Positions 1 through 64,000 of a stretch of 64,000 bases of DNA are shown here, piece after piece. Under the pieces are notes generated by a model. The model was not told the DNA's origin and did not search any database. It was given only the letters and a program-made list of their open reading frames with translations. Positions within the stretch are counted from its first letter, which is position 1; each line of letters begins with the position of its first letter. The stretch covers positions 2,542,001 through 2,606,000 of the forward strand of contig NC_134036.1 of the NCBI RefSeq assembly GCF_964204645.1, in the 5' to 3' direction. Origin of the DNA: Tubulanus polymorphus. Lineage: Eukaryota > Nemertea > Palaeonemertea > Tubulaniformes > Tubulanidae. Both the position numbers and the translations under genes were made by a program.

Positions 1-841
1 CGTTTCAATTACGGTTAAAGAAGTTCTTGTTTTCATCGAAATTCGATAAAAACAGAAATAAAACTTGAAAATAATTTTCGACGCGCGAAGCCCTCGGAAC
101 TTCCCACAATCCGCTCTGAGAGAGGTTGCCGTGCGATACGTACGTAATTGTTGAGATTCAAAATCACTCAACAATGGTGTTCCGTTTTTTAACACCCTCT
201 CGACACATTACGGGAATGTTGAGCGTAGGAACGGATCCATGTTCTAACTTTGACTACCTCGCAAAAGGGGACTTTTTCAAAAAAGGTACATTAGGAATCT
301 ACCCGATAAGCCATATTCAATTTGTCTCATATGTTCATGATTGCTTCTTAAGTTTTCGAAAATACTCGGAATTTGTCCTGCCTTTCTTCAAAAAGGGCAT
401 TTTAAATTTTTGAGGCATCCTGGATTTACCCTGCAGAAAGAACATTGCAGTAACTTTTCTGCAAGTTTTTCTGTGACCTCGTAGATTTAGATTTATATGT
501 AGATGCAGCGGGACTAAATACAATCTGATCGATCTAAATTTTTCGTGCTTTATCGTATTCAAATTTATGAATCATCTTGTTATGATTTTATCGATTTCGT
601 AACGGACGGTTATTTTTGTTACGATGCGATTTGTTGGATCTAGATTCAAATCGCTCTATGAACGTCCCCGAGAGTCTAATTACACGATTTAGATCACACG
701 AGACCGAATCATTTTGTGATCACGATCGCGGGATTATTTCCGGATTATCGGTGTCAGATTTCATTGATAAATCGTCAACTAATTTCACTCGGGGGGCACG
801 AAACTTTTAAATTTTATGGAATAATCTACTTCATAATCTTC
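1..841. other. No gene recognised
   Basis: AT-rich sequence; longest open frames are under 100 codons without recognisable domains, codon bias or splice context. Confidence 0.5.
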
Positions 842-1056
842 AGGGGGTACAGTTGCTCAAAAGTTGGTTAAATAGTGATAACATAGATAACCAGTGGATA
901 GTTAACATGGTGACAATCAAAACTTAATTGTTATGCTATCTATCTGGCTGGGGCTGTAGTTGCTCAAAATAATGCTGGTTAGAGTTAACCAGTGGATGTT
1001 GAAATAGTGGCGTTTGAAACCTAATTGTTGCTATGGTATTTATCTGGGGGCTGCAG
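842..1056. mobile_element. MITE family 1, two joined copies
   Basis: Terminal motif CAGTTGCTCAAAA with internal TTAACCAGTGGATA and AACTTAATTGTT, ending GGGGGCTGCAG. The same arrangement recurs at about 2300, 8776, 12822, 14350, 18670, 21597, 23812, 30596 and 42340. The best full copies are palindromic, with CAGTTGCTCAAAAGTTGGTT at one end and its complement at the other. Confidence 0.75.
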
Positions 1057-1079
1057 TATTTTCCACACGGAAGCAACCA

Positions 1080-1720
1080 TATTTTCCGGACAAGCCTTAA
1101 TGGTCACGTCTATTTTGTCATTTTTGGAAATGCCTATATCCCCAATTGAATTGATGATATAATTGTTGGAATAAGGAGTTTGTCATAGTCATTGAAGTGC
1201 CTATGTTGCAAAATACTCTGTAAATTTGAGCCAATAGAATAATGATGTCTTCTGAGGATTTCATGGATTTTGCCATCTTTTGCCAAATGAAATAATGATG
1301 TCATTTGGGCATTTGTGAAGTTTGCCTTTTTTTAATTGCTTATGTTGCTCAAACAGTTGATGATATCAAAGAAGCATTGACCGATGTTGCCATCTTATCC
1401 AAAGCGTATCTGTCAATCAAGGGGTTAAGGCTCTCAGGAACACCTTTCATATTTTTGAACGAATCAGTAATCAACAGTAAGGCCTTCAGTAACATCTTTC
1501 ACATTTCTGTTCAAATCACTCAGTAATCAAGAATGGTACAGTCATTGGGGAATTTATGGAGTTTGCCTGCATTTTGTAAGTGCCTGATGTCAACAAATTA
1601 ATCGGTGATGTCTTTTGGAGATTTATGAAGGTATCATTTGAGTGGCCATCTTGTCTGGATTGTTTTCATTGTTTTTTATTTGATATATCACTGATACGTA
1701 AATGAAGATACTGGTACAAT
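1080..1720. repeat. Degenerate array of the ~65-bp GCCATCTT/ATGATGTCAT motif
   Basis: Repeated, diverged units containing TTTGCCATCTT, TGATGATGTCATTTG and ATTTATGGA (minus-strand form AAGATGGC..ATGACATCATCA). The same motif occurs in tight arrays at 12000-12310, 33040-33300 and 34570-35110. No gene seen here. Confidence 0.5.
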
Positions 1721-3734
1721 GATGATATTATCTTTCACTGCTAGATCGGACCGTCGAGAGAAGGTCAACGAACTAAATCTCCAGCAGACAAGAGAAATGT
1801 CGTTTTAAACTCCGGCTGTATCCAATCGTCCGAGAACAACAAAGAGATAACATGCGGTCTAACCGTTTAGTGAGCGATAGCGGAAACGTGTCCTGGCGGT
1901 AAATAGTACGCGCAATTAATGCGTAGTTTCCGATGTGTGATAGGGATAGCGATAAATGAGCAATGGGACTAATCCCTACTCGCGAGTGCACCTTTTATCT
2001 CCGATATGTTTAATGAATGAGTGAAGAGTGCACGTCCCATCATTGGATGAAGTGCTCTTATCAGTCAACGGGAAATCTTCGAGTTATCACTTTCGGCCTA
2101 TCTCGCCCGAGTGACATTCCGCGAATTAAAGATGGCTACCTTCTGTAAATCGTTTTATGACATCGTCAAATTCATCATCGCTATCGCAACCGTTAACAAC
2201 ATCGCTTTCCGTTGGAATCGATACACAGCACTTTCCTAGCGGGTGCAAAGTTTGTTGAAGATACCCGACGGATAAATACCAAAGTTTAAACAATGTCCAT
2301 GTCGACTATCCACTGGTTAACTCTAACCAAATTTTGAGGAACGGCAACTCTATTCAAAGTTTTAAGGTGCTCCACTTCAATGGTCGAACAAATTCATGTA
2401 ATCAAATAGACCTTTCTAGAAAAAGTGGCATTCTTCTTCCATTATTTCCCCTATGCCATCATCAACATATCTTTCTAAAAAAGATGGCAACCTGTTAGAA
2501 TCTCCATGTAACATTGTCCAGTTCATGTGGTTGATTGGATACTCTTGGAAAGGATGCATGTATCTCGTTTAAATTTCACGATTTTTTCAAAACAATGGCA
2601 TCTTCTTTGCGTCCGCTGTTTAAGCCACTAAACCTCTTCCCTTAACATATTTTCTCCTTCAATGTTTCTCTCATATGCCCGATCTGTCCCAAACAATTTT
2701 TATTCGGTTTCATTCATTTCCTCTAAATTATTGATGATATGGTAAAAATAATATGATGACTTTGCCAGTAGCCACTAGGCCATACCCCATAGAAAATATC
2801 CCTCCCATTCATTACTCTCCCATTTCCAAATCTGTTTGTTTTTACCGTAATATTTTGTTCTATCTGGACAAATTGATATGATGACTTTGCCCATAGACAT
2901 TGCATCTTTTCCCCTGGTATCCGTCTGTGTCCCTGCCATTGTTCTTCATGTCCCAAGTCTCTTTTTATCGCTGTATTTTATTTGACGTGGTCAAATTAAC
3001 ATGAGGCCAATAAAGACCTTCCCTTGATGGTATCTTGTGGTATCCGTCTGTCCCATCCATGATTGTTCTCCCATGTCCCAATCTGTCCAATCGTTCTCGG
3101 GTGACACACGTTTGTTCACTGCTCACACTGCTGATAAATTATGCACGGGTATAATATACGTGTTTTAGCGTTATCTTTATGGACTTGTCCATCCGTTTTT
3201 TATCAGTTCGCATTATCGAATCAAATCACAGTTTTATTTTCAGGATATTTCGCGCCGACGCGGGTATAAATTATGCAGTAGTTTCAAGTTCCCCCGAGAA
3301 CATCGCCTGTTTGTCTAACTTATCCGTTTTCAGTTCGCAGGTCAACGCATTTACTGTTAGACTTTTTTTCAAATCTACCAATGATGAATTCGCCCACGCA
3401 ATCTTTCACAGAATTTCGGGTTTTTTGAACAGGTTAGTATTTCAGGAGGCATGAAAACATATTGTTTTCAGAGTTTGGTAGGTTACCGGTCTGATGACAG
3501 TTTGATTTAGGGGTTTCGAATACCAGTGACAAATTCACCTACAGAATCTTCCACAAGAAGATTCTCTATTTTTTCCTAAGGTATAGAATTTAGAGGCACA
3601 GATTGTTCAACGACTCTATTGTTCATCTTCGAATTGTACAAACATTTCTGGCCCATTTCAAATTTTTACGTTGAAGAAAAATGTCGTATTATATACAAAG
3701 CATAAATACAGCTTAAATGCCAAGAAACGAATTT
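1721..3734. other. No gene recognised; repeat fragments
   Basis: Half a MITE family 1 copy at about 2300-2352; diverged AAGATGGC units at 2400-2600; paired similar blocks (TGATATGATGACTTTGCC) near 2735-3060. Open frames are short and featureless. Confidence 0.4.
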
Positions 3735-4096
3735 ATACCATCGGCGATTTGCTTATTGATTTTGGTAATAGTTTAGTAGAATAAGTTTCGATGTAGCTTC
3801 TTAGCCTTTCGAGCCAAGGGGTCTATTTTCTATGCTCATTATCGTTATGAGGATATTGGCTCCCGATACTATTCGCCAGAACCAGACATGACTCCAAAAA
3901 ACAGAAATTCTTTAGAATGGTTTGTGAAGGGGGAGGTAGTTCACTATTCTAGCCGCTAACGTATTGTTAATAGCTGTTCTTATCACTCGCTCCACTTCCC
4001 GCTGTCAGATCACAGTTGGTCACGCAGCTGGCTGTTCTGGTCACTAAATCTCTGGTCGCTGAAGACCAGTCTGTCCGAGCTGTCGAACCCACAAGC
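3735..4096 (+). repeat. 5' flank of tRNA-Thr copy 1, homologous to 8180-8688
   Basis: Shares ordered blocks with the second copy: TTTGCTTATTGATTTTGGTA, GTAGCTTCTTAGCCTTTC, CACAGTTGGTCACGCAGCTG and GAGCTGTCGAACCCACAAGC, with indels between. Marks an old segmental duplication. Confidence 0.75.
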
Positions 4097-4168
4097 GGCG
4101 CCGTGGCTTAGCGGTTAAAGCGCCTGTCTAGTAAACAGGAGATCCCCGGTTCAAATCCGGGCGGTGCC
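4097..4168 (+). tRNA. tRNA-Thr (anticodon AGT)
   Basis: 72 nt, no intron. Acceptor arms GGCGCCG/CGGTGCC pair over seven positions (one G-T). A box TGGCTTAGCGG; anticodon stem CCTGT/ACAGG with loop CTAGTAA, anticodon AGT at 4130-4132; T arm CCCGG-TTCAAAT-CCGGG. A Pol III T-run terminator follows at 4169. CCA is not encoded, as expected in animals. Confidence 0.97.
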
Positions 4169-4800
4169 TTTTTGAAATTTTCTTTAACTTACATTTGAAG
4201 TTACATTGATAGGTTAAGGTTGTTAGATTGACCAAAGTGGTTTTAGGCTGGGTTTTTAAGCGTAGACATTTGGGATGATAGCTCTAAAGTAATTATTAAC
4301 GCCTTTAGAAAGTGGAAATGTTTAAAAATTTCATTTGAGACAATGGCTCTATTAAAGAAAACATTAACGCCTTTGAAATGTGGAAATTGTATTAAAAAGC
4401 TGATTAAAAATAACCAACGGTAGTAGTTGAGAGCTAAGTGAATAAGCTCATCGTTGCATTGCTTGAAAGCTCAATATTGGTCTGACTGTATCGATAAGAT
4501 ACCGTTTTAGTGTTGGTATTTATGCAGCTATCAACCTGCCACGCCCCTCGACAGACATTCATCATGTTCCCAAAACATGTTCGTCCAAGCGTCGTCAGCC
4601 CCCTGTAACAGTACCCCCGGACATTTCTCTTTGAAAATTAATTTGGTTGTCATGTCTGAACAATTGATTTTAGACAGACATTCACTGAGAAAGATGTGTT
4701 CGTCAAGATTTCGCCATGAAGAAGGTCTGAGGCGGTTGGGTATAGACAGCAGATTGACATAGCTACATCAGAGTACTCTGTTGGGCTTGCATCACAGCAT
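4169..4800. other. No gene recognised
   Basis: AT-rich. A short internal duplication (AACGCCTTTRRAAWGTGGAAA) at 4298 and 4369. Confidence 0.4.
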
Positions 4801-4803
4801 GCC

Positions 4804-5300
4804 TTAGCACAAGTGGTACAAAAAGTTATCCTTTATTTAATGGAAAAGGTTCATCTTTCTTGTGTTATATTTCACATTCAATCTAACCTTGAACGGATTA
4901 GAGAGGTTCTTAGCTATAAGTTATAAGTTATATCAGTTATAAGTTAGTCTTTATAGTGTACCTCAGCTCAAGTGGTACAGAAAGTTATCATTTTCTTATG
5001 GGAAAGAAGTTCATCTTTCTTTTGTTACTTTGCATTCAATGTAACCTTAAACGGATCGAATAGGTACCGTGATTCTATCAGTTATAAGTTAGTCTTTATA
5101 GTGTACCTCAGCTCAAGTGGTACAGAAAGTTATCATTTTCTTATGGGAAAGAAATTCATCTTTCTTTTGTTGTTACTTTGCATTCAATCTAACTGATTCG
5201 GTCTGTTATAAGTTTGGTTTCATAACGGGCCTCGGCTTAGTGGTACAAAAGAAGTTCATCTTTTTTGTTATTCTGCGTTCAATCTTACATTACGTTGTTC
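4804..5300 (+). repeat. ~145-bp tandem repeat, about 4 copies
   Basis: Unit begins CCTCAGCTCAAGTGGTACAG and includes AAAGTTATC, TTCATCTTTCTTTTGTTA and CATTCAATCTAACC. Copies start near 4804, 4961, 5106 and 5230; the last is truncated. Confidence 0.8.
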
Positions 5301-6380
5301 ATCTTTCGCTTTTTTCCATTAAATCTAACCTTGAACCACGGATCGAAGAGAAATTTCGTCGTTCTCTTGGGCATCGATTTACATTGAGAATGCTGAAATT
5401 AGTGTTTAGTATTCAACGCCCATTAATGGCGAGATTGACAAAGCGAGAAAGAAACGATCGAGGCCTCAAGGCAAATATGTCCCTGAAGATGATGATGATG
5501 ATGACGCATCTACGAAGATCATCAACGCGGTTATTGAACTTAGAGTTGTTATTGATCTTAATTCTGGATATGGTTCAACCACCTGGAACTTCAACAAACA
5601 AACCCGTTTAGATTAGATTGTTGTCTAGTTTAACAACCGTAACGTATTGTTGTCATCGTAATTATATTGTATTTCTGCATTCGCAACAAAGAACTGTGGA
5701 TGGCAATCCCGATACCAACTGATTTCTATTTTGTGCATAGAGTGACTTTAAGTTTTTTATTACCTATTATTTGCCATTGCCACGAATAGTATTGTTACAA
5801 TCTGTATTTTTCTATAGGCCCTTTTTCATTATTTGGAGTACAGATTTTTTCAAGAAAAGGGAAGGAAAAAATAAGAATCGAACAGAACTTGCGATGAAAA
5901 CGCGGAGGGCGAAATCTTTTTTTCATTTCTATGGTTTTTTTCTGAATTCTAGGGGTGCGGATCCGTGCTCCAAGTAACTAAAAAAAGAAGAAGGCATCGA
6001 CCTTCCTGTGTTGCCCTTGGGGGAAGTTACAAAATACATGATAGAAATAGGAAATTGCTGAGGAGGCTGAATCGAGGCATAAATGCCGTACATAATCGTC
6101 CTAGTAACATTTTTAATTGCATGGAGATGGTAGCAACAAACTTTAGGATGTCGTCGAACCCTGACCACCACCACCACACGTCCTGCAGAGGTGTAGACAC
6201 AATCTAGTTACGTCGAACGAGCGCCGTGTTTATCTTCAAACACAGACAATGCGTGATCAGCAGAGTTAACAACCATATTGTTACGTGATGGCTGAAAGAG
6301 CGTCCGTATTCTTATGGCAAACTTATCCCGGTATTTGTGTGACAACCTATGAGGACACTGAAATTCATAGCAATACAAAT
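5301..6380. other. No gene recognised
   Basis: Contains a GATGAT run at 5488-5503 and small open frames (up to 164 codons, begun inside the upstream repeat) that show no domain and end without splice context. Confidence 0.4.
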
Positions 6381-6535
6381 CGATACCCAGTCTATAAAAC
6401 CGGGCCCAGGTTTAGGATTTACCCCTAAGGGTAACTTTGATGCCTAGTCTATAAAACCGGGCCCAGATTTAAGATTTACCCCTAAGGGTAACTTTGATAC
6501 TCAGTTCATAAAACCGGACCCAGGTTGGCACATAC
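6381..6535 (+). repeat. ~60-bp tandem repeat, 3 copies, derived from MITE family 3 ends
   Basis: Each copy has AGTCTATAAAACCGGGCCCA followed by GGTTTAGGATTTACCCCTAA and GGGTAACTTTGA. The TCTATAAAACCGRGCCC terminus is the end of the palindromic element at 13464-13577. Confidence 0.8.
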
Positions 6536-7024
6536 TCAATTGATATCGGGATTGTAATTGGACGCAGCACTGTATAGAACTATATTACTCGCTGTTCCAT
6601 GGTCTCGCCTCCTCTCTACGCAGAATTACTTAAATTTCACCAAGAGTTTTTATACATCTTTGATAAGTTTCAATGGCTAACGTGTATTACGTTACCACCA
6701 ATGGCTACGTGTAGGACTAAAACGGTTTTTATCTTGTATAATTTGAATAGTTTCGAAGGTCGTTCGTTATTACGTTACGAACGACACAGACAGTGTAAAA
6801 AGTTTCATCGCCTCATGCGTACTCGAAGTTTCGTAGTTTAAGTTACGCAAACGGTTTCGGATTTAAGCTTTGTTGGCTGAATTCCATCTGAAGCAGACGG
6901 TTGATGAGTTACCGGCGATTAATGATGCTATTCAATGTTAGATTTTCTAAAAGGGAGAAAAGGTCATAGATTTACTGAATGGTCGAAGTCGTTGGGAATG
7001 AGTCAAAATATCGAGGATAAGTTA

Positions 7025-7310
7025 ATTAAATAAAGCCCGGCAAAAGCAAGAAATAAATTCTCAAAGGTTAACGAATGAAAAAAATTTGTTTTTGCCCTTA
7101 TTGCACTTTGCATCTCACATTTCTTCTTAAATTAATTTTCAATTTCTCTAAAAGCCCGATAAAAAAATCAAATTCTCGAAGGCTAAAGAATGAAAAAAAA
7201 ATGTATTGTTGCATTGCGCACCTCCCACCTCTTCTTAAATTAATTTCTAATTTCTCTAAAAGCCCTGCAAAAAAGTAAAAGAAAGTTCTCGAAGGCTAAA
7301 GAATGAAAAA
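7025..7310 (+). repeat. ~115-bp tandem repeat, 2.5 copies
   Basis: Unit contains TCTCGAAGGCTAAAGAATG, poly-A, then TTCTTAAATTAATTTCTAAT and TTCTCTAAAAGCCC. Open frames across it are artefacts of the repeat. Confidence 0.75.
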
Positions 7311-8033
7311 AAAACCGTTAAGTTGCCAATAATGCGGTATGATTAGTTGCGAAATTAGAAATTCCTGAAATGATTGGCGTTTACCACGGAATGGTATTGG
7401 CTTGAGGGACAACACGACGCCAAAGTGGTGGAGGTGGGTTTCTTTTTTAATTTAATGCACAATGAAATAATGCAGCAACAGCAGCAGCTCTTCGCTTCGC
7501 TTTCCAATATCTTCGAGGAATTTTCGCCGCCATCTTGCATCCGCAGCTTTCGCAACAATTGAAAAATTTGAATATCGTCGACATGACGACAATGACAAGG
7601 AAAATGAGAATATTTCTTGGTAAAAAAATTTTTTCGTTCTAGTTTCTGCACGCTTCAATACTCTCGAGAACGTCCTAACCTTCACACCTATCTTATGTTT
7701 ATGTGTGGTGAAAACCAAAAACCCAAAATTGTTTCAACCTAACTGGGGAGTACGACATCTAAACCGATTAGAACAGTAACCTAATCCACCATCCTCGATT
7801 ACTGATTCTAAAACCGGCAATGTACAAATTTTTCCCGAACGAAATTCATAATTGAAAATGTCATCAGTCAAGAAAACGTTAATTGAACATATCTAATTGA
7901 TGAGTCGTTGTGGGTGGCAACGGGAACGTTATTACAACAGTCAGATCGGTTACAACGCACTCGCTTGCCAGGGTCACGTATCGCACGAATTGGATAATTG
8001 ATGGATATCGATTTTCGTAAAAACCGCAGCTGG
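7311..8033. other. No gene recognised
   Basis: Includes a CAG-rich run at 7472-7490 and open frames on both strands of up to 98 codons; neither looks coding. Confidence 0.4.
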
Positions 8034-8070
8034 TATATATAGATTCACTGGACTCTGGGTGGTCTCACTC
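8034..8070 (+). promoter_or_regulatory. Possible core promoter without an identified gene
   Basis: TATATATAG at 8034-8042 and an initiator-like TCACT at 8065-8069, about 33 bases apart. An ATG at 8122 opens only a 21-codon frame (MLIAYYCYRTMLLLISVV...), hydrophobic but short. It could be a small-peptide or noncoding transcript promoter, or chance. Confidence 0.25.
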
Positions 8071-8179
8071 ACAATCTCAACGGAATCAACGTCACGTCAA
8101 AATTCAGAATTTGAAATTTTAATGCTCATCGCCTATTATTGTTATCGGACAATGTTATTATTGATTTCAGTAGTTAATA

Positions 8180-8688
8180 GTAGTTAAGGCCTAAGAATTT
8201 GAACACACACTATCGAACAATTTGATTATTGATTCAGGTAATAGTTTAGTGAAGTGGTTCCGTTTCGATGTTATAGGCTTCAGAATTTAAACTTTAACGC
8301 TAATCGCCTATAGGCCTATTATCGGACAATTTGCTTATCGATTTTGGTATTAGTTAAGTGAAAGTGGTTTCGACGTGGTAGGCTTCTTAGTCTTTCATGG
8401 GAAAAGGAGCTTGTTTTCTCAGCTTATCGTAAAAAAGAGAATTGGCCCCCAAAACCAGTTGCACGTGTAGTGACAAGTACAAAAATCTTTGAAATAGTTT
8501 TACGCCTTGTTATTCAATAAGCTATGAATTGGGGTTGGGAGTTAACCAAGGTTCTTTGGCAGTCCTACTGTTGATGGCTGTTCTGATGTCAGATAACAGT
8601 TGGTCACGCAGCTGGTCACTGACCCGCACATGTCACCACCAGATAAAGAACTGACCAGGAGTCTGTCCAAGCTGTCGAACCCACAAGC
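8180..8688 (+). repeat. 5' flank of tRNA-Thr copy 2, homologous to 3735-4096
   Basis: Contains the same ordered blocks as 3735-4096. The 5' part of the unit is itself partly repeated (TTTGATTATTGATTCAGGTA near 8220 and TTTGCTTATCGATTTTGGTA near 8330). Confidence 0.75.
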
Positions 8689-8760
8689 GGCGCCGTGGCT
8701 TAGCGGTTAAAGCGCCTGTCTAGTAAACAGGAGATCCCCGGTTCAAATCCGGGCGGTGCC
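8689..8760 (+). tRNA. tRNA-Thr (anticodon AGT), second copy
   Basis: Identical over all 72 nt to the gene at 4097-4168, followed by a TTTT terminator at 8761. Its 5' flank resembles that of the first copy but is clearly diverged. Confidence 0.97.
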
Positions 8761-8775
8761 TTTTAATTTTCACTT

Positions 8776-8880
8776 TGTCAACTATCCACTGGTTAACTCT
8801 AACCAACTTTTCAGCAACTGCAGCCCCTTTGATTACATTAACCGACATTATGATGGTTATCTTTAACCAACTTTTGCACA
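8776..8880. mobile_element. MITE family 1 copy next to tRNA-Thr copy 2
   Basis: TCAACTATCCACTGGTTAAC, CAACTTTTCAGCAACTGCAG and CCCC at one end, a partial mirrored half (TTATCTTTAACCAACTTTTG) at the other. It lies 16 bases after the tRNA 3' end. Confidence 0.7.
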
Positions 8881-9564
8881 CCTGACTAATGAACATTGAT
8901 GGCTTGCAAGCACGTGCTTATAGGTTAATTAGTTAATTACAGGTTAACTGTGGACACTTATTCAAACGAATTCTTCCACGGTAGCGATATTAGCGAGACA
9001 AACTATAATTACGTAATTACGTTTACGGACACGCTTTGCTTCAGGATTCGGGGACTGCGCGGGACGGAGATTGTTATCGGTGTATAAGTGAAACGGAGAA
9101 TGATGAGAAAGGCGCGACGAGATGGAGAAGCAATAACTATGGAACTATCTGTATCTATACTAGTGATTGTGATACAGAGATTGAAGTAATGAATGAAAAG
9201 GGAGGGAGATGGGACTGATAACTGGGTTACGGGTGCGAAATTAAGAGCACAATGAATTGAGAAAGCTGAGAGGAAATGGACGATAAGGCTGTAACGAGGA
9301 ATATAAAAACTCAGTTTTTACGATATGCATATATTTTAGTCCCTCATCTTTTGTCGTCGTTTCGTGTGCTCGTTTTGCACTTTTTATTGCCGTTCGTTAT
9401 TTCTCCGGGAAACTGTCCTAACTTTTTTACTCTGGAGGGAACAAGTTCGAAATATAAAGAATAGACTGTGGAGTGGGTGTGATGGGGGAAGATGGAAGAT
9501 AAGGCTGTGAGGAAATGAAGACCGTTATCGCTTGACGGCAACAACAGATTTTCCATTTTTCGGT
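8881..9564. other. No gene recognised
   Basis: Unique-looking AT-rich DNA with small featureless open frames. Confidence 0.4.
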
Positions 9565-10400
9565 CTTAAGTTAAAAATGAGTTTAGACTGGTCTTAAGTT
9601 GTTAGATTTGTTATAGAACCAAAATGAGTTTAGACTGGTCTTAAGTTGTTAGATTGGTTATAGAACCAAAATGAGTTTAGACTGGTCTTAAGTTGTTAGA
9701 TTGGTTATAGAACCAAAATGAGTTTAGACTGGTCTTAAGTTGTTAGATTGGTTATAGAACCAAAATGAGTTTAGACTGGTCTTAAGTTGTTAGATTGGTT
9801 ATAGAACCAAAATGAGTTTAGACTGGTCTTAAGTTGTTAGATTGGTTATAGAACCAAAATGAGTTTAGACTGGTCTTAAGTTGTTAGATTGGTTATAAAA
9901 CCAAAATGAGTTCATAGACTGGTCTCAAGTTGTTGGATTGGTTATAGAACTAAAATGAGCTTAGACTGGTCTTAAGTTGTTAGATTGGTTATAGAACCAA
10001 AATGAGTTTAGACTGGTCTTAAGTTGTTAGATTGGTTATAAAACCAAAATGAGTTCATAGACTGGTCTCAAGTTGTTGGATTGGTTATAGAACTAAAATG
10101 AGCTTAGACTGGTCTTAAGTTGTTAGATTGGTTATAAAACCAAAATGAGTTCATAGACTGGTCTCAAGTTGTTGGATTGGTTATAGAACTAAAATGAGCT
10201 TAGACTGGTCTTAAGTTCTTAGATTGGTTATAGAACTAGAATGAGTTTAGACTGGTCTTAAGTTGTTAGATTGGTAATAGAACTAAAATGAGCTTAGACT
10301 GGTCTCAAGTTGATAGATTGGCTATAGAACTAAAATGAGCTTAGACCGATCTTAAGTTGTAAGATTGGTCATAGAACTAAGTTGGTCTAAAATGTAAGCC
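9565..10400 (+). repeat. 47-bp minisatellite, about 17 copies, amplified from MITE family 2
   Basis: Unit AAAATGAGTTTAGACTGGTC + TTAAGTTGTTAGATTGGTTA + TAGAACC. The first eight copies are nearly identical; from about 9890 a second variant (GAGTTCATAGACTGGTCTC) alternates with the first as a higher-order repeat, and copies near 10300-10400 are the most diverged. The unit matches the inside of the dispersed element at 10786-10927. Confidence 0.92.
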
Positions 10401-10785
10401 AATGACACTGACTCCTTGAGTAATTGAACGGTTGGTGTCTAGAGGGATATGCGAATGGACAAGCGGGCACTCAGAAGTCCAACAAGATAATAGCACAGTA
10501 GCGGAGCCGGTTGATTTCTGCTATCTGTTGTCGGTAACCACTTTACCTTACAACCCCTGATAATGCATCTTTGATTAGTCTGTGCCGGTTCCGTCCACAT
10601 GCAAATGTACTACAGAACATTATCCGTCACTGTTACCGAAAGCGTCATTACTCTCAATACCTCAATGTCTCTTAGACTTTCCGTTCATTTCTTTCTAAAA
10701 TGTCGAGCATTTTTAAGTGAAAATTCATGGACCATTTGCGCATTCGAAGCTTAGACTTAAGACCAGTCTAAGACGAGCTTACAGC

Positions 10786-10927
10786 TCTGGGGCCAGTTGC
10801 ACAGTCGTGACTTAAGTCCAAACGTGGTCTTAAATCTTAAGACTGGTCTTAAGTTGTTAGATGGGTTATAGAACTAAGTTGGTCTTAGGCTGGTCTTAAG
10901 TCTAAGCTATGACTATGCAACCGGCCC
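10786..10927. mobile_element. MITE family 2, full copy
   Basis: Starts GGGGCCAGTTGCACAGTCGT and ends GCTATGACTATGCAACCGGCCC: terminal inverted repeats of about 20-25 bp. The interior has ACTTAAGTC and GACTGGTCTTAAGTTGTTAG. Further full or partial copies at about 11315-11367, 29400-29990 and 46172-46298. Confidence 0.82.
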
Positions 10928-11999
10928 GACCATGTAGGTAATCTAACAGCTTGATACCAACCGAGATAAAAGATCACTTTTGGACTAAAAGTCTTGACTA
11001 TGTTATCAGCCCCTGGTGAAGACATCGAGACTGAAGAATGAAATCGTCTTATATGTATAAGGATTTAAGATTTAAGATCTTACGATATAAGTTTTAAGCT
11101 ATACTTTGTCTAGAGCATGCATGTTTTGTTTCTTGTCAAGAAGAGATCCACCTAGTTTAATGATAACAGCCGTACAATGATGACATCATCAGGTGGCTTC
11201 ACCAAGAACCTTAGTGTCTAATGTACCACCAGGATCATTTTGTTTACATGAATCGCCACATCATAGAGCTAATTCAATGACACCATCATCATCATCATCT
11301 GCATCATCATCGAAGTTGGTCTTAGACTGGTCTTAAGTCTAAGCCATGACTATGCAACCGGCCCCAGGTGGCTTCACCAGTAACCTTAGTGTCCGATGTA
11401 TCCACTAGGATCGCTGAGCTTTCCAGGACTGGTTGAACAGGTGGCCATTTTTTCTGGAAGTGACTCGCGACGTCTAAAATCATGACGTCAATGGGGTATA
11501 TACAATGGCAGCCATCTTTTTGCGGTTGTGTTTATATGAATCGCGATCAATTTATGGAAGCCCAGGGCTCATTCAATCACCTTTTTTTCAACGTAATTTT
11601 GAGGCCACAAATTAAACCATTTTTTTGTTATGTATATAATCGCTGGACGTACGAATCTGTCCGCTTGATTTCACTAAATCGTAACCACACCCGCTGTAAA
11701 TGGCTGGTGTAAAGTGTATCGTTGTACACTACACAGATGACGTTAATTAACGTATTAACAATGAGCCGAGTGTATTAACAGGTAAGTGGCTTGGTTTTGC
11801 CCGGGGAAGAGGAGAGAAAGAGGAGAGAAGCGAGAGAAAATGAAAGAGTAATTGTTTGTAGTTTCTCTTTTCATCTTTATCCGTAACGGTTTTAACTGTT
11901 GCCAGGTGATTTTTGGAAAACTGCCATATCATCACGTGACGTCATCATCGAGGTCTTCTGAAGAAAGTTTGCTTTTTGCTGTCTCCCAATTGTCGGTGT
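10928..11999. other. No gene recognised; MITE fragments
   Basis: A right-half copy of MITE family 2 at about 11315-11367 and a CAT/ATC microsatellite at 11281-11312. Open frames at 11482-11712 (+) and 11747-11935 (-) lack domains. Confidence 0.4.
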
Positions 12000-12310
12000 G
12001 GCGATGCAGACGGTTCCAGAAAAAGATGCTAGCTTCCATAAATCCGCCTATGACATCATCAGATCGATATCGTACCCGATATAACACCTCCAGAAAAGAT
12101 GGCCGTCCAAGTTATAAATCCGCCAAGAATGCCATCATCAAACTGATGTGGTAAAGGGCACTTAAAATAGAGATGGCTGTCATTGGTGAGATTCCGCCTA
12201 TTACGTCATCAGATCGATGTGGTCAAGGGCACTTGCACTGGCCATCTCTAGAGTTATCCTCCCTATGACATCATCAGTTCGATGCGATGACGTCACTGAT
12301 GAAGAATTCG
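12000..12310. repeat. Array of the ~65-bp AAGATGGC/ATGACATCATCA motif
   Basis: Five or so diverged units, each with AAGATG(G/C), TCCGCCTATGACATCATCA and GATGTGGTCAAGGGCACTT-like parts. Confidence 0.65.
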
Positions 12311-12544
12311 AGAAAAAATGATGATAAGTTTGAAAAGGTTTTACAATACGGCAGAAGAGACGAGAGATACCTCACTAATAAGTGCATCTTGTACCGACAT
12401 GAGATTTACAACGCCGGGTCTGATACGACTTAACCTTCAATCGTTACCTCAACGTTTACGTTTCCCTACTACCATTACGTTTACGTAAAAACATGCACGC
12501 GCGTAGTTCGTGAGAGAGTTGTAGTAGAAATATTTGATTTATAG

Positions 12545-12827
12545 TTTGTTTTTGCAGGCAGAGTTATTGACTTCTGCTGCAGTTGCTGCGGTGGCTATAC
12601 CGCCTTACTACACCCACCTTACTACTGATATTCCTACTACACTAGATTGCACCAATAAACCGGCCTTGGCGCAATCTAACACCACGCGTGATGCGCTACC
12701 ACGGAATATAACTACTGCACTTTTACTCACTTTTACACCATGGACCCTTAGAACGAATCGAGCTATTCATGGGTCAGCATTTTCGAAATTTGTCAAGAGT
12801 TACTATGACATTTATCATGGACAGCAC
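12545..12827 (+). other. Open frame with an acceptor-like site, not assigned
   Basis: After TTTTTGCAG at 12549-12557 a Thr/Ala/Pro-rich frame (AELLTSAAVAAVAIPPYY...) stays open for about 90 codons into a MITE. It might be an exon of an unknown gene; no donor or partner exon was found, so it is more likely chance. Confidence 0.15.
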
Positions 12828-12945
12828 TTGGTTAAAAGTTGGTTAGAATTAACCACAGTGGATAGTGTTGTCACATATTGACACTTAAAACTTCAATATA
12901 ACTATGGTATTTATCAGCTGGTAATCTTTAACCGACTTGACCCCA
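12822..12945. mobile_element. MITE family 1 copy
   Basis: Contains AAAAGTTGGTTAGAATTAAC, CAGTGGATAGTGTTG and the mirrored TAATCTTTAACCGACTTGA. Confidence 0.7.
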
Positions 12946-12984
12946 GCTCTCACCTACAGATCGTCCCATCCATGATATCTATCC

Positions 12985-13230
12985 TCCTCAGACCTTCATC
13001 TCTCTCACCTCCCTAGGTTTCTCTAGCTCTCCCCTTCCCAATGCTTCTCCACTCTATCTTCCCTTCCCTTTTACTATGCCCTCCCTCAGCCTGGCCCCTC
13101 CCCCTCTCTCTTGGTACTCCACCACGTTTTGCCTTTATTTCCTCTCCTGCCCTCCTCACTATCCCCCCTCTCTCGTCCCTCTCTCTCTCCTCTCGTCCCT
13201 CATACTGCTGACTCACACTGAATCGGCCCC
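12985..13230. repeat. Polypyrimidine (CT-rich) tract
   Basis: About 240 bases dominated by CCCTCTCTC-type runs on the + strand. It creates spurious Glu/Arg-rich and Ser/Pro-rich open frames. Confidence 0.7.
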
Positions 13231-13463
13231 CTCTCCGGATGACGTGTTGTCTGGGTAACTCGCTTTGATTGTTGGAAAGTAAATAAATGTGAAGGCACAA
13301 TTTTTTTTCCGGGAAACGATGATTATCAAAGAAAATCGTCGGTGAACAACATCTCCCGATATTGAACAGGATATGAAGACACAAGAAAAAGTAGATCATC
13401 TTATGTTGCACGAAGCCTTTGTGGTTTATCCACACACTAAGAAAAACTCTCAGTTCCGCAACA

Positions 13464-13577
13464 GGGTCTGGTTTTATAGACTGGTATTACCTTTCATAAC
13501 CCGGGGGCTAACTTAATTCATTTTCGATTGAGTTAGCCCCTCGGTTAAAGGTAATACCAGTCTATAAAACCGAGCCC
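13464..13577. mobile_element. MITE family 3, near-perfect palindrome
   Basis: GGGTCTGGTTTTATAGACTG at the left mirrors the right end CAGTCTATAAAACCGAGCCC, and the arms continue (GGTATTACCTTT / AAAGGTAATACC, GGGGCTAACT / AGTTAGCCCC) to a short loop. Arms of about 50 bases over 114 bp. Confidence 0.85.
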
Positions 13578-14344
13578 AAGGCCGTATTTAGCAGGGGACA
13601 AGGAGGCATTTCCCCATTTTTGGAAAAGTGTCCTTTGCCCCAAATGATTGTTATAGCCTGTAGTATTGCCCTTTTCGGGTTCTCTGCCCCCTAATATTAA
13701 AATGCTAGGTATACGGCCCTCCACAAATTAGTGGTTCAGTTCCCTTTCCTAATTCCACAGTGTTGTGGATCAGTTGGACGTGTTGCAGATAAGTTCCACT
13801 GTGGATAAGTTCCACGATGTTCTTGATCAGTTCTGCGATGTTATCGGTCCACGGCTCAAAAGCAGATAAAATTTCCATTCAAGATCGTTGCTTATCTAAG
13901 ATATCTCGTCTGTTTTTGACGGAAGCGTCTGATTTATTTCGACGGTTGATTTCAATGTTTTGTTTTCATTAGTTTCTGATGCGTTGCTGATGATTCAAAT
14001 TCAAAATTTGAAATTCAAATATATTCGTCTCCAGGGATGGCGCGACAAACTGTCTGGCATTGTTGTCGTTCGATGGTGACAAATTTTTAACGACATTTTA
14101 AGAATTCAAGTCTAAATGATGAGTAGCTGTCTGTGATTAAAGAATCACTGGACCGGCTTAGATATTGCCAAAAGGACTCGTGTCGTAGTTCAGCCCGATT
14201 GAGCTCTCATGATATCAGCTCATTGCGGTGGCGGTAAGTAGACATTGCAAGGGCCAAATCCTGACCAAATCTCGACTCACATTGTCACCATAGACCAGCT
14301 CTTGCTGACTGAAACAATCAAACCGAGTGCGGTTAGTAGCTAAT
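13578..14344. other. No gene recognised
   Basis: Short local repeats (GTTCCACTGTGGAT, GATCAGTT, 13735-13850). A block near 14280-14345 (GACCAGCTCTTGCTGACTGA) recurs in diverged form at 14855-14935. Confidence 0.4.
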
Positions 14345-14349
14345 TATCA

Positions 14350-14487
14350 CGGGCTGCAGTTGCTGAAAACTTGGTTAGAGTTAACCAGTGGATATTTGAC
14401 ATTGTGACAATTAAAAGTTAATTGTTAACTTATAGCATTTATCCGCCAGTTATCTTTAACCAACTTTTGAACAACTGCAGTTCCTGA
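14350..14487. mobile_element. MITE family 1, full copy
   Basis: Mirrored ends GGGCTGCAGTTGCTGAAAAC and CAACTTTTGAACAACTGCAG, with AGAGTTAACCAGTGGATA inside. Confidence 0.8.
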
Positions 14488-16430
14488 ATTTCTTCCAAAA
14501 AAAAGATAATTCGGCGAATGCGCAAATGAATGGACGAGCAGCTGACAGATGAACGACAAAAAGTGAATTTACAATTTTTTCGACTTTATCCATTTCGGAC
14601 TTTTCATATATTGTGGAGATTTTCTGTATACTATCACCACAACGCGGATAGTGTTTTAGTCAATCGCTACGACCCATCGGATTTAGTGCAGTCTTGTAAA
14701 AGTCTTGTTTAGAAGAAAGCCATTTCAGACTGGGCACTGGGTCCGCGGATCTGATGTCTGCATTTCGGGGTAATTGGAAATCTGTCAACCACACCTAAAC
14801 ACCGTGACGTGCAGGAACTTCTCGGTGTAGCAGACACGCGGAAACATTGTCATAGACAGACCAGCTCTTGCTGACTGATACAGACGCCGAGCAGAGCGCG
14901 ACGGTTAATTGCCAATTAATAGCTGATTATTAATTACCCAACTAAATAGAGAGGTCCCCTCGAGCGCCGGAATCAATCATTTACATACAATTCACGTTAT
15001 TTAGGTAGGCGACTACCAATCACAGTCGGGTTTGGCCGGAAATAACCAATCGAATAGGTTTTTGGGAACAAATATTTAGTAAATCAACAAACCTAAGAGA
15101 AGAGGGAATGTCATTCTTATTTCGACTTGAAAAAAGTGACAATTTCGTCATGATTGTCTATAAGTTAGACGCCAAATTAATAATTCACGACAAAAAATCT
15201 TCAGCTGTGTGGTTCTTTTTTATTTCGTTTAACTGATATACCTCTGTTCTATCAAGTAGCAAGTTTTATCAAAGAGTGATCGAGAATTTGTGCATTTTTC
15301 TAATTCTCGAAATTCTCAAGTTTAAATCTAGAGTTAAAATAACAATTCACGATTTGAAATGTTTCTCGACAAAAATCTTCTGCTTGTTATATTTTCGTTT
15401 AAGTGAAATACTTCATCGTGTTCTATCATGGGCTCTATTAAATGGTTCTATCCAATAGCAAGTTTTACACAAGAGCAATTTGTGCATTTCATAAGTCTTC
15501 TTATAATTCTAAAGTTTGAATTTAGTGTTGAAATCAGTTGAAATCAGTTTCAGTTCTTAGTCAGATTTTTGAGTCAGTTAATCATCGATGGCATTCTAGT
15601 CCTTGTTTTTGTTTTTGTTTTTTTCATAAAAAGTGGCATTTAGTATATGCACCTCGCGAAAAAGACTATTTTGAAAATAAGACTTCGTTTTACAGGTACA
15701 CACCGAGGAATGTAGATGGCCTGTAAGATCGAGTAGGTTTTTAGAAATTTCTTCAGAGATTTTTCTCGGTGAAGAAAGAAATCGATTTATAGAAATAAAT
15801 ATTTCACGATGTACAAAACGCGATTGTACAGAACGTTTGAAAAATCGATTTTTTCATTTTTCTACAAGTCAAATTTTGATTGATAACGACATTTTAAAAG
15901 GTTCACGTCACACATCATCGAGCTAAAACAGTCGACCCTAATGCAAATATCATCCGTCAAAATATACCGCCGTGTCAATTGACAGTTTTCAATTTTTTTT
16001 AATTCCAATTTTGAAAAGATGAAAACCGCCCTCGCGCGCGTGCGCACTCGTGCATATTTCATGAATTGATAATGATATCAAAACTCGATGAGCAAATATC
16101 AAATATCATCAATTTTACGGTGACCTTTTCGAGATAAAGCGTGTTGTGAGTTAACGTTAGGCGCTGTGTTAGCTTATTGTACCCCGTAGCCTATTAGAAC
16201 ACGCTATCAACTAGGAGTGGACGCAGAATGTTTGGAAGTTTTCAAGGAAAATCTTGAAGATGCTTTGATCAAGTGTCTTGATAACTGTGTTAGCTTATTG
16301 TAACCCGTATTAGAACACGCTATCAACCGGGAGCTGATGCAGTGGAAAACCCTGTTTGCCTATATCCGTGGTAATAGTGGCTTTTCCGTGGTTAGGCTAA
16401 CTGGTTTTTCCTCGCGTCTGCAAATTGCTG
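14488..16430. other. No gene recognised
   Basis: AT-rich; open frames of 60-66 codons without signals. Confidence 0.4.
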
Positions 16431-16439
16431 GAAGTTTTC

Positions 16440-16870
16440 AAGGGAAATCTTGAAGATGCTTTGATAACTGAACACATGTGTAGTGTGGACGATCAGTTTT
16501 TGAAAGTTTGCTGATGAAATGTCGAATGTCTGGTGTTTGTAGTTCATTTTCAATTAGAAATGTCTCAGGTGAAGCACTGAACACATGTGAAGTGTGGACG
16601 ATCAGATTTTGAAAATGTGCCGATAAAATGTCTAATGTCTGGTGTTTGTAGTTCATTATCAATTAGAAATGTCTCAGGTGAAGCACTGAACACATGTGAA
16701 GTGTGGACGATCAGATTTTGAAAATGTGCCGATAAAATGTCTAATGTCTGGTGTTTGTAGTTCATTATCAATTAGAAATGTCTCAGGTGAAGCACTGAAC
16801 ACATGTGAAGTGTGGACGATCAGATTTTGAAAATGTGCCGATAAAATGTCTAATATCTGGTGTTTGCAAA
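16440..16870. repeat. 109-bp tandem repeat, 4 copies
   Basis: GAACACATGTGAAGTGTGGA recurs at 109-base spacing (about 16470, 16579, 16688, 16797). The last three copies are almost identical. It lies 200-600 bases downstream (minus strand) of the signal-peptide exon, hence probably in that gene's first intron. Minus-strand open frames shift with each copy and are not coding. Confidence 0.9.
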
Positions 16871-17077
16871 TTCGAATTTTCAAAACTTTACAATTTTCAT
16901 TAAAAAAAAGAAACTTTCAGCGATAGCGTTTTTTGCAATTGCCTTTTCTCAAGTTTTTTTTTACAAGCGATTCTACCAAAAGCGGCTGATTATATTAGAA
17001 ACAAATTTTTCGAAGAAAAAAAAACTTTAATTCAAAGAAATTCCTGTGGTTTTCTATCAAAAAAAATTAGTTCTTAC

Positions 17078-17156
17078 CTTCACAAAGCAGCAGTACCGAA
17101 AATAGGAGCATTAGTCCAAATATCACTATGGAAACCCGTATTCTTTGCGTGGCCAT
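17078..17156 (-). CDS. First coding exon (signal peptide) of an unidentified secreted or membrane protein
   Basis: Minus strand. ATG at 17156-17154; reads MATQRIRVSIVIFGLMLLF and continues SVLLLCE, then a strong donor AAG|GTAAGAAC with phase 1. Basic start, 16-residue hydrophobic core and a good splice site are what a signal-peptide exon looks like. I looked for following exons toward lower coordinates and could not recognise one, so the product is unknown; the next exon may lie outside the window. Confidence 0.6.
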
Positions 17157-17159
17157 TGT

Positions 17160-17340
17160 TGCGTTTAATCGCGTTTTAAGAGATGAAATTCTCTCTTTTA
17201 CCGTAACGTATCGTCTGCGTATGAATGAATGTTGAGCTGACCGTCGGCAGACGCTTTCTTAAACTACTCCTAAAACGCGCGCCGCTACAGCCTTGTGTCG
17301 ACACCTAGCGGCGCGTGTGGGAACCCGCTCGACGACGTTT
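17160..17340 (-). promoter_or_regulatory. GC-rich putative promoter of the minus-strand signal-peptide exon
   Basis: Upstream of the ATG at 17156 there is a sharp rise in CpG content (CGCGCGCCGC, GGCGCGTGTG, CGACGACG at 17275-17340) in otherwise AT-rich DNA. No TATA box is evident. Confidence 0.4.
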
Positions 17341-17465
17341 AAAGTAACGGAATACAGTCCGATCTAGGGAATAAAAGCCACTTGTCCGGGGCAAACATAT
17401 CTGATATTTCGAATCCCCAATACTCTATGGTTTAAAATAAAAATATATGGGATTTTGATCATAAT

Positions 17466-17600
17466 ATGTGGGATTATGAAGAATGGGATATTGACTATGG
17501 GATTTTGACTTGTGGGATTTTGATCTATGGGATTTTGACTTGTGGGATTTTGATCTATGGGATTTTGACTTGTGGGATTTTGATCTATGGGATTTTGAAC
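17466..17600. repeat. 15-bp tandem repeat (TGGGATTTTGAYYTR), about 8 copies
   Basis: GGGATTTTGACTTGT and GGGATTTTGATCTAT alternate. Because 15 is a multiple of three, several frames are open on both strands (DLWDF- and QNPTSQNPID-type repeats); not taken as coding. Confidence 0.85.
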
Positions 17601-18784
17601 GTACATGGATATATCGCTTGCCCCCTCCAAAAGCTACTTGCCCTACACAGGCAGTCCGATTGGTGGCACTATCATCCGTTGTATCGAGTGGGGAAAAGTT
17701 TTTGTGACATGAAATTGCAGTAGCCCGGTGGACAAGTGATAATGATAACCTACTTGTCCTGATGAGAATATACTTGTCCCGGGAAATCGGACAAGTGCTT
17801 AGATCGGACCCTGGAGAGTGGCAAGGAAACATTGGTAGAGGTTACCTGGTAGAGGTACCCTACCATTAGAGACACACCGACCAGTGGTCTCCTACCCACG
17901 CAGGAGACACCGTCTGGAGTGGACCTAAGTTTGTTTACACGATCATGTACAACTTAGTATTTTTTTCCTATCTTTTAATTTTCCCCTTTTCTTGATTGAT
18001 CGGTTTTGTGTCCCTAACAAGCCACCCGCCAGTGACACCTGCCGGAAAGTTTACGAATGAGAGGCTGATTCGAGGACGGTGTTACGAATTTCACAACTTG
18101 GTTTATTACATTTATCACAGCCATATCTGAATGTTTTACATATTTTTCGCAACTTTTTCTACAACTATTTCTGCATTTCCTCATAAATTATTGTCGCACC
18201 TATCAGAATTCGACTGAACCGAACTTCTTCTGAACCTCACTGGATGTAACCTTACTCTCAAATATCAATTTCTCAGAATTTCTCAGAATATCTTCCTTTG
18301 ACAGATATATACATTTGATTAACAGAAACCGATCGAATTTCTGTCGTAGGCAGAAAGAAATGCGACATTTCTGCAAATGAAATCTTTCGAAACCGAAGCA
18401 TGGAATTTGATATTTCGTTTTCACTATCTCACGCCTAATCCGGGTAATATGAGATTTTCCAGATTATTATTAGCAAACGTACATAATTCGATTTCGTTTT
18501 ACGTTACACAAAGTTATGTTAAACCGACGCCCGTTCCCAAAAAAGGCGACTACCTTCATAAATCCCCCAATAACATAGGAAAATCGTGGAGGGACCTCAG
18601 AGATGCTTCTGGAAAATGGCTGCCTCCATGAATCTCCTTATAACATAGGAAAAATGGAGGAAAAATTCCACATGGTTACAATGCAGTTTTAATTGGCACT
18701 ATACGTCAGACCCAATGGTTGAATCTAAACAACTCTTCAGCAACTAGCGCCTGACCATTAACTAACACAAAGTTTACACATAGG
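17601..18784. other. No gene recognised
   Basis: ACTTGTCC blocks recur at 17715-17800. Diverged AAAATGGCTGCCTCC units at 18600-18660 and a MITE family 1 fragment at about 18680-18750. Confidence 0.4.
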
Positions 18785-18785
18785 C

Positions 18786-19000
18786 GGAATTATATACTTT
18801 GTTTCTCCTAATCGACTGGGTCATTTTTATAAACCGCTTCATTTCTAATAACTGCCGGGTCTGATATTGTTAGCTTGATCATGATTTTGGAAAAAAAGTA
18901 AAGTACAGGGTAGATAAGGTGGCCGGTCGGGTCAACTTTAAAGCACAGCAGAAATGAGAAACAAGGTACATGTATCGCTTATTCTAGCTTCAGGACTTGA
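18786..19000. mobile_element. MITE family 4 copy
   Basis: Left TTTGTTTCTCCTAATCGACT; inside TGCCGGGTCTGATATTGTTA, CTTGATCATGATTTTGGAAA and GTAGATAAGGTGGCCGGTCG; right GAGAAACAAGGTA. Same layout at 26190-26492 and 37570-37794. Confidence 0.75.
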
Positions 19001-20298
19001 AAAATGGCTTAGATGCTGGTCTTTGTGGGCGTGTGACAAGAGGTATAAATATATAATATATATGTAAATATATTATACACTTTGTCTTTCAAGCCTTCAA
19101 AGGATCGAACAAAATCAAACGGCAACTCTATTTCAAAAATTCATATTTATTCATATCAGACAAAGATACCATCGTTAGCGCTAGGCCTATTCGTTTATAT
19201 CAGAAGTTTTGTCTTTCTGTTGACATTTATTGCTCTTTTAATAATTGATCATTGCTTCGATGAGTCGAGGTGGTCGTTACTTATTCGATTCAGATTGCCC
19301 AGATTGTATTGACAGTTTATAAAATGATGCTAAAACTGTCATACCACCGAACCACAGATTGGCCTCTCTCGTTTTCTCTTACCGTCTCCTTCTCTTTCTC
19401 CTCATTCCTCTCCTTTCTTTAATTAACCGATTTTCTTTCTCCTCATTCCTCTCCTTTCTTTCATCTATCGATTCTACAATTATGCCTAAAGTTTGCCTAC
19501 AATTATGCCTAAAGTTTGCCTACAATTTTGCCTAAAGTTTGCCTAGAGTTTGCCTCGCTTATATGAAAACGAGATGAGCGGCGGTCGCTAGATCTATGCT
19601 TCGAAAGACGCCGTATTTTCATTCAGAAGATGCCGAAAAATATTCACACATTTCTGAGAAAAAGAAATAAGACAATGAAAATTTAAGTCGGATGTAGGCA
19701 GGGTGTAAAATGCATTATTCAATCAAACTACCGTTATTATATTATCCAATATTTTTATTGGTGACATCAGTAAATTGACCGGTATTAGATGTGTTTAAAA
19801 GTAGTATCCCAGGAAGCTGAGCAAAATGCCGTTGATGATTGGATAGAGCCTAACTGTTTGAGCTAAAGGGATAAAGATATTATAGTTTGTGTTGGCTTCA
19901 TTTAACAAACACTGACGTTTTCGGACGAATATTCTTCCTCGGGTTTGATACTTTCTCTGCACACACTGTTTTCCTGCTTCGACATTTTCATTCTCTGATT
20001 TTACCGGAAAAGCCTTTGTTCGCATCCGACACTTCGCCGAATTATATTTTTGTTGTAAGGCATCACTTTCGGTAGGTTTGGATACTTTATTCTGATATCG
20101 TATTTCGAAGATTTGTGATTTGTGACTTTTCCGAATTTGTAAGGACATCACGGTCAGCAATCAGTTTTTGCAGGTTTTTGGCATTTTTCGACAACTGACT
20201 CTAACGACTTTGTCCAAAACAACGACACGACACATCCCTTTTTCAAACATCGACATTTTGAATATCTGAAATATTCAAATTTTCCTCCCAGAGTAACA
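19001..20298. other. Mostly featureless; 22-bp repeat and GPCR 5' region
   Basis: About four copies of CCTACAATTATGCCTAAAGTTTG-type 22-mer at 19480-19555. A minus-strand open frame of 121 codons (19795-20160) has no recognisable domain. The 5' region of the 20299 receptor gene lies here; no clear TATA box. Confidence 0.4.
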
Positions 20299-21405
20299 AT
20301 GAACGCCAGCACGACTGTAACCAGGACAACGTCGACGACGGCGAACCCGTGCGCCCACTGGCGGAGTAAACCGCTAAACATGAAATACATCTTCGGCACT
20401 CATTTGTACGTTTGGTTTTTCGGTACAGCGTCGTTTCTAGGCATAGTTTTGAATATATTCACTTTACTGATTCTCAGACTGATGAGCAACGAATCGTACT
20501 ATCTACTGAAAGTCTTAGCCGTCTACGACATTCTATATTCGACATCGATATTCGTCATGTACCCGTTAAGAATTGTGCACATCTACAATGTGATGGGCGA
20601 CGTCGTTTTAAGGGTGGACGATTGGAAATTCGGCTGGGGGTTCATCACCGCGGCCCACGGAGCTTACTACGCCTTGCAACTGATGCGTAACTGGTGCGTG
20701 GCATTACTCAGCGTTGAACGTCTCGTTAAAATCTCGTTTCCGTTGAAATCTCGCGTGTTTTGGACGCGGCGATTGTTGCACGTCGTCATAGCGATCATCA
20801 GCGCTCTAGGCGTTGCTATGTACTTGCCGGTATTGTTACCGAAGTACGCGCTTAAAACGGTCCGCTGCCGCCAATGGGGTCCATACGTATTGATGCGCCA
20901 GTCTCATCTGCCCTACTACAGGAAGATCCCTTATATAGGTGAGTGGAGCGGAGAAATGAGGTCATGGATTGGTTTCGTGATCACCGCCCTCGTTCCCATG
21001 ATCGCGCTGATCGCCACGAACTCGATCCTTACCGTTTTATTGATCGCCCAGAATGCAACGCGAACAAAAATGATGACGTCATCGGTGACGTCATCATCAT
21101 CGCGATCTATGGCGATTGCGAAAGAGCGACGAGCGTTGCGAATGGTATTCGCTATCGTGGCTGTTTACGTCGTGTTCGAATCGGTGTCGGTGTTAGATCG
21201 TATGTTCTTCAGGAAGGTCATTCACGTGCCAGGGTACGGACACGCGGTTTCGTTGATGTACGTCCGTAAGGTCGGTATCGGTCTCACGGCCGTTGATTCG
21301 TGCGCCAACTTTCTCGTCTATTGCGCGACTAATGATGCGTTCAGACGAACGGCTAAAGTTCTCCTGGTGAAATTATTGGTTTTTAGAAGATCGTCGCATC
21401 CTTAA
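20299..21405 (+). CDS. Class A (rhodopsin-like) GPCR, FMRFamide/neuropeptide-receptor-like, 368 aa, single exon
   Basis: Seven hydrophobic helices are visible. Landmarks: N52 in helix 1 (GIVLNIFTLL); LAVYD with D77 in helix 2; ER (140-141) in place of the DRY motif; DSCANFLVY at 333-341 in place of NPxxY. N-glycosylation site at Asn2 in a short Thr-rich extracellular N-terminus. Third loop is Ser-rich and basic (253-280). Oddities: no CWxP in helix 6 (it reads FAIVAVYVVF) and no Cys at the usual start of helix 3 (position 3.25 is Ile). The ATG at 20299 is the first in frame and precedes helix 1 by a normal distance. The next gene is a receptor on the opposite strand, ending 477 bases away. 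Ligand unknown; a diverged peptide receptor is the best guess. Confidence 0.85.
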   Translation: MNASTTVTRTTSTTANPCAHWRSKPLNMKYIFGTHLYVWFFGTASFLGIVLNIFTLLILRLMSNESYYLLKVLAVYDILYSTSIFVMYPLRIVHIYNVMGDVVLRVDDWKFGWGFITAAHGAYYALQLMRNWCVALLSVERLVKISFPLKSRVFWTRRLLHVVIAIISALGVAMYLPVLLPKYALKTVRCRQWGPYVLMRQSHLPYYRKIPYIGEWSGEMRSWIGFVITALVPMIALIATNSILTVLLIAQNATRTKMMTSSVTSSSSRSMAIAKERRALRMVFAIVAVYVVFESVSVLDRMFFRKVIHVPGYGHAVSLMYVRKVGIGLTAVDSCANFLVYCATNDAFRRTAKVLLVKLLVFRRSSHP

Positions 21406-21882
21406 CTAAACCCTGGAGGGGCAACAGACCTCGACCAGTAGCTAGGACAGCACAGAGACCAAAATGGGAATCTCCCCTCGCAGTAGCCGACACATCACTC
21501 AGAATAAGATAGCACGATAAAGAAAACAGTTCCCAAATGTAGAATTTATTCCTTCATTTCATATTCGTGCATTTTCGGCACAATTCAGTCCTGTATAATA
21601 CACAGTTGTTCAAAAGATAACCGGTGGATAGATACCATAAAGGAACAATGAACTTTTAATTGTCACTATGCCGACCACCCACTAACTTTTATGCAAATTC
21701 CCCTGGACCTGGTTTCATAGACTGAGTATCAAAGCTATCCCTGGGTTAAATCCTCAATCTGGGTGACAACCACCATAGTTACAATGAGAAACCATGGTTA
21801 TAACTGACAAATTTCAAAATGCTCCCAGGGACTATTTTTCTTCCACATCTATGAAACCTAGCCCTGAATATTGTGGAATTGG
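21406..21882. other. Spacer between convergent receptor genes
   Basis: No ORF of note. Contains a degraded copy of the CAGTTGCTCAAAA-type MITE at about 21597-21700 and a fragment of a second inverted-repeat family (CTGGTTTCATAGACTGAG to CATCTATGAAACCTAGCCC) at about 21710-21867. Confidence 0.5.
21545..21550 (-). promoter_or_regulatory. Possible poly(A) signal for the minus-strand GPCR
   Basis: AATAAA on the minus strand (tttatt on +), 333 bases after the stop of the 21883-23064 gene. It lies in the shared spacer between the two convergent receptor genes. Confidence 0.4.
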
Positions 21883-23064
21883 TCAGTATCTATTCTCATC
21901 GCTTTGACCGGTGCGGTATCTGTTACTGTAATCACCGGCGCCACCTACCGTCAGGCCGGTGTCCCCACTCACCGCACCGGCGCCACCTACCGCCATTTCT
22001 TCCTCCGATGTATTATACGACGTCTGTTTACCGACCACCATCCGACGATTGGAACTCGCGCGTGCGCGGCACCACACACAGCCGCTGCAACAGACCTCGC
22101 GGAATTCCCGTGACGTCACCAGATAGAAGACGATATTCACCGAGTAGTTTACATCCCACAACAATAGAAACATTTCCCAAGCGGTTGCTACGTACGGGAT
22201 ATCCGGTTTAACGGTGTATATTGTTGCCAAGATGGCGCCAGGAGTCGAACAGAAGATATACGTGATCGATACGGTTAACATTAGATTCGTCACACGGCGC
22301 ACGGCCAATTTCCGGTTCCGGTCTAGATCGCCGGTACCACCGCCGCTAGCAGCGCCACCGTTGGCGAAAAGTTTTTTCTCTCTGAGCGACCAGGCGACCG
22401 CCGCATTAGTGAATATAACTACCGATAGAGGGCCATGACTGATAACGACTGTGGTGAAGATCACGTGGGCTCGATCGGTGCGGGTTGACCATAAACACGC
22501 TCCGGTTGGTTGAACGTAGATATTAGCGACACCTGGTACCAGCAAATACGACGACACCACGACCGTTACTACGGCCGTTGCTATGGTTATCCGTACGGCC
22601 AGACGTCGCGTACCAAGCCGTCGGTATAGCAACGGAAAGCGAAGGGCGAAAAATCGATCGGTCGATATGACGACGACGATCCACGTGCTTAGAAACGTAG
22701 TGGTGTAGTAGAGGTAACTGGTCAACGCGCACGTCCACGGTCCGGTGGCTGTGGGTATGGGTATTTCGCGGCTACCGGTGATCCGGACTGTGACAAGGTT
22801 GATGTAGAATATTAAACGCGCGACGACGTTCAGGAAGTCGGAAACGGCCAGCGCCGCTAGGTAAACACAATACGGGTGACGTCGCATCTTAGAGAACGTC
22901 ATCACCGCGAAAGTGATGACGTTCCCCACGAGTCCTAGCGGTATGATGGCGGACAGACAGACGACGAAGGTAGTCGCTTGCCAGGGTACGCTATTCAGAG
23001 ACACGGGCAGGTAATTCCAATAGGCGTAAGCCCATGGTACCCGAGTCAGGGTCGTTCCGTTCAT
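21883..23064 (-). CDS. Class A GPCR, peptide (FMRFamide-like) receptor family, 393 aa, single exon
   Basis: Seven helices with standard landmarks: GLVGN in helix 1 (N48); LAVSD in helix 2 (D76); Cys112 at the helix 3 start pairing with a Cys (190) in the second loop; TDRF for DRY at 135-138; FCSTP in helix 6; WDVNYSVNIVFY in helix 7; FRE start of helix 8; and Cys325/326/329, plausible palmitoylation sites. N-glycosylation at Asn2. The third loop carries a Gly-rich insert (235-245), and the C-tail is long, Gly/Ser-rich and acidic. The gene has canonical residues that its neighbour at 20299 lacks, so they are different receptors and not a recent duplicate. Ligand cannot be assigned from sequence. 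Confidence 0.88.
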   Translation of the reverse strand: MNGTTLTRVPWAYAYWNYLPVSLNSVPWQATTFVVCLSAIIPLGLVGNVITFAVMTFSKMRRHPYCVYLAALAVSDFLNVVARLIFYINLVTVRITGSREIPIPTATGPWTCALTSYLYYTTTFLSTWIVVVISTDRFFALRFPLLYRRLGTRRLAVRITIATAVVTVVVSSYLLVPGVANIYVQPTGACLWSTRTDRAHVIFTTVVISHGPLSVVIFTNAAVAWSLREKKLFANGGAASGGGTGDLDRNRKLAVRRVTNLMLTVSITYIFCSTPGAILATIYTVKPDIPYVATAWEMFLLLWDVNYSVNIVFYLVTSREFREVCCSGCVWCRARASSNRRMVVGKQTSYNTSEEEMAVGGAGAVSGDTGLTVGGAGDYSNRYRTGQSDENRY

Positions 23065-24879
23065 TTCGCGCGCGCGTTGTGTTTTGTCCGTTATGCTTTG
23101 TCCTTTTGAAAGCTTCGGTTGGAACTGTAAATTGGTCTCGTAGTGCCGTCAAACTGCCCGATTGAATAGAATTGATAATTGACAAGTTTGGTTAATAATG
23201 CTAGTGATAACTATCTAACTAAGAGCAAGATGCTAGACATACCTTTCGAATTAGCAAACTGTTTATACCTTATTTTGCAACCATCGGTAATCGGTGATAA
23301 TACATTCTGCTTCTTGTGGCGAATCAACTACAGTTTACCATTCTCGATTATTTCTTTTGCATCCAGTGGAATTTCTCCGCGCGTCCAGCGTGACACTAGA
23401 CACCTGCCGTCTGTCCAGCGTGGCGATCGTATCGCACTGGCCACAACGGCCACAATCGCAATAACCCACCCTCCTTCCAGCGTGGCGATCGCATCTCATT
23501 GGACACCGCAATCGCAATTACCAGCCGTCCGCTGAGTTGCAATCATTGCAACTTATTAAAACTTCACAAGTTCATTAACCGCGCTCGATTAGTGGCTTGC
23601 GGCGAAATCGATTGGTGGGCGGTCGATCTCCTGACTTGCCAATAAGATGGCTCATTTCAACACTTATTCAACCGAATTCCCAGAGAAGTGTATTTATTTG
23701 TCATTTGGTAGAATTGTGTTTTGAGCCATCTTATCTGGAACTACTATGTAATTGTTGCGTCATGTTGGTCCACTAATTGAAACTCACAACTCAAAGCGGA
23801 CAATCTTGGGTCCAGTTGCTCAAAGGTTGGATAGATATCATAGTATCGATCTACTGCTTTACTCTAACATTTTTTGAACTACTTACCCCTTAACATTCGA
23901 AAAATGACAAATGATCGATAAAATTTCAAAATCATCTTTTCATCTTTAAAAGGATAGGTACAATTTCAAATCAGTCGATAAAATGTATGCGCTGGCATGG
24001 ATACGGCACGCAACAATAAACATCCGTTGACTATTGAAGATTGAAGGATAGAGAGGTTATTTGCAGTTTAGCACATATTGCGGCCTCCGGACTTCGATTG
24101 TCTGCTCTCAGTGGGGACCTCGGGTCAAGTGACCATCCGGAACTGACATGTTTGCGCCTGGCGTTCACATATTAACGTTTAATTGCTTATAAATATTGGC
24201 TATATGGTCACACTTACAAACGATGATGCAATTAATGATGTTTGATTTTGCCTGCAGGGGTCGCTGTTATTACTATTACGTATATATTTAAGAAATTAGT
24301 TCGTAAATCGCGGACGAAATCAAACCTCGAGGCAATTTGCAATATTCTGACCCAGCGGGGTCGAAACACTTGGTAAATTTTATTATCACTGTAGAAATAT
24401 AAATCAGGGACTTCTTTAGTTAGTCAACCATAACAAACACATTTTCATCGATGTATTGCATGGAAGGATGAAAAAAAATTCCCCAAAACCTAATCAAAGG
24501 ACAAAAAATCGATCATAGACATTTTAGTCAACCATAACAAACACATTTTCATTTTCCACGTTTTTAATCTTTTGAAGAAAATCTCGCGAATAATTCTCCC
24601 GCACTAAACACATCGGCATCATCATAAATAGATCTAGCCCGACCTTTCGACATCGACCGGCCCGCTTCTTAGTCGCGTTTCGGACGGTGTCGGGTGGTAC
24701 TTAGCAATTCAATTCAAACTGTATTGAGTAAATTCAAATTTACGTAATAAAATCTATAAATATGTAGTCAAGTAACAATAAAAGAACTGAAGGCTATATT
24801 TGAGGGGTTATATATTTAAGATCGTCAATTCAATGCGGAAACTAGTTTTAAAAACGAAAATAATATAAAATCGCTTTGA
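23065..24879. other. Upstream region of minus-strand GPCR and of ADAM10
   Basis: About three diverged ~65-bp GC-rich units (CCAGCGTGGCGATCG) at 23376-23515, a MITE family 1 fragment at about 23812-23885, and two copies of AGTCAACCATAACAAACACA near 24421 and 24526. No further gene seen. Confidence 0.4.
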
Positions 24880-25056
24880 ATCTTGCACCGGTAAGCGAGG
24901 TCGCTCGCGTGACGTCATTCACTTCCTGGTTCATGGCGGATTTGTTTTCGATTTTTGCGAAAATTCGTCGGAATTTCGCCGAGATTTCTTCGCAGAGACG
25001 CGACGGACGCTCGTAATTAGGATAATTAGTTAGTGGTGTTAATTGTAGATTCCGTC
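24880..25056 (+). promoter_or_regulatory. ADAM10 promoter / 5'UTR region, TATA-less
   Basis: Seen: a perfect CRE, TGACGTCA, at 24910-24917; an ETS-like ACTTCCTGG at 24921-24929; a CATGGCGG box resembling the YY1-type element at 24932-24939; locally raised CpG density against AT-rich flanks; no TATA box. This combination is typical of broadly expressed animal genes. The exact transcription start is not visible. Confidence 0.6.
24933..25016 (+). promoter_or_regulatory. Possible upstream ORF in ADAM10 5'UTR (27 codons plus stop)
   Basis: An ATG inside the CATGGCGG box opens a reading frame that begins MADLFSIFAKIRR and stops with TAA at 25014-25016, 40 bases before the ADAM10 start. It matters only if transcription starts upstream of 24933; then it could lower translation of the main frame. 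In YY1-boxed promoters the start often lies at or just after the box, so this may never be in the mRNA. Confidence 0.3.
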
Positions 25057-28000
25057 ATGTTGGTGTTTGATGTGTGCGCCGTTTTACTACTTGGATTACT
25101 GGGTTTAACTCGCACTGGTAAGGCACCACCCTGTCGTCATTCATTCAGCCCTGTTTGTTTACTTTTTTTTTGCGATCGAGTTTTGAGTATCGTCAGTGTA
25201 CAGAATCGGCACATACTGACCTATCAGCTCCCTACCCATCAATTCCTTCCATATATCTTTCAAAATCATTTTTGTGTCAAGTATAGGATTTTTAGGTAAC
25301 CGTTTGTTTTGTTTTTGAGACTCTTATTTCAATGTCATTCGAACCATCACTTCCATGTAAGGTGCTCTCTCCATCTTAAGATATTTCCCTCTTAAGTTTA
25401 ATGTTTACTATAAGAATTATAACTTTTGGTTTGAGGGTTACAATTTTATCTATTTTTCGAAGGTACATTTCATTCAGATTTTTTTTTAGACAGTGTCATT
25501 TTCAAAGAACTTCTTTGAAAATTACACTGGCCAAAAGATCATGATGAGTCCCAATTCCAATTCTATCCCTTGAAAACCCTACAATTTGGTTAATATATTT
25601 TACTTAGGCTGTCTTAGCCCTTTTATACTGTTCCAGCAGCCGCCATACCATCCAATCTTTCTGAATTAGAATTTGATGATCGATGTGGATATTATTATTC
25701 AGAGAAAGACTAAATATATTCTGAAAATGGATAAACAAATTTAAACCTTTTATTCGGATATGTTTTATGTCTCTTACGTGAGGTGACCCCCGCCCCTATT
25801 CGGATATGTCTCTCTTACATGAGGTGACCCCTAATTAATACGAATTTGAAACGGGTTTTAAAGTACTGGTACGTCACGCATGTGACAATATAAATACGTA
25901 CTATCCGTCTGTCTGTATGTGTGTTTATAAGTGTATATATATATATTATTTATTTATGGTTTTATTTGAAGTTGTTCGAACGTCACAAACAATAAAAACT
26001 TCCTCAAAAGAATCATTGTTAATGAATGAATGAATGAATGAGTCATAGCTGTATTTAAGTGTTACTGTTGAGTAATTCTAATTTGAGGTCATTTTTCACT
26101 ATAAGAAAAGCCACTAATGGCTAACTTAGTCATGTGTACTTGGCCTATTTGCAACATGAAGTATCTTGAGAAATGATTTAGATTCATAGACTAGAAGAAT
26201 TGATACCTTGTTTCTCATTTCTGCTGAGTTTAAAAGTTGACCCGGCCGGACGCCTATCTAACCTGTACATTAGGCTAAACAAAAATGATACCTTGTTTCT
26301 CCGCAGCGGCCGGGTCATTTTTGTAAAATATGATAAAATTTATAAACAGTTCATTTCTATAGCGACCGGGTCTGTTATGGTAAAATTGATCACGATTTAA
26401 AAAAAAGTAATGTATAGGGTAGATAGGCGGCCGGCCGGGTCAACATTTAAGCTCAGGAGAGCGGAGAAACAAGGTATCAATTTTTTTAGCCTTACTTCTT
26501 TTTAAAATCATGATTCAGTTATAGTTCCATTAAAGTAAATATTCTTTGGGCATATTTTTTAATTCTTATGGACTGTGTAGTCCATATGGGTGAATCGGTG
26601 GTGCCCCTCCCTCTAAACCCATTGGGATATAGACATGATTTATCTAACAAAATTAATCGGTTTGCTTTATTTTACCCCGAAATAAAGCGGGTTTTAGTAG
26701 CGATATTCATGTTTATATATGTATATATATTAAATTGTTATTAGATTTGTTTTACCCTGACATGAAGCGGGCTTGGTTTAGTTGATTAACGATATTCAGT
26801 TTGAATATGTTTTTATGTATATTAAACATACTCTCCTGCAATCGGGAAGCAATTCCAAATATTATCATTGAACACACAATTTGTTAAGGTATAAAAACTT
26901 TGTTGTTTTATTTGATTTTTAGTATTCATAATATGTTACTGCTTCCTGAATTAATGTGATATGCTTAACAGTGGATGATAAAAATACCCAGCATGATCTC
27001 CGGTTCATAATTTAATATCCTGTTTATATCGCTCAGTGGGGATAGAGGGATGGAGTGAAGATATTTTTGCTGAAGTGATGTAATGTGTTTTGTTAGTTTA
27101 AAGAGAGACTGAATGAATTGAAACTGAGATTTGTTTCAGCGAGACTGGTAAAATTCTACGCCAAGTTGGTGTCGAATACTGAGTAAGAGTTTGTGAAATA
27201 CAATAGACTCTGTCTCTTACTGCGGTAAAGCTGAGACCAGTAAAATTCTACCCCGAGTTGATGTCAAATACTGAGTAAGAGTTTGTGAAATACAGTAGAC
27301 TCTGTCTCTTACTGCGGTAAAGTTGAGACCGGTAAAATTCTACCCCGAGTTGATGTCAAATACTGAGTAAGAGTTTGTGAAATACAGTAGACTCTGTCTC
27401 TTACTGCGGTAAAGTTGGGACCGGTAAAATTCTACCCCCATGTTCTTGAATGCGGAAAGTTAATCAAATTTACCATACAATGTAATTCGGTCGGGAATGA
27501 AAAATGTCTGTGTCTTATATAGCGTCAGTACGAGTAGGGTGGAGTCGTTTAGACATCAACAATTCCAATACAACTTCACTTCTTAAGAACTAACAGAAAT
27601 CTTGCCGTCTAGAACTTGAGACAATATAGGCCTATTAGCAACTTGTAAATGTTAAGGAGAAAAAAAAGGTCAATATGAAATCGGAAAATTCCGTGACACA
27701 AAGCATCGAATTGCTTCTTGGTGAAGTGAGTCATAATAATTTTTATTGAATCTGCAGAGAAAGAATCAGGGCAACTTATCACGTAGCTTGCCATATACTG
27801 ATAAACATTAATTGAACTAGACTGATGAACAATAGGTCCATATATTATTTCATAATCGATTCGAATTTTTTTTTTCTATTTTTCCAATCAGGTTTTCGTG
27901 TTGACTTATATCGCTAACAGCTAAATATAACCACAAGACTGTTTTTAAGATAAAAACCCACTGTCTACAGATAAAAAGAATTCAAAAACAAGAATTTATT

Positions 28001-31000
28001 TATTCAATCTAAAATATATAGAATACACGACGTTTCGATCCCTAAATTCTTGTTTTTAAAAAACTGGCGATGATCTCTAGGGTGAGATCGAAACGTCGTA
28101 TATTCTATATATTTTAGATTGAATAAATAAATTTTTGTTTTTAAATTCTTTTTATCTGTAAATAGTGGGATTTTATCTTATCATCCGTTCACCATGTTTG
28201 AGTATGGTTATCATTCTAAGGCAGTTTATTTTTGTTTATCGGATTTCTATTTATCTTTATAATTGTCGGTTTGACAAAATTGACATCTACGTATTAGGCC
28301 TATGTGTACAGCAGTACTTCACATTGCCTGTCTATGTCTGGATAATATAAGCCCCACCCAAGTGCTTTATTTCACCATATCGTATTATAGAATATTGCCA
28401 TGAATATTTGGTATTGTTCGATTTAGTATTTATTCCATTTTGCCTGGAACATTATTGAAACTGGGAAATATTTACGTTGATATAATATTAATATATATTA
28501 ATATATAATTATTATGATAATGTTGATAATCCGTAGATTTAATAGCATCTGTTTCATTTTGAAAGTGTTCACCAGCACCAGCAGTCGTTGTAAGTGAAAA
28601 CTGCATTACTTAGATGTGTTTAACTGTAATTGAATAAAATGAAAATTTACTCGCGTGATTTTCGTGGATTTTCGGACTAAGGATGGGCCTCAAAGAATTC
28701 TGCAAAAATCATCAAATTAAAAAAGATATTTTGCAAAAATGTTTTTTTTTTGTGTGTAAATTCTCCCATCATTTGAATCAAGTTCATCACAATTTTCGAT
28801 CCATTTTTATTCGATTCTGCAGTGCCCTCCAAGATTTAATGTGGCAGATACTTGAATAAAAAAAAGAATTTAATTTTTATTTTATTTTTCTGTTCCCTTC
28901 CATTTTAAAAGGCCTATTTGTATTATGAAATTTTTTTTTATTTTTCATTTTTTCTTGGAATTCTTCACAATTTTCACTCCATTTTTACATCATTCTGCAG
29001 TGCCTTCCGAGATTTAATGCAGCAAATAGTTACGTAATTAAAGAATAAAATCAATTTAATTTTTTCCATTTTAAAACGCCTATTTGTATCATGAAAATTT
29101 ATATTTTACATTTTTCATTTTTTTTCTTTAACCTCCAATTTTTTTTTCTTGAAAAAATATCCATACTTCAGGTAATTTTAAAAAGGCCCTTAAATTTTAA
29201 ATATTCAACTGTTTTTTATTGATTTCCAATTGCAGAATGTGGTAAATTGACGGATAGTATTTTACATTACGAAGGTTTATCGTACGCGACAGATCCAGTA
29301 CACAGCGAACATCAGAGAGTTCGGCGCTCTTTACAGCCGCATCAACAACAATTAAATATTCATTTTAAAGCTTTAAATAGGTACGTTTGATTTCCTGCCC
29401 GGGCCGGTTCCATAGTCATGGCTTTAGACTTATGACTTGAGACAGGGATTGATTGGTTCCATAGTTATGGCTTTAGACTTAAGACTTAAGACTGGGATTG
29501 GTTCCATAGTTATGGCTTTAGACTTAAGACTTGAGACAGGGATTGATTGGTTCCATAGTTATGGCTTTAGACTTAAGACTGGGATTGGTTCCATAGTCAT
29601 GGCTTTAGACTTAAGACTTGAGACAGGGATTGATTGGTTCCATAGTTATGGCTTTAGACTTAAGACTGGGATTGGTTCCATAGTCATGGCTTTAGACTTA
29701 AGACTTGAGACAGGGATTGATTGGTTCCATAGTTATGGCTTTAGACTTAAGACTGGGATTGGTTCCATAGTCTTGGCTTAGACTTAAGACCATTTGATTT
29801 TTATTAACATTAAATTCTGTGAACATGAATTTTCAATAAAACTAACGTTCGTCTTGAAATGACTCTTGTGGCTTAGACTTAAGACCAGTCCAAGACCAAC
29901 TTAACTCAATAGTATATCTAACAGCTTGAGACCAGTCTTAAGATTTAAGACTAATTTTGGACTTAAGTCTCTGAACTATGAAGCCAGCCCCTGAGGGTTT
30001 TCACTTCACTAACCCCTCCACCATGTAAAGCTATGTATTTATATATACTTGATTGTAAATTAATCAAAATCTCTATCGAAAGATGGCAGCACCTGTCAAA
30101 TGTGAAATTTTAGGAATGTCATATTAGTTGAGATATCTGTTGAAAGATGGCAGCACGAGTGTTGTGAAAGTTTTCGAACTAGTAAAACACTGCCAGCTTT
30201 ATAGGGTGGTAAATCATCCGTACTGAGAGAAGGAAATATATCCTCCTTCAATATATCCTTCTCGTCCTTCCCTTCAGTCATCCATCATTTATGAATAAAA
30301 TATCGCCTGAAAATGTCGTAACTATTTTCATGTTTCTGTTTCTGTGAATTGCAGAGATTTCAATCTGGTATTAAAACCCGATCGGAGTTCATTTACCGAT
30401 GATTTCCACGAAGAGCTGAACGACAAAACCATCGCTAAAACAGATTTATCATTTTTATACAAAGGGACTTTAGCGGGTATGTGTAGCTTTCGATGTTCTC
30501 TGAAGATGAAATTTATTAAGGACTACAAAACTGTCAGAATAAACTGTCAAATTATCAACTGAGGGCTTTGTAAGGGCCCAGTTTTAACTAAAAATCTCCA
30601 GTTGCACTGAAAAATTACCAGTTGCTGAAAATTTAGTTAAAGATAACCGGTGGATAGATACCAATGTAACAATGAACTTTTAATAGTCTCTATGTCAACT
30701 ATCCACTGGTTAACTCTAACCAACTATTGAGCAACTGCAGCCCCAATAGTATCGTAGGACAACTATCCACTGGTTAACTTAAACCAACTTTTTAACCTGG
30801 CCGCTGACCAGTTGAGAATATATAGTGAGGCTGGTCAAATAGAACTGTTGTATTTGCTTTAACTTTCAACTAGAAATCTTTAAACAAATGAGGCTATGTT
30901 CATACCCAGTTACCCAATTTAGTTAGCATGCCATAACCATACCATGTCATAACTGGAACAGTGTAATTTTAAATGTGTGTAATTGTAAATGTGTGTAATT

Positions 31001-34000
31001 GTAAATGTGTGTAATTGTAAATGTGTGTAATTGTGTATTCGCAGGAAATGTTTATAGTAAAGTTTATGGGTCGGTGCTCAACGGTATATTCTCCGGGGTC
31101 ATACGTACTCCAGACGACGTGTACCACGTGGAAAAGTCGTATTTATATTTCCCGCGCGACGACGACGATCGTCGGAAAAAATTCCATTCCATTATTTATC
31201 GCGAGAGCGACGTACGTGAACCCGACAACAATGGGGAATCTAGGTGAGTTACCGGGATGATGAATAACAATCGGAGTGGCGCATCTGACCTGGAAAACCT
31301 GGGAAAACTTGGAAAATTTGACATATTCTTGGAAATCTTAGGGAATTCAGATAATGCTATTGACATTTCTTAATTAATACGTGATTTAATGAAAAATTAA
31401 TTAATTTTTCCACCATGTAAAGTGGTATATTTATGCATATATGATTGCAAATTAATCAAAATCTCTATTGAAAGATGGCAGCACCTGTAAAATATCGAGA
31501 AATTTTAGGAATATCATATAAGTTGAGATATCTGTTGAAAGAAAACCTGGAAACAGGGCGGAATCAATCAGGGAAAAGGAATCAATCAGGGAAAACTTGG
31601 GGAATTTGACAAATTCTTGCAAAAAAAACCTTGAAAACTCGGGGAATTCAGATAATGATATTGACCTCGTGTTTCTTTATCAATACGTGATTTAATGAAA
31701 AATTAATGTATTTCAACATTTTAAACCTATGAATTTATCTGATTCGATCGGGGGTCATTTTGTGGAAAAATCAGGGAAAACTCTGGGCATTTATCAACAA
31801 GTGGCGCCACCTGACAATGAGAAACCGTGGTAATAACCGATATTGAATGTATTGTTGCAGTCGAATGAAACGTTCCGCCGCCGGAGGAATTCTCGGTCAC
31901 TGCGGTAATGACGATATCCGTGAATGGATGCGAAGAGAGCAGAATTTACCGGTCGTCGAGGATCCGAATAATCCGGTAGGTTTTCGATGATGTCATTAGG
32001 GGATTTGCGACGGGTGGTCTCGTAATTTTTTTTTTGAATTTTTTTCGAAATTTCTAAAAAAATTAACGAAACGTTGGATTTTTTTTTTTTCCAGAAAATA
32101 TCGGTGAACGTTCACACGTCGCATCGGAGCGAATCGAGTCACGCGAATATGTATACATCGCCGTCGTCGTCGTCGGGGCAACAACGCAACAATCGGTATA
32201 AACGCGCGACGAATACGAAATTGAAGGTTTGTCCGTTGTATTTGCAATCGGATACGATGTTGTGGGATCACGTTAGCGGTGTAGACAGCAACGGTAGACC
32301 GAGAAATGTACGTTTCAGCTGTTTATTATTATTATTATTCTTATTATTATTATTATTATTATGATAATTATTGTTATTGTTATTACTATTTGGTGGCCAT
32401 TTAGGCAAATCAGAGAAAAGTCAGGGAATTAGAACTTGACCGATACACGAGGATCGGCACAGATGAGCAACTAAACTAAAACAATAAGATAAAAAGCCCA
32501 CTATCTATAAATTAAAAGAATTTTAAAAGCATGAAATTTATGATAAATAAATTTCTTCGAATATATAAATTTCTTGATTTTAAAATTCATTTAATTTGTA
32601 CATAGGCCTAGCGGGTTTTTATCTTATTATCCGTTCACCACGTTTGAGTTTGGTTATCGTTCTTTAAACTTAAACAATGATTTTTAGCCCCATTTTACAC
32701 ACAGTTGAAATAGACAAGAGTCTTAGTAATTAATTTCGAATATCTCGTACATCAAAACCAACAATTAAGACTGTTTTTCTTATCATTGTTTCAGTCGCCG
32801 GAGGAAACGAGGAATGAAATATTGAGTATATTCAGTATTCACATACAGGGAATTAAAGATATTTACGAACCGACCGTTTTTGTGAACACGGCCGGTACGA
32901 AAAGATACAGCGGTATCTCATTCGCCGTACGGAGGGTCAAGGTCAGTACGGTAGTCTCTGTCTCTTCTTTCTTGGCGCAATTCTCACCAGCAAAATTTTA
33001 ATGCATTGAATCCTCGACAATATTCATATGCTTGATGCAAGAAAATGGCCACCTCCATATCTTTCCCTATGACATCATCAAATACAGTAATCATTGGTGG
33101 AGAAATGGCTGATTCCATAAATCTCCCTCTGACATCACCAAAAATTGATCTGGAGATGTAGACAATTCATAAAGATGGTCGCCTTCATGAATCCCACTAT
33201 GACATCATCAAATTGATCTAGTAGCCATTACAGGGAAGATGGCTGACTCCATAAATCCCACTCATGCATTTGGAGATGTAGATTTTTCAGAAAGATGGTT
33301 GCCTTCATAATTCCCACTCAAGGGGTGTACTCTTTATCAGATCGGAGAATCCGTTTGCCTCCAATCATACTCTATAATTGGTCACATGACTTTTTGGAGA
33401 GTCCAAAACCTCCTTTCTGTCGAGGTGGTGTGATTCGGATTTTGTGTGGAGCCAACTGGAGATTTCGGACGGAGACTTCGGAGGCCATAATAGAGTACGC
33501 CCAAGTAGCCATCCTCTATCGTACATGTACATGTATTTTTTGTAACGATATATTCACAAATTTTGTTTGTTTCTTTTTTTCATGCGTAGATCAATAAAAC
33601 GGACACAGATTGTCCTCAGGGATCGAGTACTCCGCAGTCGTTCAACCCGTATTGTAATCCGTACATCGACGCCGGCAACTTCTTAAACTTAAACTCGTTG
33701 AACAATCACACGATGTACTGTCTGGCGTACATCTTCACGTATCGGGATTTCAGCGGTGGAACATTAGGACTCGCGTGGGTCGGATCTCCTGGCAGTAAGT
33801 TATCATCATCATCATCATCATCATTGTCATCATCATCATCATCATCAAGAGAAATTAACACGGCTTGTTGAAGTCGGGATCTTTTTGGAACAGAAATTTT
33901 TATCTAACACGTTCGCTGTGAACTGCGATCTATGAGCCATCATTGCCACTAGAATTTATCCCATATTTTCTGCTGATCCTTCTTCTTCCGGCACGCAGGA

Positions 34001-37000
34001 ATGACACCGTTCTTGATTTTTCTGGCAATGGGAACAAACTCACGATGCTCATTGGTCAATTTTGAACAAAGCCTGAGCATGTTTTGATATGATTTATTTT
34101 CCAGTAAGATTTTTACAAAATTAATGAGTAAGGAAATACATTAAAGATGTAATAATATCAAATGAGGGAATTTTAGCTCCAGTGCCGCAATTTTACTACA
34201 ACAGTGGCAGCAAAAGTGTTGAACGTTTTAAAGTAAAAGATCAAGAACGTTTGTGCAGGAATTCTGTCTTAACCAGGAATTTGAAATCAATAGGCCTAAA
34301 TCTCTATGCGCCTGTGATGTTGATGATGCTCCCTCTCTTCCATTGCGGTTTGATATTTTTCATTTCGTCGATTCACTTTACAGAATCGAGCGGAGGAATC
34401 TGCGAAATCAATAAGTTGTACGAAGAAAAAGGAAAAGTCGTTTATAAAAGTTACAACACGGGAATCGTCACGTTCCTGAACTACGGAAACAAAGTCGCGA
34501 CAAAAGTGTCCATTTTAACGTTCGCTCACGAGGTCGGCCACAATTTCGGCTCACCGGTAGGTCGTTCAAAATGTCTGCATCCATAAATCCCCTAATGACA
34601 TCATCAAATTGATCTCCATAGAGACAATTGTAGAAAACATGGCTCCTTCTGTAAATCCCCTAATGACTTCATCAAATTGATGTGGTGATATAGAGCCTTC
34701 CAGAAAAGATGGCTGCCTCCATGAATCCCTCTATGATGTCATCAAATTGACATGGACTTGAGATGAACCTTCCAGCAAACATGGCTGCCCCCATAACCAT
34801 AAATTCCCCTATGACATCATCCAATTGATGTTGAGATAGAGAAGAAGATGGCTGCCTCCATAAATCCCCTTATGACATCATCAAATTATGACATCATCCC
34901 TAACGTCAAATTGATGTGGAGAAATATAACCTTCCAGAAAAGATGGCTGCCTCCATATCCATAAATTCCCCTATGACATCATCCAATTGATGTTGAGATA
35001 TAGAAAAAGATGGCTGCATCCATAATTCCCCTTATGACATCATCACCAATCTGACACAGAGATATAAATCATTCCAGCAATGATGGCTATCTCCATAAAT
35101 CCCCCTAAATGTCATATTTTGTTCTCTCATTGAATTCTAGCACGATTCCGGTGATGAATGCACCCCTTACTCAAGCTCAAAACAAAACCCGAACGGTAAT
35201 TATATAATGTTCGCTAGCGCCACCTCTGGCGATAAATCGAACAATCGTATGTTTTCGCCGTGCAGTAAATCGAACATCTCCGAAGTTCTTCACGCGGTGC
35301 TGAACAAAGAGAGCGGCAAACGAAATTGCTTCGACGGTAAGGAAACTTCGTTAATAAATCTGATATGCAAATTTATGCAAATTTTATGAGATTATGTATA
35401 TTTATGTTATTCGTAGTTTGGTATATTTTGACAGGAAGATAATTTAAATTCTATATGCACATTTTATGCAATCATGTAAATTTATGTTATTCATAGTTTG
35501 GCTTATTTTGATAGGGAGAAAATGTGAATTCTATATGCAAATTTATGCAAATTTTATGCATATACATAGATTTATGTCATTTCATAATCTTGTACTCAGA
35601 TTTTCTATGTCTCTATCTGCTACAGAAAGTAACGTTGCTTACTGCGGCAATGGAATAGTGGAGGAAGGTGAACAATGCGACTGCGGTTACCTCGGTGAAG
35701 ATGAGTGCGAGAGGGACAAATGTTGCTATGGACAAACTAATGATCCCTCAACAGCGTGTAAACTTAAACCCCGTTCAACTTGCAGGTCAGTCTCGCATCT
35801 GAATAACTTGAACGATTCAGTGAAATTAGGATTAATTACTAATGACGACCTTCTCATTCTCAATAACATCAACGATTCAGTAAAATTATCATAAGTTACT
35901 AATGACGACCTTCTCATTCTCAATAATTTCAACGATTCAGTAAAATTATGATTAGTTACAATGATGGAGTCAGTATGCTGATGAACTTCTCATTTCTGTT
36001 TCCAGTGTTAAAGACCCGTGTTGTAAATTGGATAAAGTGACACAGACATGCAGTCAGGTTCCTAAAAGCGCAAATAAATCTTGTCTATCAGAAACTGAAT
36101 GTTCATTGCCGACAACTTGCGAATATCCTTTTACCAGTAATGAATCAAATACTTTATACCGAGAAGGGGAGGAAGGGAGAGGGAGGGGGAGAAGTTGTTT
36201 TAAATGAAGAATGGAGTGTCAGTAGTGTTGAAGTATGTACTTACTTAGAGACCATGAAAGGAGAGAAATGAAAGAAGATGTAAGGAGGGAGGGAGAGAAA
36301 GGGAGGATAAAGCGAAGGAGGATGGGAGGGAGAAGCAATGAATTTCAAATACTGGTATCATATAAACTTATTGTTTCATTCTTTAACTCATTTCGCACTG
36401 GTATAAACGCCAATTGTCCAAAACCGAAGCCAAAGGCGAACGATACCGCCTGCAACGCGCAAACTCAAGTTTGTCTCGGCGGGGTAAGTGGTTTATTCTA
36501 TTCTACCAGACACACAACACGTACATTCAAAATCTGACTCGCACTGGGCCCAGTTTCACGAAAAAGTTTAAGCCTAAAACGGTTAAATCTGAATTGCTGT
36601 ACTCATTGAAGATATGAAGATATGAAGTAACCAATAGCGATTACACTAATAATTTTAGTTAAACTTTTCTGTGAAATAAGGCCCTGATTTGATTTATCAA
36701 AAAAGTCCACGTGTTACTTTAATCTGGAACGCTGTTTTCAGGAATGCTCCGGTTCGATTTGTCATACGATTCCCGGCTGGGAGGAATGTTACATCAAAGT
36801 CGATCCGCAGAAGAAGAACTCGGCGGAAAGCTGCTTTGTCGCTTGCCAGAGTAAGTTTCTCCATTGAAATACGCTGAATTTGATTTTGGAGCTAGGGAAG
36901 GTCTGGGGAAATTATCTTCCGTCTCTGATCTTGTTATTTTTCGAAAAAATAATTTTTCATTATCCGTGAATTTCAGAAAAAGGCACGAAAAACTGTATCA

Positions 37001-40000
37001 GCACAAAAAACCCCAATCTTAAAACTGCTGCTCCCGATATGCAAGACCTCATCAATAAATATAAAAAAGGGGAAGCTATTCAGCTCCCTGCTGGTAGGTG
37101 GCGCTTTCATTTCACTGAAATATTGATGAATTTCAACTATTTACCGCGGTGCGCAGTACTGAGGGTTTTATTCTAACTACTGTGGAACTGATAAAAGGTC
37201 TGAAATAACTATATAAATTTTGAATTGTAACCGTCAGTATTGTTGTGTTTTCAGGTGCGCCTTGTAACAATTACCAAGGTTACTGCGACGTGTTTCATAA
37301 ATGTCGCGGAGTCGACGCCGATGGTCCGTTGGCTCGACTTAAGAATATGATCTTCAATCCACAAACGCTGACAGAAATTAAAGATTGGATTGAGGTGAGT
37401 GAGAAATATAGTCCGTGGGTGGTAAATGAAGTTCTGAGTTTAATGTGACTCTATAGAACACTGAAAATGAACTTAAAGTCAGAGTTAATTCTTACTCACA
37501 ACTTTGGAACCAGTCCCTGTTGACCACGCTCAAGTCTGACTCAGGGATTACCGTTGAACATGGATATTTGGCTAAAACAAAACGATACCTTGTTTCTCCT
37601 AATTGGCCGGGTTACTTCTGTAAACTGCAATAAGATCGGTAATCAGTTCATTTCTATTCTATAGCTGCTGGGTCCGTTATTGTTAGCTTGATCATGATTT
37701 TGAAAATAGTTATGCACAGGGTAGATAGATGGCCGGTTGGGTCAACTTTTATCCTGAACAGAAATGACGAACATGGCATCGATATCTTTTAGCCTTTGAG
37801 TGTTTTTCTGATGCAATCGGTTGAATATAATTGAGATAATTGCTTTCAAGTCGGACATATTTTATCCTTAGAATAGGATAAAATAGTATTACCGGTACGA
37901 ATTTATAAAGCGCCTTGTAAATAGTCAAACTATTAAGTAAAGACGCTCTCCATGAACAGGCGATAGTTTCAACAGAAATGTCTGTTTGATTGCTGAGAGA
38001 CTGTGAATATCGGGAAGAGGTTGGGGCAGGGATCACGTGATCAAACTATAAACGACCTCAATTCTAAGATTTCCAATGTCGGAATTCGCTATTTTTGAAT
38101 TTTTGAATTTTTTTCCAGAAATACTGGTGGGCAGTGTTGATCATGTCTATAGTGCTGGTAGCCGGCATGGCGATATTTATAAAAGTCTGCTCGGTGCATA
38201 CCCCGTCCCAAAACCCGAAGATGAAACCTGCTCAGAAAATCAGCCTGCGTAATAAACACGGTCGCGGGGCTGGAGGAGGTGGACCGCAACCTCATTCCTC
38301 TCGAGCAGGAGCAGCAGCATCTGGAGGTGGAGGAGGAGGTTATCCTCAGGTAATTATGTGTAAACTTTAGTCTCTTAAGTAACCCGTAACCCTTCAGCCC
38401 CACAACCAAAATGAGTTTAGACTAGCCGCTGTCTGTGTGGTATATATAACAACCCACAGTATATTCAGTGGTATATATAACGACCCACAATATTTTGATG
38501 ATGATTAAAAATGAAAATCTTCAGTTTTACTGACGTTTCAAGTAAAATGCTTCTACCGATCTCTGGGAGAGAGATCTTCAGAGATTTATTGGAAAATAAT
38601 CATTTTTCAGTAAATCGCAGATGGTAGTAGTATATTTGAATTTGACATGAAACATCAGTTTATCTAATCGTCAAGATGAAACCTACATCCCTCATCTCCT
38701 TTCACATAGTGCCTTGGTAATCAATGAATTCCCTATCAATCGAAGTTAATTTTGAAAACAGTCTTCCTCTTCTGAACTGTCTTTGTTTCACATCTGATAA
38801 ACTATTTTTTTCGATTTCTTTCTTTTTATCCTTCTCCTATCGTCTATTTGTCTCCTCGCCGTGCGTTGTCGTGGGTTACGGCAGCCGGTAGCTCTAGAAG
38901 ATTTCCGTCCACCGAGGTAGACGCGCTCTTACTGACTGTATTCCGTGCACTTCACCCGCCGCACGTCACACCGTCTTATGTTTATATTTCGACGTTTCTT
39001 CATCCGTAGCACTTTTCACTGAATCCTACTTTGTGTATGTGAAATGTTGGTCGGGTAAACAAGGCGTGCACAATTCGTGGTACAGTAGACTCCTCGGCTC
39101 AAGTCCATTATAGCATTAAATAGTTCCAGCAGAGACTTATCACATTGGACTGGTATTTGGAATTAATCCGCCAATATTGGTTTGATTGAATCTTACGACA
39201 TTATGTCATACCGACATACCGACAAACCGACATACCGACAAAGTACGAAGCCGAATTACTCCCTTTCTAAAAATGTATCTTTGAGCGGGGAACTATTCCA
39301 CGCTATACTGGACTTGAACCGACTCCTCTTAATGCGATACAGGTCAACCACCCTCAAGTCCTTGGTGAAATTCATCTATTTATGACTTAATTCTGGCTAT
39401 TCAGAGATTTACATCAAACATTTTGATGGGCACTACTATCTTTGTAAACTAATGATTTTAATCTATAAATATCCTGCATAGATATTACTGGTGCTGCGAT
39501 AAACTGAAACTGTACTGAACCTACGTAGGCCTAATTCTATATACTACAGTTCATTTGGAAAAAGCTTTCAACTTTCCCAATTTCTTAACTCGATATCTAT
39601 GGTCAAAACTCAATGGGATATTTACAACAGTCCCAGCGCTACAGAGTTCCATGATTCTCAACTCTGTGGAGAAATATCTGTTTATCCTCATGATGCAAGG
39701 TTGAGTCTACTGTACGTCGTTTCTGTAAAGTGTTAACGCGTCTATTTCTGATATCAAATTTCTCATTATTGGTGAAAACTGGTATTGTTACAGGTAGCCT
39801 GGTTGGTCTGGTAATGTTACTATGTTACTCGGTATTTTACGTCATTTACGCCATGTAGTTCACCTTACAGCGACAGTACAGGGTGGCCACTTACCTGCAA
39901 GTTATGGAAGTTTCTTTTCGTTAAAAAAGTCACTTAAATTTGTTGCAAACAGTTTCTGTCTATGTTGTACGTATTTGAATGTGTGTTAATTGATTGGATT

Positions 40001-42823
40001 CTTAGCAGAAAAAGTCAAGGAAAACAACGAGCATTTCAGGGGATTGTCGGGAAAAAGCAAGTCAGATATAATAAAGTGGCCATCCTGCAGTAAGACTCTC
40101 CCTTCTCCAACGTAAAGTTGTAATTATAGTTGATTATATATTTTTCGATGTTTATTCAGGGCGGCCCATATTATATAACGGACGGAAAGATGAGACCGGC
40201 TCCTTCTCGTGTGGCACGTATTCTGTTTTAAACTATCTCACCTTCATCCACAATCCCTGCTGCCCCGACCCTTTCTACTGTAATAATATTCGTATCACGT
40301 ATCCCTTTCTCATCAACTGAATGAATCAGAAATTGATAATCTCAACTGTATGAATCAGAAATTGATACTCAAAATCTCTCCTGAAAATCAATAGAAATAT
40401 ATTTGATTCCTATTTGATAATGTTTTAATCAACAAATCTCCATGGTTCCCACAGAACAGGGAAATTGGGAAAAACTTGGGAATTTAGAAATAATAATTCC
40501 TGGTTTGGAAATATCAAAAGGTAAATCAGGGAAATATTTGGGAAATTCATTACATTTCACGTATTGCATTTGCCAAAGGGCAACTTTCTTCAGTGATTTC
40601 CCTTGTAAATCACCTTTATCAACCAGTCACTACTGAAATGTTGACTGTAGGATGATGATATGTGTTCATTTCCATTTGGGAAAATTGAAAAATCACCCAT
40701 GAAATACTTGGGAAAAACTTGGGAATTTTGAATTCATATAACAGTGGGAACCATGAATCTCCCATCTTTCGCTTTAAAAAACTAAAATATGAACGATACC
40801 TAAATTGTACTGAAACCAGTTCCGCAGTTGCGATTGTGTCCAAGCTGGGCGCGACCCACCTCTGTTGATTTTTATTCGGACCAAGTTATACTGGACCAAA
40901 GCTAATGACAACTGTATTCATTTTCAAGGACTTGAACCATTGAATTTTAATTTTCCTGCATCTTAAAACTAATCTCGCAGCACTGTGGAACTGGTGACCC
41001 CCAAAACCAACGAAATTTATATAACTTATCATTTTATCTAGGAAAAAAGTAACGATCACCTAATTGCTAATATATTGATTACAGCGCCACCATTTAACAA
41101 AGTTGAACATCATTTGGCCCGCCCCCGCTGATGAGTTAGATCGCCCGGCAACTGCTTGATGTTAATTGATTGATGTGTGGTTTAGGGGTAATCCAGTAGA
41201 GGTCTCTGTAGCTTATGTAGTGCTGCATGAACATCATATAGACATCTCTAGTGAATACAGATGATATCCATAGTGACTAGAATAGAAAAAAAAACCATGT
41301 CATCCAGAACCACACCTAGCATTTCAATTTTGGGGGGCAGAGAAACCTGTAAAAGTGCAGTTCTAAACTAAAGGATATAAAAATAGCTCTTTTCCTGAAT
41401 TGGCAACTGCCCCCCCCTCCTGCCCCAACGAAATATGGCCCTGCCATCCCAATGTTAGGCACTTCATTTGGTTGAATGCTTGAAACATAGTTTGTATCAG
41501 GGCCTACTAAATATTTCACCAGGTCGGAGACACAGAGAGCCTATTCAGTCCGTCATAACTATCTGTCCCATTGATGCTATTATTTTCCTGCCACTTATGA
41601 ACTATTTTATCAAACTGAAGCTTTTTCTGATAACGATATATTAATTAACCTGTAGTCTTATGGCATTTTCTAATGATCATTATCTCAAAGTGATTAGCAA
41701 CACGATGCGTACTGCTGCGATCGTATATTACTACATGTATAACTCTAAGCTTCAAAGGTTTCACGCTTCAGTATCGACTTATTAAACATAACTAACAGGG
41801 GTCAACTATAGAGGGCAGCACAAGCATCAACTAAGGGCATAATCCACGACAAAATCCATAAGAAATTTACTTCATGAAATATACTGAACTTCAGTCAACT
41901 TTTAACTTTGAAGCTTCTCTTCTCACTACAGTATCGACTAGATCATCTATAAGTTATATTGCAAAGTATTCTAACAGTATATTTGGGCTAATGGTACTAG
42001 GAAAAAAGTTTTTTTTTGTTTCTTTCATGAAATTGATGTTGAATTTGTAGAGGTGGTTTCATCTTTTTGTACCCATCGCACAGTTGATTCGATGGTGCCA
42101 TTGGGGGATTTATGGAGGCAGCCATTTCTTTTGTGATGGTGTAATGATATATGCCAACATACCAATTTGCTTGTGTCATTGTGGGATGTAGCCTATGGAG
42201 CCTGCCATCTTTTCTGCACGGGGTCTATCAATTTGATGATATCATTGGCAAAAAACAGTCAACCTCTGAAAAACTACCTCCTGATAAACCGCCAGCTCTG
42301 CTAAACACCAGGTTTTTTTCTAGGACAAAACATTTGGGACCAGTTCCTTAAAAGTTGGTTAAAGATAACCCAGTGGATATTAATACCAGAGTAACAATGC
42401 AGTTTTAAATGGCACTATGTCAACTATCTGCTGGTTAACTCTGAGCAACTTTTGAGCAACTGCAGCCCCAAATAAATACCGTAATGAACTCTTAATTGTC
42501 ACTATGTCAACTTTCCGCTGGTTAACTATAACCAACTTTTGAGCAACCGCAGCTCTTGTATTTTATGTGAAAATTACTCAAAATCAACATCTGATAGACC
42601 ACCATAATCTTTAATGGGCGGAATATGGGTTGCTTACGACTGTCTTCGATATGAATATGATATTTAATTTCTGTATTTGTTTGTTTGTTTTTAGGAGCCG
42701 CCTGCACCGTACGGGCCCGCCCCTCCTCGAGGTGGTCCACCCCCAGGGAAGGGCAAGAAACGTCGCGATAAATACGCTCATCCATCTGGAACGAACATAG
42801 AAATGAGAAATCAACGCGTATAA
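25057..42823 (+). CDS. ADAM10: ADAM10-type (Kuzbanian) membrane metalloprotease, 18 coding exons, 887 aa
   Basis: Zinc sheddase expected to cut membrane proteins such as Notch and its ligands. Exons: 25057-25117, 29236-29380, 30355-30476, 31045-31243, 31861-31975, 32095-32307, 32795-32941, 33590-33794, 34384-34556, 35141-35336, 35626-35785, 36006-36122, 36399-36483, 36742-36850, 36977-37093, 37255-37394, 38119-38349, 42695-42823. All phases agree and the total is divisible by three. Domains: signal peptide 1-20; prodomain to a furin-type site RYKR at 248-251; metalloprotease with [12 protein letters not shown] at 451-462 (exon break before the third His) and Met-turn Met483; disintegrin from about 530; Cys-rich region; one helix at about 771-791; a Gly/Ala/Pro-rich tail with PxxP motifs and a KGKKRR basic cluster. 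The order and the SICxxxG/ARLK-type landmarks match ADAM10 rather than ADAM17. The start is the ATG giving a signal peptide; GTGs upstream are not starts. Gene identity is secure; small exon-edge shifts are possible. Confidence 0.95.
26190..26492. mobile_element. MITE family 4 copy in ADAM10 intron 1
   Basis: Ends TTGATACCTTGTTTCTC and GAGAAACAAGGTATCAA form inverted repeats; GACCCGGCCGG and GGCCGGCCGGGTC are also mirrored. A second head (ATGATACCTTGTTTCTC) at about 26287 suggests a nested or partly duplicated copy. Confidence 0.8.
27139..27440 (+). repeat. 93-bp tandem repeat, about 3 copies, ADAM10 intron 1
   Basis: ACTCTGTCTCTTACTGCGGT recurs at 93-base spacing, joined by GTAAAATTCTACCCCGAGTT and TACTGAGTAAGAGTTTGTGA. 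The second and third copies are nearly identical. Confidence 0.85.
27945..28215. mobile_element. MITE family 5 (foldback) in ADAM10 intron 1
   Basis: AAAAAGAATTCAAAAACAAG and TTCAATCTAAAATATATAGA at the left are mirrored at the right. The core has ACGACGTTTCGATC facing GAGATCGAAACGTCGT. Copies with the same core layout at about 32478-32660 (ADAM10 intron 6) and 45944-46162. Confidence 0.8.
29400..29990. repeat. MITE family 2 expanded to ~88-bp tandem units, ADAM10 intron 2
   Basis: Left terminus GGGCCGGTTCCATAGTCATG, then about four units of GGTTCCATAGTTATGGCTTT + AGACTTAAGACTTGAGACAG, and a right terminus ACTATGAAGCCAGCCCC. The array begins only about 20 bases after exon 29236-29380 and keeps a 114-codon frame open by chance. 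Confidence 0.8.
30596..30800. mobile_element. MITE family 1 copy in ADAM10 intron 3
   Basis: Mirrored CAGTTGCTGAAAATTTAGTT and CAACTATTGAGCAACTGCAG with AAGATAACCGGTGGATAGAT inside; an extra right half follows at 30750-30790. Confidence 0.75.
32478..32660. mobile_element. MITE family 5 copy in ADAM10 intron 6
   Basis: AAGATAAAAAGCCCACTATC at the left mirrors AGCGGGTTTTTATCTTATTA at the right; the interior is shorter than in the copy at 27945. Confidence 0.7.
33040..33300. repeat. Array of the ~65-bp AAGATGGC/ATGACATCATCA motif, ADAM10 intron 7
   Basis: Four or five diverged units with GAAGATGGCTGACTCCATAA and CCACTATGACATCATCAAAT-like parts. Confidence 0.7.
33797..33847 (+). repeat. (ATC)n microsatellite, ADAM10 intron 8
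   Basis: About 16 ATC triplets with one TTG interruption, starting a few bases after the exon end at 33794. Confidence 0.9.
34570..35110. repeat. Array of the ~65-bp AAGATGGC/ATGACATCATCA motif, filling ADAM10 intron 9
   Basis: Seven to eight diverged units (AAGATGGCTGCCTCCATAAA, CCCCTATGACATCATC, AAATTGATGTGGAGATATAG) occupy almost the whole 584-base intron between the exons that split the zinc site. Confidence 0.8.
35790..35955 (-). repeat. Three copies of the same 60-bp minisatellite in an ADAM10 intron
   Basis: Intron 35786-36005 consists mostly of three copies of the reverse complement of the repeat in the receptor intron at 60.3-60.75 kb (GACGACCTTCTCATTCTCAA and AACGATTCAGT are shared). 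The array starts within about ten bases of the donor site. Confidence 0.9.
36123..36398 (+). other. U12-type AT-AC intron within ADAM10
   Basis: No GT-AG pair joins the flanking exons in frame. The sequence instead has the minor-spliceosome 5' signal ATATCCTTTT directly after TGC GA, the branch-site signal TTCTTTAAC at 36379-36387, and a 3' end in AC 11-13 bases after the branch A. Removing 36123-36398 joins GA to T and yields Cys-Asp-Gly at the place where ADAM10 proteins have Cys-x-Gly in the Cys-rich region. The intron body is purine-rich (GGGAGGA-type runs, 36165-36340). Confidence 0.9.
37570..37794. mobile_element. MITE family 4 copy in ADAM10 intron 16
   Basis: GGCTAAAACAAAACGATACC and TTGTTTCTC at the left; CATGGCATCGATATCTTTTA and GCC at the right; the same internal blocks as 18786-19000. 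Confidence 0.75.
40160..40231 (+). CDS. Candidate alternative 3'-terminal exon of ADAM10
   Basis: Lies in the 4.3-kb last intron. A good acceptor (TTTATTCAG) precedes an open segment in the right phase (0) after exon 38119-38349. It encodes [17 protein letters not shown], then VARILF and a TAA stop at 40229-40231. Used as a terminal exon it would give an 868-aa protein with a shorter tail lacking the PxxP/KGKKRR segment. There is no strong donor after it: GT at 40211 is poor and GT at 40218 is in the wrong phase. A cassette exon is therefore less likely. It could also be chance. Confidence 0.4.
   Translation, partial: GGPYYITDGKMRPAPSRVARILF
42339..42557. mobile_element. MITE family 1, about 1.5 copies in the last ADAM10 intron
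   Basis: GGGACCAGTTCCTTAAAAGT to TTTTGAGCAACTGCAGCCCC, then a second right half ending GAGCAACCGCAGC. Lies 140 bases before the last exon. Confidence 0.75.
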
Positions 42824-44400
42824 CGAACGGTTTATACACAGACTACTCTCTTTAAAAAAAAACCGCAGCCATAGCTACGTCATCATCATCGTCATCATCT
42901 TCATTATTGCGCTTTTCATTATTGTTGCCATGGCTTTATTTATGAATCCGGCGCCGGAATTCTTTTTTTTGTTTTTTTTAACGAAAAAATTGATGCTTAC
43001 ATTATTTTGTGATACACGTGTGACCCATCATGAGAATACATGACAGATTATCATAACACAGAACGAGAGAGAGACTGAGTTTGATTTGACTTTTAAGAGT
43101 TTAAAATCATAATCGAACTTCATATTAGAAGATTTATACTTTTAAAAACGGCGATGGAAACGTAAGAAATACCCACCTCTAACTCGTACAGATTTAGAAA
43201 TCTTAAAACCAAGACATTATTGAATCAGAAATTAAGAATGACGAGTAAAGTTCCGAACTCTTACTTTAGAGATCATCGTCTTAGGTGTGAAATTTATTAA
43301 ATCTGTGCTATGTGGGTTTTTATTATACGGTCTACTAATCCTACACGTGTGAGTCTGGTGGTTAATTCTACAACTGTGAAAAATTTACTACAAATTTTTA
43401 GCGTTTGTTTTGTGTAAATGGGAACATATTACATATTAGCGTCTATACTCGTTTCTAAATTAAAACGAACTGCAGGACCCAGCTCCAAACAACAGTGATG
43501 TTGTCCGTATAAATATTGACGTGAACAGATCTAACAGGTTATGATTTCCTTGACTGTTATATTGTGAGCTGGTAATGCATCGAATTTGGCATTAAGATGA
43601 TAAAATTTGATTTGAAAAAATGTTATGGTAATATTTTACATCCGATATACAAATGATACATATAAATCGTTCATTTTAACCCAGAAGTTCCAGACTCAAA
43701 TATGTAATGGTTTCCATAAACGAGTGACTGTCTAATTCTGTGATTTTCTGATTCTGTGACTGTCTAATACTGTGACAGTCTAATTCAAATGGAGAAAAAG
43801 TGTATATAAACCGGCAGCATGACTGAACGTTGCTGAGGATGTAATGTTTTCCAAAATCCACGTGTCTGTCGCAAGCTGTCGAGACCCGTATACTATTATA
43901 TATACATCTACCCTGTGTAAGTGGCAGCATTGAATCAATTATGGCTGTTGTGAAATGTATGTATAAAAATTATCGAAAAATACCCGTAGATTTATGTTAA
44001 GCGGGCATTCGTGTTATGAAGTGGGTAAGGATAAAAACTCTAGCGTTTAGAAGGATGTCCGATTGCAAAAGTCATTTTATACTTTTGAACTCGTAGTAGA
44101 AGCTGAGCCTCGGTCCTACATGAGGTCACATTTATGGTTAAAGATTTTACCGGGAATCTCGAGGAAGCTTTAAATGCCATCATTTAACCGGACATAGACC
44201 TTAATAGAACATTTCATTTCGGTATTGAATTAAAAGCGGTTATTTTGAATTCATTGAATATAACTGTGGTTCTGAATAGAGCTGATATAGAATAATATCT
44301 CATTCTGTAGCTGGTTTTCATCCTGTGTCTCGTAAACAATGTTCAAAGATGAAAAGGCTCGCATTTGAACTGTTGACATTTCTGAGTATTAGGCATATGT
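42824..44400 (+). other. ADAM10 3'UTR and downstream sequence
   Basis: Follows the TAA at 42821-42823. AT-rich with no credible ORF on either strand, and a short CAT/CGT trinucleotide run near 42883-42901. I see no clear AATAAA in the first 1.5 kb, so the polyadenylation site is not placed. Confidence 0.5.
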
Positions 44401-44410
44401 TTATGCAAAG

Positions 44411-44640
44411 CAGGGAAGTGTGATCACACTTCCCTGTGCAAAGTTTACATTGAAAGGCTCTCCTTGTTCGATCATGAAACCGGCTTTTCCGTTTGTCCAT
44501 AAAAGCATCCTTTATGTCAGTTTCATTCATGACCGGAGCAGTTTACATTGAAAGGCTCTCCTTGTTCGATCATGAAACCGGCTTTTCCGTTTGTCCATAT
44601 AAGCATCATTTATGTAAGTTTTTGTTCATGAAAGGAGCGA
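44411..44640. repeat. 26-bp perfect palindrome followed by a 98-bp direct repeat
   Basis: CAGGGAAGTGTGA followed by its exact complement TCACACTTCCCTG (44411-44436). GTTTACATTGAAAGGCTCTC then begins two 98-base copies at 44443 and 44541. Confidence 0.85.
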
Positions 44641-45943
44641 ATGCTGCGGGTATGAATTCTCTTTTCTTAAGGAAGGGATAGATTATGATAGTGTGTCTGT
44701 GAAAGCTAGTGTAACTAGAATCGAACCTCATGAACATACGGTATGTTATGCATCCATGGTTGCTTTTGAGATAATATTAATTTCTAAGACAGTAGACTTT
44801 TGCTCAAGTCCGATCACTATTGGTACCGTAAAAATGTGTCCGACTTGGCGAGTGATATCTGAGTTGGATGTTATGTATTTCAGATATAGTATCACAAAAA
44901 ATATTTGAGTTGAACGTATCAGACTTGGGCTGAGCCTACTGTACCTATGAGCAATTAAATCTACGAATGCTGTCAAGCTGAGAAAGGGAAATATTTTATT
45001 CATTTTTGTGATTGAACCTTTGCCCATAGTGTGTCAGCTGGTTGAACTAAAATTGCGGCGTTTGTTTTTTTTTAATGAGGGTTGAATTTAGGGATGGGGG
45101 GATGTAAGACTGTTCGATGCTTGCATATAAATCTATATAAAAACATATCCGGATATTGCCATCATCTATGATGTATCATTTGAAATAACTAGCTTCATAA
45201 AACAATGAATGGAATCTATCAGCTTTATCGTACTGTTACACGATATATTTAGCCTGCTTCGTTTAGATGACCTATTCTAAACGAGATTCTTTGCCATTTT
45301 AGAATGTAAGTAATTCTACGAAATGTAGCCTTATCATAGTAAACATGATATGGGCAATTAAGTGCTAGTATGTTTGGGAATGATTTATCCATTAAAAGCC
45401 GTCGCAATCTAGCATCTGTTGACGTTATGAAGTTGTTTTGCAATAGTTGACCAACCTTCATGAAAAACCAGTAAACATAATTCATTTTTTGGCGGCGGCG
45501 AAGTTTAAAGACTGACTTTGTTTGTATGCCTCAAATCAACAAAGCTAAGTTTACGCTGAACTCAGACGACACTGCATAGATAACAGTGAAACCATATACG
45601 AACCATTTAGGGGGTAGTAAATATTTTTTCATCTCAAATGCCAGGGGTAATTCGTATGTATTTTGCCTCGATTGATAGTTAATTGGGTTGATGACAATTT
45701 CCAAAGGTTTGACCTTTAGCTTTAACAAGGGTATACACGACCTCCCCAGCAATTTTTGTTTCCTACCCTGGTAATTGAGGGACTTTATATCGATTTGGTA
45801 TTCAACTGTCACAGACGATGAAGTCTGTTCATCAAATGGTGCATACTTGTAAATATACAATTTAAAAATAATAACCTTTCCAGAAAAGATGGCCGCTGCA
45901 GCCGCTTCCATATACATCACTACTAGCTTACAATAACCACCAC
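44641..45943. other. No gene recognised
   Basis: AT-rich with small open frames; a minus-strand frame of 129 codons (45531-45920) has no recognisable domain. Confidence 0.4.
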
Positions 45944-46162
45944 TGAAACGTGGTGAACGGATAGTAAGATAAAAAACCCACGCTAATGTACAAATTCAAA
46001 TAATTTTAGAATCGAGAATTAATTATTTCAAAAAATTTCTACAACACACATCGTTTCGATCTCACCCTAGAGACCATCGTCAAGTGTGACGGAAACCTGA
46101 CGATGGTGGAAATTCCTTTAATTTGTACATAGTGGGGTTTTATCTCAACATCACTACTAGCC
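45944..46162. mobile_element. MITE family 5 copy
   Basis: TAAGATAAAAAACCCACGCT at the left mirrors AGTGGGGTTTTATCT at the right; core CATCGTTTCGATCTCACCCT. Confidence 0.75.
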
Positions 46163-46171
46163 TACGTGTCT

Positions 46172-46298
46172 GGGGCCAGTTGTGACTTAGGTCCAAAAGT
46201 CTTAAATCTTAAGACTGGTCTTATGTTAGATTGGCTATAGAACTTATAAGTTGGTCTTAGACTGGACTTAAGTCTAAGCCACGACTATGCAACTGGCC
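46172..46298. mobile_element. MITE family 2 copy
   Basis: GGGGCCAGTTGTGACTTAGG to CCACGACTATGCAACTGGCC with the GACTGGTCTTATGTTAGATT interior. It lies immediately next to the family 5 copy. Confidence 0.8.
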
Positions 46299-47465
46299 AC
46301 TGATCTGTATATTACTGAATCTATGATGTCATAATGTGGATTCGTGGTGGTGGCCATCTTTTCTGAAACGATTATGATATATGAAAAGAGAGAGAGAGTT
46401 ATTTTCTGATATTTCGTGACAACGTCAAAAAGTACATGTAACATGTTGTACAGTGTACATGTACATGTTTATATGTATTCTATACATGTGCCCTTTTTGT
46501 GTACATAAGCCCACTAGATAGTACTAGAAAGTTTTAACTGCTTCGAAAATGTATTGTTCTAAATCTATTATAATTCAGCTAGTCCCAGTTTATTTGTCTA
46601 GGGAAGGTTTGTAAAAAATGATTAATAGTTTCATTCCCACGTCGACGTTAAGAAATTGACCCTACCCGGGGCGGATCCGATGAATTTTCCCATGCCTTTT
46701 GAATATATTTTTTTCGGGGCTCCTTATCACCGGCCACAGCAGTCTGTGGCACAAGATTTCAACAGCTTATATTCTCTTTAATGTGTTGCTAAAAGTGCTT
46801 AGAAATAGAATGTTTTAATGTACTGAAATTTCAAAATAGCCCAGATTTCCTTGGTTTGGCTGCGTGGATACTTAACTTGCCCTTTTTTCATTATATGCCC
46901 TTTTCATTTCGTTGTGTACCTTTCAACGTCTGCGCCCATGGATCCGCCGTGCAGAGAATATGTATATGTAAATATTTCACAACCATGTATGGATTAAAAC
47001 CGTTCTTTCAGACCGCATCCGTCAATTGTCTGAGGGGGTCGCCTGGAGACAGCAGATTTTCCGGTGGGGCAGGGGTATTGACTGAACAGTTCTTAATACA
47101 ACATGTAGTTAAATGGTAAATTAGCCTGTAAAGATTTCCCCTAGTGTCTTCTTGCGATTGAGCTGTTGAACCACATTGTCCTCCACATATTCATGATCAT
47201 CTTAGTCATGATCATCTTTAAATCTGTTTTTTTTTTTGTTTTCTGAATTACATTTCTAAATTTTGATAAGTGTGACCTACATTGTGTACACGCACACGTG
47301 TGCATGTCATGTAACACGTAATTGCATAAAGTATTTTCTAAATGAATGGATAATGAATAACGGATCAATAATTGTCGAATGTATTTATCGAAATTCGTCG
47401 CCGATTAAGATGATAATATTTATTATTATTAAATTAATTATGATTGAAATTACAAATGTACAGCT

Positions 47466-47496
<31 letters not shown>

Positions 47497-48040
47497 GAAA
47501 TATTATATTAATAATTGTAATGAATTAAACATTTTCAACAATTTGTTATTAAATCGTGTTTCCAGTTTTATTCTATCAATTTACACCAGGGAGCGCGATT
47601 TGATAAGGTCTAACAGGGAGGAACGACCCAACTCAAAAAAGTTTTCAGACGTCCCGCGTGGTCGGACAACAAATTCTTGCTCAAAACTCAACGACTCTAC
47701 AAGATAGTAACATTGAAGATAATGGATCTGGCCTCCGAATACTTGTACTCAGGCTATTCGATGCCTTTGTCCAATCGGTGTGTAAGGCCTACAGATTGCG
47801 TTGAATAGCTCCACTCATAAAAGAATATTCTTTTTACAAATACACAATACACGGGCTACATGTGCCGTTTTCATACAACCACAAAAGGCAGCAGTGAAGT
47901 TCGTTCTCCCCCAGTCTGTAAATATCGGGAGGTAGAACTAAAGAAAGGTTCAGGACACGCATTACAAGAATTCATGTTGGGCAAAAATGATGGTAAGTCC
48001 TAACGCTATGGGACTCTGAGGAAAGAACATGGCATCCCGA
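46299..48040. other. No gene recognised; simple repeats
   Basis: (GA)n at 46386-46400, TACATGT runs at 46430-46490 and (AT)n at 47467-47492. No credible ORF. Confidence 0.45.
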
Positions 48041-48044
48041 ATAT

Positions 48045-48365
48045 TGTGTTAACCTGTCTGTCTCAATTCAATTTCTGACTGAAACCTATATCGACTGAGT
48101 CTGATGTACCTGTATCGCCTGTTGTGTTAACCTGTCTGACTGAAACCTATCCCGACTGAGTGTGTTGTACCTGTATCGCCTGTTGTGTTAACCTGTCTGA
48201 CTAAAACCTATATCGACTGAGTGTGTTATACCTGTATCGCCTGTTGTGTTAACCTGTCTGACTGAAACCTATCCCGACTGAGTGTGTTATACCTGTATCG
48301 CCTGTTGTGTTAACCTGTCTGACTGAAACCTATCCCGACTGAGTGTGTTATACGTATATCACCTG
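48045..48365 (+). repeat. ~61-bp tandem repeat, 5 copies
   Basis: TTGTGTTAACCTGTCTGACT and ACCTATCCCGACTGAGTGTG recur at about 61-base spacing; the first copy is the most diverged. Confidence 0.88.
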
Positions 48366-49400
48366 TAAAAACTATCTCTTGCCAAACTGAAGCTGCAAGA
48401 AATTAACAACTGATTAATGTGGTGTCCACGAATGGCATTCTCATAAAATTTGAGTTAGATTTAGCAAATCATTGCTCCCCTCTAAAGAAAGTTAGATTTT
48501 TATGTAGTAGTAATAGACGTTAACTGATGATAGTCTAAATTATAATCCCATGGTCGAAGTGGCTTGCTCTTAAATTATTTTATACACGATGGATGTAAAC
48601 TTGTAAGAATACCGAACATATAACTACAATAACATTATGAATTACATTCCGAACGTGAACTTTGAGGTGTACATCTTTAGTAAGTCTGAATAGTCGTTGG
48701 GTACGGGTTCCGTACTACGTTGTTTGTGGAACGACGGCTAGGTACTAGACTTACATTTTTAGTAATAATCGGCATTTAGTTGCTGACGCTCGTGGCCGAA
48801 CGCGCCTGCTTGCATACGAAATTTTCAAACATTTTCTGACCCAGACCCCCTCTATTCCTGTGGGAAATGTTCCGTCCGTAGATCCATAAAATTTGAATCG
48901 ACACTTTCTTTACTATGATATTGCTATTTTCCGTTTTATTTTGCTTTCTATCTATAGTTTTGACTAGTTCTGATCCCTTTTGACCATTTAAAGATCGAAT
49001 GACGTAATTTTATATAATTCTATAGATATTCTAGTTCTGGCGACAGGATGTCTGTGATATTTTTACTATCACTGCAAATTTTTACGGGAGACTTCATTCC
49101 TAGACTATAAATATCTGTGTTGCCTGATAATACGTATTTTTTGTTTTACTTTAAAGGTTAACTTTTCATTACTTCTTATCAATTCCTAAAAACGAACTCC
49201 CCAAAAAATCCTGGTGACGCCAATGGCCAAACCTTGGAGTTCATTCTACGTAAATTCGAAAACTAATTCTAATTCTAGTCTAATTTTATTGAACACCTGT
49301 TGTGGGGTAGATATCGTAAGCTTTTGTTGCTTTATTTCTTACTCCGAGGTTATTTATACGATGCATTGTCGCCCCGGGTTGTTGCGCGCCGCTCCATGCG
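48366..49400. other. No gene recognised
   Basis: AT-rich unique-looking sequence without supported exons. Confidence 0.4.
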
Positions 49401-49478
49401 GACTTAAGAAACTAGATTATACGTCCTCCATTATCCTACCGAGTTTATGATACTTGCATATAGTAGGATGAATAAATC

Positions 49479-51310
49479 ATGAACATTAATCATTGTGCGC
49501 CAGCTTGTCTCGATCTGAACTGTTCAAACCGCATTGCGCCCCAGACGCCACTGGAGCAACAGGGTCTGTTCCATCGTCTCGTGAACCAGGCTGCCATCAA
49601 CTCGAAAAGATACTTAGGTGAACCTGTTGATCATGAATATCCCGACCGCATGGTGCTGTTTCTGCTGCCGCCGCTGGTACCGCCGATGATGTCGAGCTCT
49701 GCGTAAAACGGGACGTCGTTGAAGATGGAAAACTCGAGACCGGACAGGTCCTAGTGTCAGTGTCGTGTCATCGAATAGAATACAGTTCTTCTTGTGTAAG
49801 TAAATTTTTTCCTTTTTCTCGGTCACTTTAACATTTATTTTATGACAAATTCATTTTGAAAAGAAAGTTTGAAAATAAGAATGAGGTTTTTGAATTTCTT
49901 GAATGATGCCGTTGAAAATACTTATTTCGATCAAAGCACAGTTTTATTAATGTTGGCTTCATTCTTTTTAAATGTCGACCTAAAATGTTAGCATAGATGA
50001 ATATTGTGAATTGTCATTATTTTTGAGGGGATTGGCGGCGATATCTTTTAAGCATGTCTTTAGTTTTGAAAGGTTTTTTAAACATTATTGTCGGAATAGA
50101 AAATAATAACTGGGTGGTTAAAATGAAGGGGTGAGGCGGGTTATTAATGGCTGCTACATTTTCAATGAGTTAACTCAGGAGTCAAATCTTAACTCGGAAC
50201 TAAATGCTAAATGGCAACGTCGTATTGAGTTCTTGTGTAGTTTTTGAATGTCATTGTAGACGGCACTACCGCATACAGTTGTCATGTTTTCCAGTTTCTA
50301 GATCATGATGTTTTGAATACCTTTTATCAAAGGTTCATAAAACTTGTCCTTTTCATTTACTTTTACTGATAATGATGAATTGTGATTGAGTTTTTGATAT
50401 GCCAGGTTTTTTTGTTAAACACAATGATATTGATACAAAGGTCGCAATTCAGCATTTATAGTTGCAAGTGTCCCATCTGGCAAAATAATAGATTATAATT
50501 TTTAATAACCTACTATGACATGCGTCTTTCTATTTGCATTTTATTGATGTTTCCCTTTTTAATTCAATGATTCAGGTACCGCACTGATGGAAGCTATCTC
50601 ATCAGAATTTGGCAGAACTTCAGTGTCAATACGGGTACCCTGATATCTGAGTTTTATTGTCACCCGACACATCTAACAGAATGCCAATAAAAGAAGAATA
50701 ACAAAGCTATTGAAATCGGACTCAGCAGTTTAATTCCTGGGGTAAGAGCATAGTCATACAACGTACAAGATCTATCAATTTCATTGTTTTATGAAGCTTT
50801 TTTGTTTACTTTCACTTATAATGAATTGCAATGCAATGTGTTATTTTCACTACTTTACTTATATTGAATTGCGATAAAATGTATATATTTATTATTCAAC
50901 ATCTGATCTGAATTGTTCTTTATGATTTTAACAGGACACAGCTCAGCAGGACGCGGTATTGGTAATCCCACAGAAACAACACCTTGGAAGCAGATTACTT
51001 GATGACCCAGCAGCGCGGCCCAGCAGTGAACTGAAGCGGCGCCCTAGAAGCAGATTATAGATGACCCAGCAGCGTGGCCCACCAGTGAACTGAAACGGCG
51101 CCCTAGAAGCAGATTACAATGATGACCCAGCAGCGCGGCCCAGCAGTGAACTGAAGCGGCGCCCTAGAAGCAGATTACTTGATGACCCAGCAGCGCGGCC
51201 CAGCAGTGAACTGAAGCAGCGCCCTAGAAGCAGATTACAATGATGACCTAGCAGAGCGGCCCAGCAGTGAATTGAAACGACGCCCTAGCAGAAGCAATAA
51301 TGACCCAGCA
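49479..51310 (+). pseudogene. Possible spliced transcript or decayed gene, product unknown
   Basis: Three segments with good splice signals on the + strand: a segment ending at 49795 (donor CTTGT|GTAAGTAAA); 50576-50741 (acceptor ATGATTCAG, donor GG|GTAAGAGC); and one starting at 50935 (acceptor GATTTTAACAG). The first looks protein-like in two frames, one ending EPVDHEYPDRM..., the other reading DVELCVKRDVVEDGKLETGQ, as though frameshifted. The second is open in one frame (YRTDGSYLIRIWQNFSV...) but out of phase with the first, and contains AATAAA at 50689. I do not recognise the protein. It could be a pseudogene or a noncoding RNA gene. Confidence 0.3.
50985..51310 (+). repeat. 60-bp tandem repeat, 5 copies, in the last candidate exon
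   Basis: Unit GATGACCCAGCAGCGCGGCC + CAGCAGTGAACTGAAGCGGC + GCCCTAGAAGCAGATTACTT, GC-rich and unlike the flanks. With a period of 20 codons one frame reads DDPAARPSSELKRRPRSRL; it stops in most copies. Confidence 0.9.
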
Positions 51311-51814
51311 ATGGCCAGCAGTGCACTGAAAGAATAATCAGAAAAACCCTGTCAATATCAAAACGTGCTCGAGTGAAAGTAGGTGATTTGCTTTTTATCA
51401 ATCAACTGCACATAACCGTTAACAGACGAACGTTCTCTACGGAGACCGTAAATAAATCGTTGATCTCCTCGTGACTCTGTTGAAGTGTGTTCTGATACAT
51501 CAACGACACCAGTGACCAACACCAGTCGATGCAGGACGATGAACAAGAAGACCCGGCTTCAGACCCGAAATCTCAAGACGAACATCATGCGCGAAAATTA
51601 AAATCGTAGATTCATTGACTACCTTGTATGTTTTCTTGTATATTTCACACATGCAGCACGCTCTTGGTTCACACTCCTCTAAATCAAGCCACAACCAGAA
51701 GATGATAAGATGGAGATTATCTAAAACCTACTCTACGGCAAGCCTCAGTTTCTACATTTCATTACAAAAGTCGATCTCCACTTTTTTCTCCTGAAGGGTG
51801 TCCACCGTTTTACC

Positions 51815-52390
51815 AGACTGATTGTATCTGTACTTTCAGTCATCTCTCCTTGCAGACTGATTGTACTGTGCCCTCAGTCATATCCCCTTGCAGACTGATT
51901 GTACTGTACCCTCAGTCATCTCCCCTTGCAGACTGATTGTACTGTACCCTCGGTCATCTCCCCATACAGACTGACTGTACTGTACCCTTAGTCATCTCCC
52001 CTTGCAGACTGATTGTACTGTACCCTCAGTCATCTCCCCTTACAGACTGATTGTGCTGTACCCTCAGTCATCTCCCCTTGCAGACTGACTGTACTGTACC
52101 CTCGGTCATCTCCCCATACAGACTGACTGTACTGTACCCTCGGTCATCTCCCCATACAGACTGACTGTACTGTACCCTCAGTCATCTCCCCTTGCAGACT
52201 GACTGTACTGTACCCTCAGTCATCTCCCCATACAGACTGACTGTACTGTACCCTCAGTCATCTTCCCTTACAGACTGACTGTACTGTACCCTCAGTCATC
52301 TCCCCTTGCAGACTGATTGTACTGTACCCTCAGTCATCCCCCCATACAGACTGACTGTACTGTACCCTCGGTCATCTCCCCATACAGACT
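51815..52390 (+). repeat. 38-bp minisatellite, about 15 copies
   Basis: Unit CAGACTGATTGTACTGTACC + CTCAGTCATCTCCCCTTG, with variants (CATACAGACTGACTG, CTCGGTC). Copies share variants in blocks, which shows repeated local amplification. Confidence 0.92.
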
Positions 52391-52703
52391 GTACTGTACT
52401 GTCCCTGGCGAGAAAGCCGACCGCAAACGCAGAAACCCGAAAAACGAAGAACAAGATGGAACTCCGGATTTAAATATGATAATACAATACTAGTATTTTA
52501 TCAATTCCCTACCTCACAATTTTGTCTGTCCAATAGCTCTTCCAAAAATAATAATTACATATATCTCTAAAATTCCTCCCGGCTCATCTCCCAGTGTGTG
52601 TCTCCTCTCGATCCAACAGCAACTGTTTCTCCCCGCCTTTCCCAAGAATAATTAACTAAAGCCGTTCTTTCGAAATAATAATGGCCCTGGTATTATCTAC
52701 AAT
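52391..52703. other. No gene recognised
   Basis: Short unique AT-rich spacer. Confidence 0.4.
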
Positions 52704-52994
52704 TTATGTGAAGACCAATGACGGTAATATTATATAAATACTATTCTGCTTTTCAAATTTATTAATTTGGTTAATTTCCACGGGGAAATTGATTCCAACC
52801 ATATCGAGTTCATCCTGATATTCGCTATATTTCGTTACCCTGTGCGCATTAGTTGGCATTTCACGCAATGATGCAAGAATGCACCACAGGAGACATTTCT
52901 CATCTTCGTTACGGATATTAATAATTGACTTTGAGGACTGTAATTTTCTAAGGGGTTGGAATAAAGCTCCCCGCACACAAAGGTTGAAATGCAC
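52704..52994 (-). pseudogene. Fragment of a virus-like / large DNA transposon protein (N-terminal region of a polymerase- or endonuclease-type ORF)
   Basis: A 96-codon minus-strand frame reads INIRNEDEKCLLWCILASL, then RVTKYSEYQDELDMVGINFP and FEKQN. From general knowledge, this combination (N-x-x-NED-x-KC-x-x-W, a Tyr/Glu-rich helix, FP, FEKQN) recurs in uncharacterised proteins of Polinton/Maverick-type and related mobile DNA of invertebrates, often near family B DNA polymerases. The frame ends soon after FEKQN and no polymerase motifs follow, so it is a relic. Family assignment is inference. Confidence 0.5.
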
Positions 52995-53239
52995 CTATGT
53001 TCAAAATACACGAAGATATCCAATCAAATACCCACCCAGTTCCCTCATTATTGTGTTTTTCTAACAAAGTTAGAATTCTTTGTAGCGCAATGTGAAATTG
53101 GTCGTCGAAATCCTCGATCATTGATAATTCTTGGGTAACACTACAAAAGTGAGCTAATTTTTGATTTACTCCCCCCCCCCTACTTCTTTAATTAGTTGTA
53201 CCGTAAACATTATATACCACTTCAACGCTAATAAACGTT

Positions 53240-54610
53240 CGTTTACCTTAAGATGAACTATGTCTTTTTTGCTATTTATAAACAAAAAGCAAGTCGTGTT
53301 TCACCTCGACGGTTCTGGGTTTTAGCTTTATCCTCGTAACGACTCCGTCGAGGATTTGTTCTTCGAAAACGACTTGATCACCTCCCCCCTGATCTTGATG
53401 ATATACCATACTTCTTATATCGTCATCCGTTTCGGGATCCCAGTTTTGCGGATCTATCTCCCGCGGATATACATAGTAAACGTTCTTGATATTGAAAAAC
53501 TTGGGTCAGCGAGTGTTTCATAGGTCCATTTTATAATCTCTCCTTCCCGGTTGCGAATTCCTCTCACAACTTTAGCACCGTAATTACTTTCAAACGATTT
53601 AGATTACTCGCCTGATACCAGTAATAATTTATTACCATATTTTCCAGAGCGTACCAAGACCTTCATATATAATCGTTTCATCTTTGTTGAGAATATAACT
53701 TTGAGAATAAAATCTAGCTGCGGATCAGTATCTAACTCCGGAGCAAATGAAGAAAAATTTAATGTCTTGAAAATATCCCACTGTTGAACTGAAAGTACGA
53801 TCCCCATCTTTGATCTCTTGAGTTCATCATTATCCGAGAATCGATAAAATTGGCGAATGTCGACCACAATATCATTTTCTCGTTTGATTACAGAAACAAA
53901 TTTATGTCGACCGATGTGCATGCAATAATCTATTTGATTCTCTCCCTTTCGTTCCTTTTTCAATTGCTTCATCGATGTCAGGAGAATTAAACTTTAGATA
54001 TGTGTATTCCAACAGAACAAAAGGAATACCGGTTTTAGTCGGGTATTTTCTATTCTCGTTCGTTAACGTCAAACAAACGAATGTCAATACGTTTCTCTCC
54101 TTTCCAAATTTTTCTACTTGCATACACACGATCGCCTAGCGAACAGCGAATATCTGAACCTGAAGAGATAAAAGGGTACATCAATAATGGGAATTGAAAC
54201 ATAGAGAACATTTGGTTGATAAATATTCAAATTAGTTGAAAACCGTACACATTATATACCGCTCCACTCCGTTAAGCGCTAATAAACACTCGTTTACCTT
54301 AAGATGCACTATGTCTTTTATACTGTTTATAAACAAGAGCAAGTCGTGTTTCACCCCGCTGGTTCCGGGTTTTAGCTTTATCCTCGTAACGACTCCGTCG
54401 AGGATTTGTTCTTCGAAAACGACTTGATCACCTCCCCCCTGATCTTGATGATATACCATACTTCTTATATCGTCATCCGTTTCGGGATCCCAGTTTTGCG
54501 GATCTAACTCCTGCGGATATACATAGTAAACGTTCTTGATATCATCATCGCCCCGTTAGTCGAAAAACGGATTGCACCTGTGATTCTCACGAGCCGCTTT
54601 CGAGATGAAC
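53240..54610 (-). pseudogene. Decayed, partly duplicated gene with two PC4-like (transcription coactivator p15) domains
   Basis: Minus strand, three parts. (1) 54610-54298: frame with NVYYVYPQELDPQNWDPETD, broken by one TAA, ending HLK|GTAAACG, a plausible donor. (2) 54159-53604: two PC4-like domains, each with basic/aromatic beta strands, an (I/V)DIR core and a KxGI/MGIxL turn before an aromatic-rich helix. The second (about 53918-53753) reads HKFVSVIKRENDIVVDIRQF then SKMGIVLSVQQWDIFK. Frameshifts separate parts of domain 1 and the two domains. (3) 53590-53248: a second, frameshifted copy of part 1. PC4 domains bind single-stranded DNA. The series looks like a tandemly duplicated gene array that has died. 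Confidence 0.55.
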
Positions 54611-55070
54611 TTAGTAATACCTATATTACTAAGTTAAACATATCGAAAGTTTTTATGATTCAAACTTGAAATGCTTTTCGTATACGCGTTCGATCATGTT
54701 TACATATTCAACCTGGTGGTAGTGAAATGAAAACGTTGGAAGACTCTTCTCCTGTTGATATACGCTTTATTTTTATTCTGATTAGGCTGTTCTCCAGTTC
54801 CGGTGTTCTCTCTCGGTCTCTGTTCCCCCTCTCTATCTCTTAGTGATATTGCCCGCAGAATGCGCGAGGAATTCGATGTACCGTTACTGTAAAATTTTCA
54901 TGCACGGCACCCCCATTCGATTCGATCTCGTCGAAACCCGAATCGTCGACGGAATTGTGTGAAAAATCCTCTCTTGTGGTGGTCGATTGGTTTCGACTAT
55001 TGAGATGTCATGGTGGCCTCACGTGAATAGTCGGCGAATATCTGTAAATGTTTACCGATCACAATCGGGC
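54611..55070. other. No gene recognised
   Basis: A CT-rich stretch at 54785-54845 and otherwise unique-looking sequence. Confidence 0.4.
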
Positions 55071-55345
55071 GGACCGGATGGCTTAGTCGGTCGGCGACTA
55101 GCGTGTCACCGCTGTGGCCCAGGTTCGAGTCTCGGAGGAGGCGGGTCAGGATGTGGCAATTGATCTCCGGTAAGCGGGCGAGTCGAGAGTGCTGTCCTCC
55201 CTGGAATGAGGTTGCTAATGCGTGAGTCCTACAAAATATCTGGCGTGGGGTAAATTATGTTTAATTCAGTCGTTTCTGGCTGAATTATTTATTTATCCCA
55301 CAATGCCGGTCCAGGTTGCGGAGTAATTCCCCCAGGGACCTTCGA
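55070..55345 (+). mobile_element. tRNA-derived SINE
   Basis: Head with Pol III boxes: A box TGGCTTAGTCGG at 55079-55090 and B box GGTTCGAGTCT at 55122-55132, about 32 bases apart as in tRNA-derived promoters. A non-tRNA body follows (AATTCAGTCGTTTCTGGCTG, CCGGTCCAGGTTGCGGAG). Acceptor ends do not pair well, so it is not a functional tRNA. Confidence 0.65.
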
Positions 55346-56465
55346 CTTTTTTACAATATTAGTTTGTTATTTTAAGTTGATTGGTGAGGGTTTGGAAAAT
55401 TTTGTACTTCTGATTTAATTCCTCGGGGAAACTGAAAAAATCCGAGCTAGAATTCCGTAGGTAATGCGGCGATTAGTCTCCGATTAGTACATTCCTCAAG
55501 TGATGGCAAAACTTAAATATTTTTTAAACTTTGCCAGATTTCAGTCAGAGTAGCTCTGCAAGCGGTGATGTCTGGCGAACGTATGTATAAAACTGGCTAA
55601 ATTCGGCTTCAAAGCGACTATCCAATAGAGAATCACTCACTGGAGATCTGACATACGCTCCAATGCACAATAGTGCCGCGTCATTGCACAAACCCTTAAG
55701 GAAAATTCAAACGTTCTGGTGCAACATTCTTAAACAGTCAGATTGAGTTTGTGATATAGTTCAAAAAATAGACAAAATAGGGAGGATGTCTACTCTAAAG
55801 TTTGTTGGATAGCTTAGATAAAATTTCAGCATGAAACTTTAAGCTAAAATCATCGCATTCGATATTTTATCTATAACAATATGTGTCCTCGGTGAATAGT
55901 CGAATTAAACTCGATGACCTGTAAGCCCCATTGAAAATGTTTGCCACGAATTGAATGGTTCTCGAGGATTAGCGTCACGGACTCGGGTCTGCCACAGGAA
56001 TGCGCGATCGAGCCTTCTGATTGATCCATTCCGGTCGCCTCGATGATGCAACGTCGCTGATTGGTCGACGTAGGTATTAATAGCGCAGTTCGAGCCTCCC
56101 GGTGCCAGTCCGAGAACTGATGTTCAGAGATGAAGGTCAACCTATAAGAGCTCTCCAACAAGGCGTGAAGAACGTGTGGCTTCAAGCGGACAACTTAGCG
56201 GCCGATGATGTTAGGACACCGAAAAGAATGCGATGATTGCAGCTGCTGGGACGGAGCAGATACCTGGGAGAACACAGACTGCTGCTGGTGCGATGTCAAT
56301 TTCGAAATACAAGAGTATGGCTAACTAAGAGAGATTGCTGATGAGGCCGATTTGATCAGGTTAGGTATTTACCGCCTTTTTCGTCTTTAACCAGTTCTAG
56401 TTAGAACCGAGTTTGACTTCGGTTTTATGATTGATTGACATTTTGTTTATTTTATCTTTTTTAAT
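55346..56465. other. No gene recognised
   Basis: A minus-strand frame of 104 codons (55871-56185) and a richer-GC block at 55930-56300 look unlike the flanks, possibly an old insertion; no domain seen. Confidence 0.35.
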
Positions 56466-56479
56466 TTGACAGCAGCAAG

Positions 56480-56882
56480 ATATTCAAACCTCGAGACTAC
56501 ATCACCATCTTCAAACCTCGAGGCGCAGACTCTTCTCCGACTACAGCACCATCTTCAAACCTCGAGACGCTACTCCACTGACTACAGCACCATCTTCAAA
56601 CCTCGAGACGCAGACTCCACTGACTACAGCACCATCTTCAAACCTCGAGACGCAGACTCCACTCCGACTACAGCACTGTCTTCAACCCCGAGACGCAGAC
56701 TCTACTCCGACTACAGTACCATCTTCAAACCTCGAGACGCAGACTCTACTCTGACTACAGCACCATCTTCAAACCTCGAGACACTGACTCTACTCCGACT
56801 TCAGCACCACCTAGAGACGCAGACTCTACTCCGACCACAGCAACATCTTCAAACCTCGAGACGCAGACTCTACTCCGACTAA
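56480..56882 (+). repeat. ~43-bp minisatellite, about 9 copies
   Basis: CATCTTCAAACCTCGAGACG + CAGACTCTACTCCGACTACAG, with copies of 33-45 bases. It generates a 138-codon open frame of TIFKPRDADST-type repeats; not taken as a gene. Confidence 0.9.
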
Positions 56883-57089
56883 TAAACTTACTTCCTGTCC
56901 GTTTTGCCGCATGTTAGAAACGTAAATAAATAAGCGTAAATTAAATTACTCGACTTTATTGAAATCTCTTTGCCCCGGAAAGGACTCTTCCACTCACTCT
57001 CTTTTGTCTCGGACCCTTTGCTCTGGAAAGGACACTTCCGCTCACAACACTCGCTCAAAGGAAAAGGATGAAGTCAAAAAGGAAGGACA

Positions 57090-57290
57090 AAAACGCAAAG
57101 AAATACAAATCAACCGACTTTATTTATTCAATTTACAAATTCAAATTAAGAATTTCTTACAGCTTGTTTGCAAAAGTCAAATTCAACATTTTATTGAAAC
57201 TACAACGACCAATAATAAAATTTTGGGATTTGAACCACCAACCTTTCAGCTAGCAGCCCAGCACCCTACCAACTACGCTATAGCGGCACA
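57090..57290 (-). mobile_element. tRNA-like SINE, minus strand
   Basis: Minus strand A box TAGCGTAGTTGGTAG (57280-57266) and B box GGTTCAAATCCC (57236-57225), then a body ending in ATAAATAAAG-type sequence near 57115. The acceptor stem is absent. Confidence 0.55.
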
Positions 57291-57355
57291 CATGCAGCCA
57301 ACAGGGGAACTCCTATTTGTCCATTGCTTAAGCTAATTTTGGTTAAAAAAAATGG

Positions 57356-57410
57356 TGCCATCTACCGGGAGAGACAGGAACTTGTTCCTATCTCAACCCG
57401 GTAGATGGCA
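57356..57410. repeat. Hairpin with 26-base arms
   Basis: TGCCATCTACCGGGAGAGAC + AGGAAC faces GTTCCTATCTCAACCCGGTA + GATGGCA with about four mismatches and almost no loop. GCCATCTA recurs in the duplicated unit near 59313. Confidence 0.8.
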
Positions 57411-57829
57411 AGTAATGAAGAACAAGATATAAAGTAGAATTTGACTGGTAGAGAATGCCGGACGTTTTATGCTCACCAGAGCGTGACGATTCGTCTACCG
57501 CTTCAGGAGGAAGGTAGAGGAATTCAGATCGCTGTCTATCAGTTGTTACTCACGCCGAAAGGCATCAGAACGCAATACACCTGTTGACAGCATCGCGCAA
57601 CATAAGAAGACTTCGTCTATCAGAAGGTGGATAGTGTTCGAATGTTCTTTGTGTCGAATATTCGGTGAAAGAGTTCAAAGTTCCGTGTAGAGGCGAACTC
57701 CATGAAATGTCCAAGATATCTATGTTCACGTTGTCTCCGACGTTTCTGAAATTAAAAACAAAAAATTGAAATTAAGATTGAATGCACGGGGTGGGGGGGG
57801 GGGGGTATAATTTGACAAATAAGGACCCA

Positions 57830-57895
57830 GTTCCACAGTCGTGAGTAACCCAGAGTCAAATCTTAACTCAGAACTGTGGAACTGGACCAAGGACA
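57830..57895. repeat. Small inverted repeat (CAGTTCCACAGTCGTGAG...)
   Basis: CCCAGTTCCACAGT at the left and AACTGTGGAACTGG at the right bracket AACCCAGAGTCAAATCTTAA. ACTGTGGAACTGG-type blocks recur in tandem at 59700-60000. Confidence 0.7.
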
Positions 57896-58014
57896 AAAAG
57901 TTCTTAAATCAACCAGTCAATCTACAGACAGAAATCATTAAACCGAAAATGAAAAGTTCTTTAGACATTTCGGCTATATCCCGCGATATCTCACGAATAT
58001 TTTTCAAACCCCTG

Positions 58015-59875
58015 TTTCGCTCCCGGCAGGTGTGGCGGCAATCAAACCAAATGAAACGAAATCTATCAATCACATAAATAATAGATCCCTTCTTTAAGAT
58101 TAAAAAAAAAATAGATTCCAAAGTTTGAAATGAATGGATACTTCGGTGGTGGATCCGATGCCAGAAACGCCTCGCATGCACAAACATTCAATGTGCTCCT
58201 AAGAAACGACAGGGATAAGTCTAAATTGTTTTTTTCCGAAATTATAGATTGGTTAATTTTGAGTTTGAAAGTAGTAATTAAAACTAGACCCCGTGTGCCG
58301 TTTATTCCAGCAGAAGACAGTCGTTAAACCACAAATTGAAAACTAGAATGCGCCAAGTAATTGCCAAGTAACCCGTGGTGACATCTATCGTTTAGTCGTA
58401 AAACGATCTACCGTTCCGCTGATCGTAGGCTGCCGCGTCAAACGGCACGTCGGTGTTCTCTTAGTCTTAGAATTCCTATTAAGGATTGGAAAGAATTTTC
58501 ACATTTTATCAGTCTGATTCAAGCAGCTGATAACCGGTTTATCGATTTAAAATTCAAGTTTCATGGAAAACACCACGATTTTATACCGACATTCGGTCGT
58601 ACATAAACTAACTTCAGCGCTCCACTCACTTCGTAAAAAGCCTCCACTGGCGTTTTTACACACTACATTCACTTTTTGCCTCCTCCCGCTCTAAGTGTGA
58701 GGAAACAGCATTACGTAAGTAAACAGTAGATCAATAGGTGGTACTTCACAAAATTAATCAACAGTGGAACTGCAAGCAACCAACACAACGAGTCAAACTA
58801 TAAACCCACACGATGTCAGAAACCAGATTTATAACTTGCACAACTGTAGAACCGGATTCAGTGCATTATTAAACCCCACACTTCAGTGGACCTGGGTCCA
58901 CGTTCAAATTAAACCCACACAACTGTGGACCATGTTTCGCTCCTGGCAGGTGTGGCAGGTTTGTAAGGGACAACAATCAAACCAAATCAAAAGAAATCTA
59001 CCAATCACATAAATGATAGATCCCTACTTTATGATAGAAATAAAACTAGATTCCAAAGTTTGAAATGAATGGATACTTCAGTGGTGGATCCGATGCCAGA
59101 AACGCCTCGCATGCAAAAAATTTAACGTGCTCTTGAGAAACGACAGAGAAAAAGTCGAAATTGTTTTTCCGAAACTAAAGATTGGGTAATGTTGAGTTTG
59201 AAAGTAGTAATTAAAACAAGACACCGTGTGCCGTTTATTCCAGCAGAAGACAGTCGTTAAACCACAAATTGACAACTAGAATGCGCCAAGTAATTGCCAA
59301 GTAACCCGTGGTGCCATCTATCGTTTAGTCGTAAAACGATGTACCGTTCAGCTGATCGTAGTCAGCGGCGTTAAACGGCACGCCGGTGCTCTGTTAGTCT
59401 TAGAATTCCTATTAATGATTATTAAGAATTTTCACATTTCATCAGTTTGATTCAAACAGCTGATAACCGGTTTATCGATTTTTAGATTCGATATTAACGG
59501 AAAACACCACGACTTTATACCGACATTCGGTCGTACATAAACTAACTTCAACACTTCAATCTCTTCGTAAAAGGGCCTCCAATGGCGTTTTTTACACAGA
59601 CTATTCAACTTTTTGCCTCCTCGCGCTCTAAGTGTGAGGAAACAGCATTACGTAAATTAACAGTAGATCGATAGGTGGTACGTCACAAAATTGTGTAACA
59701 GTGGAACTGCAAGCAACCAACACAACGAGTCAAACTATAAACCCACACGATATCGGAAACCAAATGTATAACTCGCACAATTGTAGAACCGGATTCAGTG
59801 TAAAATTAAACCCACACTACAGTGGCCAATATAGGTCCAGTAAAATTAAACCACACAACTGCGGAACTGGGTCCA
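58015..59875. repeat. ~0.93-kb tandem duplication
   Basis: TTTCGCTCCCGGCAGGTGTG (58015) and TTTCGCTCCTGGCAGGTGTG (58934) start two copies about 920-940 bases apart. Shared landmarks include GGATCCGATGCCAGAAACGC, CAGCAGAAGACAGTCGTTAA, CAAGTAACCCGTGGTG, ATACCGACATTCGGTCGTAC and GGAACTGCAAGCAACCAACA. Identity is high but with many indels. No ORF is conserved between the copies, so it is not a gene duplication. Confidence 0.85.
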
Positions 59876-60010
59876 GATTCAAATTTATAACCCACACAAC
59901 TGCGGCACTGGACTAAAGAGTCAAATTAAACCCACAAAACTGTGGAACTGGGTCCAGAGTCAAATAAAAACTTATATTATATTAAACAATATTGTGGAAC
60001 TGATTGCATC
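59730..60010 (+). repeat. Short tandem CACAACTGTGGAACTG units before the receptor promoter
   Basis: Blocks of CCCACACAACTGCGGAACTG + GGTCCAGAGTCAAATTAAA recur at about 33-40 bases, ending roughly 150 bases before the TATA box at 60159. Confidence 0.7.
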
Positions 60011-60158
60011 CAGAGTCAAGTAAAGAGCGCAGAAGACGCTGATTTGAATTGGGTGGAGTTTGAAAGTTAACACGAAAAAGCCATACATTTTCAGCAGTTG
60101 TCACGCGAAGGCGCAGTTAAAACGTGAATTCTCAATTAGTGAAACTAGTTCCAAGTTC

Positions 60159-60190
60159 TATATAAGATTCATCCCCTGCGCATCATCAGT
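60159..60190 (+). promoter_or_regulatory. TATA box and initiator of the somatomedin-B receptor gene
   Basis: TATATAAG at 60159-60166 and a TCAGT initiator at 60186-60190, A at 60188, 29 bases downstream of the TATA start. This predicts a 33-base 5'UTR before the ATG at 60221 and supports exon 1 as the true first exon. Confidence 0.65.
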
Positions 60191-60220
60191 CAAACTCATT
60201 GTCTAATCCGTTTGATAAAG

Positions 60221-63200
60221 ATGGATTTGTCGCCACAAGACTCGCGTCTCCTCCTGACTGTTACAGGTAAGCTATCTAATCGTATCATATTGATTCATTA
60301 AGAATGAGAAGTCGTCACTAGTAACTGATCATAATTTTACTGAATCGTTGAAGTCATCGAGAATGAGAAGGTCGTCATTAGTAACTAATCATAATTTTAC
60401 TGAATCGTTGAAGTTATTGAGAATGAGAAGGTCGTCATTAGTAACTAATCATAATTTTACTGAATCATTGAAGTTATCGAGAATGAGAAGGTCGTCATTA
60501 GTAACTAATCATAATTTTACTGAATCGTTGAAGTTATTGAGAATGAGAAGGTCGTCATTAGTAACTAATCATAATTTTACTGAATCATTGAAGTTATCGA
60601 GAATGAGAAGGTCGTCATTAGTAACTAATCATAATTTTACTGAATCGTTGAAGTTATTGACAATGAGAAGGTCGTCATTAGTAACTAATCATAATGTCAC
60701 TGAATCGTTGAAGTTATTGAGAATGAGAAGGTCGTCATTAGTAACCAATTATAATTCTAGCAAAAATCTAACTGAAGCAAAAAACTACAAAGACAATTTT
60801 CTAAACTATTTGTTTCTGTTTAAGTTTGGTTAGCCGTGCTTGCCGCGGTGGCTGCGCAAATGACCAATGCGACGTTAACCAATCAAGAATACGTGACACC
60901 GGTCATGATAAAGCAAGGTGGCGCTACCAGCATCAGTTACTGCCCCCAAACCGACGATAAAGAACCCGGATGTCACTGCGACTCAATTTGTGACCTGATC
61001 GGCCATTGTTGCCCGGAAGTACCTTGCGTTCAAATCACCAACGCGGATGACCTGGCCAGACGAACGGAAGTGATGCACAAACGCGTACACGTGACCTGCG
61101 CAACAATCCCCTTCCTTAACGACGACGGCAACATAGCAACCGAAGACTACCATTATTTCCTGGTAGGTGTATGCCCGGTTGAATACCCGGACACGACGGC
61201 CAGGGCGCTGTGTACGGACAACGGACAGGACGACGACTACCGCAACGGTATTCCGGTAATCGGACAACGAACCGGACTACCGTATCGGAACAAGCACTGT
61301 GCCGCGTGTCACGGTGAAACCGCCGTACAACCACTAGGCGAACCGGTCCTATACTGCCACAGCGACATCTACCGGAACGACAGCGAACTCTTGGAGTATT
61401 TGACAAGTGGCGCAATGAATCTGACACACGGAAGGAAACTGCCTCCGAATTGCCTACTGAAATTCGTAAAACCGCCACCAGGTGACGCTTCCGAGTCGAT
61501 ACTGCGACGATGCTCGCCCCAATGGTGGTACAGGTTTAACGGGGTAGGATTCTATCAGCCGATGAAACCGATACCCGCCGCTCAGCTCTACGCGGTTCTG
61601 TTCGCCATCGCTCGCAACACGACCGATTGTCTCTACTGTAACGGCATACACAAACCCGTCTCTCAAATACTCAACGGACAACTGGTCGAGTATCGAAACC
61701 AGTTCTGTATCACGTGTCTCAGCAACGGCGCCGCGGTCGACCCGGACACACTAGCCTGCCCGCGTCCGAATCCGTCAGTAGCGCCACCGCGGGCGACTGT
61801 CCCGATGTTCGAATTTGGTGACGAGGACGATCCGTTAGATGACATTGAACGGCCTCGCCCTGATTTAGAGAAAGCCTGTTACCGCCGATCGCTAGTTTAC
61901 AACTACGAGACCAGTAACTGTACTGAGTACGGATGTCCGTTCGGGTATCGCACGCAGCCAAACGACTCTAACACGTGTACGCTGGATGAACGATCCGTCA
62001 ATGTCAAGGTCACCGTACAAACGAAGGTCACGTTGAGGTCACGACGTCATGAATCGCCGCTGGAGTTCATCGTCCAGAAATACCGATGCGGACTGCGGCG
62101 AGGAGTCGACTCGCTAACAATCCGAAACGCCGAGTCCGTTTCCGAGTCCGGTTCGGCGATAGAAATTAACGTGACCTTGACCTCGCACTTGTACATGAAA
62201 CCGCTCGTAATGGCGGCGAAGAACTATAGCACGATCGACGAAATCGAAATTTTGATGTCGACGAAACGCGCCGCGTTGCGATGCGTGTTTAACGCGACCC
62301 CTAGCGGCGACGATTCTTCACCGACGGCTACATTTCTGCACATCACGCAGCGTGTGACGTCAGAAGTCGCCGCGTCGCCGACTAGAGTCACGTGTAGAAG
62401 TCGCAAGTTCATTATCGGTACTAACTCGAAATTCAGTTTGTATTGGTCACCGTCGTCAAACGATGCGTCGTTTCTGGGCACGATTTGCTCCGTCGAGGCG
62501 GACACCTGTTTAATGAAGGCGGCGCCACTGTACGGAAACCACACACGAATCACTGCGGCTTACACGGAATGCGCGACTACGCGTACCCGCAACAAAGTAC
62601 TGGGGACAATAAACAGAGGAGGGAGCGGGAGTCACCACCAGGGGGCGGCCGCTGTTCAAATAATGGCGGAGGCACTTAACATCGAAATGAACCTGCACGA
62701 AATAACGGGCGGGGCGACCTCTATCGTCGGTCTCTTGGCCGTTGTGGTCGTCCACGCCGTCGTGCCGGCGCTGAAATCCTCCACGCCCAGTTACATGTTC
62801 CTCAACGTCTGCCTGGCGGCCATCTTGAGCAACGTACTGCAACTATCGAATCAATTTGTCGCCGGTAGAGACAGTGTCGTCTGCGATCTGTACGCTGCTG
62901 GTAAACACTACGCCTGGCTGGCGATATTCGTCGCTTTAAACGCGATGGCCGTATCCACCGTACGCGAGCTCCAACACGCCGCTAGTGGCGACCTCCAGCG
63001 GCCAAGCGCGCGTACTCTCACCACGTTCAAGTACCTGGCTTACACTTGGTTCACCCCGCTGCCGATAGTCGGCGCCACGGCGTTTTTACATTTTCGCCCG
63101 ATCGTACCCACGCTTTACAAGAACATCTATAACATCGACGGCTTCTGCGAGCTCTCCACCGACGCGATCGCCATCTATACGCTGGGTATAGAAACAGGCG

Positions 63201-63571
63201 TTGTCTTATTGGTCAATCTAGCCCTATTCATATTCACGGTCTATCTAGTATTCGCTCATGGGGTCAGCCGGCCGTGGATTCGCAACCTGATATCAGTTCA
63301 TATACCAATGTTTGTCGTCATGTCGACATCTTGTCTGGTTATCTGGTTGACAACGGTGCTGATTGCCACAGGTAGTTCCGATAGTCTAATTCTGAAGATA
63401 TTTGTTATAATCGTCATAGGGTATTCTAGTGTAGTTACGACAGTAGCGTTCCTGTTGAACCCTCGAGTCGTCCGGTTGACCTACAAGCACGCGGTCGCCG
63501 CCTGGAGGCGTCGCGAGAAACTACGACAGCCGCAACAACGCCATCCTCCCTCTGCAGGGACTCGAACCTGA
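60221..63571 (+). CDS. Somatomedin-B-like domain plus seven-helix receptor (adhesion/Methuselah-like), 2 exons, 927 aa
   Basis: Exons 60221-60266 and 60834-63571; phase 1 join (ACA G | CC GTG). Exon 1 starts MDLSPQDSRLLLTVT and together with AVLAAVAAQ forms a signal peptide, which exon 2 alone would lack. Residues 52-80 hold seven Cys in a somatomedin-B pattern (CHCDSIC, then CC). A long Cys-rich, multiply N-glycosylated ectodomain runs to about 635. Seven helices follow at about 640-895, with MFLNVCLAAILSNV in helix 2, as in secretin/adhesion-type receptors. I see no GPS autoproteolysis motif before helix 1, which argues for a Methuselah-like or orphan subgroup. The last nine residues (HPPSAGTRT) and the stop come from a transposon inserted at 63542. 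Ligand unknown. Confidence 0.85.
60267..60833 (+). repeat. Intron filled by a 60-bp minisatellite, about 7.5 copies
   Basis: Intron of the somatomedin-B receptor (donor GTAAGC, acceptor TTGGTTAG). From about 60300 to 60750 it is a 60-bp tandem repeat with start GAATGAGAAGGTCGTCATTA. Neighbouring copies alternate between two variants (CGTTGAAGTTATTGA / CATTGAAGTTATCGA), so the effective unit is 120 bp. As 60 is a multiple of three, one frame stays open for 161 codons, an artefact of the repeat. The same repeat, inverted, fills an ADAM10 intron. Confidence 0.9.
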
Positions 63572-63881
63572 TGGCATCGCTACACTCAGCCACGGCACGA
63601 ACCCCTGCATCAGTAGACCGGGTGCGCATGTACATGCGCAGCTTTCCGAACGAAAACTGGCGGCACCAATCAGATTGCTCGTTGTATTATCGCTGAGGTA
63701 AATTTCAAGGAATAACTATAAATGGGAAAAACCCGGGCTAAAATAAAACGGGATTTCTGATTGGCTAAAAATCACATCATCTGAACTGCGCATGTATCTG
63801 CGCACACGGTCGATTATGGCAGGGTTTCGTGCCGTGGCAATCTCGATGCCATCAGGTTCGAATCCCTGCCGGGGGAGGATG
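63542..63881. mobile_element. 340-bp foldback / Mutator-like MITE with 9-bp target duplication
   Basis: Starts CATCCTCCC and ends GGGAGGATG. The ends form imperfect inverted repeats of roughly 110 bp (both contain ATTCGAACCTGATGGCATC-like and CCACGGCACGAA blocks in mirrored positions). Perfect direct repeats CAACAACGC flank it at 63533-63541 and 63882-63890. A 9-bp duplication is typical of Mutator-type transposases. No ORF inside, so it is non-autonomous. Each arm holds a tRNA-like B box (GGTTCGAATCC). Confidence 0.88.
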
Positions 63882-63890
63882 CAACAACGC

Positions 63891-64000
63891 CAGAAACTAT
63901 CAACAACACCTGATCAGCAAAAATAAGCAACCGCTACACCGCCAGAGACCCTTGTCACGCGCTACCCGATCAGCAAAAATAAACACCCGCTACACCGCCA
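63891..64000 (+). repeat. Former C-terminal codons of the receptor, then a start of a ~56-bp repeat
   Basis: Directly after the second target duplication the receptor frame continues as QKLSTTPDQQK and a TAA stop at about 63924-63926, the pre-insertion ending. The block GATCAGCAAAAATAA plus CCGCTACACCGCCA then occurs twice up to the window end. Confidence 0.7.

Follow-up and report, generated by a model that had tools for sequence, protein, structure and literature searches.

Does the receptor gene at this locus owe the end of its protein to a transposon and, if so, what was the element and what did its arrival change? The window (the whole 64,000-nucleotide stretch analysed, C12:2542001-2606000 of the 268-Mb assembly of Tubulanus polymorphus) holds a receptor gene whose last coding exon, exon 2, contains an insertion. 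The original prediction was that a transposon had replaced the receptor C-terminus here, and this is supported by the duplications at the insertion site, a family of copies elsewhere in the genome and an intact frame; the predicted position and size of the insert (340 bp), its 9-bp duplications and both peptides (HPPSAGTRT-stop and QKLSTTPDQQK-stop) were reproduced exactly. Based on features read directly from the DNA (the element, its target duplication, its family, the new tail and a helicase-bearing relative), we consider it very probable that a miniature inverted-repeat transposon (MITE) exchanged the tail of a GPCR, and that this element derives from a helicase-bearing, most likely AcademH, parent. 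The features on which the argument draws are collected in Table 1.

Table 1. Coordinates of the receptor gene, the inserted element and related loci (window positions unless a chromosome handle is given).
Feature	Position	Strand	Basis or remark
Receptor exon 1, coding part (ATG..GTTACAG)	60221..60266	+	donor CAG/GTAAGC, 11.2 bits (simple matrix)
Receptor exon 2, native coding up to last shared codon (..RQPQQR)	60825..63541	+	paralogs
Target duplication, left copy CAACAACGC, perfect 9 bp	63533..63541	+	
Non-autonomous TIR transposon (MITE), 340 bp, imperfect palindrome	63542..63881	+	family copies, fold, termini
5' inverted-repeat arm, ~100 bp	63542..63641	+	pairing with 3' arm
Element-derived coding end HPPSAGTRT and stop TGA	63542..63571	+	same 30 bases in family consensus
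AATAAA in element, candidate early poly(A) signal	63742..63747	+	present in family consensus too
3' inverted-repeat arm	63786..63881	+	pairing with 5' arm
Target duplication, right copy CAACAACGC, perfect 9 bp	63882..63890	+	
Displaced native end QKLSTTPDQQK-stop	63891..63926	+	now in 3' untranslated part
Receptor-expansion sites	G000, C1:28190320-28203107, C9:3.59-5.19 Mb, C4:21.28-22.02 Mb and others		
Candidate AcademH parents, decayed	L093/L099 C3:14383522-14386400; C2:15097716-15097980; C8:3319976-3324382	- (C2)	DUF6589 nearby on opposite strand (C8)
Seven 131-bp junction loci	C7:13062852, C6:12912925, C1:17550439, C3:19147301, C2:10720287, C11:4445230, C6:14382634		

The insert runs from CATCCTCCC on the left to GGGAGGATG on the right, and its 3' arm pairs with 63542-63579 at 92% and with 63589-63641 at 83%. 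The resulting hairpin is far more stable than expected by chance, with none of 100 shuffles equally stable (DNA fold, z = -14.1; RNA fold, z = -15.1). Although the edge sequence at this locus alone also permits a 12-bp duplication (GCAACAACGCCA) through chance identity at the edges, the 9-bp reading is preferred because the family copies share boundaries at the same bases. It had also been claimed that the old frame resumes exactly beyond the second duplication. Joining the flanks does give the displaced native end and its stop, but this carries little evidential weight, because the host frame is bound to return whenever an insert is excised together with one duplication, and a stop soon follows in any frame. 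Each arm also holds an exact RNA polymerase III B box (63855-63865 on the plus strand, 63558-63568 on the minus strand); the two point outwards and are the only exact ones within the window, and in the reverse complement of the 5' arm an A-box-like TGGCTGAGTGT lies about 13 bases ahead of the B box.

A genome search recovered dozens of copies of the element at 97-98% identity. The 38-mer at its 5' end matches the genome at 766 sites when up to 3 mismatches are allowed, the 27-mer at its 3' end has 1,949 matches, and the reversed controls have none. Exact 9-bp duplications directly abut the CATCC../..GGATG termini in 21 of 31 copies with flanks, five more have an exact 8-bp duplication and two have 9 bp with one mismatch. 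The family shows the features by which MITEs are defined: a length of 339-340 bp, no coding sequence, inverted termini, a fixed-length duplication, high copy number and homogeneous ends. The element is one of hundreds of near-identical copies, and the insertion, though genuine, belongs to a familiar class of event.

Read from either end, one of the three frames of the element gives HPPSAGTRT or HPPPAGIRT followed by a stop, and the remaining frames stay open for 21-69 residues. Another copy, at C10:1050948-1051287 with a further one 1.1 kb from it, contributes the last 21 residues of a 262-aa open frame; it has no target duplication, and the frame has no Pfam match. It is a long shot that the family serves as a mobile cassette for C-termini and 3' ends, delivering nine residues and a stop, an AATAAA and a strong hairpin; if it did, repeated insertions near gene ends would lead to receptor tail variants segregating in the species.

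The open frame (60824-63571, 915 aa) ends in RQPQQR followed by HPPSAGTRT and the stop, and the predicted receptor product is 930 aa long with a hydrophobic start. The name under which the gene was first described, somatomedin-B receptor, is roughly right. The receptor itself falls below detection with the Pfam 7tm_2 model, but homologs at 24-27% identity match it (6e-18 to 9e-23 in the three members tested), and judged by this homology the receptor probably belongs to the large secretin/adhesion-type GPCR family. The somatomedin-B domain (PF01033) scores 15.7 bits against a Pfam cut-off of 23.1 (E 0.019), which is below threshold; a degenerate copy of the domain is possible. Members of the receptor family are encoded mostly by one long exon, and relatives of the window receptor form a large, partly clustered expansion with 65 matches in the genome. 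Paralogs close enough to reveal the ancestral tail are absent from the genome, the nearest being 24-27% identical. Most of the receptor's only intron consists of a 60-bp minisatellite (60297-60756; 7.7 copies at 94%).

In the course of events that we propose, a miniature inverted-repeat transposon from an abundant family with recent activity would have inserted by cut-and-paste in the final coding exon of a gene for a secretin/adhesion-type GPCR, and 9 bp of the target would have been duplicated. The frame would meet the element at its first base, so that nine inverted-repeat codons would be translated before a TGA and eleven native residues would be swapped for nine; the seven-helix core would be left untouched and the remainder of the element carried in the 3' untranslated part of the mRNA. 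The receptor now ends in RQPQQRHPPSAGTRT, while the flanks joined minus one duplication give RQPQQRQKLSTTPDQQK and a stop. Past the comparable point after helix 7, the aligned paralogs have tails of 10-30 residues with no sequence common between subfamilies; measured in the same way, the tail of the window receptor goes from 34 to 32 residues, near that range. Because the paralog tails are short and unrelated, the site looks tolerant of change, and a small effect of the tail exchange on the receptor seems likeliest. We found no usable splice donor in the stretch from helix 7 to the new stop (the best GT in 63430-63568 scores 0.5 bits vs. 11.2 for the real donor), so splicing that removes the new stop while keeping helix 7 is unlikely. 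The displaced native end falls within a short tandem repeat of 56-bp units, in the first of them; the repeat spans 63888-64000 of the window and continues into L001, and its second unit repeats GATCAGCAAAAATAA.

The insertion may also have affected the gene beyond its last codons. The strong hairpin takes in the receptor's last codons, and the AATAAA that the element shares with its family consensus lies 170 bases 3' of the new stop, where as a candidate signal it could end transcripts early. It is thus conceivable, if unlikely, that the insertion broke the 3' end of the gene, with the AATAAA or the very stable RNA hairpin (-187 kcal/mol) cutting expression; the locus would then be a pseudogene in the making and its nine-residue tail irrelevant. 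Against this, the 915-aa frame has no stop despite 1.5% private change in the element, and with about one indel per five substitutions in the sampled copies, a rate that comes from hairpin elements and may not hold for coding sequence, several frameshifts would be expected in 2.7 kb if it were unconstrained. The open frame is a weak argument for constraint on its own, because 22% of receptor frames would stay free of stops under neutrality at 1.5% divergence (stops alone); counting indels too would make decay of the receptor still less likely. The intact 2.7-kb frame suggests that the gene probably still works with its new tail.

How long ago the tail was exchanged can be gauged from the element itself. 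The window copy differs from the family consensus by five substitutions and one inserted A (1.5%), none of them common to 29 other loci, which were picked as best matches and are biased toward young copies. In a second sample, 16 copies selected solely for a perfect match over the 5' 38 bp, the 14 full-length copies carry 1-11 substitutions (median 4), which places the window copy, with its five private substitutions, at a typical age for the family and not among the youngest. Recent movement of the family is indicated by several copies that do not differ from the consensus. The original prediction took the perfect duplication as a sign of a young, perhaps polymorphic event, an argument weaker than it looks because at 1.5% divergence the 18 duplication bases would stay perfect in about three of four pairs, which makes a perfect 9-bp duplication weak evidence of youth; the five private substitutions and one insertion are typical for the family.

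These observations also bear on whether both receptor tails are still present within the species, the insertion being a low-frequency polymorphism. Recent activity of the family, with its several copies matching the consensus, is consistent with this, and a highly heterozygous species could still segregate an insertion of 1.5% age. However, the window copy is typical rather than young (median 4 substitutions in the 14 copies), and no empty haplotype was found in the assembly, in which the receptor locus is single. We regard such a polymorphism as decidedly unlikely; the insertion is presumably fixed or common.

A longer relative of the element came from sampling copies on the 5' end alone, the interior being ignored. 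At about C3:14383522/14383532 (L093/L099), the first 150 bp of the element are present at 94% and are followed by decayed helicase pieces, with frames past the junction that read TKTGSGKS, SPLISIMEEQ, FCCPETLL and ALTATTS in L099. The first part of L099 is a DEAD/DEAH helicase (Pfam DEAD, 6.7e-10) with WRN and RECQ helicases as best PDB matches. The element/helicase junction is common to ten loci: it recurs at full query length at C2:15097716 (95%) and C8:3319976 (93%), and seven further loci match 131 bp past it at 92-94%. Because it recurs, we take the junction to reflect how the parent family is built rather than a single accidental nesting; the end of the match after 131 bp at the seven loci suggests a second internal-deletion subfamily.

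Further domains lie close to these relatives. About 0.9 kb beyond the C8 helicase copy there is a Helicase_C match (C8:3321118-3321438), and the genome's best match to DUF6589, the putative Academ transposase, lies on the opposite strand, 3.5 kb from the C8 helicase region (C8:3323933-3324382). There are only seven DUF6589 matches genome-wide, a second of which, on C1, has a 53%-identical helicase about 5 kb away. By our estimate, chance would bring a DUF6589 match to within 5 kb of one of the three helicase copies in roughly one case per thousand.

According to PMC10045372, AcademH transposons encode a helicase and make duplications of 9 or 10 bp (citing Kojima 2020, Mob. DNA 11:15), while AcademX transposons encode a nuclease and make duplications of 3 or 4 bp. 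The exact duplications of the present family (9 bp in 21 of the 31 copies, 8 bp in 5 more) point to AcademH, as does the decayed RecQ-like helicase encoded by the relative with the same 5' 150 bp; given the 9-bp duplication and this relative, the element is best filed as non-autonomous AcademH-type. The likeness comprises 9-bp duplications, inverted termini, a RecQ-like superfamily-2 helicase in the longer relative and a second transposon-like gene (DUF6589) beside the helicase. The difference is that the element here is a 340-bp internal-deletion form, with parents known from their 5' side and a transposase link that is a candidate. Its parent was apparently an AcademH-type transposon, of an unusual sort that carries a helicase, with a candidate transposase. 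The element would have arisen by deletion from a longer TIR transposon with a RecQ-like helicase gene; that transposon most likely belonged to the AcademH lineage, and its proteins would have mobilised the element and probably move the family.

Other identities of the element would leave the effect on the gene unchanged in at least one case, that of a MULE/Foldback-type derivative. MULEs make duplications of ~9 bp, long palindromic ends fit them, and MULE-domain matches number at least 56 genome-wide, a lower bound. Yet the element termini occur in none of 20 MULE loci searched with 1.5-kb flanks, the matches listed include none on C8 and none less than 1 Mb from the three best relatives with a helicase, and the helicase in those relatives is not a MULE hallmark. 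A MULE origin finds no support in these comparisons, and we think it improbable. KolobokH, whose target duplication is TTAA, does not fit the 9-bp duplications of varied sequence. A pair of inverted tRNA-derived SINEs, suggested by exact B boxes in both arms (GGTTCGAATCC and GGTTCGAGTCC; even one arose in only 15 of 20,000 base shuffles), is most implausible and was rejected, since the Rfam tRNA model and ARAGORN find nothing in the element, every copy has the same inverted repeats at its ends together with 9-bp duplications, and neither an A-rich tail nor a variable 3' end is seen.

A probable AcademH-type MITE in the last exon of a receptor has partial counterparts elsewhere. PMC6824096 describes a wheat exon with a 307-bp miniature element, likewise a short element within a coding exon; the present case differs in that the genome is an animal's, the last codons were struck and the tail alone was exchanged. 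In the SMN protein, according to PMC4969610, the C-terminus is altered by the Alu-like exon 6B, so that there too a host protein ends in repeat sequence; that element is intronic and spliced, whereas the receptor has a direct last-exon insertion for which splicing is unneeded. The type of event is already known, and what is added here is the link between an abundant MITE and helicase-bearing parents.

The locus offers a base-resolved case in which a transposon swaps the end of a signalling receptor, with the rest undisturbed, in a family whose tails diverge freely, and it shows how receptor tails can be altered by a single event. In addition, an animal MITE family of very high copy number is tied to a rare transposon lineage that carries a helicase, and the coordinates of the decayed parents let the mobilising proteins be sought.
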